This document shows, in pieces, positions 1 through 56,560 of a stretch of 56,560 nt of DNA. A program made the translations under genes and the position numbers. The notes beneath the pieces were generated by a model. That model had not been told where the DNA came from. It saw only the letters and a list, made by a program, of their open reading frames with translations, and made no database searches. Each line of letters begins with the position of its first letter. Within the stretch, counting starts at the first letter, position 1. Location: assembly GCA_902571925.1 (NCBI GenBank), contig CACGDW010000004.1, positions 1 through 56,560 of the forward strand, written 5' to 3'. Origin of the DNA: an uncultured Pelagibacteraceae bacterium. Lineage in GTDB: Bacteria > Pseudomonadota > Alphaproteobacteria > Pelagibacterales > Pelagibacteraceae.

Positions 1-1990
1 CTTGAGACATTGATCTTAAATTGTTTATATAGCCAAACATATTTGCCAAAGGTACCATGGCAGTAATAACAGTTGCATTACCTCTTTGTTCTTGAGTACT
101 AATTTGTCCTCTACGACTATTTAAGTCTCCTATAACGTCACCCATATAATCTTCTGGTGTTACTACTTCTACTCTCATTACAGGTTCTAATAATTTTAAA
201 GTACCTTTTGTACAAGCTTCTTTAAAACACGCTCTGCTTGCTAATTCAAAAGCAAGTACACTAGAGTCCACGTCATGATGTAAACCATCTAAAATCGTGA
301 CTTTATAATCTATCATTGGAAATCCAGCTAAAATTCCACCATCTGAGACTGTTTCAATCCCTTTTTCTACTCCAGGGATAAATTCTTTTGGTATTGCACC
401 ACCTTTAATTTTGCTTTCAACTGATCTACCTGCTCCTGGCTCTTGTGGTTCTACAAGCAATTTGACTTTAGCAAATTGTCCTGCTCCACCACTTTGTTTT
501 TTGTGGGTATACTCAACTTCAGATGCATTTTCTAAAGTTTCTCGGTATGCAACTTGAGGTGCCCCAACATTTGCTTCAACCTTAAATTCTCTTTTCATTC
601 TATCGACAATAATATCTAAATGTAATTCACCCATTCCTTTAATGATTGTTTGTCCAGATTCTTCATCTGAGGTTACCCTAAATGAAGGATCCTCTTTTGC
701 TAATCTTCCTAATGCTTCACCCATTTTTTCTTGGTCAGCTTTAGTTTTTGGTTCAACTGCTATTTCAATAACTGGATCAGGAAACTCCATAGGTTCGAGT
801 AAAACTGCATTCTCTTCATCACACAATGTATGTCCGGTAATAGTATTTTTTAAACCTGCTAGAGCAACTATATCTCCTGCATTAGCCTCTTTAATATCTT
901 CTCTTGAGTTAGCATGCATAAGAAGCATTCTTCCAACTCTCTCCTCTTTTTCTTTTGAAGAATTATAGACAGCAGTACCAGTTTTAATTGTTCCTGAATA
1001 TATTCTAATAAAAGTTAAAGAACCTACAAAAGGATCATTTGCAACTTTAAATGCTAAAGCAGAAAATGGGGCTTTATCGTCAAATTTCATTTCCAGTTCC
1101 TCTTCACTGCCTAATTTTGTTCCCTTTATAGAGCCAATATCAACCGGACTTGGTAAATAGTTTACAACTGCATCAAGTAAAGGCTGAACACCTTTATTTT
1201 TAAAAGCTGAACCAGTCAAGACTGGAACAAAATCAAAATTTAACGTACCTTTTCTAACACATCTAATTAAGTCCTCCTCTTTGATTTCATCACCATTCAA
1301 ATAAGACTCCATTAGTTTTTCATCTTGTTCAACAGCCATTTCAACTAATTCAGTCCTATATTTATTAGAAATGTCTTTTAAATCATCTGGAATATCTTTG
1401 TATTCCCACTCGGCACCAAGTGCTTCATTCTTCCATACTTGGGCTTTCATTTTAACAAGATCAACCACTCCAGTTAAAGACGACTCTATACCAATAGGAA
1501 CCTGGACTACTAATGGCTTAGCACCTAATCTATCTCTAATCATGTCTACACATCTAAAAAAATCAGCACCAGTTCTATCTAGTTTATTTACAAAGCAAAT
1601 TCTTGGTACTTTATACTTGTCAGCTTGTCTCCATACTGTTTCAGATTGAGGTTCAACACCTGCTACTCCGTCGAATACAGCCACAGCGCCATCTAACACT
1701 TTTAATGATCTTTCAACTTCAATTGTAAAATCTACGTGACCTGGAGTGTCAATAATGTTTATTCTATGATCTTGCCAAAAACAAGTGGTTGCAGCTGAAG
1801 TTATTGTAATGCCTCTTTCTTGCTCTTGTTCCATCCAGTCCATGGTTGCAGCGCCGTCATGAACTTCACCAATCTTATGACTTTTTCCTGTGTAATATAA
1901 AACTCTTTCAGTTGTAGTTGTTTTTCCAGCATCGATATGTGCCATAATTCCAATATTTCTATATTTATCTAATGTATGAGTTCTGGCCAT
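1..1990 (-). CDS. fusA: Elongation factor G, 3' end beyond the window
   Basis: This GTPase drives ribosome translocation and, with ribosome recycling factor, ribosome recycling in the cytoplasm. The conceptual N-terminus ([20 protein letters not shown]) runs into the G1 loop AHIDAGKTT near residue 20. It is followed by the switch region RGITIT, the G3 motif DTPGH and the G4 motif NKLD. Domains II to V follow, up to a segment ending [12 protein letters not shown]. About 663 codons are present and the family has about 690 residues, so only the extreme C-terminus is lost at the left edge. The ATG lies 6 bp after the rpsG stop, with an AGGTGG ribosome-binding site overlapping that stop. It is the third gene of the rpsL-rpsG-fusA str operon. 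The identification is very secure. Confidence 0.98.
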
Positions 1991-1996
1991 AGCTTA

Positions 1997-2467
1997 TTAC
2001 CACCTAAAATGTGCAAATGCTTTGTTAGACTCAGCCATTTTATGCACATCCTCTCTTTTTTTAACAGCAGCACCTTTTTTTTCATACGCATCATAAAGTT
2101 CATTAAATATTTTATCTGACATATGTTTATCTTTTCTTTTTCTTGCAGAGTCTACTAACCATCTTATAGCTAAAGCCTGAGCTCTTTTGCTTTTAACTTC
2201 TACAGGTACTTGATAAGTTGCTCCACCGACTCTTCTAGATCTAACTTCTACTGTTGGTTTGATATTATTAATTGCTTCATTGAATATATTAATGGGTTCA
2301 TCTTTTGATTTAGTTTTAATTTTTTCTATTGCATCATAAACAATTTTTGCAGCAACACCTCTTTTGCCATCATACATTATATTATTAATTAATTTTGGAA
2401 TAATTGTGGATTTAAATTTTGGATCTGGAACAATGTTTTTTTTAGGTTGAGTTTTTTTTCTAGACAT
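1997..2467 (-). CDS. rpsG: 30S ribosomal protein S7
   Basis: S7 nucleates assembly of the 30S head by binding the 3' major domain of 16S rRNA and sits near the E site. The 156-residue product has the usual length. It shows the family segments PKFKSTIIPKLINNIMYDGK near the N-terminus and the RSRRVGGATYQVPVEV beta-hairpin at about residues 77-92. It ends HKMAESNKAFAHFRW, as expected for bacterial S7. It starts 1 bp after the rpsL stop codon and precedes fusA, so the three are almost certainly co-transcribed. S7 is the translational repressor of this operon in enterobacteria; whether that holds here cannot be read directly from the sequence. Confidence 0.98.
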   Translation of the reverse strand: MSRKKTQPKKNIVPDPKFKSTIIPKLINNIMYDGKRGVAAKIVYDAIEKIKTKSKDEPINIFNEAINNIKPTVEVRSRRVGGATYQVPVEVKSKRAQALAIRWLVDSARKRKDKHMSDKIFNELYDAYEKKGAAVKKREDVHKMAESNKAFAHFRW

Positions 2468-2468
2468 T

Positions 2469-2840
2469 TTATTTACCTTTTTTAGTTCCGTATAAAGATC
2501 TTCTTTTTTTTCTATTAGCTACACCTTGAGTATCTAGATTACCTCTTAGAATGTGGTATCTAACACCTGGTAAATCTTTAACTCTTCCACCCCTAATCAA
2601 TACAACAGAGTGTTCTTGGAGATTATGACCTTCTCCTGGTATATAAGCTGTAACTTCAAAACCATTTGATAATCTCACCCTCGCAACTTTTCTTAGCGCC
2701 GAATTTGGTTTTTTTGGAGTAGTAGTGTAAACTTTAACACAAACACCTCTTTTTAAAGGTTGTTTTTGTAATGCAGGAACCTTATTCCTGGTTACTTGTT
2801 TAACTCTCTTTTTTTTTAACAACTGGTTAATAGTTGGCAT
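2469..2840 (-). CDS. rpsL: 30S ribosomal protein S12
   Basis: S12 lies in the decoding centre of the 30S subunit and contributes to accuracy of tRNA selection. The start is placed at the ATG giving [13 protein letters not shown], which matches the universally conserved S12 N-terminus and gives 123 residues. An upstream in-frame ATG at 2894 would add an 18-residue extension unlike the family and would overlap predicted leader hairpins. The streptomycin-contact region [13 protein letters not shown] and the second loop [11 protein letters not shown] carry lysine at the resistance positions, so the protein looks like the drug-sensitive wild type. It is the first gene of the str operon, 162 bp after rpoC, with its own predicted promoter. 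Confidence 0.98.
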
Positions 2841-2873
2841 AATTTTTATATAATTAATTTGATTTTTGAATGA

Positions 2874-2923
2874 AATAACTGACAGGTTATTCATGGCAGC
2901 GTTTAGTACTTAACTTGGTACTA
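2874..2923 (-). promoter_or_regulatory. Two hairpins in the rpsL 5' leader
   Basis: Two perfect 6-bp stems sit in the untranslated region before rpsL. One pairs AATAAC (2874-2879) with GTTATT (2886-2891) around a 6-nt loop. The other pairs TAGTAC (2904-2909) with GTACTA (2918-2923) around an 8-nt loop. Both lie between the predicted promoter and the rpsL start, so they would be in the mRNA. They could serve ribosomal-protein feedback, but no match to the known S7 target is claimed. Short stems also arise by chance in AT-rich DNA. Confidence 0.35.
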
Positions 2924-2945
2924 CATTCCAACCAAAAATATCGAC

Positions 2946-2973
2946 AAAATACTTATTAATTTGATTTTGTCAA
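2946..2973 (-). promoter_or_regulatory. Predicted sigma-70 promoter of the str operon
   Basis: Reading the minus strand, a perfect -35 hexamer TTGACA (2973-2968) is followed after 16 bp by TATTTT (2951-2946). The site lies in the 162-bp gap between rpoC and rpsL, one of the longer gaps in this block, and would give a leader of about 100 nt. The same DNA forms an inverted repeat, GACAAAAT (2943-2950) with ATTTTGTC (2964-2971). Support is by motif only. Confidence 0.45.
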
Positions 2974-3002
2974 ACTAAAACTAGGACGTGAATTGAATTT
3001 TT

Positions 3003-6000
3003 TTATTGATTTACTTGAGTTTCAGAGGCTTCAATTTTTTCTTGCTCAGATAAAAATTTATTGTCATCTTCAAGAGCTTTTTTGTTCCATTTGTTCTTAA
3101 TATTTCCAGTACCAGCTGGCACTAATCTTCCAACTATAACATTTTCTTTTAGGCCATTTAGTGGGTCAACTTTACCTTTTATAGCTGCATCTGTAAGAAC
3201 TCTTGTTGTTTCTTGGAAGGAAGCGGCTGAAATAAATGACTCTGTTTGAAGAGAAGCTTTTGTTATACCCATCAAAACTCTTTCTCCCTTAGCTTCTAAT
3301 TTACCTTCTGATTTTAATTTTTCGTTTGTATTTTCAAATTTAATTTTATCTACTATTTCACCAGGCAAATAAGTTGAATCTCCTGAATTTTTAACTTCCA
3401 CTTTCTTTAACATTTGTCTTAAAATTGTTTCTATATGTTTATCATTAATTATGACTCCTTGAAGCCTGTAAACTTCTTGAACTTGATTAACAAAGTATTC
3501 TGTTAGTTCTTTAATTCCCAAAATTCTGAGAATATCGTGAGGTAAAGGTTGGCCATCTAATAAATATTCACCTTTTTTAATTCTTTCTCCTTGATTAAAA
3601 TTTATATGTTTCCCTTTTGGAATTAGATAATTAGAAGGTTCTGACCCATCTTCAGGAGCTATAGAGACTCTTTGTTTACCTCTCACTTCTTTTCCAAAAA
3701 TAACTTGACCATCATTTTCAGCAATTATCGCACTATCTTTCGCTTTTCTTGCTTCAAATAATTCTGCCACTCTTGGTAAGCCTCCAGTAATATCTTTTGT
3801 TTTTGTTGTTTCTTTAGGAAGTCTCGCAATAACATCTCCGGCAGAAACCTTTTGTCCATCTTTTACTGAAAGGATTGAATCTGGTACTAAATAATATCTT
3901 GCTTCATTATCGTCAGCCTTTTTAATAACATTTCCTTTATCATCTCTTAATGTTATTCGTGGTTTTAGATCAGTACTTTTTGATTGAGATCTCCAATCAA
4001 TTACAGATTTAGAAGAAATTCCTGTTGCATCATCAGTAGTTTCTTGAATTGAAACTCCATCAATAAGATCAACAAAACTTGCAATACCACTTTTTTCTGC
4101 AATAACTGGTGTTGTGTAAGGATCCCACTCACAAATTTTTGTATTTGCTTTAACTTTGTCACCATTTTTAAAGAATACTTTAGAGCCGTATGCAACTTTA
4201 TAAATTGCAATTTGTACTCCATTCTCATCCTCAATAGAAAGTTGAGTATTTCTTCCCATCACAATTAAATTCTTTTTTGAGTCTTCTAAAATATTAGAAT
4301 TTATTATTTTTAAAATTCCATTATTTTTAGTTACTATTTGTGAATCTTGTTTTACTGAAGCTGTACCACCAACGTGAAATGTTCTCATAGTTAATTGTGT
4401 TCCTGGTTCCCCAATAGATTGTGCAGAAATCATTCCAATTGCTTCTCCAACATGAACCATTTTTCCTCTAGATAAATCTCTTCCATAAGAGGTTGCACAA
4501 ACACCTTCTTTGCTTCCACATGTCATTACTGAATAAACTTTAATTGATTTTACTCCAGCAGCATCAATTAAATCACATCCTGCTTCATCAATCATAGCAG
4601 ATTTTTTAATGACAATATCTCCTGTTATAGGATTTTTTACATCATCAAATGTAATTCTTCCCAAAGCTCTTTCAGATAAACTTACAACAACATTTCCACC
4701 TTCTAAAATTTCCGAAAGTTCTATAAATCCTGGATTTTTACAATCACACTCTTTTTTTGTGATCGTTAGATCCTGTGCCACATCACAGAGTCTTCTTGTT
4801 AAATACCCTGAACTTGCTGTCTTAAGAGCAGTATCAGCCAATCCTTTTCTAGCTCCGTGAGTAGAATTAAAATATTCAAGAGCAGTCAAACCCTCTTTAA
4901 AATTTGAAGTTATTGGACTTTCAATAATTTCTCCAGATGGTTTAGCTATCAGGCCTCTCATACCGGCTAATTGTTTCATTTGTGCTGCTGAACCTCTTGC
5001 ACCACTGTCTGCCATCATAAAAACCGAGTTAATCTTCAATCCTTCAGAAGTTTTTTCTGTAGCTGAAATTCCTTTCATCATCTCACCAGCTACTTTGTCT
5101 GTACATTTTGACCATGCATCAACAACCTTATTATATTTTTCACCTCTTGTAATTAAACCTTCAGAATATTGAGTTTCATAATCTGCAATTAATTTTTTTG
5201 TATCATCTATTAATTGAGTTTTGCTCTCTGGAATAACAAGATCATCTTTACCAAATGAAATACCAGCTTTAAAAGCGTGTTTGAAACCTAGGTCTTTTAA
5301 CTTGTCACAAAAAATAACTGTAGTCTTTTGTCCACAGAATCTAAATACAATATCAATTACCTCAGAAACAACTTTTTTAGGTAATAATCTATCGACTAAA
5401 GAGAACTTTATATCTTTGTTTTTTGGTAACAAGTTTGCTAATAAAAATCTTCCCGCTGTTGATGTATATTTTTCAAATTTTTTATTACCTTTTTCATCTA
5501 CTGTTTCAAATCTTGATATTATTGTACTATGAACCTTTATTTGTCCAGATGATAAAGCAAATTCAATTTGATCTGCATCAGTGAAATAACCCACAGATTT
5601 ATCTGTCATTGGTTCTTGAGATAAATAATAAATACCTAAAATCATGTCCTGACTTGGAACAATAATAGGCTTACCGTTGGATGGGGATAAAATATTATTA
5701 GTTGATAGCATTAAAATTCTAGCTTCTAATTGGGCTTCTAAACTTAAAGGAACATGAACAGCCATTTGGTCACCATCAAAATCCGCATTAAATGCTGCAC
5801 ATGTTAAAGGATGTAATTCAATAGCATCACCTTCAATAAGTTTTGGTTCAAATGCTTGAACACCAAGTCTATGGAGTGTAGGTGCTCTATTTAGTAATAC
5901 AGGATGTTCTCTTACTATAAGTTCAAGTGCATCCCAAACAGCATTGGTTTCTTTTTCAACAATTTTTTTTGCTTGTTTAATAGTTGATGCCATACCTAGT

Positions 6001-7172
6001 TTATTAAGTCTTGCATATAAAAAAGGTTTAAACAATTCTAGAGCCATTTTTTTAGGCAAGCCGCACTCATGTAATTTTAAATCTGGTCCTACAACAATTA
6101 CTGATCGACCAGAATAATCTACCCTTTTTCCTAATAAATTTTGTCTGAATCTTCCTTGTTTACCTTTCAACATTTCAGCTAATGATTTAAGAGGTCTTTT
6201 ACCTGTTCCAGTAATTACTCTTCCACGTCTACCATTATCAAAAAGGGCATCAACAGACTCTTGTAACATTCGCTTTTCATTTCTAACAATTATATCTGGA
6301 GCTTTAAGATCCATTAATCTTTTTAGACGATTATTTCTATTTATAACTCTTCTATAAAGATCATTTAAATCAGATGTAGCAAACCGTCCTCCATCTAGTG
6401 GAACTAAAGGTCTTAATTCAGGTGGAATTACTGGTACAACTGTCATTATCATCCATTCAGGTTTCTGACCAGTTTCAATAAATGATTCAATTAATTTTAA
6501 TCTTTTAATTGCTCTTTCTTCATTCACTTTAGATTTTGTTTCTTTAATATAGCTTACAAGATTTTTTCTTTCTAAATCTAAATCTAGATTTTTTAACATT
6601 TCTAAAACAGCTTCAGCACCTATACCCGCAGTAAAAGCCTCCTCACCAAATTCATCTTGATATTTAGCTAACTCTTCCTCGTTTAAAAGTTGATTTTTCT
6701 TTAAACCTGTAAGTCCTGGTTCAACAACTATAAAGTTTTCAAAGTATAAAACTCTTTCAACTTCTTTAAGCTTCATATCCACAGCTAAAGCTATTCTACT
6801 AGGTAAAGATTTTAAAAACCAAATATGAGCAACGGGTGTTGCAAGATTAATATGGCCCATTCGTTCTCTTCGAACATTAGATTTTGTTACCTCAACACCA
6901 CATTTCTCACAGATAATACCTCTAAATTTCATTCGTTTATATTTTCCACATAAACATTCATAATCTTTGATAGGACCAAATATTCTTGCACAAAATAGTC
7001 CATCTTTTTCAGGTCTAAAAGTTCTGTAATTGATAGTTTCTGGTTTTTTAATCTCTCCGTAAGTCCATGACTTAATTTTTTCAGGACTTGCTAAAGATAT
7101 CTTAATGCTATTAAAATTTTGTGCTTCAGAAATTTCTGAATTTTTAAACAAATCTGTTAAGTTTTTTTTCAT
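3003..7172 (-). CDS. rpoC: DNA-directed RNA polymerase subunit beta'
   Basis: This is the catalytic clamp subunit of RNA polymerase. The 1389-residue length is normal for an alphaproteobacterium. The N-terminal zinc site is visible as CLC (C73, C75) and CEKC (C88, C91). The active-site loop NADFDGDQM, whose aspartates bind the catalytic magnesium, lies near residue 461. A second cysteine cluster (CDCKNPGF and CGSKEGVC) forms the usual second zinc site. The bridge helix and trigger loop region is recognisable around [13 protein letters not shown]. The gene begins 2 bp after the rpoB stop and is the last gene of the rplKAJL-rpoBC run before the str operon. Confidence 0.99.
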
Positions 7173-7174
7173 AT

Positions 7175-10100
7175 TTAGTTTAATTCCACATTTAAAGCTA
7201 AAGATTTTATTTCTTTAACTAAAACGTTAAATGATTCTGGTATACCTGACTCAAAGTTTTCTTCACCTTTAACAATTGTCTCATAAACTTTAACTCTTCC
7301 AGCAACATCGTCAGATTTTACAGTTAATATTTCTTGTAAAGTATATGAGGCACCATATGCTTCTAAAGCCCAAACTTCCATTTCTCCAAAACGTTGACCT
7401 CCTAATTGTGCTTTACCACCTAACGGTTGTTGAGTAACTAGACTGTATGGACCTGTTGATCTAGCATGAATTTTATCCTCTACTAAATGATGGAGTTTCA
7501 GCATATATATTATTCCAACTGTGACAGGTCTATCAAATTTCTCTCCTGTTCTTCCATCCCATAAATAAGTTTGTCCTGATTTTGGTAATTTTGCTAAATC
7601 TAACATCTCTGTTACATTTTTTTCTTTAGCACCGTCAAAAACAGGAGTTGATATCGCTATACCATCTTGTAGATTTTCACATAAATCTTCAAATTCATTC
7701 TTACTTAACTTGTCAATTTTTTCTTTGAAAGTTTCCTCGCCGTAAACAGATTTTAAAAAACTAGATATTTTTTGTGTCTTTTCAATTTGTTTGTTATTTT
7801 CATTGACTAATCTTCTTACTTCTTGACCAAATTCTTTACAAGCCCATCCTAAATGAGTTTCTAGGATTTGCCCAACGTTCATACGACTTGGTACACCTAA
7901 TGGATTTAAAACTATATCAACAGGTCTACCATCTTCCCTGTAAGGCATATCTTCGACAGGAACAATTTTACTAACAACTCCTTTATTACCGTGTCTTCCT
8001 GACATTTTATCTCCTGGTCTCAATCTTCTTTTTATTGCAACAAAAACTTTCACCATTTTCATTACACTTGGTAATAAATCATCACCACTTCTTATTTTTA
8101 ATACTTTATCTTCAAATCTTTCTGTAATATCAAGTTTTGCTTTATTATATTGTTCTTTAAGCTGTAACAATGTCGAAGAATTTTTCTCATTATCAACAAC
8201 AATCTTAAAAATTTCATTAATACTTAATTGATTAATAGCTTCAAAATTAAGTTTACTTCCTGCTTCAATATCTTTAATTTTCTTTGATATATTTATGCCA
8301 GATAATATTTGTGATGCTCTTTGTTTAATACTTCTTTCTAGAATTTCTTCTTCAACTATTTTGTCTTGTTGAACCTGATCAATTTCTGCTCTTTCTATCG
8401 TTATAGATCTTTCATCTTTTTCTATTCCATGACGATTGAAAACTCTAACATCAACAACAGTACCACTGCTTCCCCTCGACATTCTCAATGATGTATCAGT
8501 AACATCTATGGCTTTTTCTCCAAATATTGATCTTAAAAGTTTTTCCTCAGGTCCTGATGCCGAGTCACCTTTAGGAGTAACTTTTCCAACTAATATATCT
8601 CCAGCATTCACTTCAGCTCCTATATAAACTACACCTGATTCATCCAAATTTTTTAAAGCCTCTTCATTTACATTTGGAATATCTCTTGTAATTTCTTCTT
8701 CTCCTAACTTAGTATCTCTAGCCATTATTTCATATTCAACAATATGAACTGATGTAAAAACGTCATCTGTTACACATCTTTCAGAAATTAAAATTGAGTC
8801 TTCAAAATTATAACCTTGCCATGGCATAAACGCTACAGTAACATTTTTTCCTAGAGCTAGTTCACCAAGTTTTGTTGAGGGACCATCAGCTATAATGTCA
8901 CCAGACTTAACCTTATCACCTACTCTCACTAGTGGCTTTTGATTGATACATGTGTTCTGATTTGATCTTTTAAACTTTTGTAAATTGTAAATATCTACAC
9001 CTGATTTAGAAAAATCTGTCTCTTCAGTTGCTTTAATAACAATTCTTTTTCCATCTATTTTATCAACAACTCCATCTCTTTTAGCAACTATTGTTACACC
9101 AGAATCTAGTGCTACATCACTTTCAATACCTGTTCCAACCAAAGGAGACTCCGGTTTCAATAATGGAACAGCCTGTCTCATCATATTTGAACCCATTAAA
9201 GCTCTGTTGGCATCATCATTTTCTAAGAAAGGAATTAATGATGCGGCTACTGAAACTAGTTGTTTAGGAGATACATCAATATAATCTATAGTCTCAGGTT
9301 TTGACAATAAAAAATTTAAATTTTGTCTACAAGAAACTAATTCTTCAATTATTTTTCCGTCTTTATTAATTTTAGTGTTTGCTTGAGCAATAGTAAATTT
9401 TGTTTCATCCATTGCTGATAGATACTCTACTTCGTCTTGAACTATTCCACTTTTAACTCTTTTGTATGGACTTTCTATAAAACCATACTTATTTATCTTG
9501 GCATAAGTAGATAAACTATTTATTAATCCAATATTTGGACCTTCTGGGGTTTCTATCGGACAAATTCTACCATAGTGAGTTGGATGCACATCCCGGACTT
9601 CAAAACCTGCTCTCTCTCTTGTTAATCCACCTGGACCAAGAGCTGAAACTCTTCTTTTATGAGTAATTTCTGATAATGGATTTGTTTGATCCATAAATTG
9701 AGATAATTGAGAACTAGCAAAAAAATCTTTAAGAGAAATAGTAAGTGGTTTTGCATTAATTAAATCTTGTGGCATTGCTGACTCTACGTCTAATGTAGTC
9801 ATTTTTTCTTTTATAGCTCTTTCCATTCTATAAACTCCAATACGAGCTTGATTTTCAACTAATTCTCCTACTGACCTTACTCGTCTATTTCCTAAATGAT
9901 CGATATCATCTACTTCATCTTTTCCATCTCTAAGATCTAACATCTTATGAATTATTGCAATTACGTCATCATTTCTCAAAATTGTTATTTTGTCAGAACA
10001 CTCAAGGTTTAATCTAGAGTTCATTTTAACTCTACCTACATCTGAAAGATCATATCTATCTGAACTAAAAAAAAGGTTATTAAAAATCTGGGCTGCGATT

Positions 10101-11263
10101 TCTATTGTAGGAGGCTCACCAGGCCTTAACATTTTGTAAATTTCTGTTATCGCATCATCTTTTGAATTATTTTTATCATTAAATAATGTTGTTAAAAGAT
10201 ATGGACCCTTATTGATAGAATTAGTTATAGAGATTTCTAAAGTATGAATCTTTGCGTCTAAGATTTGCTGGATTATAGTCTCATTTAATTCTGCACCGAT
10301 TTTAAATGTACCACCTTCTTCTTCATTTACTTTAATATCTTTATGTAAGAATTTACCATACAAAGCATCCTTACTAATTAAAATATCTTTTAAACCTTCG
10401 TTAGATAATTTTTTTGCATTAAGATAATTTATTTTGTCACCAGCTTTAATTATAATTTTACCAGATTTTGCATCAATAACTTCTTCTGAAAAATTTTTAG
10501 TTTTATAGTTTTCTGGATTAAATTTTGTTTTCCATTTTTCTGTTTTTGTATCAAAAGTGTAAGTTTCACTTTCATAAAATTCATTTACAATTTCTTGTTT
10601 TGAAAATCCTAAAGCTAATAACAAAGTTGTTGTGAATATCTTTTTTTTTCTATCAATCTTAAAGTAAAGAAAATCTTTCACATCAAATTCAAAATCTAAC
10701 CAAGAGCCTCTATTAGGAATTACTCTACAATTAAAAAGTAGCTTTCCACTTGCATGTGTTTTTCCTTTATCGTGATCAAAAAACACTCCAGGGCTTCTGT
10801 GCATCTGGTTAACAACAACCCGTTGAACTCCATTAGTAATAAAAGTACCACTTCCTGTCATCATTGGTACTTCGCCCATATATACTTCTTGTTCTTTAGC
10901 TGACAAAATATCTTTAGTATTATTTTCTTGATCTATTTCATAAACAACTAATCTAAGAATACATTTAAGTGCTGAAGAATATGTAAGACCTCGTGAAATG
11001 CACTCCTCAACATCAAATTTTGGTTTTTCTAACCTGTAAGAAACGTACTCCAGTGTAGCTTTATCATTTAAATCTTCTATTGGGAAAATACTCTTAAATA
11101 CTCTATCAAATCCTTTTGATAAGTTACCTTCTGAAAAATTAAAATCAGTTAATTCATTGTATGAGTTTTTTTGAACTTCGATTAAATTTGGAATTGATAA
11201 ACTCTCTTTAAGTTTCCCAAAACTTTTTCTAATATTCTTTTTTTCAGTAAAAGATAATTGCAT
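7175..11263 (-). CDS. rpoB: DNA-directed RNA polymerase subunit beta
   Basis: The beta subunit forms half of the RNA polymerase cleft and the rifampicin pocket. The 1362-residue product shows the rifampicin region at about residues 512-575, including [20 protein letters not shown] and [10 protein letters not shown]. The aspartate, histidine and serine whose substitution gives resistance in Escherichia coli are all the sensitive form. The GRHGNKGV motif appears near residue 1089, and the C-terminal [13 protein letters not shown] segment contacts beta'. It lies 55 bp downstream of rplL and 2 bp upstream of rpoC, the standard bacterial order. Confidence 0.99.
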
Positions 11264-11318
11264 TTATGTTAAAATACCGATTTAATTATAACCAGTATTT
11301 AAAATTTTCCTTATTAAT

Positions 11319-11684
11319 CTATTTAAGTTCTACTTTAGCGCCTGCAGCTTCTAACTTAGCTTTAATTTCCTCGGCTTCTTTTTTTGGTACACCATTTTTT
11401 ACTTCTTTAGGTGCACCCTCTACTAAGTCTTTAGCTTCCTTAAGACCAAGAGATGTTGCCGCTCGTACTTCTTTGATTACATTAATTTTTTTATCTCCTG
11501 CAGAAATAAGCATAATCGAAAAATCATCCTTATCTTCAGCTGGCGCTGCGCCACCTGCTGCTGCTGGAGCTGCTGCTGCCATTGGAGTTACACCCCATTT
11601 TTCTTCTAGTTGTTTTGAAAGATCAGCAGCTTCTGCTACTGTCAAGCTTGATAAATCTTCTATAATTTTATTAAGGTCTGGCAT
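11319..11684 (-). CDS. rplL: 50S ribosomal protein L7/L12
   Basis: L7/L12 forms the flexible stalk that recruits translation factors to the ribosome; several copies bind one L10. The 121-residue protein has the N-terminal dimerisation helix ([20 protein letters not shown]). An alanine/proline-rich hinge follows at about residues 34-50 ([16 protein letters not shown]). The globular C-terminal domain contains [20 protein letters not shown]. It follows rplJ by 5 bp, so the two stalk proteins are co-translated. The opposite strand here also has a long open frame, caused by the alanine codons of the hinge, and it is not a gene. Confidence 0.98.
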
Positions 11685-11689
11685 ATAAT

Positions 11690-12211
11690 CTACTCTTTAG
11701 GTTGTTGTTCAGAATTTTCTGGGGTCAAATTACTCATTTTTTCTGATCGTGCAAGTAAAATACTAACTATTTTTGAAGCAGAGGCATTCAAAATACCCAC
11801 TATATTAGCCCTAGCCTCATCCAAAGTGGGTAAATTTGCTACATTTAAGACACCAGCTTGATCAAGAACCTCATTATCCATTAATCCACCAATTAATTTT
11901 AAATTTTCATTCTCTTTCGCAAAATTTGATAAAATTCTTGCTGACATTATTGCGTCCTCTCCAAAGGCAACTGCAGTTGGACCAGAAAATAAATTTGCTA
12001 AATCTTTGCACTTAGTTTTTTCGAGAGCCAATTTAGTAATTCTATTTTTTGTAATTTTAAAAATTATTCCATGTTCACGCATTTTTTTTCTTAACTCGTC
12101 AAGTTGTGGCATTGTTAGGCCTTTGTAATGAGTGACCATTATAGCTTTACTATTCTCAAACTGAGTTGTCATTTCAGAAATATAACTTTTTTTTTGTTCT
12201 TTATTCATCAT
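11690..12211 (-). CDS. rplJ: 50S ribosomal protein L10
   Basis: L10 anchors the L7/L12 stalk on the 23S rRNA and in many bacteria represses its own operon. The 173-residue product starts [20 protein letters not shown]; the second ATG (12208) is an equally possible start. The rRNA-binding domain includes [19 protein letters not shown] and [16 protein letters not shown]. The C-terminal helix that binds L12 dimers contains [17 protein letters not shown]. It sits 5 bp after rplA and 5 bp before rplL in the invariant rplKAJL order. Confidence 0.97.
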
Positions 12212-12216
12212 AATGG

Positions 12217-12906
12217 TTAAATATTTTTACCTAATTTAATTTTGTACGAAACACCCATAGTAGAGGTTATAAATACAGATTTTATCAAGTCACCTTTAAT
12301 AGTATTATTTGTCTTTTCTTTATCTAATGTATCTAAAATTGCATTATAGTTTTTAATTAATTTATCATCATTAAATGATTTTTTTCCAATGCTAACTCCA
12401 ATATTTCCATCCTTATCATTTCTTATTTCTACTTGACCTGATTTTGCATTAGTAATTGCAGTTTTTAAATCTTCTGTAACAGATCCTAACTTTGGATTAG
12501 GCATTAGGCCTTTTGGTCCTAAAACTTTACCAAGTTTTGATAATTTAATCATCATGCCAGGTGTACAAATTAATTTTTCAAAGTTCATCTCACCATTTTT
12601 AATTTTTTCCACAAAATCATCACTTCCAACAATATCTGCACCCGCATCTTTAGCTACATTTGCTTTTACATCTTCACATACTACTGCAACTTTAACTTTT
12701 TTTCCTGATCCGCCTGGAAGATTAACAACAGTCCTAATATTAACTTCATTTTTTTTTTGTTTATTATTTATTTGAAAACTCAAATCAATCGACTCATCAA
12801 ATTTAGTAGTACAATTTTTTTTCACCTCAGACAAAAGACTATCAAAAGACTTAGAGGGTAGAATAGATGTTTTTTCAGGAAGTTTTTTAAATCTTTTTGA
12901 ACTCAT
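12217..12906 (-). CDS. rplA: 50S ribosomal protein L1
   Basis: L1 forms the mobile L1 stalk that helps release E-site tRNA and can repress its own mRNA. The 229-residue product has the expected length and the signature region CTPGMMIKLSKLGKVLGPKG followed by LMPNPKLGSVT. A GQVEIRNDKDGNIGVSIGK segment follows. Its ATG overlaps the rplK stop in a TAATG junction, implying coupled translation. Confidence 0.98.
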   Translation of the reverse strand: MSSKRFKKLPEKTSILPSKSFDSLLSEVKKNCTTKFDESIDLSFQINNKQKKNEVNIRTVVNLPGGSGKKVKVAVVCEDVKANVAKDAGADIVGSDDFVEKIKNGEMNFEKLICTPGMMIKLSKLGKVLGPKGLMPNPKLGSVTEDLKTAITNAKSGQVEIRNDKDGNIGVSIGKKSFNDDKLIKNYNAILDTLDKEKTNNTIKGDLIKSVFITSTMGVSYKIKLGKNI

Positions 12907-13337
12907 TATTCTTTAACCTCAATCCCCATAGATCTAGCAGACCCAGAGATAATTTTTACAGCTTGTTCTAAATCTAAAGCATTCAAATCTTCCATTTTCT
13001 GTTTTGCTATTTCTTCTGCTTGTTTTTTTGTAATTGATGCAACAATATTTCTTCCAGGTTCTTGAGAACCACTTTTTAATTTAGCTGCTTCTCTTATAAA
13101 ATAAGATGCTGGTGGTGATTTTATCTTAAAATCAAATTTTTTATCTTTATAAACAGTTATCTCAACTGGAACTGGCTTACCAGATAATGATTTAGTTTTA
13201 TCATTGAAAGCTTTACAAAATTCCATAATATTTATACCTCTCTGTCCAAGTGCTGGACCTACAGGTGGAGCAGGATTAGCTTGTCCTCCTTTTATTTGTA
13301 ACTTTATAAAACCACTAATTTCTTTTTTTGCAGCCAT
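12906..13337 (-). CDS. rplK: 50S ribosomal protein L11
   Basis: L11 binds the GTPase-associated centre of 23S rRNA and takes part in factor binding and the stringent response. The 143-residue product carries the N-terminal signature [20 protein letters not shown]. The RNA-binding C-terminal half contains [18 protein letters not shown] and ends [14 protein letters not shown]. Start and stop codons overlap those of nusG and rplA by one base on each side, consistent with a tightly coupled operon. Confidence 0.98.
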
Positions 13338-13867
13338 TAACTTACTTTCTCAACTTGGTTATACTCTAAATCAACAGGTGTTGGTCTTCCGAATATTGAA
13401 ACAGAAACTTTTAATCTAGATTTCTCCTCATCAATATCTTCAACCATTCCACTAAATGATGCAAAAGGTCCATCAACAACCTGAACTTTTTCACCAACGT
13501 TGTACTCTATACCAGATTTTGGCTGAGCTACACCATCTTTTATTTGTCCTAAAATTTTCTCAATTTCTTTATCAGAAACTGGTGCAGGCATTCCCTTAGA
13601 TCCTAAAAAACCACTAACTCTTTTAATGTTCTTAATCATATGATAGATATTGTTATCCATTTCACTCTTTATCAATACATATCCAGGAAAATATTTCTTT
13701 TTTCTTTGAATTCTCTTTCCTCTTTTAACTTCAGTAACATCATGTGTTGGAACTACAATTTCCTCAAATTTATCTGAAATTTTAGCTTTTTCTGCTTCCT
13801 CTTTTATTAAACCTGCAACTTTATTCTCAAAGCTCGAATGTGATTGAACAATGTACCAATTTTTCAT
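13337..13867 (-). CDS. nusG: Transcription termination/antitermination factor NusG
   Basis: NusG binds RNA polymerase, reduces pausing, supports Rho action and couples transcription to translation. The 176-residue protein shows the NGN domain, beginning [17 protein letters not shown], with the [11 protein letters not shown] and [11 protein letters not shown] segments. The C-terminal KOW domain is recognisable in [20 protein letters not shown]. The gene overlaps secE upstream and rplK downstream by one base each (TAATG junctions). secE-nusG-rplK is the conserved bacterial order. Confidence 0.98.
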
Positions 13868-14058
13868 TAAATACTCACTTTAAGTAATATTTCTAAAAAA
13901 AACTTTAAAAACTGATCTAGTAGAAGAAAAAATAAAGACATTACCAAAGCCATTACAAATACCATTAATGCTCCCTGCAAAGTTTCCTTACCTGTAGGCC
14001 ACGACACTTTAAAAGCTTCTTGTTTGACTTCTTGAATAAATTTAATTGGGTTTTTCAT
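13867..14058 (-). CDS. secE: Preprotein translocase subunit SecE
   Basis: SecE clamps the SecY channel in the inner membrane and is essential for protein export. The 63-residue product is the short alphaproteobacterial form. It has an amphipathic N-terminal part with KQEAFKVSWPTGKETLQGAL, the SecE hallmark, and one transmembrane helix at about residues 32-56. It sits between tRNA-Trp and nusG, the expected place. Confidence 0.95.
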   Translation of the reverse strand: MKNPIKFIQEVKQEAFKVSWPTGKETLQGALMVFVMALVMSLFFLLLDQFLKFFLEILLKVSI

Positions 14059-14080
14059 ATCAATTTTATTAACTTATTAT

Positions 14081-14156
14081 TGGCAGGAGCGGAGGGACTC
14101 GAACCCTCAGCCTCCGGTTTTGGAGACCGGCGCTCTACCAATTGAGCTACACTCCT
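14081..14156 (-). tRNA. trnW: tRNA-Trp (anticodon CCA)
   Basis: The minus strand folds into a 76-nt cloverleaf with the 3' CCA encoded. The acceptor stem pairs AGGAGTG with CGCTCCT and the discriminator base is G. The anticodon loop CTCCAAA carries CCA, and the T arm GAGGGTTCGAGTCCCTC is canonical. It lies between tuf and secE, a linkage common in alphaproteobacteria, and is probably processed from the same transcript. Confidence 0.97.
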
Positions 14157-14165
14157 ATATAGAGT

Positions 14166-15356
14166 TTACTCTATAATTTTAGTTACTACTCCAGCTCCAA
14201 CAGTTCTTCCACCTTCTCGTATTGCAAAATTCAATTTTTCTGACATAGCGATTGGTGTAATTAATTTTACAGTAAACTTAGCATCATCACCTGGCATTAC
14301 CATTTCGGTACCAGAAGGTAGCTCTACTTCTCCAGTTACATCTGTTGTTCTAAAATAAAACTGAGGTCTATACTTTGTGAAAAAAGGTGTGTGTCTTCCA
14401 CCCTCTTCTTTTTTTAGTACATAGGCTTGAGCTTCAAATTTAGTATGTGGTGTAACAGATCCTGGTTTACATAAAACCTGACCTCTTTCTATGTCAGTTC
14501 TTTCAACACCTCTCAAAAGTACGCCAACATTATCACCGGCTTCACCAGAGTCTAAAAGTTTTCTAAACATTTCAACTCCAGTACAAACTGATTTTTTAGT
14601 ATCTCTGATACCCACAATTTCGATCTCGTCTCCAGTCTTTAATACTCCAGACTCCACCCTTCCAGTTGCAACTGTACCTCTTCCTGAGATTGAGAAAACA
14701 TCTTCTACAGGCATTAAGAAAGGTTTGTCTTTGGGTCTGTCAGGCTGAGGAATAAAAGAGTCTACGTTCTTCATTAGTTCTAAAATTGAATTTTTTCCAA
14801 TTTCATCGTCTCTTCCCTCTACTGCAGCGAGTGCAGAACCTTTAGCAATTGGAGTTTTGTCTCCTGGAAATTTATATGAAGTTAAAAGTTCTTTAATTTC
14901 TTCCTCCACTAGATCAATCATTTCTTTGTCATCAACTTGATCTACTTTATTTAAGTAAACACATATAGCTGGTACACCAACCTGTCTAGCTAGAAGAATA
15001 TGTTCTCTAGTTTGTGGCATTGGACCATCAGCAGCATTAACTACTAAAATTGCGCCGTCCATTTGAGCTGCACCAGTAATCATATTTTTTACATAGTCAG
15101 CGTGACCAGGACAATCTACGTGCGCATAGTGTCTTTTTTCAGTTTCATATTCAACGTGCGCAGTTGAAATTGTAATTCCTCTTTCTTTTTCTTCTGGAGC
15201 TTTATCAATTTGATCATACGCAACTGCTTTAGCACCACCAGTTTCTGATAAAACTTTAGTGATTGCTGCAGTTAAAGTTGTTTTACCATGGTCTACGTGT
15301 CCAATTGTACCAATGTTACAATGTGGTTTATTTCTTACAAATTTTTCTTTTGACAT
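14166..15356 (-). CDS. tuf: Elongation factor Tu
   Basis: EF-Tu delivers aminoacyl-tRNA to the ribosome as a GTP complex. The 396-residue protein shows the G1 loop GHVDHGKTT near residue 19, the switch I motif RGITIST, the G3 motif [12 protein letters not shown] and the G4 motif NKVD. Domains II and III follow, ending [16 protein letters not shown]. It is the only tuf copy in the window. It is preceded by tRNA-Tyr and tRNA-Gly and followed by tRNA-Trp, an arrangement resembling the enterobacterial tRNA-tufB-secE-nusG locus. Confidence 0.99.
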
Positions 15357-15402
15357 TACTTATATTCCTCACATTTCTTTTTTTTTAATAATTTTCAATT
15401 CT

Positions 15403-15476
15403 TGGAGCGGGTAAAGGGAATCGAACCCTTACATCCAGCTTGGAAGGCTAGCGTTCTACCATTGAACTACACCCGC
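15403..15476 (-). tRNA. trnG: tRNA-Gly (anticodon TCC)
   Basis: This is a 74-nt minus-strand cloverleaf with encoded CCA. Acceptor strands GCGGGTG and TACCCGC pair, including one wobble pair. The anticodon loop CTTCCAA carries TCC, and the T arm AAGGGTTCGATTCCCTT is canonical. It lies 46 bp upstream of tuf and downstream of tRNA-Tyr. Confidence 0.97.
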
Positions 15477-15521
15477 ACAACCCCAAGAGTAACACTCCAG
15501 TGTCATTTTGGTTTTATTGAA

Positions 15522-15607
15522 TGGTGGAGGGGGAAAGATTCGAACTTTCGAAGACCGAAGTCAACGGGTTTACAGCCCGCCCCATTTGACCGCTCTGGAA
15601 CCCCTCC
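15522..15607 (-). tRNA. trnY: tRNA-Tyr (anticodon GTA)
   Basis: This is an 86-nt class II tRNA on the minus strand with a long variable arm and encoded CCA. The acceptor stem starts GGAGGGG, the anticodon loop CTGTAAA carries GTA, and the T arm contains the TTCGAAT loop. It is the first tRNA of the Tyr-Gly-tuf-Trp-secE-nusG series. Confidence 0.96.
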
Positions 15608-15655
15608 TTTTGGGGAAGTGTCCCCTTGTTCAATAAAGCTTCAAACAACAAGCGT

Positions 15656-15683
15656 TTTATATATTTTATTTATGCAATTGCAA
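15656..15683 (-). promoter_or_regulatory. Possible promoter of the tRNA-Tyr/tRNA-Gly/tuf unit
   Basis: On the minus strand TTGCAA (15683-15678) is followed after 16 bp by TATAAA (15661-15656), about 50 bp before tRNA-Tyr. The gap between tRNA-Tyr and rlmB is 131 bp and must hold divergent promoters. Support is by motif only in AT-rich DNA. Confidence 0.35.
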
Positions 15684-15738
15684 TATGTGATTTATTGCGA
15701 AAATATTCCAAAAAAACGTGTAAAACTAGTATAATTTT

Positions 15739-16476
15739 ATGAATAAATCGTCTTTTTTTATAGTAGGTCAACATGCAGTAATAGAAGCTCTTAAAAATCC
15801 AAAAAGAAAGATTTTAAGAGTATTTTTGACTGAGGAAAGTAAAAAGAATATTCATAGAAAGAGTCCAAAAAAAAACCTTCTAGAAGATATAAAAGTTTAT
15901 TTTAAAACAAAAAAAGAATTAGATAAATATTCAACTAAAGAAAATTTACTTCATCAAGGGTATGTGGCTGAAATCGAACATTTAGAAAAACCAATTCTCA
16001 AAGATTTTATAAAAGAAAAAACAAATATTACCTTTGTATGTTTAGATGGTGTGACAGATCCTAGAAATATTGGTTCATTAATCAGAAGTGCAGCCTCATT
16101 CAATATTGATGGTATAATTATTAAAGAAAGACATTTTCCTAAAGAAAGTAAACTAATGTATAAAGCTGCAAGTGGAGCAATGGAATATATTAATATATTT
16201 GAAGTAGCCAACATCAACTCAGCTTTGAAAAATTTAAAAAATAAAAACTTTTGGGTTTACGGGTTTGATGGTAAAGGAGACAAAATCTTCACAGATATAG
16301 AATGGAAAGGCAATAATATTCTTTTGTTTGGCTCTGAAGGATTTGGTATGCATGAACATACAACTAAATATGCCGATTTTTCAGTAAAAATTGATATTAA
16401 TAAAAAAATTGAGAGTTTAAATATATCAAATAGTGCAGCTATTGTTTTTCATCATCTAAGTTACTTAAAAAAATAG
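15739..16476 (+). CDS. rlmB: 23S rRNA (guanosine-2'-O)-methyltransferase, SpoU family
   Basis: RlmB methylates the 2'-hydroxyl of a guanosine in the peptidyl-transferase region of 23S rRNA using SAM. The 245-residue product has an N-terminal substrate-binding domain (VGQHAVIEALKN). All three SPOUT-knot motifs are present: DPRNIGSLIRSAASF near residue 108, FGSEGFGM near 196, and SLNISNSAAIVFHHL at the C-terminus. It is divergent from the tRNA-Tyr/tuf unit. A TATAAT lies only 3 bp before the ATG, so the true start or promoter is somewhat uncertain. A tRNA 2'-O-methyltransferase of the same fold is the alternative. Confidence 0.9.
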   Translation: MNKSSFFIVGQHAVIEALKNPKRKILRVFLTEESKKNIHRKSPKKNLLEDIKVYFKTKKELDKYSTKENLLHQGYVAEIEHLEKPILKDFIKEKTNITFVCLDGVTDPRNIGSLIRSAASFNIDGIIIKERHFPKESKLMYKAASGAMEYINIFEVANINSALKNLKNKNFWVYGFDGKGDKIFTDIEWKGNNILLFGSEGFGMHEHTTKYADFSVKIDINKKIESLNISNSAAIVFHHLSYLKK

Positions 16477-16513
16477 TTGATTAAGTCGAAAATAGTTAAT
16501 AGTTATCTCTCAT

Positions 16514-16589
16514 GCCCTTGTAGCTCAGCTGGTAGAGCAATTGATTTGTAATCAATAGGTCCGCGGTTCGAATCCGTGCGGGGGCACCA
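16514..16589 (+). tRNA. trnT: tRNA-Thr (anticodon TGT)
   Basis: This is a 76-nt plus-strand cloverleaf with encoded CCA. Acceptor strands GCCCTTG and CGGGGGC pair with two wobble pairs. The D arm GCTCAGCTGGTAGAGC and T arm GCGGTTCGAATCCGTGC are standard. The anticodon loop TTTGTAA carries TGT. It follows rlmB by 37 bp. Confidence 0.96.
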
Positions 16590-16687
16590 CTTCACTTACT
16601 TTTTTATCAAAATAATTTATGTAAAAACTTTTTTTACAACATTAAGTGTTGTCAGATTGTTGCTAAATGTAGTAGTCGTTAGGAATA

Positions 16688-17788
16688 TCATCTTGCGATT
16701 ACCATCTTTACACTGTTCCTATATTTTTTAACCCAAGCCGAAAATTCTTTTTTTGAATTAGATTTGTTTTCAGAAGTTATATTTTCTAGCACAGGAAAAA
16801 TGTAATCAGATTTAACTGCAAAGTTTACATTTTGTGGAAGTACTCCTTTTTTGTATAACGTAACTATTGAGTCAAGTGTTGCGGTGACAATACCAATAAC
16901 TTCGCCCTTTGAATTAATTAAAGGTCCACCAGAATTACCTGGTTGGATTGGAACATCTATTTGCATAAGTCTAACATCATCCTCTAGACCAGACATTGCA
17001 TTTATTCTTCCAAACGTAGCTTTTAATTCCTTACCCTGAACATCGACAAGAGGATATCCCAAAGTAAATACTTCTTCACCTACGTCTGAATTTTTTGCTT
17101 TAATAATTGGCAATGCAGAAATATTTTCAACATCATCGATTTTTATAATCGCAATATCATTAACTTTGTCTTGAGCAATTACTTTAGCAATCAATTCTTT
17201 ATCATCAACTGACACTGTAATATTGTTTGCATTTCTGATTACGTGATAATTAGTTATCATATGACCTTCATTAGAAATAAAAAAACCAGTACCAGTACTA
17301 AATCCTTTTTCTTTTCTTACTTTTTCAGGTTCATAAATTGGTAGATCTGGTTTATTTTTTACTTCAGCCATCAGCCTATCAATTTCAATTTTTGCATCTT
17401 CTTCACTAAAACCAAATGTAAACGCAAACATCCTGCCCTCTTTATCAAAACCAGTACCGTAACCTTTCGTGCAAGATTTTGTAGTAAATGTTCCCTCAAC
17501 TCTTCCTGTCAAAGAACACATCAAAGTTGCAATTCCTTTTTGACCTTTACAGTACCCTGGGATTAAATAATTTGATGCTGGTATAAAATTAATTCTAGAA
17601 TTCCCGCTACATTTCATTTTTGATGGAACAGTTTCAACTTCAATTACTGCTGTACCTGACATCAAATCACTATTTACAGTACCTATAAAAACTTCATTAA
17701 ACTCTTCATACTTGCCAACAACTTTATATTTGACAGTGCAATTTGTTAATATTAAACCAAAAAATATTATGAGGATAAATTTTTTCAC
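16688..17788 (-). CDS. Trypsin-like serine protease, predicted lipoprotein
   Basis: The 366-residue protein begins with a hydrophobic signal ending in the lipobox LTNC (cysteine 17), so it is probably a lipoprotein acting in the periplasm. Residues about 20-150 form an N-terminal region with several cysteines that I do not recognise. The C-terminal half is an S1/HtrA-type protease. The histidine lies in HMITNYHVI, the aspartate in NDIAIIKI and the serine in QPGNSGGPL, so the catalytic triad looks complete. No PDZ domain is evident, unlike DegP, so a quality-control role is only an inference. It stands alone, with an inverted repeat (ACAACA/TGTTGT, 16636-16652) beyond its 3' end but no T-tract. 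Confidence 0.85.
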   Translation of the reverse strand: MKKFILIIFFGLILTNCTVKYKVVGKYEEFNEVFIGTVNSDLMSGTAVIEVETVPSKMKCSGNSRINFIPASNYLIPGYCKGQKGIATLMCSLTGRVEGTFTTKSCTKGYGTGFDKEGRMFAFTFGFSEEDAKIEIDRLMAEVKNKPDLPIYEPEKVRKEKGFSTGTGFFISNEGHMITNYHVIRNANNITVSVDDKELIAKVIAQDKVNDIAIIKIDDVENISALPIIKAKNSDVGEEVFTLGYPLVDVQGKELKATFGRINAMSGLEDDVRLMQIDVPIQPGNSGGPLINSKGEVIGIVTATLDSIVTLYKKGVLPQNVNFAVKSDYIFPVLENITSENKSNSKKEFSAWVKKYRNSVKMVIAR

Positions 17789-17841
17789 ATTTTAAAGTTA
17801 ACATAAGAAAAGGTAATTAAAATACTTTATTTAACCATTTA

Positions 17842-18906
17842 TCATAACTTTTTGAAAAAAAATTCAATTTGTTGTGAGGTAAAATTAATTATTTGATTTT
17901 TATTTTTAAAAAAATGCTGATACCATTCTGACGTAAGTTTAATTGAATCATCTATATTTAATTTAGACTTCCACTTTATATCTTTCATTATTAATTTACT
18001 GGATAATCTAAGAAATTTCTTTTCACTAAATTTTATATTTTTAAATTTATATTTTATCTTTATATACGGAACGCTTTCTATAAATTTTTGAATAAAATGT
18101 TTTACTTTCAGGTCTTTATTAGATTTTGGTCCAATATTATAAATATGAGAAGTGTTTGAAATCTTCTTTCCTTTAACTAAAAAGAGTTTTAAAATTCCCT
18201 CTATTACATCTAAAATATGCTGCCATGGACGTGTAGCATTGGGATTTCTTAGATATATATTTTTTTTCTTTAAATTAGATAAAAATAAGTCTGGTATTAA
18301 TCTGGTTTTTTCCCAATCTCCTCCACCTATAATATTCCCTGCCCTAACAAGAAAAATATTTTTATTTTTTTTAAAAAAAGATAATTTATAACTATTAGAA
18401 ATTAAATCTTGAGCAGATTTACTTGCACTATATGGGTCTTTGCCACCTAAAGGAGAATTTTCATTTAAACTTTTTTTATCTAGGTTTTTATAAACTTTGT
18501 CTGATGTAAAAATCATTATATTTTTTAAACTCTTTATTTTTTTTGCAATTTCAAAAAGTTTAACAGTACCCATCACATTTGTTTCATAGTTGGTTTTTGT
18601 TTTTATATATGACTCGGAAACTAATGGTTGGGACGCTAGATGGATTAGTATATCTGGTTTAAATTTTATTATAGTATTTTGATAAGTTTCTATATTTCTA
18701 ATATCAGCAGTAATTGTTTTAATTTTTCTTTTGTAATCAGAAAAATTAGACAAGTATCTATTATCTTTCTTTCTTAATGAATATCCTAAAATTTTTGAAC
18801 CTAATAAGGATAAGGTTAAAGATAAATAAGAACCTACAAAACCAGAGTTTCCAGTAATTAAGATTTTTTTTCCCTTAAAATATTTTTTATAAGATTTCCA
18901 ATTCAT
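17842..18906 (-). CDS. rfbG: CDP-glucose 4,6-dehydratase
   Basis: This NAD-dependent dehydratase converts CDP-glucose to CDP-4-keto-6-deoxyglucose, the branch point for CDP-linked deoxysugars of cell-surface glycans. The 354-residue length fits RfbG. The Rossmann glycine motif ITGNSGFVGSYL is near residue 18, and the catalytic tyrosine-lysine pair is in PYSASKSAQD. RAGNIIGGGDW and TRPWQHILDVIEG are typical for the family. The identity is reinforced by the rfbF homologue 2 kb away and the sugar methyltransferase directly upstream (7 bp). The neighbourhood is very lysine- and asparagine-rich, as is common for variable surface-sugar islands. Confidence 0.85.
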   Translation of the reverse strand: MNWKSYKKYFKGKKILITGNSGFVGSYLSLTLSLLGSKILGYSLRKKDNRYLSNFSDYKRKIKTITADIRNIETYQNTIIKFKPDILIHLASQPLVSESYIKTKTNYETNVMGTVKLFEIAKKIKSLKNIMIFTSDKVYKNLDKKSLNENSPLGGKDPYSASKSAQDLISNSYKLSFFKKNKNIFLVRAGNIIGGGDWEKTRLIPDLFLSNLKKKNIYLRNPNATRPWQHILDVIEGILKLFLVKGKKISNTSHIYNIGPKSNKDLKVKHFIQKFIESVPYIKIKYKFKNIKFSEKKFLRLSSKLIMKDIKWKSKLNIDDSIKLTSEWYQHFFKNKNQIINFTSQQIEFFFKKL

Positions 18907-18913
18907 ATTTTAA

Positions 18914-20134
18914 TTACGTAAAATCTTTACTTGAGATTATATCAATTACTTGACCATTATAATTCATTTTTTGTTTTAAATATGATCTGATTTCACCAGA
19001 AATATGCCATGCTAAATTAATAATTTTTCTTTTATTCCTCTCTTTTTTACTAAAAAATTTTTCTTTAACTATTTTTATATTGGTTCCTGGAATATATTTA
19101 TTTACTTTTAAAGATGCATCCTTTTCGTAAACGTTTGAAATATTTTTATTAGATAGATTTAAAAGATTTATTAAAATAGATGCTCTTCCAGGAAATGCCT
19201 TGGCTGGAATTGGGCCAAATTTTTTTGATAAGTTATTAAAATAATCTTTTTTAACAATTTTCCACTTATCTATTTTTTTTTGAAATAAACTTACTTTCTT
19301 GATTAATTTTTTTTCATTTTTTAAATCTTGTTTTAATTTTCTTTCTTTTAAAAATGATTTGTTACTATGAAGAAAAACTCTAATATTTCCATTATATCTT
19401 TTTACGAATTCGTACTTAATAATATTCATATTTAATAATTTTGAGATAAAAAAGAATGAGTTAAGACTATAAGTTCTTGGATGCTCATGGTAGAAAGTAT
19501 CAAATTGATTTTTTTTAATTACCTCACCTAAATAATGATTTTCAACTACAATCAGGGTTTCTTTAGTAATAAGATTTTTTAATGAAGCTATTAATTCTTT
19601 AAAATTTTCTATATGTGCAAAAACATTGGTAAATGTAATAACATCAATTGTTTTTATTTTATCTTTTAAAATTTTTGATGTTTTGTTGTCAAAATAATTA
19701 TTAAGTACTTGATGTCCTTTTTTTTTAGCTTCAAAAAATGCTCCTGTAGGCTCTAATCCAAATGTCTTACAACCTTTTTTTTTAAAAAAATTCAATAAAC
19801 TTCCATCATTACAGCCAATATCAAGAACAGTCTTATTCTTTAAATCTTTTTTTATTTTACTTATTTCATTAACCAAATTTTTCATCCCAAGCAAAACATC
19901 ATTGGTATTTGCTGATCTATAATGATAATTTTTCGGAAATAAAAGTTTTTTATTAATATTATACTTTTGAAAACCTGTGAGACATTTTTTGCAGAATTTA
20001 ATTTGTAGTTTATAGAATTTATTCTTGTAAGGCTTAGATTTCAAATCATCACATAATGGCTGCTTACCCAAATTAAGAAAATTTGATAAATTTGAATTAC
20101 AAATTTGACACCTATTAACTATTTTGTATGTCAT
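18914..20134 (-). CDS. Deoxysugar C-methyltransferase family protein
   Basis: The 406-residue protein matches the layout of NovU/TylCIII-type sugar C-methyltransferases. An N-terminal zinc-binding cluster (CQICNSNL, then CKKC near residue 53) is followed by a central SAM-binding domain with VLDIGCNDGSLLNFF. The C-terminal domain includes a PAKAFPGRA segment and NLAWHISGEIRSYL. Such enzymes methylate a carbon of a 4-keto-6-deoxysugar nucleotide. Its likely substrate is the CDP-4-keto-6-deoxyglucose made by the adjacent RfbG. It overlaps the upstream DUF4422 gene by 4 bp. The exact product sugar is not determinable here. Confidence 0.8.
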   Translation of the reverse strand: MTYKIVNRCQICNSNLSNFLNLGKQPLCDDLKSKPYKNKFYKLQIKFCKKCLTGFQKYNINKKLLFPKNYHYRSANTNDVLLGMKNLVNEISKIKKDLKNKTVLDIGCNDGSLLNFFKKKGCKTFGLEPTGAFFEAKKKGHQVLNNYFDNKTSKILKDKIKTIDVITFTNVFAHIENFKELIASLKNLITKETLIVVENHYLGEVIKKNQFDTFYHEHPRTYSLNSFFFISKLLNMNIIKYEFVKRYNGNIRVFLHSNKSFLKERKLKQDLKNEKKLIKKVSLFQKKIDKWKIVKKDYFNNLSKKFGPIPAKAFPGRASILINLLNLSNKNISNVYEKDASLKVNKYIPGTNIKIVKEKFFSKKERNKRKIINLAWHISGEIRSYLKQKMNYNGQVIDIISSKDFT

Positions 20135-20943
20135 ACCATATCTTTATTGAGAATTACCCAGGGCCAAATTTTTGTTTTAGTATATTTTTCAAAGTAAAAA
20201 GAGTAATACCGCTCAGCTAAAAAATCATAAAGTCTTTCTTTACCATAGCCAGTTAACTTTTCATTAGAAAATTTTTTTTCACATTCAAATATCCATTCAA
20301 AGGATTTTTCATATAAATCATTGATTATTTTCTTTTTAGAAACAAAAATTTGGAAACCATGAAAAGAATTTTGTTTAATATAATTCTCAAAATCACCTCT
20401 ATCATCTTTATTCATAAGTTTTGTTGCTTCATATAAATATTTATATCCATGGAATAGATCAAAATGAAATTCTATACTAATTTTTTTTCTATTAAAAAGT
20501 AGTGATGGTTTTCTTATATAATTTTGAAAACCTTTCTTTAGCACTTTCATAAATTTTAAATTTTCCATCACAATTTTTTTAGGTAATAAAGCATCAAAAT
20601 TATTATCTTTTGGAATTTCTCTCAAAATACTATTTGATAAGTTTGAAACACCTATTTCTCTTTTGTCATTTTTAACCCAAAATCTTCTATAATGGTTTAT
20701 CCCAATCCAATCATCATCTGCATAATCTTTAAGTTTATTTTTCCAGAGCCAATAATGGGAAGTTAAGGTTCCAAAGTTTTTATTTTTATTTGAAATATTG
20801 ATTCCATCATTATCTTTGATCCATTTAAGAGGAAAATCACTTAAATTTTTATTCTCAGATCCAGCTAAAATAATATTTATGTTTAAATTATTGAGAAAAT
20901 TGAAATTTTTTCCTGTAATGCAATAATTGTGAATAATTGACAT
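20131..20943 (-). CDS. DUF4422 glycosyltransferase-like protein
   Basis: This 270-residue protein has the DUF4422 hallmarks: a TLTSHYWLWKN segment and the WIGINHYRRFW motif near residue 100. A second half contains FHGFQIFVSKKKI. DUF4422 proteins occur in capsule and lipopolysaccharide clusters and are thought to be glycosyltransferases, but biochemical proof is limited. It is co-transcribed with the sugar methyltransferase and rfbG and diverges from rfbF across a 57-bp gap, so it may transfer the CDP-activated sugar. That role is an inference from context. Confidence 0.75.
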   Translation of the reverse strand: MSIIHNYCITGKNFNFLNNLNINIILAGSENKNLSDFPLKWIKDNDGINISNKNKNFGTLTSHYWLWKNKLKDYADDDWIGINHYRRFWVKNDKREIGVSNLSNSILREIPKDNNFDALLPKKIVMENLKFMKVLKKGFQNYIRKPSLLFNRKKISIEFHFDLFHGYKYLYEATKLMNKDDRGDFENYIKQNSFHGFQIFVSKKKIINDLYEKSFEWIFECEKKFSNEKLTGYGKERLYDFLAERYYSFYFEKYTKTKIWPWVILNKDMV

Positions 20944-21000
20944 AAAATTTACAATTAATTTGAATTTTAATTAAAGTCTATAAAATAATAAAAAAGTAAA

Positions 21001-21702
21001 ATGAAACTTGTAATATTAGCTGGTGGTTACGGAACAAGGTTAACGGAGGAGACTAAAATTAAACCTAAACCTTTGGTTAAGATTGGCAATAAACCTATAA
21101 TATGGCACATCATGAAAATTTATTCTTATTTTGGTATAAATGACTTTATTATTTGTCTTGGTTATAAAGGGGATCTTTTAAAAAGAGAACTGAACAAAAT
21201 TGGAGAAGATTGGAATATTAATTACGTTAACACGGGCCTTAAAACAATGACTGGCGGAAGAATTAGAAGAATAAAAAAATATTTAAAAAATGACAAATAT
21301 TTTTGTTTATCTTATGGGGATGGTCTATGTGATGTAAATTTAAAAAAATTAATAAATTTTCACATTAAAAATAAAAAAACTGTGACACTTACCGCTGTAA
21401 GATACAAAAATCCCAAGGGAGTTTTAAATATTAATAAAAATCGAAGAGTTATAGCTATTAAAGAAAAACCAACAGAATATATTAATGGTGGTTTTTTTGT
21501 TCTAACAAATAATGTATTTAAATACCTGAAAAATGATAAAAGCATCTTCGAACAAGATTGTCTTCCTAAGCTTACTAAAACTAATCAATTATTAGCTTTT
21601 AAACACCATGGCTTTTGGGGGTGCATGGATACCTTAAGAGAGAAAATTGAATTAAATAAAATTTGGAAAAGCAAACAAAGAGCTTGGAAGGTTTGGTTGT
21701 AA
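21001..21702 (+). CDS. rfbF: Glucose-1-phosphate cytidylyltransferase
   Basis: RfbF makes CDP-glucose from CTP and glucose-1-phosphate, the first step of CDP-deoxysugar synthesis. The nucleotide-binding start MKLVILAGGYGTRL and the lysine-bearing IKPKPLVKIGNKP match the family closely. ICLGYKGDLL and the final GFWGCMDTLREK also match. At 233 residues it is about 20 shorter than typical RfbF (about 256), from small internal deletions rather than a broken end. It is divergent from the other cluster genes, with the 57-bp gap presumably holding both promoters. Its stop lies only 4 bp from the nadK stop. Confidence 0.9.
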   Translation: MKLVILAGGYGTRLTEETKIKPKPLVKIGNKPIIWHIMKIYSYFGINDFIICLGYKGDLLKRELNKIGEDWNINYVNTGLKTMTGGRIRRIKKYLKNDKYFCLSYGDGLCDVNLKKLINFHIKNKKTVTLTAVRYKNPKGVLNINKNRRVIAIKEKPTEYINGGFFVLTNNVFKYLKNDKSIFEQDCLPKLTKTNQLLAFKHHGFWGCMDTLREKIELNKIWKSKQRAWKVWL

Positions 21703-21706
21703 ATAT

Positions 21707-22477
21707 TTAATTTACTTCTTTTCTAATTTGTTCAATTTTGATCTTCTTCTGAAGACTTCTGTTTTGATCATAAAGAAGATTGAACTTAATTTTTTTATTA
21801 GTCTTGACCGTTATAATTTTCGCATTTCTGACTTCTATATTATCTGCAACAGCACTTATTGGTCTTTTAATCGGATTTAAATTTTTAATATTAATCTTTA
21901 ATTTATCACTGACAATTTTTCCTTTCCACCTACGAGGTCTAAATGGACTTATTGGTGATATAGATAATTTTTTTGAATTCAAACTTAAAATAGGTCCATG
22001 GACGGAAAGATTGTAAGCTGTGCTTCCTGCAGGTGTAGAGACCAACACTCCATCAGATACTAATTTTTTTATGATTTGTCTTGAGCCAGAATTTATAGAC
22101 AAAGATGCTGCTTGTCTGCTTTGTCTTAAAATTGATACTTCATTTATTGCTAAATGTTTCTTGGTTTGATTCTTATTATTCTTAACTAACATTTCTAATG
22201 GAGATATTGATATCATATTAGCTCTGTTTAAATTTTTGATAATTTTTTTTGAAGAAAATCTATTCATAAGAAACCCATAATTACCAGAATTTACTCCATA
22301 AAATAAAATTTTTGGATTATTATTTTTTTTTAAAGTTTGAAGCATAAAACCGTCACCTCCAATCACAATAATTATGTTGGATCTTTTGACTTCACTTTTA
22401 TTTAAGGCTTTAAGTAACGAGCTTTTTATTTTTAAAGATCTTAAATTATTATCAGAAATTATTTGAAGTTTTTTCAT
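21707..22477 (-). CDS. nadK: NAD kinase
   Basis: NAD kinase phosphorylates NAD to NADP using ATP or polyphosphate in the cytoplasm. The 256-residue protein shows the GGDG motif at residues 40-43, the GVNSGNYGFLM loop and the conserved STPAGSTAYNLSVHGP region. It is convergent with rfbF and starts immediately downstream of tRNA-Leu on the same strand (5 bp), so it may be co-transcribed with that tRNA. It probably marks the conserved border of the variable segment to its right. Confidence 0.93.
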   Translation of the reverse strand: MKKLQIISDNNLRSLKIKSSLLKALNKSEVKRSNIIIVIGGDGFMLQTLKKNNNPKILFYGVNSGNYGFLMNRFSSKKIIKNLNRANMISISPLEMLVKNNKNQTKKHLAINEVSILRQSRQAASLSINSGSRQIIKKLVSDGVLVSTPAGSTAYNLSVHGPILSLNSKKLSISPISPFRPRRWKGKIVSDKLKINIKNLNPIKRPISAVADNIEVRNAKIITVKTNKKIKFNLLYDQNRSLQKKIKIEQIRKEVN

Positions 22478-22481
22478 TTAA

Positions 22482-22567
22482 TGGTGCCCTCGGCCAGACT
22501 CGAACTGGCACTCCGCAAGCGGCAAGGATTTTAAGTCCTTTGTGTCTACCAATTTCACCACGAGGGC
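22482..22567 (-). tRNA. trnL: tRNA-Leu (anticodon TAA), integration target
   Basis: This is an 86-nt class II tRNA with encoded CCA. Acceptor strands GCCCTCG and CGAGGGC pair. The D arm is followed by the anticodon loop CTTAAAA, which carries TAA. The variable arm is long, and the T arm is GCCAGTTCGAGTCTGGC. Its 5' half, from the anticodon loop to the first base, and the sequence upstream are repeated 1,576 bp away, which marks this gene as an integration site. The copy here is complete and looks functional. Confidence 0.97.
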
Positions 22568-22628
22568 ATTAATGAATTTCATGAGTGTTTATGCTAATAT
22601 TTATAATTGAACAAGATGAATAAGTAAA
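22528..22628 (-). repeat. Proximal 101-bp direct repeat (att-like)
   Basis: These 101 bp match 24104-24204 with one mismatch (G at 22587, A at 24163). Positions 22528-22567 are the 5' half of tRNA-Leu, starting in the anticodon loop; the rest is the upstream flank. Allowing a 2-nt gap, similarity continues through a T-rich tract to about 22641. The boundary inside the anticodon loop is typical of tyrosine-recombinase target sites in tRNA genes. Confidence 0.93.
22600..22628 (-). promoter_or_regulatory. Predicted tRNA-Leu promoter (proximal copy)
   Basis: On the minus strand TTTACT (22628-22623) is followed after 17 bp by TATAAA (22605-22600), which would start transcription about 25-30 nt before the tRNA. 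The 101-bp repeat ends exactly at the first base of this -35 hexamer, so the distal repeat carries an identical promoter (24204-24176) facing the element's genes. Confidence 0.4.
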
Positions 22629-22638
22629 TTTTTTTTAT

Positions 22639-22669
22639 TTTATCTCTCTGTTTCCGAGTTTGTTCCGAG
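22639..22669. repeat. Inner 31-bp direct repeat, proximal copy
   Basis: These 31 bp are identical to 23948-23978. They contain two TTCCGAG heptamers (22652-22658 and 22663-22669) spaced by 11 bp. The two copies bracket the four cargo genes. Spaced heptamers next to an att-like site could be recombinase-binding arms, or the 31-bp units could be recombination sites of their own. Confidence 0.9.
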
Positions 22670-22714
22670 TTATCCTATAAAGTCCTGTAATTATTAAATT
22701 AAGGTTTTTCTCAT

Positions 22715-22897
22715 CTAATTCTGAATAAACTCAGGTATTACATAATTTTCTTTTTCTATTTCTTCTCTTACTTCCTTAGAATATCTATTTTTATAACAAT
22801 CATTACAAAGATATATAGCTTCTAAAGTACAGCTTACTTGGATTAATATTTCTTTATTTTCCCCACAATCATCACAGCTATATCTATTTTTTTTCAT
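22715..22897 (-). CDS. Small zinc-ribbon-like protein, unknown function
   Basis: This 60-residue protein has two CxxC pairs, C8-C11 and C31-C34, and an extra C23, which suggests a small zinc-binding fold. I do not recognise the family. Its start overlaps the stop of the upstream 167-residue gene by 4 nt (ATGA). Its first ten residues (MKKNRYSCDD) closely resemble those of that neighbour (MKKNKYSFDD), with 26 of the first 30 bases identical. It is the last gene of the mini-element operon. A regulator or accessory nucleic-acid-binding role is possible but unproven. Confidence 0.6.
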   Translation of the reverse strand: MKKNRYSCDDCGENKEILIQVSCTLEAIYLCNDCYKNRYSKEVREEIEKENYVIPEFIQN

Positions 22898-23397
22898 CTA
22901 TATATTTTGGATAATTTTTCGTGCTCTTCTTTAATGAATTTTAAAGCTAAATCTTTATTTTTAACTTTTTTAATACAATAACATACGGCATAACCTGTAG
23001 AACCTTGATAGTACATTATTATATAAATGGATTTATTAATTTTTGAACTAATTATGTGAAAAAAATAGAAATCAATTCCTAATTCCTCCTCAAAAGTGAA
23101 GGAGTAATCTTTTTCAAGTTTAAAATTATTATGAACGTATTTTAATAAATTTCCACTTTCAAGTGCCCCTTCTATAAAATCACCACTATTTTCAACAACA
23201 TCTTCCTCAAGTTTTTTATAACTTATTTTTTTAGTAGTACTCGATTTAAATAAATCTCTATATATATCCTGAGGGTTTTTTTGGATAATAGGAGGATATG
23301 TAATTTTGTTTTTACATTGTTTATCTAAATATTTAATAAATTTACTTAAATCAAAATTTTCAACCAAGTCATCAAAGCTGTATTTATTTTTTTTCAT
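22894..23397 (-). CDS. Hypothetical protein of the mini-element
   Basis: This 167-residue acidic/lysine-rich protein has no signal peptide or membrane segment and no recognised domain. The middle region contains an EEELGIDFYFFHIISSKIN stretch, and the C-terminal part (SIYIIMYYQGSTGYAVCYC) looks like beta strands of a globular domain. It starts 8 bp after the upstream 77-residue membrane-protein gene and overlaps the zinc-ribbon gene by 4 nt, so the genes are presumably translated together. It is the largest cargo gene. No toxin, antitoxin, nuclease or phage-defence motif was recognised. Confidence 0.6.
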   Translation of the reverse strand: MKKNKYSFDDLVENFDLSKFIKYLDKQCKNKITYPPIIQKNPQDIYRDLFKSSTTKKISYKKLEEDVVENSGDFIEGALESGNLLKYVHNNFKLEKDYSFTFEEELGIDFYFFHIISSKINKSIYIIMYYQGSTGYAVCYCIKKVKNKDLALKFIKEEHEKLSKIYR

Positions 23398-23405
23398 TTT
23401 ATAAT

Positions 23406-23639
23406 TTAATCAGGATAAGAAATGCACTTTTGATTGCCTCTCATATCAATTGAACTGCATTCATCATGACTGACTTCAGAAGTAAGATGATAAAGTCCAC
23501 CACAAATATAAACAATTATTAACCAACCTAAAACTTTATTATCTAGCTTTTTTCCCTCATTATCAGCTGTTTTGGAGTTTCTATTCCAAAAAAAATACAA
23601 AACATAAAGTATTATAAGATAAATTGTTATCCCAAACAT
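23406..23639 (-). CDS. Small membrane protein of the mini-element
   Basis: The 77-residue product has two predicted transmembrane helices, about residues 2-18 and 37-53. The short loop between them is charged, and the tail contains two cysteines (ECSSIDMRGNQKC). The family is not recognised. Its ATG overlaps the stop of the upstream lipoprotein-like gene in a TAATG junction, so the two are probably coupled in expression and may work together at the membrane. Confidence 0.55.
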   Translation of the reverse strand: MFGITIYLIILYVLYFFWNRNSKTADNEGKKLDNKVLGWLIIVYICGGLYHLTSEVSHDECSSIDMRGNQKCISYPD

Positions 23640-23935
23640 TAATTTCCAAGACCAATCAATTTACCTAAAAAAACAAAAATATTAACCAAATTAAACAAAA
23701 CAATTAAAATCAGTATTATAGATACAATCCAAAGAAATGATGAAATCTTTTTATTTTTGATTTGTAAAGCTTTATCTTGCAACCAAATAAAAGGCCCAAG
23801 TATTATAGCAACAATTATAATTGCTATAAAACCAATAAATGCTCCTAACGTACTGCTTTCATGCTCTGGCGATGCGGCACAACTTGAGAGTAATAAAGAT
23901 AAAACTAATAAAAATACAATTCTTTTCATAAACAT
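23639..23935 (-). CDS. Lipoprotein-like membrane protein of the mini-element
   Basis: This is the first gene of the cargo operon. The 98-residue product starts with a signal-like segment ending in a lipobox (LLSSC, cysteine near residue 19), followed by two long hydrophobic stretches (about residues 31-51 and 68-92). The second methionine (23929) gives a more conventional start, MKRIVFLLVLSLLL. A lipoprotein signal joined to two membrane helices is unusual. Function is unknown. The upstream 169 bp contain the 31-bp repeat, and beyond it lies the truncated tRNA-Leu copy whose promoter faces this gene. Confidence 0.55.
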   Translation of the reverse strand: MFMKRIVFLLVLSLLLSSCAASPEHESSTLGAFIGFIAIIIVAIILGPFIWLQDKALQIKNKKISSFLWIVSIILILIVLFNLVNIFVFLGKLIGLGN

Positions 23936-23947
23936 AACTATACAATA

Positions 23948-23978
23948 TTTATCTCTCTGTTTCCGAGTTTGTTCCGAG
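23948..23978. repeat. Inner 31-bp direct repeat, distal copy
   Basis: This is identical to 22639-22669, including the two TTCCGAG heptamers spaced by 11 bp. It lies 13-43 bp upstream of the first cargo gene and 125 bp inside the distal 101-bp repeat. With its partner it brackets the four genes exactly. Confidence 0.9.
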
Positions 23979-24039
23979 AATCTAAAAATTAATTGTTAAG
24001 ATTTTCCAATAAAAATAATCAAATGATTTCAAAAATTAT

Positions 24040-24081
24040 GGGATTATAAGGGATTAAGACAATTAGAGACTATTAGAGACT
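24040..24081. repeat. 10-bp-phased short direct repeats
   Basis: GGGATTA occurs at 24040 and 24050. Immediately after, the decamer ATTAGAGACT is tandemly repeated at 24062-24071 and 24072-24081. Both pairs are spaced by 10 bp, about one helical turn, and lie just inside the distal repeat. This phasing suits a protein binding one face of the DNA, such as a recombinase or excisionase, but chance is not excluded. Confidence 0.5.
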
Positions 24082-24103
24082 ATGAAATTCCTCAACTCAA
24101 ACT

Positions 24104-24143
24104 ATTTTAAGTCCTTTGTGTCTACCAATTTCACCACGAGGGC
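24104..24143 (-). pseudogene. Truncated tRNA-Leu (5' half only)
   Basis: These 40 bases are identical to the 5' half of tRNA-Leu(TAA), from the first base of the acceptor stem (24143) into the anticodon loop (24104). No 3' half follows; the sequence continues into the mini-element. It cannot make a functional tRNA. It is the displaced or carried tRNA fragment that defines the distal end of the insertion. Confidence 0.92.
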
Positions 24144-24204
24144 ATTAATGAATTTCATGAGTATTTATGCTAATATTTATAATTGAACAAGATGAATAAG
24201 TAAA
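24104..24204 (-). repeat. Distal 101-bp direct repeat (att-like)
   Basis: This matches 22528-22628 with one mismatch. It holds the tRNA-Leu 5' half, its upstream flank and the predicted tRNA promoter (-35 at 24204-24199, -10 at 24181-24176). Read on the minus strand, that promoter points into the four-gene operon at 23935 and below. Confidence 0.93.
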
Positions 24205-24358
24205 AATTTTTTTTATTTTTATTCCATTTAAAGTAAAGAAATTTAGCTTCAAAATTAATAATATAAGTCCAAAAAAAATCAAAAATAGGTTTAATTAAAA
24301 ACAATACGATATATTTCCATATTAAGGACCTTTTAAATAATTTTAAAAATTTAATCAT
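24170..24358 (-). CDS. Doubtful small hydrophobic ORF
   Basis: This 62-codon frame encodes a hydrophobic, aromatic- and lysine-rich peptide starting MIKFLKLFKRSLIWKYIVLF. It ends inside the 101-bp repeat, 26 bp before the truncated tRNA. There is no ribosome-binding site, and in DNA this AT-rich such frames arise by chance. It overlaps the predicted promoter of the tRNA fragment. It could be a small membrane protein, but I would not rely on it. Confidence 0.25.
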   Translation of the reverse strand: MIKFLKLFKRSLIWKYIVLFLIKPIFDFFWTYIINFEAKFLYFKWNKNKKNFYLFILFNYKY

Positions 24359-24521
24359 ATTTTATGTTATAAATGTTCAAAATGGATTTAACAATTTTAA
24401 TAATATCATATAAATCTTTAAAAAAGTTAAATAAATGCCTCGGTACCATAGGAAAAAAAAATGTCTAAGTAGGACAATATTTATGATGAATAAATATCTT
24501 TAATAATTATTATTATGCATA
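24359..24521. other. Non-coding gap with an AT-only inverted repeat
   Basis: No gene was found in these 163 bp. A perfect 8-bp inverted repeat, ATATTTAT (24477-24484) and ATAAATAT (24490-24497) with a 5-nt loop, lies 24 bp before the following small gene. It could be an operator, but an all-AT palindrome is weak evidence. If the doubtful frame at 24170-24358 is not a gene, the whole 24205-24521 stretch is non-coding. Confidence 0.3.
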
Positions 24522-24725
24522 ATGAAAAAAGATATTGTTAAATCTCACTTAAAAAAAAAGTCTCAATCAAAGCTTGCTTTGTCAATTAGCCTATTTATTG
24601 TGCTTTTAACCTCAACTGGATACATCTTTAATTCTAAAACAATAATTTTTCTATTCTATATTTCTTGCTTTGTATTTTTCTACAATTTATTAATACACTT
24701 CTTGTTAGAAAAATTTGATATTTAA
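24522..24725 (+). CDS. Small two-helix membrane protein, unknown
   Basis: The 67-residue product has a basic N-terminus (MKKDIVKSHLKKKSQSK) followed by two hydrophobic segments, about residues 18-34 and 40-60. No family is recognised. It ends 2 bp before another small frame (24728) and is the first plus-strand gene after the tRNA-Leu element. Short membrane proteins of this sort are frequent in streamlined marine genomes. Confidence 0.5.
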   Translation: MKKDIVKSHLKKKSQSKLALSISLFIVLLTSTGYIFNSKTIIFLFYISCFVFFYNLLIHFLLEKFDI

Positions 24726-24727
24726 TC

Positions 24728-24874
24728 ATGATTAAAACACTAATTAAATTAAAGATATTTAAATTTATACTAATTGGTGGTTTATCATCAGCTTATGCTT
24801 TTAAGAGATGTTGTGATCAAAAAAATGAGGTGAAAAGTAAAAAAGATAAAAAAACTTTGCTTCTTACTCGATAA
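24728..24874 (+). CDS. 48-residue microprotein, possibly exported
   Basis: Starting 2 bp after the preceding stop, an ATG frame encodes MIKTLIKLKIFKFILIGGLS, then SAYAFKRCCDQKNEV and a basic tail, ending at a TAA. The N-terminus resembles a signal peptide with an AYA-type cleavage site, leaving a very short lysine-rich peptide with a CC pair. The close spacing supports co-translation with the upstream gene. The frame is short, so this is tentative. Confidence 0.4.
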   Translation: MIKTLIKLKIFKFILIGGLSSAYAFKRCCDQKNEVKSKKDKKTLLLTR

Positions 24875-24945
24875 ATATTACTACTTTTTTAAAAAAGTTA
24901 TTTATATATTGAGAAATATCCTGCTACGGTTGAAGCAATTACTAT

Positions 24946-25770
24946 ATGTATAATAATAAAGTAATGAAAGAAAAGTTTAAAGTAGTAATTTTTACTGATT
25001 TAGATGGCTCACTTTTACATAGAGATACTTTTAAATTTGATACAATCAAAAATTATATTTCAAGCCTTGTAGATAGGGGAATAATTATTATTCCAAATTC
25101 AAGTAAAACTGAAAAAGAAATTGAAAATTTTAATGAGGAGCTTGAAGTAGATCTGCCTTATATTTCAGAAAATGGTTCATCTATACATGGTCTGAATCTA
25201 ATCAATCATAACTTTCCTAATAAAATTATTCTTAGTCGAGAAAAAGAGGAACTACAGAAAATTTTTAACGAAAAAATACCAGAACAACTAAAGGATAAAT
25301 GTATTCAAATTTCAAAAATGAATAAAAAAGAACAGGAAAAAATATTTGGTCAAAAAGATAGTAAACTTAAAGATGCATTAGATAGAAAATATACTTTACC
25401 TTTTTTGTTTAGGGGTGACAAAAACGAAAAAAACAAATTATTAAAAATTTTAAATTCCAATTCATTGACTCTACAAGAAGGTGGTCGTGTTTTAAATCTT
25501 TGTGATAATATTAATAAAGTGAAATCAATGAATAGAGTGATTAAAATTTTAAAGAAAACTGAGGACAAAATTAAGACAATTGCAGTTGGTGACAATTACA
25601 ATGATTTAGATATGCTTAAAAATTGTGATATCCCTTGTTTAGTATTTAATGACAAATTTAAACTAGATCAAATAAACATAGATAATTTAATATTTTCTAA
25701 TGAGGCATCTCCTGAAGGCTGGGCTGATGTGATAAAAAAAGCGCTAGTTAAATTAAGATATAATGATTAA
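24946..25770 (+). CDS. Mannosyl/glucosyl-3-phosphoglycerate phosphatase (HAD family)
   Basis: This HAD-superfamily phosphatase resembles MpgP/GpgP enzymes, which remove the phosphate from glucosyl- or mannosyl-3-phosphoglycerate. The catalytic motif FTDLDGSLL (nucleophile and acid/base aspartates) is near the N-terminus. The second motif is PNSSKT, the cap-region signature is SENGSS, and the metal-binding motif is VGDNYNDLDML near residue 218. The product is 274 residues from the first ATG; an in-frame ATG at 24964 (MKEKFKVVIF) gives a more family-like start, and neither has a clear ribosome-binding site. It is followed by the synthase 8 bp later, so the substrate is most probably glucosyl-3-phosphoglycerate. 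Confidence 0.82.
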   Translation: MYNNKVMKEKFKVVIFTDLDGSLLHRDTFKFDTIKNYISSLVDRGIIIIPNSSKTEKEIENFNEELEVDLPYISENGSSIHGLNLINHNFPNKIILSREKEELQKIFNEKIPEQLKDKCIQISKMNKKEQEKIFGQKDSKLKDALDRKYTLPFLFRGDKNEKNKLLKILNSNSLTLQEGGRVLNLCDNINKVKSMNRVIKILKKTEDKIKTIAVGDNYNDLDMLKNCDIPCLVFNDKFKLDQINIDNLIFSNEASPEGWADVIKKALVKLRYND

Positions 25771-25778
25771 TATTTCTT

Positions 25779-26999
25779 ATGAGTGAATTTTCTCAGAATG
25801 GAATAATCTCGACTTTGCATGACTTTGGAACGAGGTCGACAACTGAAATTGAAAAAGATTTACTAAAATTTTCAAAAGAAAGAAAAATGGAATTAATTTT
25901 ACCATGTCTTTATTCAGAATTAGAAGGTTCAGCTTTACCAAACATTGTTGAAGAAATAAGTAAGACTAAATATTTAGATCATATTATTGTTGGTCTTGAT
26001 AGGGCTAATGAAAATCAAGCAAAAAAAGCTTGGAAATTTTTTAAAAAATTAGAAACTCCATATTCAATTTTATGGAATGATGGACCTGGATTGAAAAAAC
26101 TTGATCAAGAATTAAAAAAAAAAGAATTAGCTCCTAATGAATTGGGTAAAGGAAGAAATGTTTGGTATTGTATTGGGATGTCTATAGCAAGAGACACTGC
26201 ACGTTCAGTGGCTCTTCATGATTGTGATATTAAAACCTATGATAAAAGAATGTTAGCCAAACTTTTTTATCCTGTTGTAAATCCTCTTTTTAACTTTGAA
26301 TTTTGCAAAGGATATTATCCAAGAGTTGCAAATAATAAAATGAATGGCCGAGTAGCAAGACTTCTTGTTTTTCCTTTATTAACAGCTTTAGAAAAAACTA
26401 TTGGTAAAAGTGATTATCTAGAATTTATGAAATCATTTAAATATCCTCTTGCTGGTGAATTTTCATTTAGACGTAATGTTTTACCAGAATTAAGGATATC
26501 TTCGGATTGGGGAATAGAAGTTGGAATTCTGTCAGAAATGCAAAGAAGTTTTTCTCCTCAAAATATCTGCCAAGTCGATTTAGCAGATACCTATGAACAT
26601 AAACATCAAATTCTATCAATAGATGATGAAACAAAAGGATTGTCTAGAATGTCTATAGATATAATTAAGACATTTATTAAAAAATTAGCAACCCAAGGTA
26701 ATTCATTTAGCAGAGAAAAATTTAGATCTCTCAAGGCAACCTATTACAGATCTGCTTTAGATTTAATTGATATATATAGAACCGATGCTGATATGAATGG
26801 ACTTGAGTTTGACTCCCATACTGAAGAAAAAGCAGTTGAATTATTTGCAGTTAATATAATGAAAGCTGGTGAAGCATTTATTCTAAACCCAATGGATACA
26901 CCGTTTATACCAACTTGGAGCAGAGTAAAAAGTGCTATTCCAAATTTTCTTAAAAGATTAGAAGAAGTTGTTAATGAAGATAACAAAAAATATAGTTAA
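25779..26999 (+). CDS. Glucosyl-3-phosphoglycerate synthase-like glycosyltransferase
   Basis: The 406-residue GT-A-fold enzyme resembles GpgS, which joins glucose from a nucleotide sugar to 3-phosphoglycerate. A metal-binding DxD-type motif lies in LHDCDIKTYD (D148, D150). The acceptor/donor region includes GKGRNVWYCIGM and YPLAGEFSFRRNVLP. It lies between the cognate phosphatase and a GH13 phosphorylase, and its stop overlaps the next start (TAATG). The product would be dephosphorylated to glucosylglycerate, a nitrogen-free compatible solute. A mannosyl-specific variant is the main alternative. Confidence 0.8.
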   Translation: MSEFSQNGIISTLHDFGTRSTTEIEKDLLKFSKERKMELILPCLYSELEGSALPNIVEEISKTKYLDHIIVGLDRANENQAKKAWKFFKKLETPYSILWNDGPGLKKLDQELKKKELAPNELGKGRNVWYCIGMSIARDTARSVALHDCDIKTYDKRMLAKLFYPVVNPLFNFEFCKGYYPRVANNKMNGRVARLLVFPLLTALEKTIGKSDYLEFMKSFKYPLAGEFSFRRNVLPELRISSDWGIEVGILSEMQRSFSPQNICQVDLADTYEHKHQILSIDDETKGLSRMSIDIIKTFIKKLATQGNSFSREKFRSLKATYYRSALDLIDIYRTDADMNGLEFDSHTEEKAVELFAVNIMKAGEAFILNPMDTPFIPTWSRVKSAIPNFLKRLEEVVNEDNKKYS

Positions 27000-28726
27000 T
27001 GTTATCTCAAAAAGATCAAAAAAGGATTAGGTCAAAGCTTAAAAACATTTACACTCAAGATAATTTTAAGTTTAATATTAATTTCTCTCTGAGAGAAATA
27101 GTTGAAATAATTAATAAGTTTAATAAAAAAAAAAATAAAAAAAAAAAAATAATTTCAGAAAAAACTTCAGTGGTTATATGTTATGGAGATAGTGTTCTTT
27201 CTAACAAACCAAAAAAATTAATGAGGACTTTTCACAATTTTTTTCAAAAAAAATTGAGAAATTTATTTAACACTGTACATTTTTTACCATTTTATCCCTC
27301 GAGTAGTGATAGCGGATTTGCTGTAAAAGATCATTATAAGATTGATAACAAACTTGGTAGTTGGTCTGATATTTCAAAATTTTCAAAAAAGAATGATGTA
27401 ATGGCAGATATAGTAATTAACCATTCGTCTGCAAGGGGATTATGGTTTAGAAATTTTTTAAGAGAAAAAAAACCAGGTAAAGATTATTTTTTAAAAGTTA
27501 ATTCAAAATTTGATATATCCAAAGTAATTAGACCTAGAGATCATAAATTATTAAAAAGGATAGATATTTTTGAGAATAAAGAATATCTTTGGCGTACTTT
27601 TAGCCCTGATCAAGTAGATCTAAATTTTAAAAATCCGGCAGTGTTATTAAGATTTATAAAGATTATGATTAATTTGATTAATCATGGTGTAACTATTTTT
27701 AGATTAGATGCAATTGCATATCTCTGGAAGGAGAATGGTACGAAATGTATTAATCTTAAACAAACACACGAAATAATTAAGCTCTTAAGAATAATTTGTA
27801 GTTTTCTTAATGTACAAACAATAATAGTAACAGAAACTAATTTACCCGAAAAAGAAAATTTAAGTTATTTTGGAAATAATGATGAAGCTAATTGGATATA
27901 TAACTTTAGTTTACCACCTTTATTAATTCATTCGTTTTTATTTGAAAATAGTACTTATCTAAATAAATGGAGTAAAAAACTTCCTTCAACCAAAAAAGGT
28001 AATAGTTATCTAAATTTTATTGCTTCTCATGATGGCATAGGAATGAGGCCAGTCGAAGGGATATTAAATAAAAAAACAATTAATAATTTACTTAAAAGAC
28101 TTAAAAAGAATGGTTCTCGTTTTTCTTTTAGAAAAATCAAAAATAAATCTAAAAAGGTTTATGAAGCAAATATAACTATTATTGATGCACTTAAAAAAAC
28201 TGATTTTGATAATAAAGGAAAATTTTTTTTTGAAAGATATATATCTGCACATTCAATCATGATTGCTTTTGAAGGTGTTCCAGCAATATATTTTAATTCA
28301 TTATTTGGAACATCTAATGATGAGGCTAAATATGTGATTACTGGTAATAATAGAGATATTAATAGATATAGATGGAGTGAAAAAAATATTTTGAAACTAC
28401 TTCAAGATAAAAGATCTAAACAAAGTATTTTTTATGAAGGCATTTCAAATTTATTACTTATTAGAAGAAAACAAAAGGCTTTTCACCCTAATGCATATAG
28501 ATCTACTTTAAATTTGAGCCCAAAAATATTTTGTTTTAAAAGGGTCAGCATTGATAAAAAACAAACAATCTTATGCATGACAAACTTATCATCAAAAGTT
28601 CTATTCCCGAAAATTGATAGGAAGTGCAATAATTGGAAAAATTTACTTGATAACAATTGTAGTTTTGTTTCTGATAAAAAACTTAAATTAAATCCCTTTC
28701 AGACTATTTGGTTATCTAATAATTAA
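26999..28726 (+). CDS. GH13 sugar phosphorylase, probably glucosylglycerate phosphorylase
   Basis: The 575-residue alpha-amylase-fold protein looks like GH13 subfamily 18, which includes sucrose phosphorylase and glucosylglycerate phosphorylase. The catalytic residues are visible: nucleophile D237 in FRLDAIAYL, acid/base E279 in VTETNL, and the transition-state pair H344-D345 in ASHDGIGMRP. In context, directly coupled to the synthase, it would cleave glucosylglycerate with phosphate to glucose-1-phosphate and glycerate and so recycle the solute. Sucrose phosphorylase activity cannot be excluded from sequence alone. Its end lies 2 bp from the convergent Anbu gene. Confidence 0.8.
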   Translation: MLSQKDQKRIRSKLKNIYTQDNFKFNINFSLREIVEIINKFNKKKNKKKKIISEKTSVVICYGDSVLSNKPKKLMRTFHNFFQKKLRNLFNTVHFLPFYPSSSDSGFAVKDHYKIDNKLGSWSDISKFSKKNDVMADIVINHSSARGLWFRNFLREKKPGKDYFLKVNSKFDISKVIRPRDHKLLKRIDIFENKEYLWRTFSPDQVDLNFKNPAVLLRFIKIMINLINHGVTIFRLDAIAYLWKENGTKCINLKQTHEIIKLLRIICSFLNVQTIIVTETNLPEKENLSYFGNNDEANWIYNFSLPPLLIHSFLFENSTYLNKWSKKLPSTKKGNSYLNFIASHDGIGMRPVEGILNKKTINNLLKRLKKNGSRFSFRKIKNKSKKVYEANITIIDALKKTDFDNKGKFFFERYISAHSIMIAFEGVPAIYFNSLFGTSNDEAKYVITGNNRDINRYRWSEKNILKLLQDKRSKQSIFYEGISNLLLIRRKQKAFHPNAYRSTLNLSPKIFCFKRVSIDKKQTILCMTNLSSKVLFPKIDRKCNNWKNLLDNNCSFVSDKKLKLNPFQTIWLSNN

Positions 28727-28728
28727 TT

Positions 28729-29454
28729 TTATTTCTCCCAATCAAACCTAGAAAAAGAATTGAATACTTTAAAAATCCCATCAGACCATTGGTTGCATAC
28801 TTTTGAATATTCATCGTCAGTAATATTTAAGCATTTTTGTGAAAGAATTTTATAATCATCTTTTTTATAAACAGTAAAATCAATTGGCGGTCCAACTGTT
28901 AAATCACTCTTGAGTGTAGAGTCTATCGAAATCAACGCACATCTAGAGGCGTCACCTATTTTAACATCTGGTTTTATAACTCGATCTAAAATTGGTTTAC
29001 CATATTTTACTTCACCAATTACCAAGTAAGGTTTGCTGTCAGCAGGTTTGATATAATTTCCTTGAGGGTAAACTAAATAAAGTTCCATTTGTTGACCTTT
29101 TATCTGACCACCAACAATAAAAGTTGAACCTAATAAGACAGTATCGGTATTAATTCCCTTGGGCATAGAGTGTTCAATATTGAGTGAGCCTATATATGAG
29201 GCAACTTGATCAAAATCTTTACAAGTATTTAAATTAGTTATTCCAGACTTGTCATTTAAATCATTTTCAATTGATTTATATACTGCTTGTGAGGTTCCTA
29301 AATTCCCAGATGTTACAATGATAATTGTTCTATCTCCAACATCATAAGTAAACATTTTTGAGTAAATATTCACATTGTCCAATCCTGCGTTAGTCCTTGA
29401 GTCTGATGCAAAAACTAGACCATCACTTGCTTTAATGCCTATACAATAAGTCAT
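28729..29454 (-). CDS. Anbu, proteasome-like Ntn peptidase
   Basis: Anbu is a bacterial relative of the 20S proteasome beta subunit and HslV. The 241-residue protein starts MTYCIGIKASDGLVFASDSR; threonine 2 would be the N-terminal nucleophile once methionine is removed. The conserved lysine region and the TSGNLGTSQAV loop also fit. Anbu forms self-assembled rings of debated activity, and its genes usually lie beside ATP-grasp, alpha-E and transglutaminase-like genes. Here the ATP-grasp partner lies divergently 107 bp away, but alpha-E and transglutaminase genes are absent from the window. Confidence 0.88.
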   Translation of the reverse strand: MTYCIGIKASDGLVFASDSRTNAGLDNVNIYSKMFTYDVGDRTIIIVTSGNLGTSQAVYKSIENDLNDKSGITNLNTCKDFDQVASYIGSLNIEHSMPKGINTDTVLLGSTFIVGGQIKGQQMELYLVYPQGNYIKPADSKPYLVIGEVKYGKPILDRVIKPDVKIGDASRCALISIDSTLKSDLTVGPPIDFTVYKKDDYKILSQKCLNITDDEYSKVCNQWSDGIFKVFNSFSRFDWEK

Positions 29455-29561
29455 ATATCTTAATAGTTAAAATTATCTCTAATATATAATCTATTTTTAA
29501 CATATCAGATATATTGAATCTGCATTTGTATATTGCAGCTAACTAATAAAAACTAATCTTT

Positions 29562-31004
29562 ATGGTTACTAAACTCTGGAAAAACTACAATGCCAAAAAT
29601 GCCTATGATGGTTATTTTACTAAAGATAATAAGTTGAGAAAACACGCAACTATAATTTCAAGTATCTTAGAAAGATATGGAAAGAAAAAACTTCAAGAGA
29701 TAGAAAAAAATTGTCAAAGTACCATTAGTGCAAGAGGTATTAACTTTAGAGTATATGCTGCAAATAATAGAGCTGAAGAAAAAAAGTGGCCATTAGATAT
29801 AATTCCAAGAATTATTCCAAAAACCCAATGGAATAAAGTATCAAAGGGTCTTAAACAAAGAGTTCAGGCTCTCAACCTTTTTATTGATGATGTTTATAAT
29901 CAAAAAAAGATTTTTAAAGATAATATTGTACCAAAAGAAATTATTTTTAAATCTCCATATTACATAAAAGAATGTGAGGGTTTTTCACCTAAACATAAAG
30001 CTTGGTCAAATATTTCAGGTATTGATTTAATCAGAAACAAAAATGGAGATTACTTAGTTTTAGAGGACAACCTTAGAGTTCCCTCGGGAGTATCTTACAT
30101 GTTGGAAAATAGAATGGTAATGAGAGATGTGTTTCCAGAACTTTTTACAAGATATAAGGTTGCCTCTATTCATCAATATACGAATAAACTTTTTAATTGC
30201 ATGATTGAATGTATACCAAAAAAAACAGCCCACCCTCATATGGTTGTTTTAACCCCAGGTATTTATAATTCAGCATATTTTGAACATTCTTTTTTAGCCG
30301 AACAAATGGGAGTGGCTTTAGTAGAAGGCAAAGACCTCTTTGTTGAAGATGATAATGTATACATGAAAACTGTAAAAGGACCTCTAAAAGTAGATTGTAT
30401 CTATAGAAGGTTAGATGATAATTTTTTAGATCCAAAGGTATTTAATAAAGAGTCTGTTATAGGAGTTCCTGGATTGTTTAAGTGTTGGAGGAAAGGAAAT
30501 GTGGGAATATTAAATGCAATTGGAACAGGTATTGCTGATGATAAGGTTGTATATTCTTATGTAAATAAAATGATTGTTTACTATTTAGGTGAACAACCCA
30601 TACTTAATCAAGTAGAAACATATCTATGTAACGACGAAAATCAAAAAAAATATGTTATAGAAAACATATCTAAATTAGTAGTTAAACCAGCTAATGCATC
30701 TGGAGGTTATGGAATAATGATTGGACCCAAAGCTGGCAAAGAGGAAAGAGAAGAAGTCATCAGAAAAATTAAAAATAATCCAAGAGAATTTATAGCTCAA
30801 CCATTAGAAACACTTTCAACTGCTCCAACAATTACAAAAAATGATATTGAACCAAGACACTTAGATTTAAGACCTTTTGTACTTAGTGGAAAGTCTACCT
30901 ATGTAACCACTGGTGGCTTAACTAGAGTTGCTCTTAGAAAAGGAAGTACGATTGTTAATAGTTCTCAAGGTGGTGGATCTAAAGATACATTAATCGTTGA
31001 ATAA
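29562..31004 (+). CDS. Circularly permuted ATP-grasp protein (COG2308 / DUF404-DUF407)
   Basis: The 480-residue protein matches the circularly permuted ATP-grasp family. The DUF404 part is at the N-terminus. The ATP-binding part includes LVLEDNLRVPSGVSYMLENR near residue 165. The family-typical C-terminal VNSSQGGGSKDT is at about residues 464-475. Such enzymes are predicted to form peptide-like amide bonds, but no product is established. Its linkage with Anbu is widespread, and the gamma-glutamylcyclotransferase-like gene right after it (convergent, 15 bp) also handles gamma-glutamyl bonds. This suggests synthesis and breakdown of a small peptide. Confidence 0.85.
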   Translation: MVTKLWKNYNAKNAYDGYFTKDNKLRKHATIISSILERYGKKKLQEIEKNCQSTISARGINFRVYAANNRAEEKKWPLDIIPRIIPKTQWNKVSKGLKQRVQALNLFIDDVYNQKKIFKDNIVPKEIIFKSPYYIKECEGFSPKHKAWSNISGIDLIRNKNGDYLVLEDNLRVPSGVSYMLENRMVMRDVFPELFTRYKVASIHQYTNKLFNCMIECIPKKTAHPHMVVLTPGIYNSAYFEHSFLAEQMGVALVEGKDLFVEDDNVYMKTVKGPLKVDCIYRRLDDNFLDPKVFNKESVIGVPGLFKCWRKGNVGILNAIGTGIADDKVVYSYVNKMIVYYLGEQPILNQVETYLCNDENQKKYVIENISKLVVKPANASGGYGIMIGPKAGKEEREEVIRKIKNNPREFIAQPLETLSTAPTITKNDIEPRHLDLRPFVLSGKSTYVTTGGLTRVALRKGSTIVNSSQGGGSKDTLIVE

Positions 31005-31019
31005 AAATAATAATTTAAT

Positions 31020-31421
31020 TTATTCTATTAATGCCCTGTTCAGAAATTTTTTATCCAATTTACAATCTAAATAACCTCTTTTGACAACATTTAAATATCT
31101 TTCTGTAGGAAATCTAAAAGGTGTTTTTTTAACCATTGTATATGTCATTACTTTACTACCATCTAAAATAAAATAATATTTTTTGTATAAAATTGGATAA
31201 TCTTCGTATAGATCAAGTTTTTTTTCATCACTCTTAGATATTTCAAAAAGGCCACCAGGAACTAACGAATTTTTTTTTGGTTCTATATCTGCAGCTCTGT
31301 ATCTGCTTCTAAAAGTTAATCTAAAATTTTCTAAATTAATTTTTTTTAAGAAGATACTATCCTTGCATCTTCTTTTCATTTGAGAAAGATTAAGATTACT
31401 TCCGTAAGCAAAATAAAGCAT
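31020..31421 (-). CDS. Gamma-glutamylcyclotransferase-like protein
   Basis: The 133-residue protein has the GGCT/AIG2 fold signature. The N-terminal MLYFAYGSNLNLSQM contains the YGSN substrate-binding loop. The expected catalytic glutamate lies in KLDLYEDYP near residue 72. Family members cyclise gamma-glutamyl residues to 5-oxoproline or act on related amides. The gene is 1 bp from the CinA-like gene and convergent with the ATP-grasp gene. The natural substrate is unknown; the neighbour suggests the peptide made by that enzyme. Confidence 0.78.
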   Translation of the reverse strand: MLYFAYGSNLNLSQMKRRCKDSIFLKKINLENFRLTFRSRYRAADIEPKKNSLVPGGLFEISKSDEKKLDLYEDYPILYKKYYFILDGSKVMTYTMVKKTPFRFPTERYLNVVKRGYLDCKLDKKFLNRALIE

Positions 31422-32171
31422 TTACCGGTCTACAATTTCAATTTTTTTTTCTTTTATAAATTCTAAAATTTGGGTATTGCAAATATCAATTTTAGATTGA
31501 TTTTCTGAACGCAAAACTATTGAAACACCTAACTTGCCGGCATGGAAAAAAGGATAGCTTCCAATTTCTACGTCTTTATTTTCATTTTGAATCTTTGTAA
31601 TATTATTTGCTATTTCACTTTCTACTGTTCTTAAACTAATTGAATGACTTAGGATTGGTTCCCCACCAACTATCCTATTTTTTAATCCTCCTAACATTGA
31701 TTTAAGAATTGAAGGAACCCCCGGCAAGCAAAAAACATTTTCAACACTAAACCCTGGTGCTCCACTTGTAGGGTTTAAAATTAAATCAGCATTTTCTGGC
31801 ATCCATACCATTTTTTGTCTACCATCATTAAACTCACCAGGTTTGTAATATTTTTCTAAAATTTTAAATGCCTCTTTGTGAATCTCGTATTTTATTCCAA
31901 ATGCTTTTGATACAGACTCAGCAGTGATATCATCATGTGTTGGCCCTATACCTCCAGTTGTAAAAACATAATTGTTTGATTTTCTTAAAACATTTAAAGT
32001 ATCAACAATTATTTTTTCATCATCAGGAATAACTCTTACTTCATTCACCTTAACACCGATTGAATTTAACCACGTTGCTAAAGTACTTGTGTTAGTATCT
32101 TGTGTTCTTCCAGAAAGAATTTCGTTTCCAATAATTAGGATAGCGGCATTAACTTTTGTGCTTTTTGTCAT
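31422..32171 (-). CDS. CinA N-terminal (MoaB/Mog-like) domain protein
   Basis: The 249-residue protein shows the molybdopterin-binding-like fold of CinA: ILIIGNEILSGRTQDTNTST near residue 11 and the FTTGGIGPTHDDITAES loop near residue 70. PGFSVENVFCLPGVPSILK is also typical. It lacks the C-terminal nicotinamide-mononucleotide deamidase domain of full-length CinA, so it is the short form. Related domains have ADP-ribose pyrophosphatase activity; the function here is unproven. It diverges from sfsA across 20 bp. Confidence 0.85.
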   Translation of the reverse strand: MTKSTKVNAAILIIGNEILSGRTQDTNTSTLATWLNSIGVKVNEVRVIPDDEKIIVDTLNVLRKSNNYVFTTGGIGPTHDDITAESVSKAFGIKYEIHKEAFKILEKYYKPGEFNDGRQKMVWMPENADLILNPTSGAPGFSVENVFCLPGVPSILKSMLGGLKNRIVGGEPILSHSISLRTVESEIANNITKIQNENKDVEIGSYPFFHAGKLGVSIVLRSENQSKIDICNTQILEFIKEKKIEIVDR

Positions 32172-32191
32172 TTTGTATATATAATTTGAAT

Positions 32192-32890
32192 ATGAAATTT
32201 ACCAAGTCTTTAATAAAAGGCAAACTAATCAAAAGATATAAACGTTTTTTTGTTGATGTTAAAATAAATAATCAAATAGTTACTGCTCATTGCCCAAATA
32301 CTGGCTCTATGATGGGTTTGTTAGAAGAGGGTAATGAGGTTTATTTACTTAAAAATGATAATCCAAAAAGAAAATTAAAGTATGGACTTGAAATGATAAA
32401 GGCTAAAAAAAACTTAGTTGGGGTTAATACTCATATGGCTAACAAAATCGTTCATCATGGATTAAGTAATAATTTAATTAAGGAGTTAAAAGAAAATGAA
32501 ACAATTCAAGCAGAAGTATTTTTTAATAAAGAAACAAGGTTTGATTTTTTAGCTAAAAAAAATGGGCAAAAGAGTTTTATAGAAGTGAAAAATGTAACTC
32601 TTTTTAGAGATAAGTTAACTGCTGAATTTCCAGATGCTATTACTTCTAGAGGTTCGAAACACTTACTTACCCTTATTGATGCCATAAAGAAGGGTTATAA
32701 AGCATACTTAATATTTCTTGTTCAAATACAAAATATGGAAAAATTTAAGATAGCTAGAGATATTGATAGTGAGTATTATAAGAATTATCTCAAAGCTCAA
32801 AAGGCAGGAGTTAACTTTTTAGCTTATAGATGTAAAATAACTTCAAAAGAAATTTTGATAGAAAAAAAAATAAAAATAATTGATGATTAA
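32192..32890 (+). CDS. sfsA: SfsA family DNA-binding/nuclease-like protein
   Basis: SfsA was described as a regulator stimulating maltose genes in E. coli and has a nuclease-like fold. The start is placed at the ATG giving MKFTKSLIKGKLIKRYKRF, since an upstream frame start would overlap the divergent CinA-like gene. The 232-residue protein shows AHCPNTGSMMGLL near residue 32 and the EVKNVTL and FPDAITSRGSKHL motifs near residues 130-150. The stop overlaps the map start by 11 bp. The molecular role in this organism is unknown. Confidence 0.9.
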   Translation: MKFTKSLIKGKLIKRYKRFFVDVKINNQIVTAHCPNTGSMMGLLEEGNEVYLLKNDNPKRKLKYGLEMIKAKKNLVGVNTHMANKIVHHGLSNNLIKELKENETIQAEVFFNKETRFDFLAKKNGQKSFIEVKNVTLFRDKLTAEFPDAITSRGSKHLLTLIDAIKKGYKAYLIFLVQIQNMEKFKIARDIDSEYYKNYLKAQKAGVNFLAYRCKITSKEILIEKKIKIIDD

Positions 32891-33656
32891 TTATTCAGAA
32901 AAATTTGAAAAAATGAGGATAGCTGGAAAGCTTGCAGCTCAAACATTAGATATGCTTACAAGTAATATCAAAGAGGGTGTGTCTACAGCTTATATTGATA
33001 AACTTGGTTATGAATTTATTCGAGACAATGGAGGTTATTCTGCGCCATTGTACTATCGAGGTTTTAATAAATCTTTATGCACTTCTCTTAATCATGTTGT
33101 ATGTCACGGTATTCCTTCCAAAGATAGATTGTTAGAAGAAGGAGATGCACTTAACGTTGATGTTACTGCTATCATTAATGGGCATTATGGAGATACAAGT
33201 AGAATGTTCTGTGTTGGAAAAACTTCAGTTAAATTAAATAATTTAATTGATGCTACTTACGAGTCTTTGATGCGGGGAATAAAAGTTCTAAGACCAGGAA
33301 TAAAACTTGGCGATATAGGATACGAAATTCAATCATATATTGAAGAGAAAGGTTTTTCAGTTGTAAGAGATTTTTGTGGTCATGGGATTAGTACAGTATT
33401 CCATGAATCACCTAATATATTACATTATGGAAATAAAAATACTGGGATTGAAATTAAACCAGGGATGACGTTTACTATTGAGCCTATGATTAATGCTGGA
33501 AAATTTGGTACAAAAGTACTTAATGATGGTTGGACTGCAGTTACTAAAGATAAATCTTTATCTGCACAATTTGAACATACGGTAGGAATAACAGAAAATG
33601 GTTATGAAATCTTTACAGAATCTGCTAAAGGTTATTTAAAGCCCCCATATTTATAA
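32880..33656 (+). CDS. map: Methionine aminopeptidase, type I
   Basis: Map removes the initiator methionine from nascent proteins. The 258-residue metalloprotease shows the ligand motifs in order: VDVTAIINGHYGDTSRMF (two aspartates), CGHGISTVFHESPNI (histidine), FTIEPMI (glutamate) and QFEHTVGITENG (glutamate). Two adjacent ATGs (32880, 32883) are possible starts. It overlaps sfsA and is followed by purB after 3 bp. This suggests a long plus-strand transcript from sfsA to grxD. Confidence 0.96.
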   Translation: MMINYSEKFEKMRIAGKLAAQTLDMLTSNIKEGVSTAYIDKLGYEFIRDNGGYSAPLYYRGFNKSLCTSLNHVVCHGIPSKDRLLEEGDALNVDVTAIINGHYGDTSRMFCVGKTSVKLNNLIDATYESLMRGIKVLRPGIKLGDIGYEIQSYIEEKGFSVVRDFCGHGISTVFHESPNILHYGNKNTGIEIKPGMTFTIEPMINAGKFGTKVLNDGWTAVTKDKSLSAQFEHTVGITENGYEIFTESAKGYLKPPYL

Positions 33657-33659
33657 TTA

Positions 33660-34952
33660 ATGATTAAAAGATATTCGAGAAAAGAACTTACTGATATTTG
33701 GTCAGAAGAGAACAAATATAAAATTTGGCTTGATGTTGAAATAGCTGCCGCTCAAGCAATGGAAAAACTCGGGCAAATACCAAAAGGTGTTTCTTCGATT
33801 GTTAAAAAAAAAGCTAGAATTAATGTCAAGAGAATTCATCAAATTGAAGGGCAAGTGAAACATGATGTAATTGCTTTTCTAACCTCTGTAACAGAAAAAG
33901 CTGGGCTAAAAGCTAGATATCTTCATCAAGGAATGACCTCCTCTGATGTTTTGGATACAAGTTTCAATATTCAATTAGTTCAGTCCGGAAAAATTCTTAT
34001 CAAAGACTTAAACCAAATACTTAAGGTGCTAAAGAAACAAGCAAGGAAATATAAATTTACTCCTTGTATGGGTAGAAGCCACGGTATTCATGCTGAGCCA
34101 ATTACTTTTGGTTTAAAGTTGGCCTCTTTTTATGAAGAATTCAAAAGAAATAGAAAAAGATTAGTTGATGCAATTGATGAGGTATCTACTTGTGCAATTT
34201 CAGGGGCTGTTGGAACATTTGCAAACATTAATCCAAATGTAGAAAAACATGTAGCAAAAAAATTAGGTTTAAAAGTTGAACCAATATCAACACAAGTCAT
34301 ACCTAGAGACCGCCATGCTTTTTATTTTTCTGTTTTAGGAATAATCGCTGGATCTATTGAGAGAGTTGCAACAGAGATAAGACATCTTCAGAGAACCGAG
34401 GTTTATGAATTACAAGAATTTTTCTCAAAAAATCAAAAAGGTTCTTCAGCAATGCCACATAAAAAAAATCCTATATTAAGTGAAAATTTAACTGGTCTTG
34501 CAAGAATGGTAAGAAGTACAGTCACTCCTGCCCTCGAAAACATTGCTTTGTGGCATGAGAGAGACATTTCGCATTCAAGTGTAGAGAGAAATATTGGACC
34601 AGATGCAAACATTACAACAGATTTTGCATTAGTTAGATTAACTAACATTTTAAACAATATGATTGTATATCCTAAAAAAATGTTAGAAAATTTAAATCTA
34701 ACTAAAGGACTAATTTTTTCACAAGAACTAATGCTGGAATTAACTAAATCAGGTTTAAGTAGAGAAAAATCTTACAAAATGGTTCAAACTTATGCAAAAA
34801 AATGTTTTGCAGAAAACTTAAATTTATTTGAAGTTATCCAGTCTGACAAATATATAATGACTAATATTTCGCCAAAAAAATTAAGAACTATTTTTAGTTA
34901 TTCTAAACATTTCAGAAATGTAAATTATATCTTTAGAAGAGTATTTAGATAA
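33660..34952 (+). CDS. purB: Adenylosuccinate lyase
   Basis: PurB removes fumarate from SAICAR and from adenylosuccinate in purine synthesis. The 430-residue protein has the N-terminal [20 protein letters not shown] and the [14 protein letters not shown]-type region ([20 protein letters not shown]). The superfamily signature [11 protein letters not shown], containing the flexible active-site loop serine, is near residue 261. It joins purC by a TAATG overlap, so the run purB-purC-purS-purQ-purL is continuous. Confidence 0.97.
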
Positions 34953-35737
34953 TGAAAAAAGGTAAAAAATTATACGAAGGTAAAGCTAAGATCATCTATG
35001 CTACTCAAGATAAAGACCTAGTTATTCAATATTTCAAAGATGATGCAACAGCATTTAATAATCAAAAAAAAACTACAATTGAAGGTAAAGGAGTTTTAAA
35101 TAATCGAATTTCAGAACACATCCTCTCAAATCTATCTCAAATTGGAATTAAAAATCATTTAGTTAAAAGATTAAATATGAGAGAGCAAGTAATTAAATTA
35201 GTAGAGATTATTCCAATAGAATTTATTGTAAGAAATGTTGCTACTGGATCCTTAACCAAAAGACTTGGTATTGAAGATGGAACTGTTCTTAAAGAACCAT
35301 TAATTGAATATTGCTATAAAGATGACAAGCTTGGCGATCCTCTAATAGCTGAAGATCATATCTTAGCATTTGATTGGGCTAGTAAAAAAGAAATAGAAAA
35401 AGTAAAAAAAATGATCTTAAGAATTAACGACTTTATGATTGGAATGTTTAGAGGTATTGGAATTAAATTAATAGATTTTAAATTAGAATTTGGGAGAATA
35501 AAAATTAATGGTAAAAATGAAATCATACTTGCTGATGAAATAAGCCCTGATACATGTAGATTATGGGACTCAATTACTGATAAGAAACTAGATAAAGACA
35601 GATTTAGAAAAGATCTAGGTGATTTAATACCAGCTTATACTGAAGTTGCAAAAAGATTAGGTATTCTTCATGAACAATCAAATGTTACTGCTGTCAATGT
35701 AACAAAACTATCATCAGTTAAAAAAAAAAATAAATGA
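34952..35737 (+). CDS. purC: SAICAR synthetase
   Basis: PurC condenses CAIR with aspartate using ATP in purine synthesis. The 261-residue protein starts [18 protein letters not shown], the family signature, and contains [13 protein letters not shown] and [15 protein letters not shown]. The start overlaps the purB stop and the stop overlaps the purS start (ATGA). All expected core motifs are intact. Confidence 0.97.
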
Positions 35738-35976
35738 AGGTCTCAGCAATTATAACTCTTAAAAAAGATGTTTTAGATCCACAGGGAAAAGTTATACATC
35801 AAACTTTAGATGGTATGGGATTTAAGGATATTAACGAAGTAAGACAAGGTAAATACTTTGAAATTGATGTTAAAGAAAATGATCCAACTAAAGCTAAAGG
35901 AATAGTTGAGGATATGTGTAAAAAACTTTTAGCTAATCTAGTCATTGAAAATTATAAAATTATTGAGACACAATAA
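35734..35976 (+). CDS. purS: FGAM synthase subunit PurS
   Basis: PurS is the small dimeric subunit that bridges PurL and PurQ in the three-part FGAM synthase. The 80-residue protein begins [20 protein letters not shown] and contains [11 protein letters not shown], as expected. It lies in the order purC-purS-purQ-purL typical of alphaproteobacteria and Bacillus. Its presence explains the short PurL encoded downstream. Confidence 0.95.
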
Positions 35977-35979
35977 TTA

Positions 35980-36663
35980 ATGAAATCATCTGTAATAACC
36001 TTTCCTGGTTCAAATTGTGATAGAGACATGGATGTTGCTCTAAAAAAATTTGGATTTAATAATAAAATGGTTTGGCATAATGATAATGAATTGCCAAAAA
36101 GCGACTTAGTTGTATTACCTGGAGGTTTTTCTTACGGTGACTATTTGCGTTGTGGTAGTATGGCTTCAAAATCTAAAATTATGCAATCTGTGATAAATTT
36201 TGCAAAATCTGGTGGTTTGGTAATGGGTATTTGTAATGGTTTTCAAATATTAGTTGAAACAGGTTTGGTTCCTGGAGTTTTATTAAGAAATAAATATTTA
36301 GAATTTATCTGTAAAAATGTTTTTGTAAAATTAGACAATAAAGATAACCCTTATTTTAAAAACTTAGATAAAGACATCTTTGAATTGCATATAGCTCACA
36401 ATGAAGGGAATTATTTTTGTACAGATGATCAACTTAAAGAAATTAAAGATAATAACCAAGTAGCAATATATTATAGTAACAACAAGGGTCAAATAGATGA
36501 AAATTCAAACCCAAATGGATCAATTAAAAATATTGCTGGTATTTTTAATAAAGAGAAAAATGTCCTTGGTATGATGCCCCACCCTGAAAGAATGATAGAT
36601 CAATCCTTAACAGGTGAAGATGGATCAATATTCTTTAAAAACCTAATTAATAATATTAAATAA
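35980..36663 (+). CDS. purQ: FGAM synthase glutaminase subunit PurQ
   Basis: PurQ is the class I glutamine amidotransferase that supplies ammonia to PurL. The 227-residue protein has the nucleophile cysteine in GICNGFQIL near residue 86 and the histidine-glutamate pair in MMPHPERM near residue 197. The N-terminal [14 protein letters not shown] is typical. Its stop overlaps the purL start (TAATG), so the two subunits should be made in a balanced ratio. Confidence 0.97.
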
Positions 36664-38855
36664 TGTTAGTAAACGAAAAAATAGCTATTGAGCATGGTCT
36701 CAAGACCGAAGAATACAAAAAAATTTGTGAACTTTTAAAAAGAACACCAAATTTTACTGAACTTGGAATATTTTCAGCAATGTGGAATGAACATTGTTCG
36801 TATAAGTCATCAAGACTTCACTTAAAAAAACTACCTACTAAAGGTAAAAAAGTCATTCAGGGTCCAGGAGAAAATGCAGGAATTATTGATATAGAAGATG
36901 GTGATGCAATAGTGTTTAAAATTGAAAGTCATAATCACCCTTCTTTTATTGAACCTTATCAAGGAGCTGCAACAGGTGTTGGTGGAATAATGCGAGATGT
37001 ATTTACGATGGGTGCAAGACCTATTGCAAACTTAAATTCAATACATTTTGGATCAACGCAACATAAAAAAACAAAAAATTTATTAAGAGGTGTTGTACAT
37101 GGGATTGGCGGTTATGGAAATTGTATGGGTGTTCCAACAATAGCAGGACAAACATCTTTTGACAGGTCATATAATGGAAATATTCTTGTTAATGCTATGA
37201 CATTGGGCTTAGTTAAGAAAGATAAGATCTTTTACTCAAAAGCTGCAGGTTTAAATAAACCTGTAATTTATGTTGGATCAAAAACTGGCAGAGATGGAAT
37301 ACATGGGGCAAGTATGGCTTCTGCGAGTTTTGATGAAAAAATAGAGGAAAAAAAACCAACAGTACAAGTGGGTGATCCTTTTACGGAAAAACTTCTTTTA
37401 GAAGCTTGTTTAGAATTAATGGCCGGTGACTCGATTATTGCAATCCAAGATATGGGTGCAGCTGGTCTGACATCTTCTAGTATTGAAATGGCATCAAAAG
37501 GAAATCTAGGTATTGAAATTAATTTAGATAAAGTTCCTTGCCGTGAAACAAAAATGACTCCTTATGAAATTATGCTATCTGAAAGTCAGGAAAGAATGCT
37601 AATTGTTTTAGAAAGTGGAAAAGAAGATTTAGCTAAAAAAATTTTTGATAAGTGGAATCTTGATTTTGCTGTAATTGGTAAGACTACAAATACAAAGAAT
37701 ATTGAATTATATTTTCAAAATAAAGAAGTAGCAAATATTCCAGTTAATACATTAGTCGAAAATTCTCCAATGTATGATCGAAAATGGAAAAAATCCAAGA
37801 TACCAAAAAAAAATAAGATTAAAAAAGAAATTTATAATGAACTCAAAATTAAAGATGTTTTAAAAAAAATTTTATCTAATCCAAATGTTTGCAGCAAGGA
37901 GTGGATTTGGCAGCAATATGATCATACTGTTATGGGGGACACCATTCAAAAACCTGGTGGAGATGCAGGGGTAGTGAGAGTACATGGAACTAATAAGGCA
38001 GTTGCAGCATCTGTAGATTCTTCTGCAGTTTATTGTTGGGCTCATCCTTTAACTGGTGGTAAGCAAGTAGTAGTTGAGAGTTGGAGGAATTTAATTTCAG
38101 TTGGAGCAACTCCTATTGCAATAACTAATTGTTTGAACTTTGGAAGTCCAGAGAATGAGGATAATATGGGAGAGTTTGTAGAATGTGTTCAAGGAATTGG
38201 TGAGGCAAGTAAATATTTAGATTTCCCGGTAGTATCAGGAAATGTATCTTTTTATAATCAAACAAAAGAAATTGGAATTAAACCCACTCCCTCTATTGGT
38301 GGAGTTGGACTAATAAAAGATTATAAAAAAATGATAACAATGAGTCTTAAAGAGGTTGATAATCTTATTTTAATTATTGGAAAAACTGAAGGTCACATCG
38401 ATCAAAGTCTATTTGCTAGAACAATATTAGATGAGAATAAAGGTCCCCCTCCAGAAGTTAATTTATTTAATGAAAAAAATAATGGCGAGTCTTTGCTCAA
38501 TCTTATAGAAAAAGATCTCATAAAAAGTGCTCATGATGTTTCTTTAGGGGGAATAATCACTGCAATTAGTAAGATGTGTATTAAAGGAAACAAGGGTATC
38601 AAATTAAAGACACCTAAAAATTTGATAAACAAGATCGAGTATTTGTTTGCTGAAGATCAAGGAAGATACATTGTAGAAATAAACCCAAATGATATGAAAG
38701 AAGTTTCTAAAATTTTAAATAAAAATTCAGTACATTATGAGGAATTAGGTGTTATTATTGACAATGAAATGATTATTAATGAAAAGACAAAAGTTACAAT
38801 TGACGAATTAAAATCATATAATAGTAATTGGTTAAATAACTATATGGATTCATAA
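36663..38855 (+). CDS. purL: FGAM synthase large subunit PurL (short form)
   Basis: PurL converts FGAR to FGAM using ATP and ammonia from PurQ. The 730-residue size is the short form that needs PurS and PurQ, not the 1300-residue single-chain enzyme. Visible motifs include [26 protein letters not shown] and [12 protein letters not shown]. The second half begins with [20 protein letters not shown]. It is coupled to purQ and to the BolA gene by TAATG junctions. Confidence 0.97.
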
Positions 38856-39085
38856 TGGCAATGGACTTAAAAGAAATAGAAAAATTTATAAAAGAGGCGA
38901 TGCCAGATGCGTCTATTGATATCCAAGATTTAGCTGGAGATGGAAACCATTATTCAGCAACAGTGACTTCCTCATTGTTTGCTGGTAAGAGTAAAATCGA
39001 ACAACATAAAATGGTATATAATTCTCTTAAAGGTAGAATGGGTAATGAACTTCATGCTTTAGCAATTAAAACAAAGGAACTGTAA
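38855..39085 (+). CDS. BolA/IbaG family protein
   Basis: The 76-residue protein has the BolA fold segment ITDLAGDGNHYSATV-like sequence, here QDLAGDGNHYSATVTSSLFA, followed by KIEQHKMVYNSLKGRMG with the conserved histidine. BolA proteins pair with monothiol glutaredoxins to bind a [2Fe-2S] cluster and act in iron-sulphur trafficking. The partner glutaredoxin starts within its stop codon, which strongly supports that role here. The pair is joined to the end of the purine operon. Confidence 0.92.
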   Translation: MAMDLKEIEKFIKEAMPDASIDIQDLAGDGNHYSATVTSSLFAGKSKIEQHKMVYNSLKGRMGNELHALAIKTKEL

Positions 39086-39417
39086 TGGATGATAAAACTA
39101 AAGATATAATTAGAGATTATATTGATAATAATGAAGTGTGCTTGTTTATGAAGGGAACGCCTGATGCTCCTCAGTGTGGATTCTCAATGGCTGTTACAAA
39201 TTTATTAAAAATTTTAGAGGTAAACTTTAAAGCTATTAATGTATTGGAAGATCAGTCAATTAGAGAAGGTATTAAAACTTTTAGTGATTGGCCAACTATA
39301 CCTCAACTATATGTTAAAAAAGAATTTATTGGTGGTTGTGATATCATTAAAGAGATGTATGAAAGCGGAGATCTAAAAAAGGTTTTTGAAGAAAAAGGTA
39401 TTAATTACAAAAAATGA
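39085..39417 (+). CDS. grxD: Monothiol glutaredoxin (Grx4 type)
   Basis: Grx4-type glutaredoxins carry a [2Fe-2S] cluster bridged with glutathione and deliver it, often with BolA. The 110-residue protein has the CGFS active site in FMKGTPDAPQCGFSMAV near residue 32. The glutathione-binding segments are WPTIPQLYVKKEFIGGCDI. It overlaps bolA by one base and is convergent with rpsD, only 2 bp from its stop, leaving no room for a classical terminator. Confidence 0.94.
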   Translation: MDDKTKDIIRDYIDNNEVCLFMKGTPDAPQCGFSMAVTNLLKILEVNFKAINVLEDQSIREGIKTFSDWPTIPQLYVKKEFIGGCDIIKEMYESGDLKKVFEEKGINYKK

Positions 39418-39419
39418 TA

Positions 39420-40037
39420 TTATCTAGAATAATATTCAATCACTAAATTTGGTTCCATTACAATAGGATAAGGGACTTCCTCAAATTTAGGAATTCTAAT
39501 AAATTTAAACTTTTTATTTTTTTGATCTATCTGTATATACTCAGGTGTTTCTCTTTCTTTGTTTGCTAAAGCTATATCTATAATAGCTAATTGTTTAGAT
39601 TTATCTCTTATTTCAATAGTGTCTTCCTCCTTAACAGAGTAACTAGCTATATTAACTTTTTTTCCATTCACTTTTACATGGCCATGATTAATTAATTGTC
39701 TTGCAGAAAATATTGTTGTAGCAAACTTAGCTCTATATATAACAGAGTCTAATCTTCTTTCTAGCAAACCAATCAAGTTTTCGCCAGTATCACCTTTAAG
39801 CATACTAGCTTTTTTATAAATATTTCTAAATTGTCTTTCGTTAATATTTCCATAGTAAGCCTTAAGTTTTTGTTTAGCTTGTAATTGAATACCATAATCA
39901 GAAGGCTTAGATGACTTGGATTGACCATGTTGGCCTGGACCATAAGCTCTAGTGTTAAAAGGACTTTTGGGTCTACCCCATAAGTTAACCTTTAATCTTC
40001 TATCTACTTTGTGTTTAGAGTTTAATCTTTTTGTCAT
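39420..40037 (-). CDS. rpsD: 30S ribosomal protein S4
   Basis: S4 is a primary 16S rRNA-binding protein that starts assembly of the small subunit. The 205-residue protein contains [20 protein letters not shown] near residue 19. The S4 RNA-binding domain includes [20 protein letters not shown] followed by [17 protein letters not shown]. It is placed away from the other ribosomal protein genes, as is common in alphaproteobacteria. Confidence 0.97.
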
Positions 40038-40073
40038 TTAGTGAAATGGGTTATAAACTTAACATCTTATTTG

Positions 40074-40790
40074 TCAATCAACGTTTTTTCCTAAACTTGC
40101 AAATACACTTGATAAAATACGTGTTTCTTTATCTGAAAGTTCCATTCTATAAAAAATATTTCTTAAATTTTCAAGCATTATAGGTTTTTTTTCTTTGTTC
40201 TTAAAAAAGTTAATTTCGTTTAAATTATTTAAACATAAATTTATCATTACTTGAATTTCTTTTTTGGAAGCTTTCTTTATCTTTTTGGATTTTTTGAACT
40301 GGTTTGATTTAGAGTTTAAAAAACTTGATATAAATTGTGCAATAATAATTAGGCTGTGAGATAAATTCAAAGATTTAAAATTAATATTTGTTGGAATTTG
40401 CAAAGCGTAATTTGCATAACTAATTTCTTTATTTGATAAACCTGATGCTTCTGAACCAAATAAAAATCCAATTTTTTTTCTAAAATCTATTTTTTTTAAA
40501 TCCTCTAGACTTATATGCTTAACATTTTTGTTTCTAAATCTTGCAGATGTAGCTATCAATATATCGATATCCTCTAGGGAACTTTCTAAATTATTAAACA
40601 CTTTACTTTTATTTATAATATCTTTTGCTCCTACAGATGTTGCTAATATTTTATCATTAGGAAAAATAGGTTTAGGATTAATTAGATATAACTTTTGAAA
40701 GTTAAAATTCTTTATTGCTCTTGCGCAAGCTCCAATATTTTCTGAAAGCTGAGGTTTGTGTAAAATAAATGTAACTTTACTTTTATTCAT
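40074..40790 (-). CDS. trmJ: tRNA 2'-O-methyltransferase TrmJ-like (SpoU family)
   Basis: TrmJ methylates the 2'-hydroxyl of nucleotide 32 in the tRNA anticodon loop. The 238-residue protein has the TrmJ-like start VTFILHKPQLSENIGACARA, containing the first SPOUT motif. FGSEASGLSNKEI (second motif) and SLNLSHSLIIIAQF (third) follow. The C-terminal helical extension is lysine-rich and ends NIFYRMELSDKETRILS, as in TrmJ. It directly follows the DUF1989 gene without a gap. Substrate specificity is by family only. Confidence 0.85.
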   Translation of the reverse strand: MNKSKVTFILHKPQLSENIGACARAIKNFNFQKLYLINPKPIFPNDKILATSVGAKDIINKSKVFNNLESSLEDIDILIATSARFRNKNVKHISLEDLKKIDFRKKIGFLFGSEASGLSNKEISYANYALQIPTNINFKSLNLSHSLIIIAQFISSFLNSKSNQFKKSKKIKKASKKEIQVMINLCLNNLNEINFFKNKEKKPIMLENLRNIFYRMELSDKETRILSSVFASLGKNVD

Positions 40791-41651
40791 TTATTTAATG
40801 CCATGATTTCTGTTATAATTAGATAAGGTTGATGGATTAATTCCTTTAAGAAATTTTTGATCAACACCCCATATAGAGACCTTTAATGGATAACATTTTG
40901 CAACATCAGATGAGTGTTCTGATCCACAATCTCCTCCTGGACAAGCAGACAAAGCTCCTAATAAATCTGTTTCTGCAAAAAATTCTAAATAATCACCAGG
41001 TCTTACTGGACTTGATTTCATAAAATATTGTTTAGTATCATTTGTAAAACCAGTAAGCATAAATACATTTAATACATCGTGTACAATTTTTTCTGCATCA
41101 TCTAATTTTACATTTTTTTCTTCAACTAAAGCTCTGGTTAAATTTGAATGACAACAATAATGATAATCGTTGTTTGATGTTAATTTATACGTGTAAGGAT
41201 CACATCTAGTACCAATAACATCATGAACTGAGCCTCCATCTTTATCATAACCATACCAATCTAATGTATCCCATGTAATTGTAGCCAATGATCTTAAATA
41301 TGGAAAACTGCTGAACATTTTGTCTCCAACTGAAATATGTGTTCCATAGAGAGCCCTAGTTTTTCCAGAATAAAACTTTTCATTTAAATCATCAGCTTGA
41401 AATAAATTTAAATCTCCGACTTGTGGTCCTTCAACACTTTCTATTCTAAAAAAATTACCTGATTTAACATTAAAAGTTTTAGCATCTCTTGGTGGAATTA
41501 TGACTTCATCAATTTGTTTGATGTATTTTCTTGCTTCATGCAATATTTCAAGATCATTATTTATACTATTATTTGGGTAACAAACAACGGGATCTGCTCC
41601 TATCCTGCTTTCGATATCATCAGGTTTCTTAGAAAATTTCTTAATTTTCAT
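40791..41651 (-). CDS. DUF1989 (urea carboxylase-associated) family protein
   Basis: The 286-residue protein belongs to the DUF1989 family: IPPRDAKTFNVKSGNFFRIE, EGPQVGDLNLF, the CHSNLTRAL segment and the cysteine-rich CPGGDCG near residue 249. Family members accompany urea or guanidine carboxylases, and some form carboxyguanidine deiminase. Here there is no carboxylase or transporter of that kind next to it; it sits between cimA and trmJ with 0-bp gaps. It may act on another small nitrogen compound. The fold assignment is firm and the function open. Confidence 0.8.
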   Translation of the reverse strand: MKIKKFSKKPDDIESRIGADPVVCYPNNSINNDLEILHEARKYIKQIDEVIIPPRDAKTFNVKSGNFFRIESVEGPQVGDLNLFQADDLNEKFYSGKTRALYGTHISVGDKMFSSFPYLRSLATITWDTLDWYGYDKDGGSVHDVIGTRCDPYTYKLTSNNDYHYCCHSNLTRALVEEKNVKLDDAEKIVHDVLNVFMLTGFTNDTKQYFMKSSPVRPGDYLEFFAETDLLGALSACPGGDCGSEHSSDVAKCYPLKVSIWGVDQKFLKGINPSTLSNYNRNHGIK

Positions 41652-43253
41652 TTATTTACTTGCAGGAGCCTTATCCTTAAATAATTTGAAATCTAAACTA
41701 TCGATAAGAGCTTTAAATGATGCATCAATTATGTTTGGTGACACACCAATAGTAAACCAATTTTTTCCTTGGGAGTCTGTACTTTCAATAGATACTCTTG
41801 TAGTAGCTTCAGTTCCTGTATTTAAAATTCTAACCTTATAGTCAACTAGTTTTAAATCTTTTAAATATTCAGAATATTTTTCTAACTTAGTAACATTTTT
41901 TCTGATCGCATTATCTAAAGCATGAACTGGTCCATTTCCCTCCCCTTCGCAAATAATATGTTCTCCATCAACTTCTAATTTAGCTTTCGCTTTAGATATA
42001 ATTTGATCATTATCATCTTTTGATACTGATACGTCATATTCTTTAATAGAAATATATCTTGGAATATTACCCATTACTCTTCTTGCTAATAATTCAAAAG
42101 AGGCATCAGCTCCATCATAACTATACCCTATAAATTCTCTATCCTTTACTTCATCAAGTAATTTTTTTACCTTTGGATCATTTTCTTCAATTTCAATCCC
42201 TATTGTTTTAAGTCTGGATAAAATATTCGACTTTCCTGATTGATCTGAAACAACTATGTTTCTATTGTTACCTACCTCTTCAGGATTTATGTGTTCATAA
42301 GTTTTAGGATCCTTTTGAACAGCAGATACATGTAAGCCACCTTTATGAGAAAATGCTGCAGCACCAACATAAGGAAGATGTTTGTTAGGTTTTCTATTTA
42401 ATATTTCATCAAGTAGTCTTGAGCATTGTGTAATATGTTTAATATTTTTCTCTTTGATATTAATTTCATATTTATCTGATAACTCTTTTTTAAGATGAAA
42501 TGTTGGAATTATAGACATTAAATTTGCATTTCCACATCTTTCACCTAAACCATTTATTGTTCCTTGAATTTGTCTTGCACCCGACAAAACGGCTGCAATT
42601 GAATTTGCTACTGCATTACCTGTATCATTATGAGCATGTATACCTAAATTTTCACCAGGAATATGTTTTGTTACCTCTTTAACAATTTTAGTTACCTCGT
42701 GAGGAAGTGTTCCTCCATTTGTATCACATAAAACTATCCACTTTGCTCCATTGTCATAAGCTGATTTAATACATTCTAATGCGTATGTTGGATTTGATTT
42801 ATATCCGTCAAAAAAATGTTCAGCATCGAACATAAATTCCTTATCATTTTTTACAAAATGTTTTGTTGTTTCTTTTATGTTTTCTAAATTTTCTTCATTT
42901 GAAATACCTAATGCAACATCAACATGGAAATCCCAAGTTTTTCCAACCAAACAAACTGACTCGGTATTAGAATTCATGATAGCTGATAACCCAGGATCAT
43001 TTTCAGCACTACGGCCAGATTTTTTTGTCATTCCAAAAGCTGTAAATTTTGAATTCTTTAAATCTAAACCTTTTTGAAAAAATTCAGTATCTGATGGATT
43101 TGCACCTGGCCAGCCACCCTCAATATAATCAACACCTAAACTATCTAACGCATGAGCAATTTTTTTTTTTTCATCTATTGAAAAATGCACACCTTGAGTT
43201 TGGGCACCATCTCTTAATGTTGTATCAAAAATATATAATCTGTCTTTACTCAT
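41652..43253 (-). CDS. cimA: Citramalate synthase
   Basis: CimA condenses pyruvate with acetyl-CoA to (R)-citramalate, giving a threonine-independent route to isoleucine. The 533-residue protein has the DRE-TIM motif DTTLRDGAQTQGVHFS near residue 10. The metal-binding HAHNDTGNAVANS and the GTINGLGERCGNANL signature near residue 231 follow, and the C-terminal regulatory domain is LeuA-like. The Q-T-Q-G and GGWPGANPSD variants favour citramalate synthase over 2-isopropylmalate synthase. It overlaps the cysS stop by 4 bp, suggesting linked expression. Confidence 0.9.
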   Translation of the reverse strand: MSKDRLYIFDTTLRDGAQTQGVHFSIDEKKKIAHALDSLGVDYIEGGWPGANPSDTEFFQKGLDLKNSKFTAFGMTKKSGRSAENDPGLSAIMNSNTESVCLVGKTWDFHVDVALGISNEENLENIKETTKHFVKNDKEFMFDAEHFFDGYKSNPTYALECIKSAYDNGAKWIVLCDTNGGTLPHEVTKIVKEVTKHIPGENLGIHAHNDTGNAVANSIAAVLSGARQIQGTINGLGERCGNANLMSIIPTFHLKKELSDKYEINIKEKNIKHITQCSRLLDEILNRKPNKHLPYVGAAAFSHKGGLHVSAVQKDPKTYEHINPEEVGNNRNIVVSDQSGKSNILSRLKTIGIEIEENDPKVKKLLDEVKDREFIGYSYDGADASFELLARRVMGNIPRYISIKEYDVSVSKDDNDQIISKAKAKLEVDGEHIICEGEGNGPVHALDNAIRKNVTKLEKYSEYLKDLKLVDYKVRILNTGTEATTRVSIESTDSQGKNWFTIGVSPNIIDASFKALIDSLDFKLFKDKAPASK

Positions 43254-44596
43254 TTAAATTTCCAAAGTGTTGTACCATCTTTATCTTCTATTAAAACACC
43301 TTTGTCTAAAAGCTCATCTCTAATTCTATCTGCCTCTTTATAATCTTTGTTTATTCTTGCTTTATTTCTTAATTCTATTTTATTCTGTATCTCGACCTCA
43401 CTAATAGTTACTTTATCTTTTTTAAATTTTTCCCAGGTTTCATTACTTTCACAAAATAATCCAACAAATTTACAAGCAGAGATAAATAATTCTTGATCCT
43501 CACCTTTTCTAGCTTTTTCATAAAGTTGATGTAAATTAGCTATGTATCCAGGAGTGTTAAGATCTTCATATAAAGGTTTTAAAGTTTCATCTGAAATTTT
43601 AGTTTTAGCCTTCAAATTATCTGAATACACTAGATACCATTTATTCAAGGTATTTTGACAATCATCTAAGAGTTTATCGTTCCAGTCCAAAGGTTGTCTA
43701 TAATGAGCACTCATTAAAGCTAATCTTAAAACTTGACCACTCATCTTTTTTTTAAAATCTTTAATCTTCAAAATATTTCCTTGAGACTTAGCCATTTTTT
43801 CTTTGGACATAGTTATGAAAGCATTGTGAATCCAATAATTTGCAAAATTCTTTGTGTCATTTGCACATCTTGATTGAGCAATCTCATTTTCATGATGAGG
43901 AAATATTAAGTCTATACCTCCTCCATGAATATCAAATTCATTACCTAAAAATTTTTTTGACATAGCAGAGCATTCTAAATGCCAGCCAGGCCTTCCTTTT
44001 CCCCAAGGAGATTGCCACGATGGTTCACCTTCGGTTGATGGTTTCCATAGTACAAAATCTTCAGAATTTTTTTTATCTTCACTTACCTCTACCCTTGATC
44101 CAGCTATCAAATCCTCTAACTTTTTATTTGATAATTTTCCATAATCAGAAAATTTCTTAACTTCAAAATAAACATGTTTATTATTTTCATAGGCAAAACC
44201 TTTTTTTAATAATTCATTTATCATTTTGATCATTAAATCTATATGTTCAGTAGCCTTAGGTTGATAAGTTGGGCTTTCACAATTTAAATAGGAACAGTCA
44301 CTCAAAAAATTTTTAGTTATTTTCTCAGTTAATTCTTTCGATGATATATTTTGTTCTTTAGAAGATTTTATAATTTTATCATCAATATCTGTTATATTTC
44401 TTACATATGTTACTGAAGTAAATTTATTTTTAAGAAGTTTAAAAAGAATATCAAAAATAACTAATGGTCTTGCATTTCCAATATGAGGATCGTCATAAAC
44501 TGTGGGGCCACAAACATACATTCCTATATTTTTAATATCTCGTGGAATAAAATGTTCTTTTTTATTAGTTAAATTATTTGTTAAATAAATATCCAT
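43250..44596 (-). CDS. cysS: Cysteinyl-tRNA synthetase
   Basis: CysS charges tRNA-Cys. The 448-residue class I enzyme has MYVCGPTVYDDPHIGNARP near residue 27, which supplies a zinc cysteine and the HIGH-type motif (here HIGN). GWHLECSAMSKKFLG provides further zinc ligands. The second class I signature appears as KMAKSQGN, a KMSKS variant, near residue 270. Length and order are normal. The stop overlaps the cimA start (ATGA). Confidence 0.97.
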   Translation of the reverse strand: MDIYLTNNLTNKKEHFIPRDIKNIGMYVCGPTVYDDPHIGNARPLVIFDILFKLLKNKFTSVTYVRNITDIDDKIIKSSKEQNISSKELTEKITKNFLSDCSYLNCESPTYQPKATEHIDLMIKMINELLKKGFAYENNKHVYFEVKKFSDYGKLSNKKLEDLIAGSRVEVSEDKKNSEDFVLWKPSTEGEPSWQSPWGKGRPGWHLECSAMSKKFLGNEFDIHGGGIDLIFPHHENEIAQSRCANDTKNFANYWIHNAFITMSKEKMAKSQGNILKIKDFKKKMSGQVLRLALMSAHYRQPLDWNDKLLDDCQNTLNKWYLVYSDNLKAKTKISDETLKPLYEDLNTPGYIANLHQLYEKARKGEDQELFISACKFVGLFCESNETWEKFKKDKVTISEVEIQNKIELRNKARINKDYKEADRIRDELLDKGVLIEDKDGTTLWKFK

Positions 44597-44647
44597 TGTA
44601 CTAGATTAAGAAATATACCTTATTTTATGATTTGTTAATCTATTTGA

Positions 44648-45385
44648 TTAACTAGGAATTTTGCATACAGGAATAGGGTCCATTTTATGCAAATTTTGTT
44701 TTCTTATTTTTTCGTATTTATCTTTATGTGGTGAGTCGGGATTAATCATAGCTTCTTCTAATTCACTATAATTAAAACCTAACTGGCCCTCATCAGTTCT
44801 TCCATCATCCCACAGACCATCTGTTGGGGGAGCATCAATGATTTCTTTCAATATACCTAATTCTTTTCCTAATTCCCAAACTTCAGTTTTGTTACAATCT
44901 GCTATTGGTGAAATATCTACTCCACCATCTCCATATTTTGTATAAAATCCAACACCAAAATCCTCTACTTTATTACCAGTGCCTACAACAATCCCTTTAT
45001 TAGCTGCTGCCACTTGATAAAGTGTAGTCATTCTTAACCTAGCTCTAGAATTAGCAAATCCATGTTCATTATCAAACTTATTAAGTGTAGAAGAAAAAGT
45101 TTCAAATAGTTTATCTAAACTGATCGTATGAGCTTCAACATTATTAAAATTTTTAACCAGCCATTCTTGATGTTTTAAGCTTAAATCATGTTGGTTCTCT
45201 ATTTGTTTAATAGGCATTGTTAAAACAATTGTTTTTAAACCTGTCATCGCGCTTAAGGTGCTTGAAACTGAAGAGTCTATTCCACCTGAAATGCCAATTA
45301 CTAAAGATTGTGCTTTTGATGGCATTTGATCAACATATTTCTTTATCCAATTAGATATATATTTAACTTTTTCTAACGAGTTCAT
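44648..45385 (-). CDS. nadE: NAD synthetase, ammonia-dependent
   Basis: NadE amidates nicotinic acid adenine dinucleotide to NAD. The 245-residue protein has the ATP-pyrophosphatase P-loop VIGISGGIDSSVSS near residue 28 and the GTGNKVEDFGVGFYTKYGDG region near residue 135. It lacks the N-terminal nitrilase domain of glutamine-dependent forms, so it should use free ammonia. With nadK it is one of two NAD(P) genes in the window, though they are not adjacent. Confidence 0.95.
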   Translation of the reverse strand: MNSLEKVKYISNWIKKYVDQMPSKAQSLVIGISGGIDSSVSSTLSAMTGLKTIVLTMPIKQIENQHDLSLKHQEWLVKNFNNVEAHTISLDKLFETFSSTLNKFDNEHGFANSRARLRMTTLYQVAAANKGIVVGTGNKVEDFGVGFYTKYGDGGVDISPIADCNKTEVWELGKELGILKEIIDAPPTDGLWDDGRTDEGQLGFNYSELEEAMINPDSPHKDKYEKIRKQNLHKMDPIPVCKIPS

Positions 45386-45424
45386 AATTAACTATTTAAT
45401 AATCTTATTACTGAAAACAATAGA

Positions 45425-46810
45425 CTAAGATGCCGCTTGAATAGCATTTTTAGAATAGCTGCTATTCTTTTTAATCTCATCTGAGATTAAAAAAGCCAAT
45501 TCTAAAGCTTGATCAGAGTTTAGTCTTGGATCACAATGCGTGTGATATCTGCTAGATAAATCAGCATCAGATATTTTTCTTGCACCACCAGTGCATTCAG
45601 TTACATCCTGCCCAGTCATTTCAACATGTAAACCACCAGCATATGAACCCTCTGATTGGTGTACACCAAAAACATTTTTTACTTCACTCACTACGTCATT
45701 AAAAGGTCTTGTTTTAAAACCTGTAGTTGATTGCATAGTATTTCCGTGCATTGGGTCACATGACCAAATAACGTTTAATCCCTCTTTCTTAATGCCTCTA
45801 ATTAATTTAGGTAAAAATTTTTCAACGTTCTTATGCCCAAATCTAGATATTAAAGTTATTTTACCCTTTTCATTTTTAGGATTTATAACTTCACAAATTT
45901 TAGCTATCTCATCAGGTTTAGAAGTTGGACCACACTTAATTCCAATTGGGTTTTCAATTCCTTTGCAGAATTCAACATGTCCACCATCAAGTTGTCTAGT
46001 TCTGTCACCAATCCATACAAAATGAGCAGATGTGTCATGATATTCACCAGTTGTAGAATCTACTCTGGTCATGCACTCTTCGAATGGTAAATGTAAAGCT
46101 TCGTGAGATGTCCAAAAATTTACAGTATATAATCTATTATTAAAATCTGAGGTTATACCACAGGCTTCCATAAAAGCTAAAGCGTCAGCAATTTTATCTT
46201 CCAAATCCTTAAATTTTTTAGCTTGAGGACTTTTTTTAATATAATCTAAATTCCATAAATGAACTTTATTTAAATCTGCAAAACCTCCTTTAGAAAAAGC
46301 TCGTAATAAATTTAGTGTAGATGCAGATTGTGAATAAGCTTTAAACAATCTTTTAGGATCTGCTCTTCTAGCTTTTTCAGAAAATTCTATAGCATTAATA
46401 TTATCACCTAAGTAACTTGGGAATTCTTTGTCACCTTGTTTCTCTGTAGGCGCACTCCTTGGTTTAGAAAATTGACCAGCTATCCTTCCGAGCTTAACCA
46501 CTGGTAACGATGCCGAGTAAGTTAATATTAAAGACATTTGAAGAATGACTTTAAAAGTATCTCTTATGTTATCTGGATGAAATTCTGCGAAACTCTCTGC
46601 GCAGTCTCCACCTTGAAGAAGAAACGCTTTACCATCTACAACTTTAGCCAATTGATCTTTTAGATGTCTAGTTTCACCCGCAAATACTAAAGGAGGAAAT
46701 GTCTTTAATTTACTCAAGACATTGTTTAACTCCTTCTCATCATCGTACTTAGGTACGTGTTTGACAGGATATTTTCTCCAGCTATTTACTTTCCAATTTT
46801 TCATGTTCAA
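45425..46810 (-). CDS. 3-deoxy-7-phosphoheptulonate synthase, class II
   Basis: This enzyme condenses phosphoenolpyruvate with erythrose-4-phosphate, the first step of aromatic amino acid synthesis. The 461-residue protein is the plant/actinobacterial-like class II form. It shows FLLQGGDCAESF near residue 80, LGRIAGQFSKPRS and WTSHEALHLPFEE. The metal-binding end segment HVEMTGQDVTECTGG also fits. It is unrelated in sequence to E. coli AroG. Starts at 46810 or the second methionine at 46804 are both possible. It lies 29 bp after glmS. Confidence 0.95.
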   Translation of the reverse strand: MNMKNWKVNSWRKYPVKHVPKYDDEKELNNVLSKLKTFPPLVFAGETRHLKDQLAKVVDGKAFLLQGGDCAESFAEFHPDNIRDTFKVILQMSLILTYSASLPVVKLGRIAGQFSKPRSAPTEKQGDKEFPSYLGDNINAIEFSEKARRADPKRLFKAYSQSASTLNLLRAFSKGGFADLNKVHLWNLDYIKKSPQAKKFKDLEDKIADALAFMEACGITSDFNNRLYTVNFWTSHEALHLPFEECMTRVDSTTGEYHDTSAHFVWIGDRTRQLDGGHVEFCKGIENPIGIKCGPTSKPDEIAKICEVINPKNEKGKITLISRFGHKNVEKFLPKLIRGIKKEGLNVIWSCDPMHGNTMQSTTGFKTRPFNDVVSEVKNVFGVHQSEGSYAGGLHVEMTGQDVTECTGGARKISDADLSSRYHTHCDPRLNSDQALELAFLISDEIKKNSSYSKNAIQAAS

Positions 46811-46839
46811 CCTTAGATTGTTGTATCAGAGTTTTTTAA

Positions 46840-48660
46840 TTATTCAACGGTAACCGATTTGGCTAAATTACGCGGTTTATCTATGTCATAACCTTTTTTT
46901 AGTGCTGAGTAATAAGCTAATTTTTGAAGAGGTATGGTTAAAAGGAAAGGTAAAAGGTCATCATTAGTAGTTTCCACTTCAACTGTTTCCCAAATATTTT
47001 CAGAAACTATCTCGTCTTTACTCTTGTTAGTTATCAATAAAACTTTTGCACCCCTCGCGATAACTTCCTGCATATTCGAAATAGTCTTTTTATAATAATT
47101 ATCTCTGGGTGCCAAAACAACAACTGGCATACCTTCCTCAATTAAAGCTAATGGTCCATGTTTCATTTCACCCGCAGGATAACCCTCTGCATGAATATAC
47201 GATAATTCTTTGAGCTTTAAAGCACCTTCTAATGCGATCGGATATGAAAATCCTCTTCCTAAAAACATAGATCCTTTTGCTTCATTAAAAGTATTAGATA
47301 TTGTTTGTATCTTGTTATCAGTTAATAAAGTTTGTTGAACTAGATCTGGCAATTTTTTGAGATATTTAAGTTTTTCAATAAATATTTCTTTTTTAATATC
47401 TTTTCTCAATAATCCAAGTTTTAGTGCGAAAATATAAAGAATAAGCATTTGACTCATAAAAGCCTTGGTAGAAGCAACACCTATTTCAGTTCCACAATGA
47501 ATTGGTAGAACAAATTTAGAATCTCTTGCTATTGAGCTTTCAATAACATTTACAACTGAGCATGTTTTCATATTGTTTTGATTGCACAAATCTAACGCAG
47601 CATAAGTATCTGCTGTTTCGCCAGATTGAGAGACAAAAACATATAAAGTGTCTTGTTTAAACCTATTCTTTCGATATCTAAATTCAGATGCTATATCTAT
47701 ATTCACATCCAAAGAGGTTAATTCTTCAAACCAATATTTTGCCATTAAACATGAATGATAAGCTGTTCCACAACCTATTAAAGTTATTGTAGAAATCTCA
47801 TTGACTTTCCAAGGAAAATTATAAATATTTATATCGTTATTAGAATTATCTAAATATTCTTTTATTCCATTTTTAAGAGTTGTTGGTTGTTCCTCAATTT
47901 CTTTTGCCATGAAATGCTTGTAATCGCCTTTGTCATATTTTTTTTCTTCAGAAGATAATTCTAAAACTTTTTTATTTACTTTTACTCCCTCTTCGTCAAA
48001 AAATTCAACGTGATCTTTTTTTATTACACAAAACTCACCATCATTTAAATAAGTAATCTTATTGGTCATTGATTTAAGGGCATAAGAATCAGAGCCTAAA
48101 TAATTTTCATTTGGACCATATCCAACTGCTAAAGGAGAACCTCTTCTAGCACCAATTATTAAATCTGGCTGGTCTTTAAATATTATACCTAGAGCAAAAC
48201 TTCCATGCAAAGCCTTTAAAGTTTTCTTTATTGAGTTAACAATATTTTCTGTTTTAAGATTTTCTGTAATTAAATGAACAATCACTTCTGTATCTGTTTG
48301 AGATTTAAACTTATGGCCTTTATCAACTAAAAATTTTTTTAATAATGTTGAATTTTCTATAATTCCATTGTGAACAACAGATACATTTTGGGATGAATGA
48401 GGGTGAGCATTAATACTGTTTGGTGAACCATGCGTTGCCCATCTCACATGACCAATACCAATTGTTCCATTCATGCTTTGAACTAGAGAGTTTTTTTCAA
48501 GATTATCTACTCTGCCTTCAGACTTTACTTCATTAATTTGACCACTTGAAAGAGTTGCAATACCTGCAGAGTCATAACCTCTATATTCTAATTTTTTTAG
48601 AGAATTTATTATTGTCCCTGAAACAGGTTTGTTGCTATTTATACCTATTATGCCACACAT
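46840..48660 (-). CDS. glmS: Glucosamine-6-phosphate synthase
   Basis: GlmS makes glucosamine-6-phosphate from fructose-6-phosphate and glutamine for peptidoglycan and lipopolysaccharide. The 606-residue protein starts MCGIIGINSN, giving the nucleophile cysteine 2. It contains HVRWATHGSPN and two SIS domains with VSQSGETADT near residue 345 and GRGFSYPIALEGALKLKELS. The C-terminus KPRNLAKSVTVE is canonical. It lies 2 bp after the GlmU-type acetyltransferase gene, so two consecutive steps of UDP-GlcNAc synthesis are co-transcribed. No riboswitch or ribozyme space exists upstream. Confidence 0.97.
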   Translation of the reverse strand: MCGIIGINSNKPVSGTIINSLKKLEYRGYDSAGIATLSSGQINEVKSEGRVDNLEKNSLVQSMNGTIGIGHVRWATHGSPNSINAHPHSSQNVSVVHNGIIENSTLLKKFLVDKGHKFKSQTDTEVIVHLITENLKTENIVNSIKKTLKALHGSFALGIIFKDQPDLIIGARRGSPLAVGYGPNENYLGSDSYALKSMTNKITYLNDGEFCVIKKDHVEFFDEEGVKVNKKVLELSSEEKKYDKGDYKHFMAKEIEEQPTTLKNGIKEYLDNSNNDINIYNFPWKVNEISTITLIGCGTAYHSCLMAKYWFEELTSLDVNIDIASEFRYRKNRFKQDTLYVFVSQSGETADTYAALDLCNQNNMKTCSVVNVIESSIARDSKFVLPIHCGTEIGVASTKAFMSQMLILYIFALKLGLLRKDIKKEIFIEKLKYLKKLPDLVQQTLLTDNKIQTISNTFNEAKGSMFLGRGFSYPIALEGALKLKELSYIHAEGYPAGEMKHGPLALIEEGMPVVVLAPRDNYYKKTISNMQEVIARGAKVLLITNKSKDEIVSENIWETVEVETTNDDLLPFLLTIPLQKLAYYSALKKGYDIDKPRNLAKSVTVE

Positions 48661-48662
48661 CG

Positions 48663-49286
48663 TTATTTTCTTTTTCTTTTATAATTTTTTACTTCAGTTT
48701 GAACAGCTCTTGTGAGTGCTAATGATCCTTTTTTTACTTTTTTGGTTATAACAGAACCTGCACCGACTATGCTATTTTGTTCTATTATAACTGGTGCCAC
48801 AAGTGAAGAATTTGATCCTATAAAAGCTTTATCTTTAATAGTTGTTTTGCTTTTTTTTACTCCATCATAATTACAAGTAATTGTACCAGCTCCAACATTA
48901 ACTGATTTACCAATATTGGCGTCACCGATATAAGTTAAATGATTTATTTTTGAGTTTTTACCAATCATACTTTTCTTAACTTCTACAAAGTTACCAACTT
49001 TAGAACTTTCTTTTAAAACTGAACCAGGTCTAATCCTTGCATAAGGACCAATATTAACTTTATTTTCAACTTTACAATCTTCGAGATGAGAAAAGGATTT
49101 AATAGTTACATTGCTTCCAACATGTACCTTTAATCCAAAAACAACAAAAGGTTCAATGGTTACATTTTTACCTATTTTTGTATCTTTAGAAAAATAAATT
49201 GTATCTGGTCCAATCATTTTTACTCCAGACTTTATAAATTTATTTCTAAGTTTATTTTGAAGGTTTTGTATTTTTAATTGTTTCAT
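48663..49286 (-). CDS. Stand-alone GlmU-type acetyltransferase domain (left-handed beta-helix)
   Basis: The 207-residue protein aligns with the C-terminal half of GlmU. It has the linker helix and GPDTIYFSKDTKIGKNVTIE, hexapeptide repeats, IGPYARIRPGSVL, GNFVEVKKSMIG, and the catalytic/acetyl-CoA region HLTYIGDANIG then GAGTITCNYDG near residue 140. In GlmU this domain acetylates glucosamine-1-phosphate. The N-terminal uridylyltransferase domain is missing: just upstream lies the divergent gph gene with a normal 5' gap, so this is not an edge effect. The pyrophosphorylase must be encoded elsewhere. Start is at the ATG 8 residues before the linker helix. Confidence 0.88.
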   Translation of the reverse strand: MKQLKIQNLQNKLRNKFIKSGVKMIGPDTIYFSKDTKIGKNVTIEPFVVFGLKVHVGSNVTIKSFSHLEDCKVENKVNIGPYARIRPGSVLKESSKVGNFVEVKKSMIGKNSKINHLTYIGDANIGKSVNVGAGTITCNYDGVKKSKTTIKDKAFIGSNSSLVAPVIIEQNSIVGAGSVITKKVKKGSLALTRAVQTEVKNYKRKRK

Positions 49287-49357
49287 CTAGGAAATTCTTT
49301 ATATTAAGTATATATATTTCTTAATTCACAAAATATTTCTTAAAAATACTTTTAAAT

Positions 49358-50041
49358 ATGAAACAAAATTTTACAATTCTCTTTGATTTAGATGGAACTT
49401 TAGTTGATACAGCACCAGATTTGATGCGTGCTCACAATCATGTAATGAAAAAATTTGGTTACCCAACAAAATCAACTGAGGAAATAAGAAATTTAGTTGG
49501 TCAGGGTGCAGGAGCAATGTTGGGAAGATCAATTTGGGGACAAGCGAAAAAAGAATTTGGAAAAGTACAAGACGAAAAAATTAAGAAAGAAATGGTTAAA
49601 GATTTTGTAGATTTTTATGGAAAAAATATTGTAAACGAAAGTACTCTTATAAGTGGTGTAAAAGATTTCCTAGTGTGGGCAAAAGAAAAAAATATTTCAA
49701 TGGGTGTTTGTACAAATAAACAAGAACATCTGGCAGTTGATTTATTAAAAAAAATAGGCATTTATGATTTTTTTGAATATGTAGCTGGTCATAATACTTT
49801 CAATTATTGCAAACCTGATCCAAGACATTTAACATCTGTAATAGAGATTTTAGATGGAGATATAAAAAAATCTTTAATGATTGGTGATAGTGAGACTGAT
49901 GCAAATGCTGCAAAAGAAGCTGGTATGCCAGTAATCTTGTTAGAAGATGGTTATACTGAAAAAAAGACTAGCGAAATATATCATAATCACCTGATAAGAG
50001 ACTTTATAGGTATTGAAAAAATTGTATTAAAATATCTTTAA
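49358..50041 (+). CDS. gph: Phosphoglycolate phosphatase-like HAD hydrolase
   Basis: The 227-residue HAD phosphatase resembles Gph, which clears 2-phosphoglycolate. The catalytic motif FDLDGTLVDTAPDL is at residues 9-22, GVCTNKQEHL carries the second motif, and IGDSETDANAAKEAGMP the metal-binding motif. It diverges from the GlmU-type gene across 71 bp. HAD substrate specificity is hard to read from sequence; an N-acetylmuramate-6-phosphate phosphatase (MupP-like) role is a possible alternative. Confidence 0.85.
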   Translation: MKQNFTILFDLDGTLVDTAPDLMRAHNHVMKKFGYPTKSTEEIRNLVGQGAGAMLGRSIWGQAKKEFGKVQDEKIKKEMVKDFVDFYGKNIVNESTLISGVKDFLVWAKEKNISMGVCTNKQEHLAVDLLKKIGIYDFFEYVAGHNTFNYCKPDPRHLTSVIEILDGDIKKSLMIGDSETDANAAKEAGMPVILLEDGYTEKKTSEIYHNHLIRDFIGIEKIVLKYL

Positions 50042-50095
50042 GATTGATTATTTTTTTTTAACTATTAAAAACAATTCCGTAAATTAGGAGTTATT

Positions 50096-51598
50096 TTGAT
50101 ATTACATAAAGTAAAAGTTTATCCATCTAAGATTCATCTTCACAAAAAAAATCAACTTGCTTGGAAAATTGCTGAAATTGCAAGTGATAATGCAAAGTTA
50201 GATAAAAATGCAATTGAAATGGCAATTAACAGAATTATTGATAACGCGTCAGTTGCTATCGCATCTTTGAACCGGAGATCTGTTATTTCTTCAAGAGAAA
50301 TGGCTTTAAAACATTCAAGAAAAAATGGAGCTTTGCTCTTTGGTGTAAGTAATAAATTAAAATTTGATTGTGAGTGGGTAGCTTGGTCGAATGGAACTGC
50401 CGTTAGAGAGCTAGATTTTCATGATACATTTTTAGCTGCAGATTACAGTCACCCTGGAGATAATATTCCTCCATTGTTAAGTGTTGCTCAACAAAATAAA
50501 AAAAGTGGTTTGGATCTTCTAAAAGGAATTATAACTGCTTATGAAGTACAAGTAAATTTAGTTAAAGGTATTTGTTTGCATAAACACAAGGTAGATCATA
50601 TAGCCCATTTGGGACCAAGTGTTGCAGCTGGTCTTGGTACAATGCTGAAATTAAATACCGAAACAATTTATCAGGCGGTTCAACAGGCACTACACACAAC
50701 AATTTCCACAAGACAATCAAGAAAAGGTGAAATCTCAAGTTGGAAAGCTTATGCCCCAGCTCATGCGGGTAAACTTGCTATTGAAGCAGTTGATAGAGTA
50801 ATGAGGGGTGAAGGAGCACCAAGTCCCATATATGAAGGTGAAGATAGTGTAATTGCCAGAATTTTAGATGGAAAAAAAGCTTTATATAGAGTTCCTTTAC
50901 CTAAAAAAGGTCAAATTAAAAAAGCTATTCTTGAGACTTATACTAAGGAATATTCTGCTGAATATCAGTCACAAGCTTTAATCGATTTAGCTAAAAAACT
51001 TAAAAAGAAAATACCAAATTTAAATCAAATCAAAAAAATTGATATCTACACTAGTCATCATACTCATTATGTTATTGGTACAGGTGCAAATGATCCACAA
51101 AAAATGGATCCTAATGCTAGCAGAGAGACTTTGGATCACTCTATAATGTATATATTTGCAGTAGCTTTAGAGGATGGAAATTGGCATCATGTCAAATCTT
51201 ATACAAGAGCTAGAGCTAAAAGGAAAAGTACAATTAAAATTTGGAGATCAATTAAGACACATGAAGATAAAAAATGGACAAGAAAATATCATGATCCTGA
51301 TCCTAAAAAAAAATCATTTGGTGCTAAAGTGATTATAACCCTTAAAAATGGCAAAAAAATAATAGAACAACAAGATAGGGCTGATGCTCATCCCTACGGT
51401 TCACGACCTTTTAAAAGACAAAATTATATAAATAAATTTTTAACTTTAACTGATAATATTCTAGATAAAAAAGAAAGTGATAGATTTTTAAAAACTGTAC
51501 AAAATTTGAAAAAATTGAGGTCTGGTCAATTAGATAAATTAAATATCGAGGTTAAAAAAAGTAGACTTAAAAGAAATTTCAGGAAAGGAATTTTTTAA
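50096..51598 (+). CDS. prpD: 2-methylcitrate dehydratase
   Basis: PrpD dehydrates 2-methylcitrate in the methylcitrate cycle for propionyl-CoA. The 500-residue protein matches the MmgE/PrpD family: [19 protein letters not shown] near residue 100, [34 protein letters not shown] and [13 protein letters not shown]. The start is a TTG at 50096, preceded by AGGAG at 50086-50090 with 5-nt spacing; no suitable ATG lies nearby. Its stop overlaps the prpB start. PrpD alone can also supply aconitase-like activity in some bacteria. Confidence 0.93.
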
Positions 51599-52494
51599 TG
51601 CATTTTGTTAAGAGAGAACCCATTCAAAAAAGAGCTGACTTTGCAGAGAAATTAAAATCAAATAAGATCTTGAGAGTACCAGGAGCTTACAATCCTTTAA
51701 CAGCTAAATTAATTGAAGAAATTGGTTACGATGCTGTTTATGTTTCAGGAGGTGTGATGGCTAATGATCTTGGATTTCCTGATATTGGCTTAACAACTTT
51801 ACAGGATGTAAGTACTAGATCTTATTTGATTTCAAGAGTAACTAATCTTCCAACAATAGTAGATATTGATACTGGTTTTAAATCTTGCAAAGAAACAATA
51901 GAAACTTTTGAAGAATTTGGAATTTCCGCAGTACATCTTGAAGACCAAATTGAAAGAAAAAGATGCGGACATTTAGATAATAAAGAATTAATTACCACTG
52001 AAGCAATGGTAAAGAAGATTAAAGAATGTGTAGCAGCTAGAAAGGATAAAAATTTTAAAATTATTGCTAGATCAGATGCTAAAAGTGTAGAAGGAATTGA
52101 TAAGATGATAGAGAGATGTAAGGCTTATACTGATGCCGGTGCTGAAATAATCTTTCCAGAAGCTCTTCAGGATGAAAAAGATTTTGAAAAAGTAAGAAAA
52201 AATCTCTCGTGTTATTTGCTAGCGAACATGACTGAATTTGGTAAATCTAAACTATTCAACTATAAAGAGTTAGAAAGTTTTGGATATAATATAGTGATTT
52301 ATCCTGTTACAACTCAAAGATTAGCAATGAAAAATGTTGAGGATGGATTAAGAGACATTTATGCAAATGGACATCAAAACAATATCATTGATAAAATGCA
52401 AACTAGAAAACGATTATATGAGCTTGTTGATTACGAAAAATATAATAGTTTAGACGAAAAAATTTACAATTTTAGTACAGAAGGCCATGAATAA
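51598..52494 (+). CDS. prpB: 2-methylisocitrate lyase
   Basis: PrpB cleaves 2-methylisocitrate to pyruvate and succinate. The 298-residue protein of the isocitrate-lyase/PEP-mutase fold has VPGAYNPLTAKLIEEIGYDA near residue 24 and PTIVDIDTGF with metal-binding acidic residues. The active-site segment is KRCGHLDNKELI, with the catalytic cysteine near residue 122. It is coupled to prpD and prpC by TAATG junctions on both sides. Confidence 0.95.
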   Translation: MHFVKREPIQKRADFAEKLKSNKILRVPGAYNPLTAKLIEEIGYDAVYVSGGVMANDLGFPDIGLTTLQDVSTRSYLISRVTNLPTIVDIDTGFKSCKETIETFEEFGISAVHLEDQIERKRCGHLDNKELITTEAMVKKIKECVAARKDKNFKIIARSDAKSVEGIDKMIERCKAYTDAGAEIIFPEALQDEKDFEKVRKNLSCYLLANMTEFGKSKLFNYKELESFGYNIVIYPVTTQRLAMKNVEDGLRDIYANGHQNNIIDKMQTRKRLYELVDYEKYNSLDEKIYNFSTEGHE

Positions 52495-53618
52495 TGAGTG
52501 AAGATATAAAAAAAGGTTTACTTGGAATAGTTGTTGATGAAACAGAAGTTTCAAAAGTTATGCCTGAAATTAATTCTCTTACTTATAGAGGTTATGCTGC
52601 TCAGGATCTATGTGAATACTGTAAATTTGAAGAAGTTGCATATCTAATTTTAAATAAAGATTTACCAAATAATATCCAGCTTAAAAAATTTGAAAAAGAA
52701 GAAAGAGGTCATCGAGACTTATCGAAAGAACTTTACTCTGCAATCAAACAAATGCCTAAAAAATCCCACCCAATGGATGTGGCAAGAACAGCTGTGAGTA
52801 TAATGGGATTAGAAGATAAGGAAACTACAGACTCATCTCCAGAAGCTAACATGAGGAAAGCAATAAGAATTTTAGCAAAAACACCTACTGCTTTGGCAGC
52901 ATTTTATAGACTTCGAAAAGGTAAAAAAATAATTAAACCTAAAAACAAATTAAATATGGCAGAAAATTTTTTTTATATGTGTTTTGGAAAAGTACCACAA
53001 AAAGAAATTGTTAAAGCTTTTGATGTATCATTAATTCTTTACGCAGAACATAGTTTTAATGTTTCTACATTCACTGCGAGAACTATAACTAGTAGCTTGT
53101 CTGATATTCATGGAGCTATCACTGGAGCAATCGCAAGTTTAAAAGGGCCGTTACATGGTGGTGCTAATGAGGAAGTAATGCATATGATGAATAAAATTAA
53201 AAAACCAGAAAATGCATTAGAATGGATAAATAATGCACTAGATAATAAAGATGTTGTGATGGGTTTTGGTCACAGAGTTTATAAAAGTGGAGATTCTAGA
53301 GTACCTACTATGAGAAAATATTTTGGAAAAGTAGCTAAGATCAAAAAAGATAAAAAATTTGAAAAAATTTATGACATTGTTGAAAAAGTGATGATTGATA
53401 AAAAAAATATTTACCCCAATGTAGATTACCCTACTGGACCAACTTATCATTTAATGGGTTTTGACACAGACTTTTTTACACCAATTTTTGTAATTTCGAG
53501 AATTACTGGTTGGTCTGCTCATATTATGGAGCAACACTCAGCTAATAAATTAATCAGACCTCTAGCAAGTTACAAGGGCAGTCAACATAGAAAAGTCATT
53601 CCTATTAATCAGAGATAA
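52494..53618 (+). CDS. prpC: 2-methylcitrate synthase
   Basis: PrpC condenses propionyl-CoA with oxaloacetate. The 374-residue citrate-synthase-fold protein has the short form typical of PrpC. Active-site motifs are AEHSFNVSTFTAR (histidine), GPLHGGANEEVM (histidine) and GFGHRVYKSGDSR, with an aspartate-bearing GFDTDFFTPIF region near residue 320. Together prpDBC form a complete cycle core. No propionyl-CoA synthetase (prpE) or prpF/acnD lies beside it. A citrate synthase assignment is less likely given the context. Confidence 0.93.
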   Translation: MSEDIKKGLLGIVVDETEVSKVMPEINSLTYRGYAAQDLCEYCKFEEVAYLILNKDLPNNIQLKKFEKEERGHRDLSKELYSAIKQMPKKSHPMDVARTAVSIMGLEDKETTDSSPEANMRKAIRILAKTPTALAAFYRLRKGKKIIKPKNKLNMAENFFYMCFGKVPQKEIVKAFDVSLILYAEHSFNVSTFTARTITSSLSDIHGAITGAIASLKGPLHGGANEEVMHMMNKIKKPENALEWINNALDNKDVVMGFGHRVYKSGDSRVPTMRKYFGKVAKIKKDKKFEKIYDIVEKVMIDKKNIYPNVDYPTGPTYHLMGFDTDFFTPIFVISRITGWSAHIMEQHSANKLIRPLASYKGSQHRKVIPINQR

Positions 53619-53619
53619 T

Positions 53620-54249
53620 CTAAGATTTTTCAATTTTTGCAAATCTCGAGTTGTGAAGTATTTCACACTTAAAATTATTATTTTTAACAAATTCATCAAT
53701 GGCATTTTTAACACCTGGGGCATAGGATAAATTATAGTCATCACATAGAATTGTTCCCCTATTATTAATTACTTCAATGCAACTGTTTAAATCATTTTTT
53801 ATAGTTTCATAATCATGACCACCGTCTAAAAAGACATATTCAATTTTAGCCATATCAATTTTTTTTAAGATATGATTTGAATTCCCTTTTATTAAATGAA
53901 TATTTTTCTTAAATTTTTTTAAAAGATCACCAACTGCTTCAATGCTATATGGATTTTGTCTCTTAATATATCTAAAATATATTCTCTTAAAAGGATTTGA
54001 AAAATTTGTATTTGGAATTATTTCAGATTTTGTATCACTATTCTCTTCAAATAAATCTAATCCTATATACTTAAAATCACCACTATGTATTTGATAAAGT
54101 AATTCACAAACATTCCTAGCCGTTACACCATGAAAAACACCTACTTCCAAAAAAGATTTCGGTTTTTTTGTTTTAATTAGGTTGAGAAAAAAATCACCAT
54201 CAGCCTTTTTTTTAAAACTAGATTTTCTAAAATATTTTAGAAATTTCAT
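53620..54249 (-). CDS. Class I SAM-dependent methyltransferase
   Basis: The 209-residue protein has a glycine motif SFLEVGVFHGVTARNVCELL near residue 34 and YVFLDGGHDYETIKND near residue 135. Together these match the Methyltransf_24/cephalosporin-hydroxylase-like group, often found in glycan modification clusters. It is convergent with prpC (1 bp) and 3 bp downstream of another methyltransferase-like gene. The substrate is unknown; a surface sugar or small molecule is plausible. Confidence 0.7.
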   Translation of the reverse strand: MKFLKYFRKSSFKKKADGDFFLNLIKTKKPKSFLEVGVFHGVTARNVCELLYQIHSGDFKYIGLDLFEENSDTKSEIIPNTNFSNPFKRIYFRYIKRQNPYSIEAVGDLLKKFKKNIHLIKGNSNHILKKIDMAKIEYVFLDGGHDYETIKNDLNSCIEVINNRGTILCDDYNLSYAPGVKNAIDEFVKNNNFKCEILHNSRFAKIEKS

Positions 54250-54252
54250 AAG

Positions 54253-54957
54253 TTAATTAATAAAATTACTACAAATAATACGATTTGATTTATGTACTGT
54301 GTTAAGATTTGTACTAATAATTTTAACATTTTTAAATATCTTATTAAAGTAATCTGCTCTGATTGTATCAAAAATAATTTTGGTTTCAGGTTTTGAGACT
54401 TTCTTTAAGTAATCGATGTAAACATTAAAATCGTAGTGATAATCTAATGAGAACAAAGAAATAACTACATCAAACTTTATTTCTGGTAAATCATCTTTAT
54501 CATAATCATAAATATTAATTTGATTTTCATCTATATTATTTATTTTCAAAAAATTCATTTGTAATTCTAAATCATTATATGCTTCGTTATTTACCATACC
54601 TCCCCAACCATATTTCACTTTCTTAGAAATGTAATCTCTCTCAATAAAATAAAAAGATCTATCTTTCAAATTATCATTTATAATGGCTTCTAATCCTCCA
54701 ATACCTGAACCTATGCTTAAAAAAAAAGTATCTTCATTTTTGATGAAGTCTTTGATCGTGAAATATTCATCTGACATAGCTCTATAATAATTTTGCGATA
54801 TTTTTTTTCTATCTAAAAAAAATTTAGTAATAAAATTTGAAAAAATATATCTTCCAAATAATTTTCTTAATCTTTTTATTAATGGACTAGCAAGTTCTAT
54901 TCTTTGTAAAACTATAATTCTTTCAGCTTTTTTTGGTAATAAGAATTTATTATCCAA
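54253..54957 (-). CDS. Putative SAM-dependent methyltransferase
   Basis: The 234-residue protein has a nucleotide-binding-like motif FFLSIGSGIGGLEAIIND near residue 78. FYFIERDYISKKVKYGWGG and FDVVISLFSLDYHYDF follow, in positions expected for SAM-binding and post-motif I strands. The N-terminal 60 residues are basic and unassigned. It forms a likely operon with the neighbouring methyltransferase. No closer family is recognised, so substrate and role are open. Confidence 0.6.
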   Translation of the reverse strand: MDNKFLLPKKAERIIVLQRIELASPLIKRLRKLFGRYIFSNFITKFFLDRKKISQNYYRAMSDEYFTIKDFIKNEDTFFLSIGSGIGGLEAIINDNLKDRSFYFIERDYISKKVKYGWGGMVNNEAYNDLELQMNFLKINNIDENQINIYDYDKDDLPEIKFDVVISLFSLDYHYDFNVYIDYLKKVSKPETKIIFDTIRADYFNKIFKNVKIISTNLNTVHKSNRIICSNFIN

Positions 54958-54961
54958 GGTT

Positions 54962-55144
54962 TTAGTCTAGGTCTAAGTCACCACACTGAGTTTTCGTAAA
55001 AACACATGTTGTATAATGATGAGTGGTCTTAACATCTTTATATATGCCTCTAACTGTGCCTTCTACAGTTCCTGTTATGGTATTACAATTATTTAGTAGC
55101 AATAAAATAAATATCAAAATATTTATTTTTATTGCTCTAAACAT
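54962..55144 (-). CDS. Small lipoprotein
   Basis: The 60-residue product has an N-terminal hydrophobic segment ending in a lipobox-like LLNNC (cysteine 20). A glycine/threonine-rich stretch, NTITGTVEGTVRGIYKDVK, and two more cysteines follow. It is probably an outer- or inner-membrane-anchored lipoprotein of unknown function. It lies 6 bp after nrdB and 4 bp before the methyltransferase pair, all on the minus strand. Confidence 0.6.
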   Translation of the reverse strand: MFRAIKINILIFILLLLNNCNTITGTVEGTVRGIYKDVKTTHHYTTCVFTKTQCGDLDLD

Positions 55145-55150
55145 TGAAGT

Positions 55151-56167
55151 TTAACTAAATGCTTCTACCCAAGAACCTTGCGTTGATGCTTTAGAATATT
55201 CTGTTGCACGACCTTCGAAAAAGTTCATATGTTCAACAGCGTTCAGCATAGTATCGAGCCATCCAAGAGGATTTTTCTGTACATCGTAGATTGGCTCTAA
55301 ACCTAATTGAGTTAATCTTCTATTCCCAATAAATCTGATGTAGTCTTTAACTTCTTGTGCGGTTAAACCTTCCATTGGACCCATCTCAAACGCTAGATCA
55401 ATAAAAGCATCTTCATGTTCAATGATAGTTCTGCATGCTTCATAAAGTTCTTTTTTTAATTTTGCATTCCATATCTCTGGATTTTCCTTTATGAATTCTT
55501 TGAAAATTCTTATCATTGAATTACAATGAAGTGTTTCATCTCTCACAGACCAAGTAACTATTTGGCCCATACCTTTCATTTTGTTATGTCTCGGGAAGTT
55601 TAATAGAATTGCAAAACTAGCAAAAAGTTGAAGACCTTCAGTGAATGCACTAAAAACAGCTACTGTTTTAGCAATATCTTCTTTTGAACTCATATCAAAA
55701 TTTTGCATGTAATCATATTTATCTTTCATTTCTTTATATTTCATGAAAGCAGAGTATTCAGACTCTGGCATTCCAATTGTATCAAGTAAATGAGAGTACG
55801 CTGCGATATGAACAGTTTCCATTGAAGCAAAAGCTGTCATCATCATTAAAACTTCTGTTGGTTTAAAGACAGTTGTATAGTGTCTTAAATAACAGTTGCT
55901 AACTTCAACATCTGCTTGGGTAAAAAATCTGAATATTTGAGTTAATAAGTTTTTTTCTGATTGAGTCAAATTTTTTTGCCAATCTCTAACATCATCTCCT
56001 AATGGAACCTCTTCTGGCAGCCAATGAATTCTTTGTTGTGTTAACCATGCATCATAACACCATGGATATCTAAAAGGTTTATAAACTGGATTTTCTACTA
56101 ATAGTCCCATTTTTTGTGGTTGAACTATTTCTTTGTTTGGCATTTTAATTTTTTCTTTTACTGACAT
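55151..56167 (-). CDS. nrdB: Class I ribonucleotide reductase, beta subunit
   Basis: NrdB houses the di-iron centre and radical needed by NrdA to reduce ribonucleotides. Metal ligands are seen in FFTQADVEVSNCY, METVHIAAYSHL (glutamate, histidine, and a tyrosine four residues later where the radical tyrosine is expected) and RDETLHCNSM. The C-terminus EAFS ends the short tail. The start is placed at the ATG at 56167 because AGGAG lies 8 nt upstream; a GTG at 56176 would be too close to it. It overlaps the nrdA stop by 10 bp. Confidence 0.94.
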   Translation of the reverse strand: MSVKEKIKMPNKEIVQPQKMGLLVENPVYKPFRYPWCYDAWLTQQRIHWLPEEVPLGDDVRDWQKNLTQSEKNLLTQIFRFFTQADVEVSNCYLRHYTTVFKPTEVLMMMTAFASMETVHIAAYSHLLDTIGMPESEYSAFMKYKEMKDKYDYMQNFDMSSKEDIAKTVAVFSAFTEGLQLFASFAILLNFPRHNKMKGMGQIVTWSVRDETLHCNSMIRIFKEFIKENPEIWNAKLKKELYEACRTIIEHEDAFIDLAFEMGPMEGLTAQEVKDYIRFIGNRRLTQLGLEPIYDVQKNPLGWLDTMLNAVEHMNFFEGRATEYSKASTQGSWVEAFS

Positions 56168-56560
56168 GATAGACACTCCTCGTATTCTGGTTCTGTTGAT
56201 TGTTTGTTTTTGGATTTATATACATTGGCTGTAACATCTGTTGATTTCGCATCATTGATATTTTCAGCTCTTTGAATTGATTTTGATCTACAGTAGTAAA
56301 GGCTTTTTAGGCCTTTTTTCCAAGCATCAAAATGAATTCTATGTAATTCTTTTTTATGAACATCAGCAGGCAAAAATAGGTTAACTGATTGGGCTTGAGA
56401 GATAAATGGTGTTCGGTCACCACTTAATTCAATAATCCATTTTTGATTTAACTCAAAAGCAGTTTTAAAAACATCTTTTTCTAAATCTGTTAAGAAATCT
56501 AAATGTGAAACAGATCCTTGATTAGTAGTTATTGTAGACCAAGTTTCATCATCATTTTTA
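56158..56560 (-). CDS. nrdA: Class I ribonucleotide reductase, alpha subunit, 3' end only
   Basis: Only the last 133 codons are in the window; the gene continues past the right edge. The frame reads through SQAQSVNLFLPADVHKKEL and DAWKKGLKSLYYCRSKSIQR, typical of the NrdA C-terminal domain. It ends ECLSCQ, where the cysteine pair exchanges electrons with the active site. It is directly coupled to nrdB. Confidence 0.93.
   Translation of the reverse strand, partial: KNDDETWSTITTNQGSVSHLDFLTDLEKDVFKTAFELNQKWIIELSGDRTPFISQAQSVNLFLPADVHKKELHRIHFDAWKKGLKSLYYCRSKSIQRAENINDAKSTDVTANVYKSKNKQSTEPEYEECLSCQ

Follow-up and report, generated by a model that had tools for sequence, protein, structure and literature searches.

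The window analyzed here, a stretch of 56,560 nucleotides, is contig C4 of a SAR11 genome of 803,825 bases (73.6% complete) and holds an element of 1,576 bp inside the anticodon loop of a tRNA-Leu(UAA) gene. All element features described below are on the minus strand. The intact resident tRNA-Leu(UAA), at 22482–22567, is recognized by ARAGORN, by the Rfam tRNA model, and through the repeat; its 5′ half appears to be element-donated and its 3′ half native. The element is delimited by a direct repeat of 114 nt and 96% identity (22528–22641 and 24104–24217) that ends in the anticodon loop of tRNA-Leu(TAA) and exceeds chance in the window. The copy at 22528–22641, a tRNA promoter plus 5′ half, forms the right end of the element and would be the donated one. 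The distal copy, with its tRNA part at 24105–24143, would be the host's original promoter and 5′ half, on the basis of the repeat and of neighbor-gene distances at other loci. The crossover region of the anticodon loop lies at 24105–24111 in the distal copy and has its counterpart at 22529–22535 in the resident tRNA.

Two hexamers in the distal copy, TTTACT (24204–24199) and TATAAA (24181–24176), are 17 nt apart, identical in both repeat copies, and oriented toward the cargo, at the positions given in the initial annotation for a predicted tRNA-Leu promoter (24204–24176). The repeat had also been described as running from the anticodon loop exactly to the -35 hexamer; the loop border holds, whereas a short A/T run is also shared past TTTACT. 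A consensus promoter scan of the window, in which 17 promoter-like sites compare with an expected 19.7 and the tRNA hexamers do not appear, was set aside as evidence either way, as it yields no more matches than shuffled sequence. Conservation across loci is more informative: in 159 resident copies, the two hexamers show 4.0% and 1.7% mismatches versus 11.6% and 9.8% for the bases between and after them. Because the hexamers are better kept than their surroundings, a tRNA promoter at this site is credible.

Between the two tRNA halves lie two further sets of repeats, for which we use the terms arm site and iteron by analogy. Three phased AGTC-type repeats (AGTC, AGTC, TGTC; 10-nt spacing) at 24058–24081 read as integrase-arm-site-like. 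An exact 31-nt repeat, like the AGTC-type repeats absent from the initial annotation, comprises an iteron pair plus AGAGAGATAAA and occurs at the left end (23948–23978) and at the right end (22639–22669), where the pairing of tags between ends marks it as element-specific.

The distal promoter is aimed, as initially proposed, at four short minus-strand ORFs behind the half. The first (23639–23935) is lipoprotein-like with a score below the Pfam cut-off, and given the spacing from an upstream box discussed below, it probably starts at 23929 rather than 23935. It is followed by a hydrophobic protein of 77 aa (23406–23639) without an above-cut-off family match, a 167-aa protein (22894–23397) without a match in the family searches, and a 60-aa zinc-ribbon-like protein (22715–22897; Pfam zf-4CXXC_R1, 2.6e-05). 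No terminator-like hairpin was found in the window between the half and the cargo. Across 399 genomes, no complete copy of this cargo occurs in any other genome, and the three strongest partial matches have 73–88% identity over 185–500 nt; of five partial-cargo loci inspected (L247–L251), L249 and L251 lie near CTCGGA-type iterons. Flanking direct repeats at the tRNA crossover and a reconstituted intact tRNA, both present in the window, are the marks of a tRNA-targeted integrative element. The integrase gene that such elements of the tyrosine-recombinase type carry is missing from the window element, and family searches of its cargo ORFs returned neither an integrase nor a clear phage gene.

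A recurrent insertion site in SAR11

The tRNA with its upstream region, used as a query against 151 genomes of the genus, has matches in 118, many with extra 5′-half copies. From the genus genomes 95 regions were taken, and 80 loci were added from relatives of the gene adjoining the tRNA, which we take to be NAD-kinase-like (80 of 375 relatives, all in Pelagibacteraceae, Pelagibacterales, or Pelagibacter). After 12 duplicates were dropped, 171 loci left 159 distinct ones, all with an intact tRNA and including the window. These contain 115 secondary matches, every one on the tRNA strand. Of the 113 that lie upstream, 97 end at the anticodon loop and 16 fall short of it; the other two are 3′-half copies on the opposite side of the tRNA, and these 18 were left out of the 97. 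Copies of the 3′ half (query 133–188, 100%) in L117 and L194 lie 0.7–1.2 kb from the tRNA, on its 3′ side, and, as read, would belong to elements of opposite polarity at the same gene.

The 97 loop-ending 5′ halves are spread over 77 of the 159 loci. Six border a conserved upstream gene pair and are omitted from the counts for 91 elements, and nine are omitted from the conservation profile. With the six gene-pair halves excluded, a half is present in 66 of the 128 loci that extend 3 kb or more upstream (one in 49, two in 16, three in one), a proportion drawn from related genomes, many with short contigs; 17 loci carry two or three elements. Comparison thus establishes the common border and the hotspot. 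Element length has a median of ~2.4 kb and a middle half of 1.6–3.3 kb, the window element measuring 1.6 kb. Within the order, 29 of 197 genomes contain the exact half-plus-arms pattern; they fall in two of ten genera, both in the window's family. The definition is strict and excludes the window, in which the third repeat reads TGTC.

The arms and iterons recur with the half. Behind the loop, 23 nt are followed by three AGTC-type repeats at 10-nt steps and at the same offset in 73 of 91 elements, as against two of 5000 random positions for the AGTC triplet; the remaining 18 elements are without arms. Past the arms, most elements have a pair of 11-nt direct repeats, the iterons, plus AGAGAGATAA. 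The iteron sequence varies by element (e.g., CTCGGAA, CTCGTACA, ACTAGAAA, ACCAGTAC, and ACTGGAGC), and left and right iterons are mostly alike within an element, with a mean of 17.2 of 20 versus 13.2 for foreign pairs and 13.85 as the highest of 2000 permutations. A score of at least 18 of 20 is reached by 58 of 91 own pairs and 334 of 8190 foreign pairs; the other 33 own pairs include 20 below 16. Because iteron types recur, only 39 of the 91 elements are without a foreign right end that scores higher. An element without cargo, made of a half, arms, and a single iteron pair, is found in L058 at oriented position 18086, ~230 nt upstream of the tRNA. One pair acting for both ends is what gain or loss of cargo between the 31-nt repeats would be expected to leave.

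The first ORF lies on the tRNA strand behind 82 of the 97 halves, on the opposite strand behind 14, and is absent behind one, so that the check on other elements at this tRNA called for by the initial annotation comes out in favor of a shared orientation. Six of the 14 opposite cases are the halves bordering the conserved gene pair; without them, the counts are 82, 8, and 1 of 91. By family, 63 first-gene families are always forward and 7 always reverse (70 families; two-sided binomial ~2e-12, relatedness ignored). The whole cargo comprises 205 families in 280 proteins, with 186 families forward only, 18 reverse only, and one mixed. Gaps between consecutive forward genes are ≤50 nt in 140 of 163 cases.

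Family searches covered 123 of the 280 cargo proteins, one per family and each of at least 150 aa. Among the Pfam matches listed (25 of 138 families) are type I specificity subunits (four proteins), DEAD helicases (three), Mrr-type and type III restriction enzymes, HNH nucleases, and trypsin-like peptidases (two each), as well as single TRAP-transporter, aminotransferase, carbamoyltransferase, and other enzyme matches. Among the PADLOC matches listed (25 of 222), type I specificity subunits predominate; a mads component and PDC-S57 also appear. Among the matches listed, the cargo across elements includes restriction-modification specificity subunits, methylases, and transporters, together with many unknown genes.

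SAR11 bacteria rank among the most abundant bacteria, and gene gain that is poorly explained makes their streamlined genomes differ. One tRNA gene that carries such elements in 66 of the 128 loci where 3 kb or more can be seen provides a concrete route for this gain. The cassettes also allow element-specific control and the capture of a tRNA promoter to be put to the test.

Origin of the two promoter copies

The polarity of insertion follows from a conserved gene upstream of the hotspot, presumably gpgP-like. At six loci (L101, L102, L105, L188, L146, and L115), this gene starts 81–100 nt from the intact tRNA with nothing between. In the 21 loci that show this gene together with a half on the side facing the tRNA, the distance to the half is again 81–100 nt in nine, 39 and 42 nt in two, and greater in ten. 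Since the gene is equally far from the half and from the intact tRNA, the distal half and its promoter are host-native in at least nine loci. In the window, where the gene is 803 nt from the distal half, the latter is likewise taken to be the host's, with later changes in between. The initial annotation had the element bring a promoter to the cargo and the resident tRNA keep its own; the neighbor-gene distances reverse these roles, such that the resident tRNA would be driven by the element-donated copy. In this polarity, the element must, by the predicted layout, supply a promoter. Pelagiphages that carry the same half, and the satellites L213, L214, L236, and L233 described below, have a different sequence upstream of it.

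A separate observation concerns the conserved upstream pair itself. In L101, L102, L105, L188, L035, and L066, the 406-aa member of the pair is followed, 5 nt on, by a tRNA half, which in the first four of these loci is 2.2 kb from the tRNA, as if the pair had once arrived, or been bracketed, as a reverse cassette.

Integrase-bearing relatives and known systems

Nearly all of the cassettes are devoid of an integrase: among the 280 cargo proteins of the 91 elements, the only relative of the satellite integrases is the first ORF of L180. PF00589 matches occur in 110 of the 151 genus genomes, mostly as one chromosomal gene each; none is inside the hotspot (places compared by eye), the nearest being ~7 kb away on the other side in G039, and in G000 the sole match is on contig C12, not C4. 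The single genomic tyrosine recombinase is commonly ~325 or 307–311 aa long, and in ten genomes where both it and the tRNA are on one contig, roughly 86–100 kb separate them, judged by eye. This chromosomal recombinase (~306–326 aa, the sole PF00589 match in many genomes) was rejected as a cassette gene on account of its location elsewhere; it may be a trans-acting enzyme.

Relatives that do carry an integrase exist, as comparison with viral contigs shows. Strict patterns built from the window iterons and from two arm-repeat forms gave no hits in viral contigs; the looser half + AGTC repeat pattern found three (L213–L215). Circular relatives occur among IMG/VR contigs. L213, of 7,799 bp with a 99-nt terminal repeat, contains the half, AGTC arms, an integrase, and a primase; from the terminal repeats, L213 is a circle of 7.7 kb and L233 one of 8.9 kb. 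The L213 integrase, the first gene behind the half, has 545 aa and matches phrog_1 (4.3e-20) and, below the cut-off, PF00589 (4.9e-05). Its primase-like protein of 781 aa matches phrog_21866 (8.9e-27) and DUF5906, and a RusA-like protein of 113 aa is also encoded.

An integrase is the first gene behind the half in L213, L214, L236, L233, L239, L238, L241, and L180. Relatives of the L213 integrase occur in seven of 399 genomes, one as a weak 65-residue match and one in two pieces. L239, L241, and L238 are among the loci recovered in this way; in L240, L242, and the remaining loci with such relatives, the half was not found in the stretch examined. The satellite iterons sit within the coding region of the integrase N-terminus, and several of their types also occur in cassettes: ACTAGAAAC in L239, ACCAGTACC in L180, ACCAGCAC in L238, and CTAGGATC in L214. 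None of the satellites found has the window leader family (TAGTTTGAG). On the strength of the shared sites, the cassettes are most likely moved in trans by integrase-bearing satellites. A further satellite-like family uses the same half in L230 and L232, where the 515-aa first gene is related to the L180 ORF (1e-69) and the repeats differ, with GTTGCCCA or GTTACCCA pairs at both ends.

Phage satellites (P4-like, PICI, PICMI) and hitcher elements are one class for comparison. The relatives L213 and L233 resemble them as small circles with an integrase, and L213 combines, as phage satellites do, an integrase with a replication gene, its primase. The window cassette has neither integrase nor primase, and no packaging gene or helper phage was identified; the single hint of packaging by a helper is that circular relatives turn up among IMG/VR contigs. 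Integron gene cassettes are likewise cargo units that lack a recombinase, sometimes stand in tandem, mostly point in one direction, and depend on an integrase encoded elsewhere. The SAR11 cassettes would work similarly; they differ in targeting a tRNA, and no integron integrase was found.

The pelagiphages HTVC105P, HTVC109P, and uvMED S35-C6 carry the same tRNA-Leu(UAA) 5′ half beside their integrase, at the expected attP place. They differ as full phages with other flanking repeats and no matching tRNA promoter, and the HTVC105P integrase is disfavored as a helper because those repeats differ. The half is located between the integrase and the phage RNA polymerase gene (4670–4726 in L210, 4110–4149 in L211, and 5001–5057 in L212, for the three phages in that order) and faces the latter; were one of these phages to integrate, the tRNA promoter of the host would point at its RNA polymerase gene. 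The available text of PMC6811365 describes pelagiphages that integrate at another tRNA, tRNA-Leu(TAG).

Tycheposons, in the accessible portion of PMC10872708, have a tyrosine recombinase and span 4–200 kb. They resemble the SAR11 elements as tRNA-sited cargo islands in streamlined marine bacteria; by that description, almost all of the SAR11 elements differ in being without a tyrosine recombinase, their middle half covers 1.6–3.3 kb, and the window element, at 1.6 kb, falls outside the class of tRNA-bordered 4–200 kb islands with a tyrosine recombinase.

Two precedents bear on the promoters. The int gene of ICEKp1 is transcribed from a tRNA-Asn promoter according to the text available for PMC13023037, and integration of ICEKp1-like elements similarly sets an element gene behind a host tRNA promoter. 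There, as far as that text goes, the whole tRNA precedes int and its 3′ end is the target; in the window cassette just the 5′ half is left, the tRNA acquires a different promoter copy, and the position of int is taken by cargo. For restored tRNAs, expression from an element promoter is said to occur "seldom" in bacteria in the available part of PMC8371274, which makes a resident tRNA on an element promoter noteworthy. Elements with pTN3-like integrases share this use of an element-supplied promoter for the restored tRNA; the SAR11 cassettes differ from those described there in being integrase-less and recurrent at one bacterial hotspot. The Charybdis elements of PMC12324425, for which the available text names an archaeal host, are a different element. 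A search of the literature by titles and abstract openings found no description of these SAR11 cassettes; an earlier one may exist.

Transcription of the cargo

A -10-like TATAGT at 23937–23942, 11 nt past the GAT of the iteron and ahead of the ATG at 23929, constitutes a putative promoter of the cargo's own, which the initial annotation does not mention. The iteron-anchored promoter comparison covers 67 elements in which both iteron and GAT were recognized; the first gene is forward in 58 of these, with starts taken from a simple ORF finder. Allowing at most one mismatch, TATAAT stands at +10 past the left-iteron GAT in 18 of 51 first-gene families and at +5 in 16. In 1000 shuffles, the +10 box has a mean of 2.5 and a highest count of 11, and the best at any position in any shuffle is 12. 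At right-end iterons, the +10 box occurs in none of 76, and the tRNA TATAAA is found at +39 in 60 of the 76. A start-like codon follows at +21 to +24 in 17 of the 23 families with a box at +9 to +11. A start codon placed where transcription would begin implies a leaderless mRNA, with which the missing ribosome-binding-like motif agrees: no such motif stands before any of the 36 first starts located between +19 and +26, whereas later cargo genes have it in 33 of 152 cases and ORFs of the window in 9 of 43. The proximal box has no recognizable -35 (3.30 of 6 matches versus 2.97 in shuffles), and that place is occupied by the iterons, which suggests a regulated promoter. The iteron-phased box may thus be the cargo's own, leaderless promoter, with the window operon starting near 23930.

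These observations change the role proposed initially for the tRNA promoter. That this promoter drives the cargo is favored by its geometry, as it faces the cargo with no terminator hairpin found, and is opposed by the -10-like box at the first ORF. The claim that the cargo thereby gains a strong, growth-linked promoter is not supported in that form, as 27 of 58 forward iteron cassettes (about half), the window's included, have their own phased -10-like box at the expected place.

The reading that best accommodates the evidence jointly, with a probability of about 0.7, is an integrase-less mobile cassette at tRNA-Leu(UAA) with two promoters for its cargo. Site-specific recombination at the anticodon loop would have placed the 1,576-bp cassette in the SAR11 tRNA, with 23936–24204 as the left end. 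The cassette would consist of an attachment region (tRNA promoter plus 5′ half, AGTC-type arms, and matched iterons) and a cargo operon, the integrase presumably coming in trans from satellites that keep the same attachment region before their integrase gene. After insertion, the host's promoter and 5′ half of the tRNA would point into the cargo, and the tRNA would have received a replacement copy. In many cassettes, including the window's, the main promoter would be the proximal, leaderless, iteron-associated one at the first start codon. A second input would come from the host tRNA promoter, whose transcripts would run on without termination; in the window this input is probably secondary.

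A different weighting makes the host tRNA promoter the main one, with a cargo mRNA that begins with the tRNA 5′ half. In addition to the geometry, the direction bias of 63 versus 7 families, and the ICEKp1 precedent (PMC13023037, in its available text), it can draw on the hexamers, both of which match at at least 5 of 6 positions in 73 of 88 distal copies (138 of 159 residents). This conservation was rejected as proof of function, because the adjoining tRNA half, useless in the distal position, is kept almost as well, with 31 mismatches in 3426 positions (0 in 6201 for residents). The scarcely decayed half indicates that conservation of the distal promoter reflects youth rather than selection, and most inserts look young. 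Further support comes from seven cassettes (L155, L116, L098, L195, L114, L128, and the second half of L080) in which an ORF starts -1 to 42 nt behind the loop; their first genes are mutually unrelated, they lack an iteron leader, and they have a host-like promoter, such that no candidate other than the tRNA promoter is visible. In L173 and L062, an ORF is also close behind the half, without host-like promoter sequence. For a minority of cassettes, then, the tRNA promoter function is perhaps correct. As a general account it is unlikely, given the iteron-phased box near the start codon in about half of the iteron cassettes and 36 first starts without a ribosome-binding-like motif, which suit a leaderless start and not a 240-nt leader. 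A common direction would moreover be expected anyway, since the satellite integrase occupies that place in that direction. Two other leads were dropped: RNA structure in the leader, which folds worse than shuffles (z +2.74), and a minus-strand Rfam MIR529 match that is under the gathering score and reflects chance.

That same satellite arrangement underlies an improbable alternative, in which the direction bias is a matter of ancestry only, the cargo having replaced a satellite integrase, and neither the tRNA promoter nor read-through matters. The eight loci with an integrase first behind the half fit this, and in some cassettes the leader may retain, across the iterons, coding sequence for a short integrase-like beginning. 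Against it, direction is largely kept over 205 families and 280 proteins, which suggests selection or directional loading. A decayed prophage or an ordinary segmental duplication would account for a window element without an integrase or clear phage gene but is very improbable in view of the same anticodon-loop border in 97 copies with unrelated contents, the 17 loci with two or three elements, the mostly matched iterons, and the circular relatives.

The cassette reading with two promoters can be extended, speculatively, to an integron-like system that uses a tRNA as its site. Rare satellites acting in trans would load cargo units without an integrase behind the captured tRNA promoter, for the most part in a single orientation, and such units are present at about half of the sites sampled. 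The iteron pair would serve both as an address that determines which satellite can move a given cassette and as an operator that switches the leaderless cargo promoter when the satellite protein is present, and the 31-nt repeats would form a socket for cargo exchange, for which the cargo-less L058 may be compared. This extension is doubtful as a whole.

Two smaller observations concern the cargo proteins. In L051 (oriented 3867–9450), a single element contains eleven forward ORFs, nine of them of 157–191 aa and one with a prepilin-type N-terminal motif. The first cargo genes of L035, L157, L096, L110, L206, L205, and L080 open nearly alike, with ATGAAAAAACTTTTAGGGAT, which looks like a common signal-peptide start.
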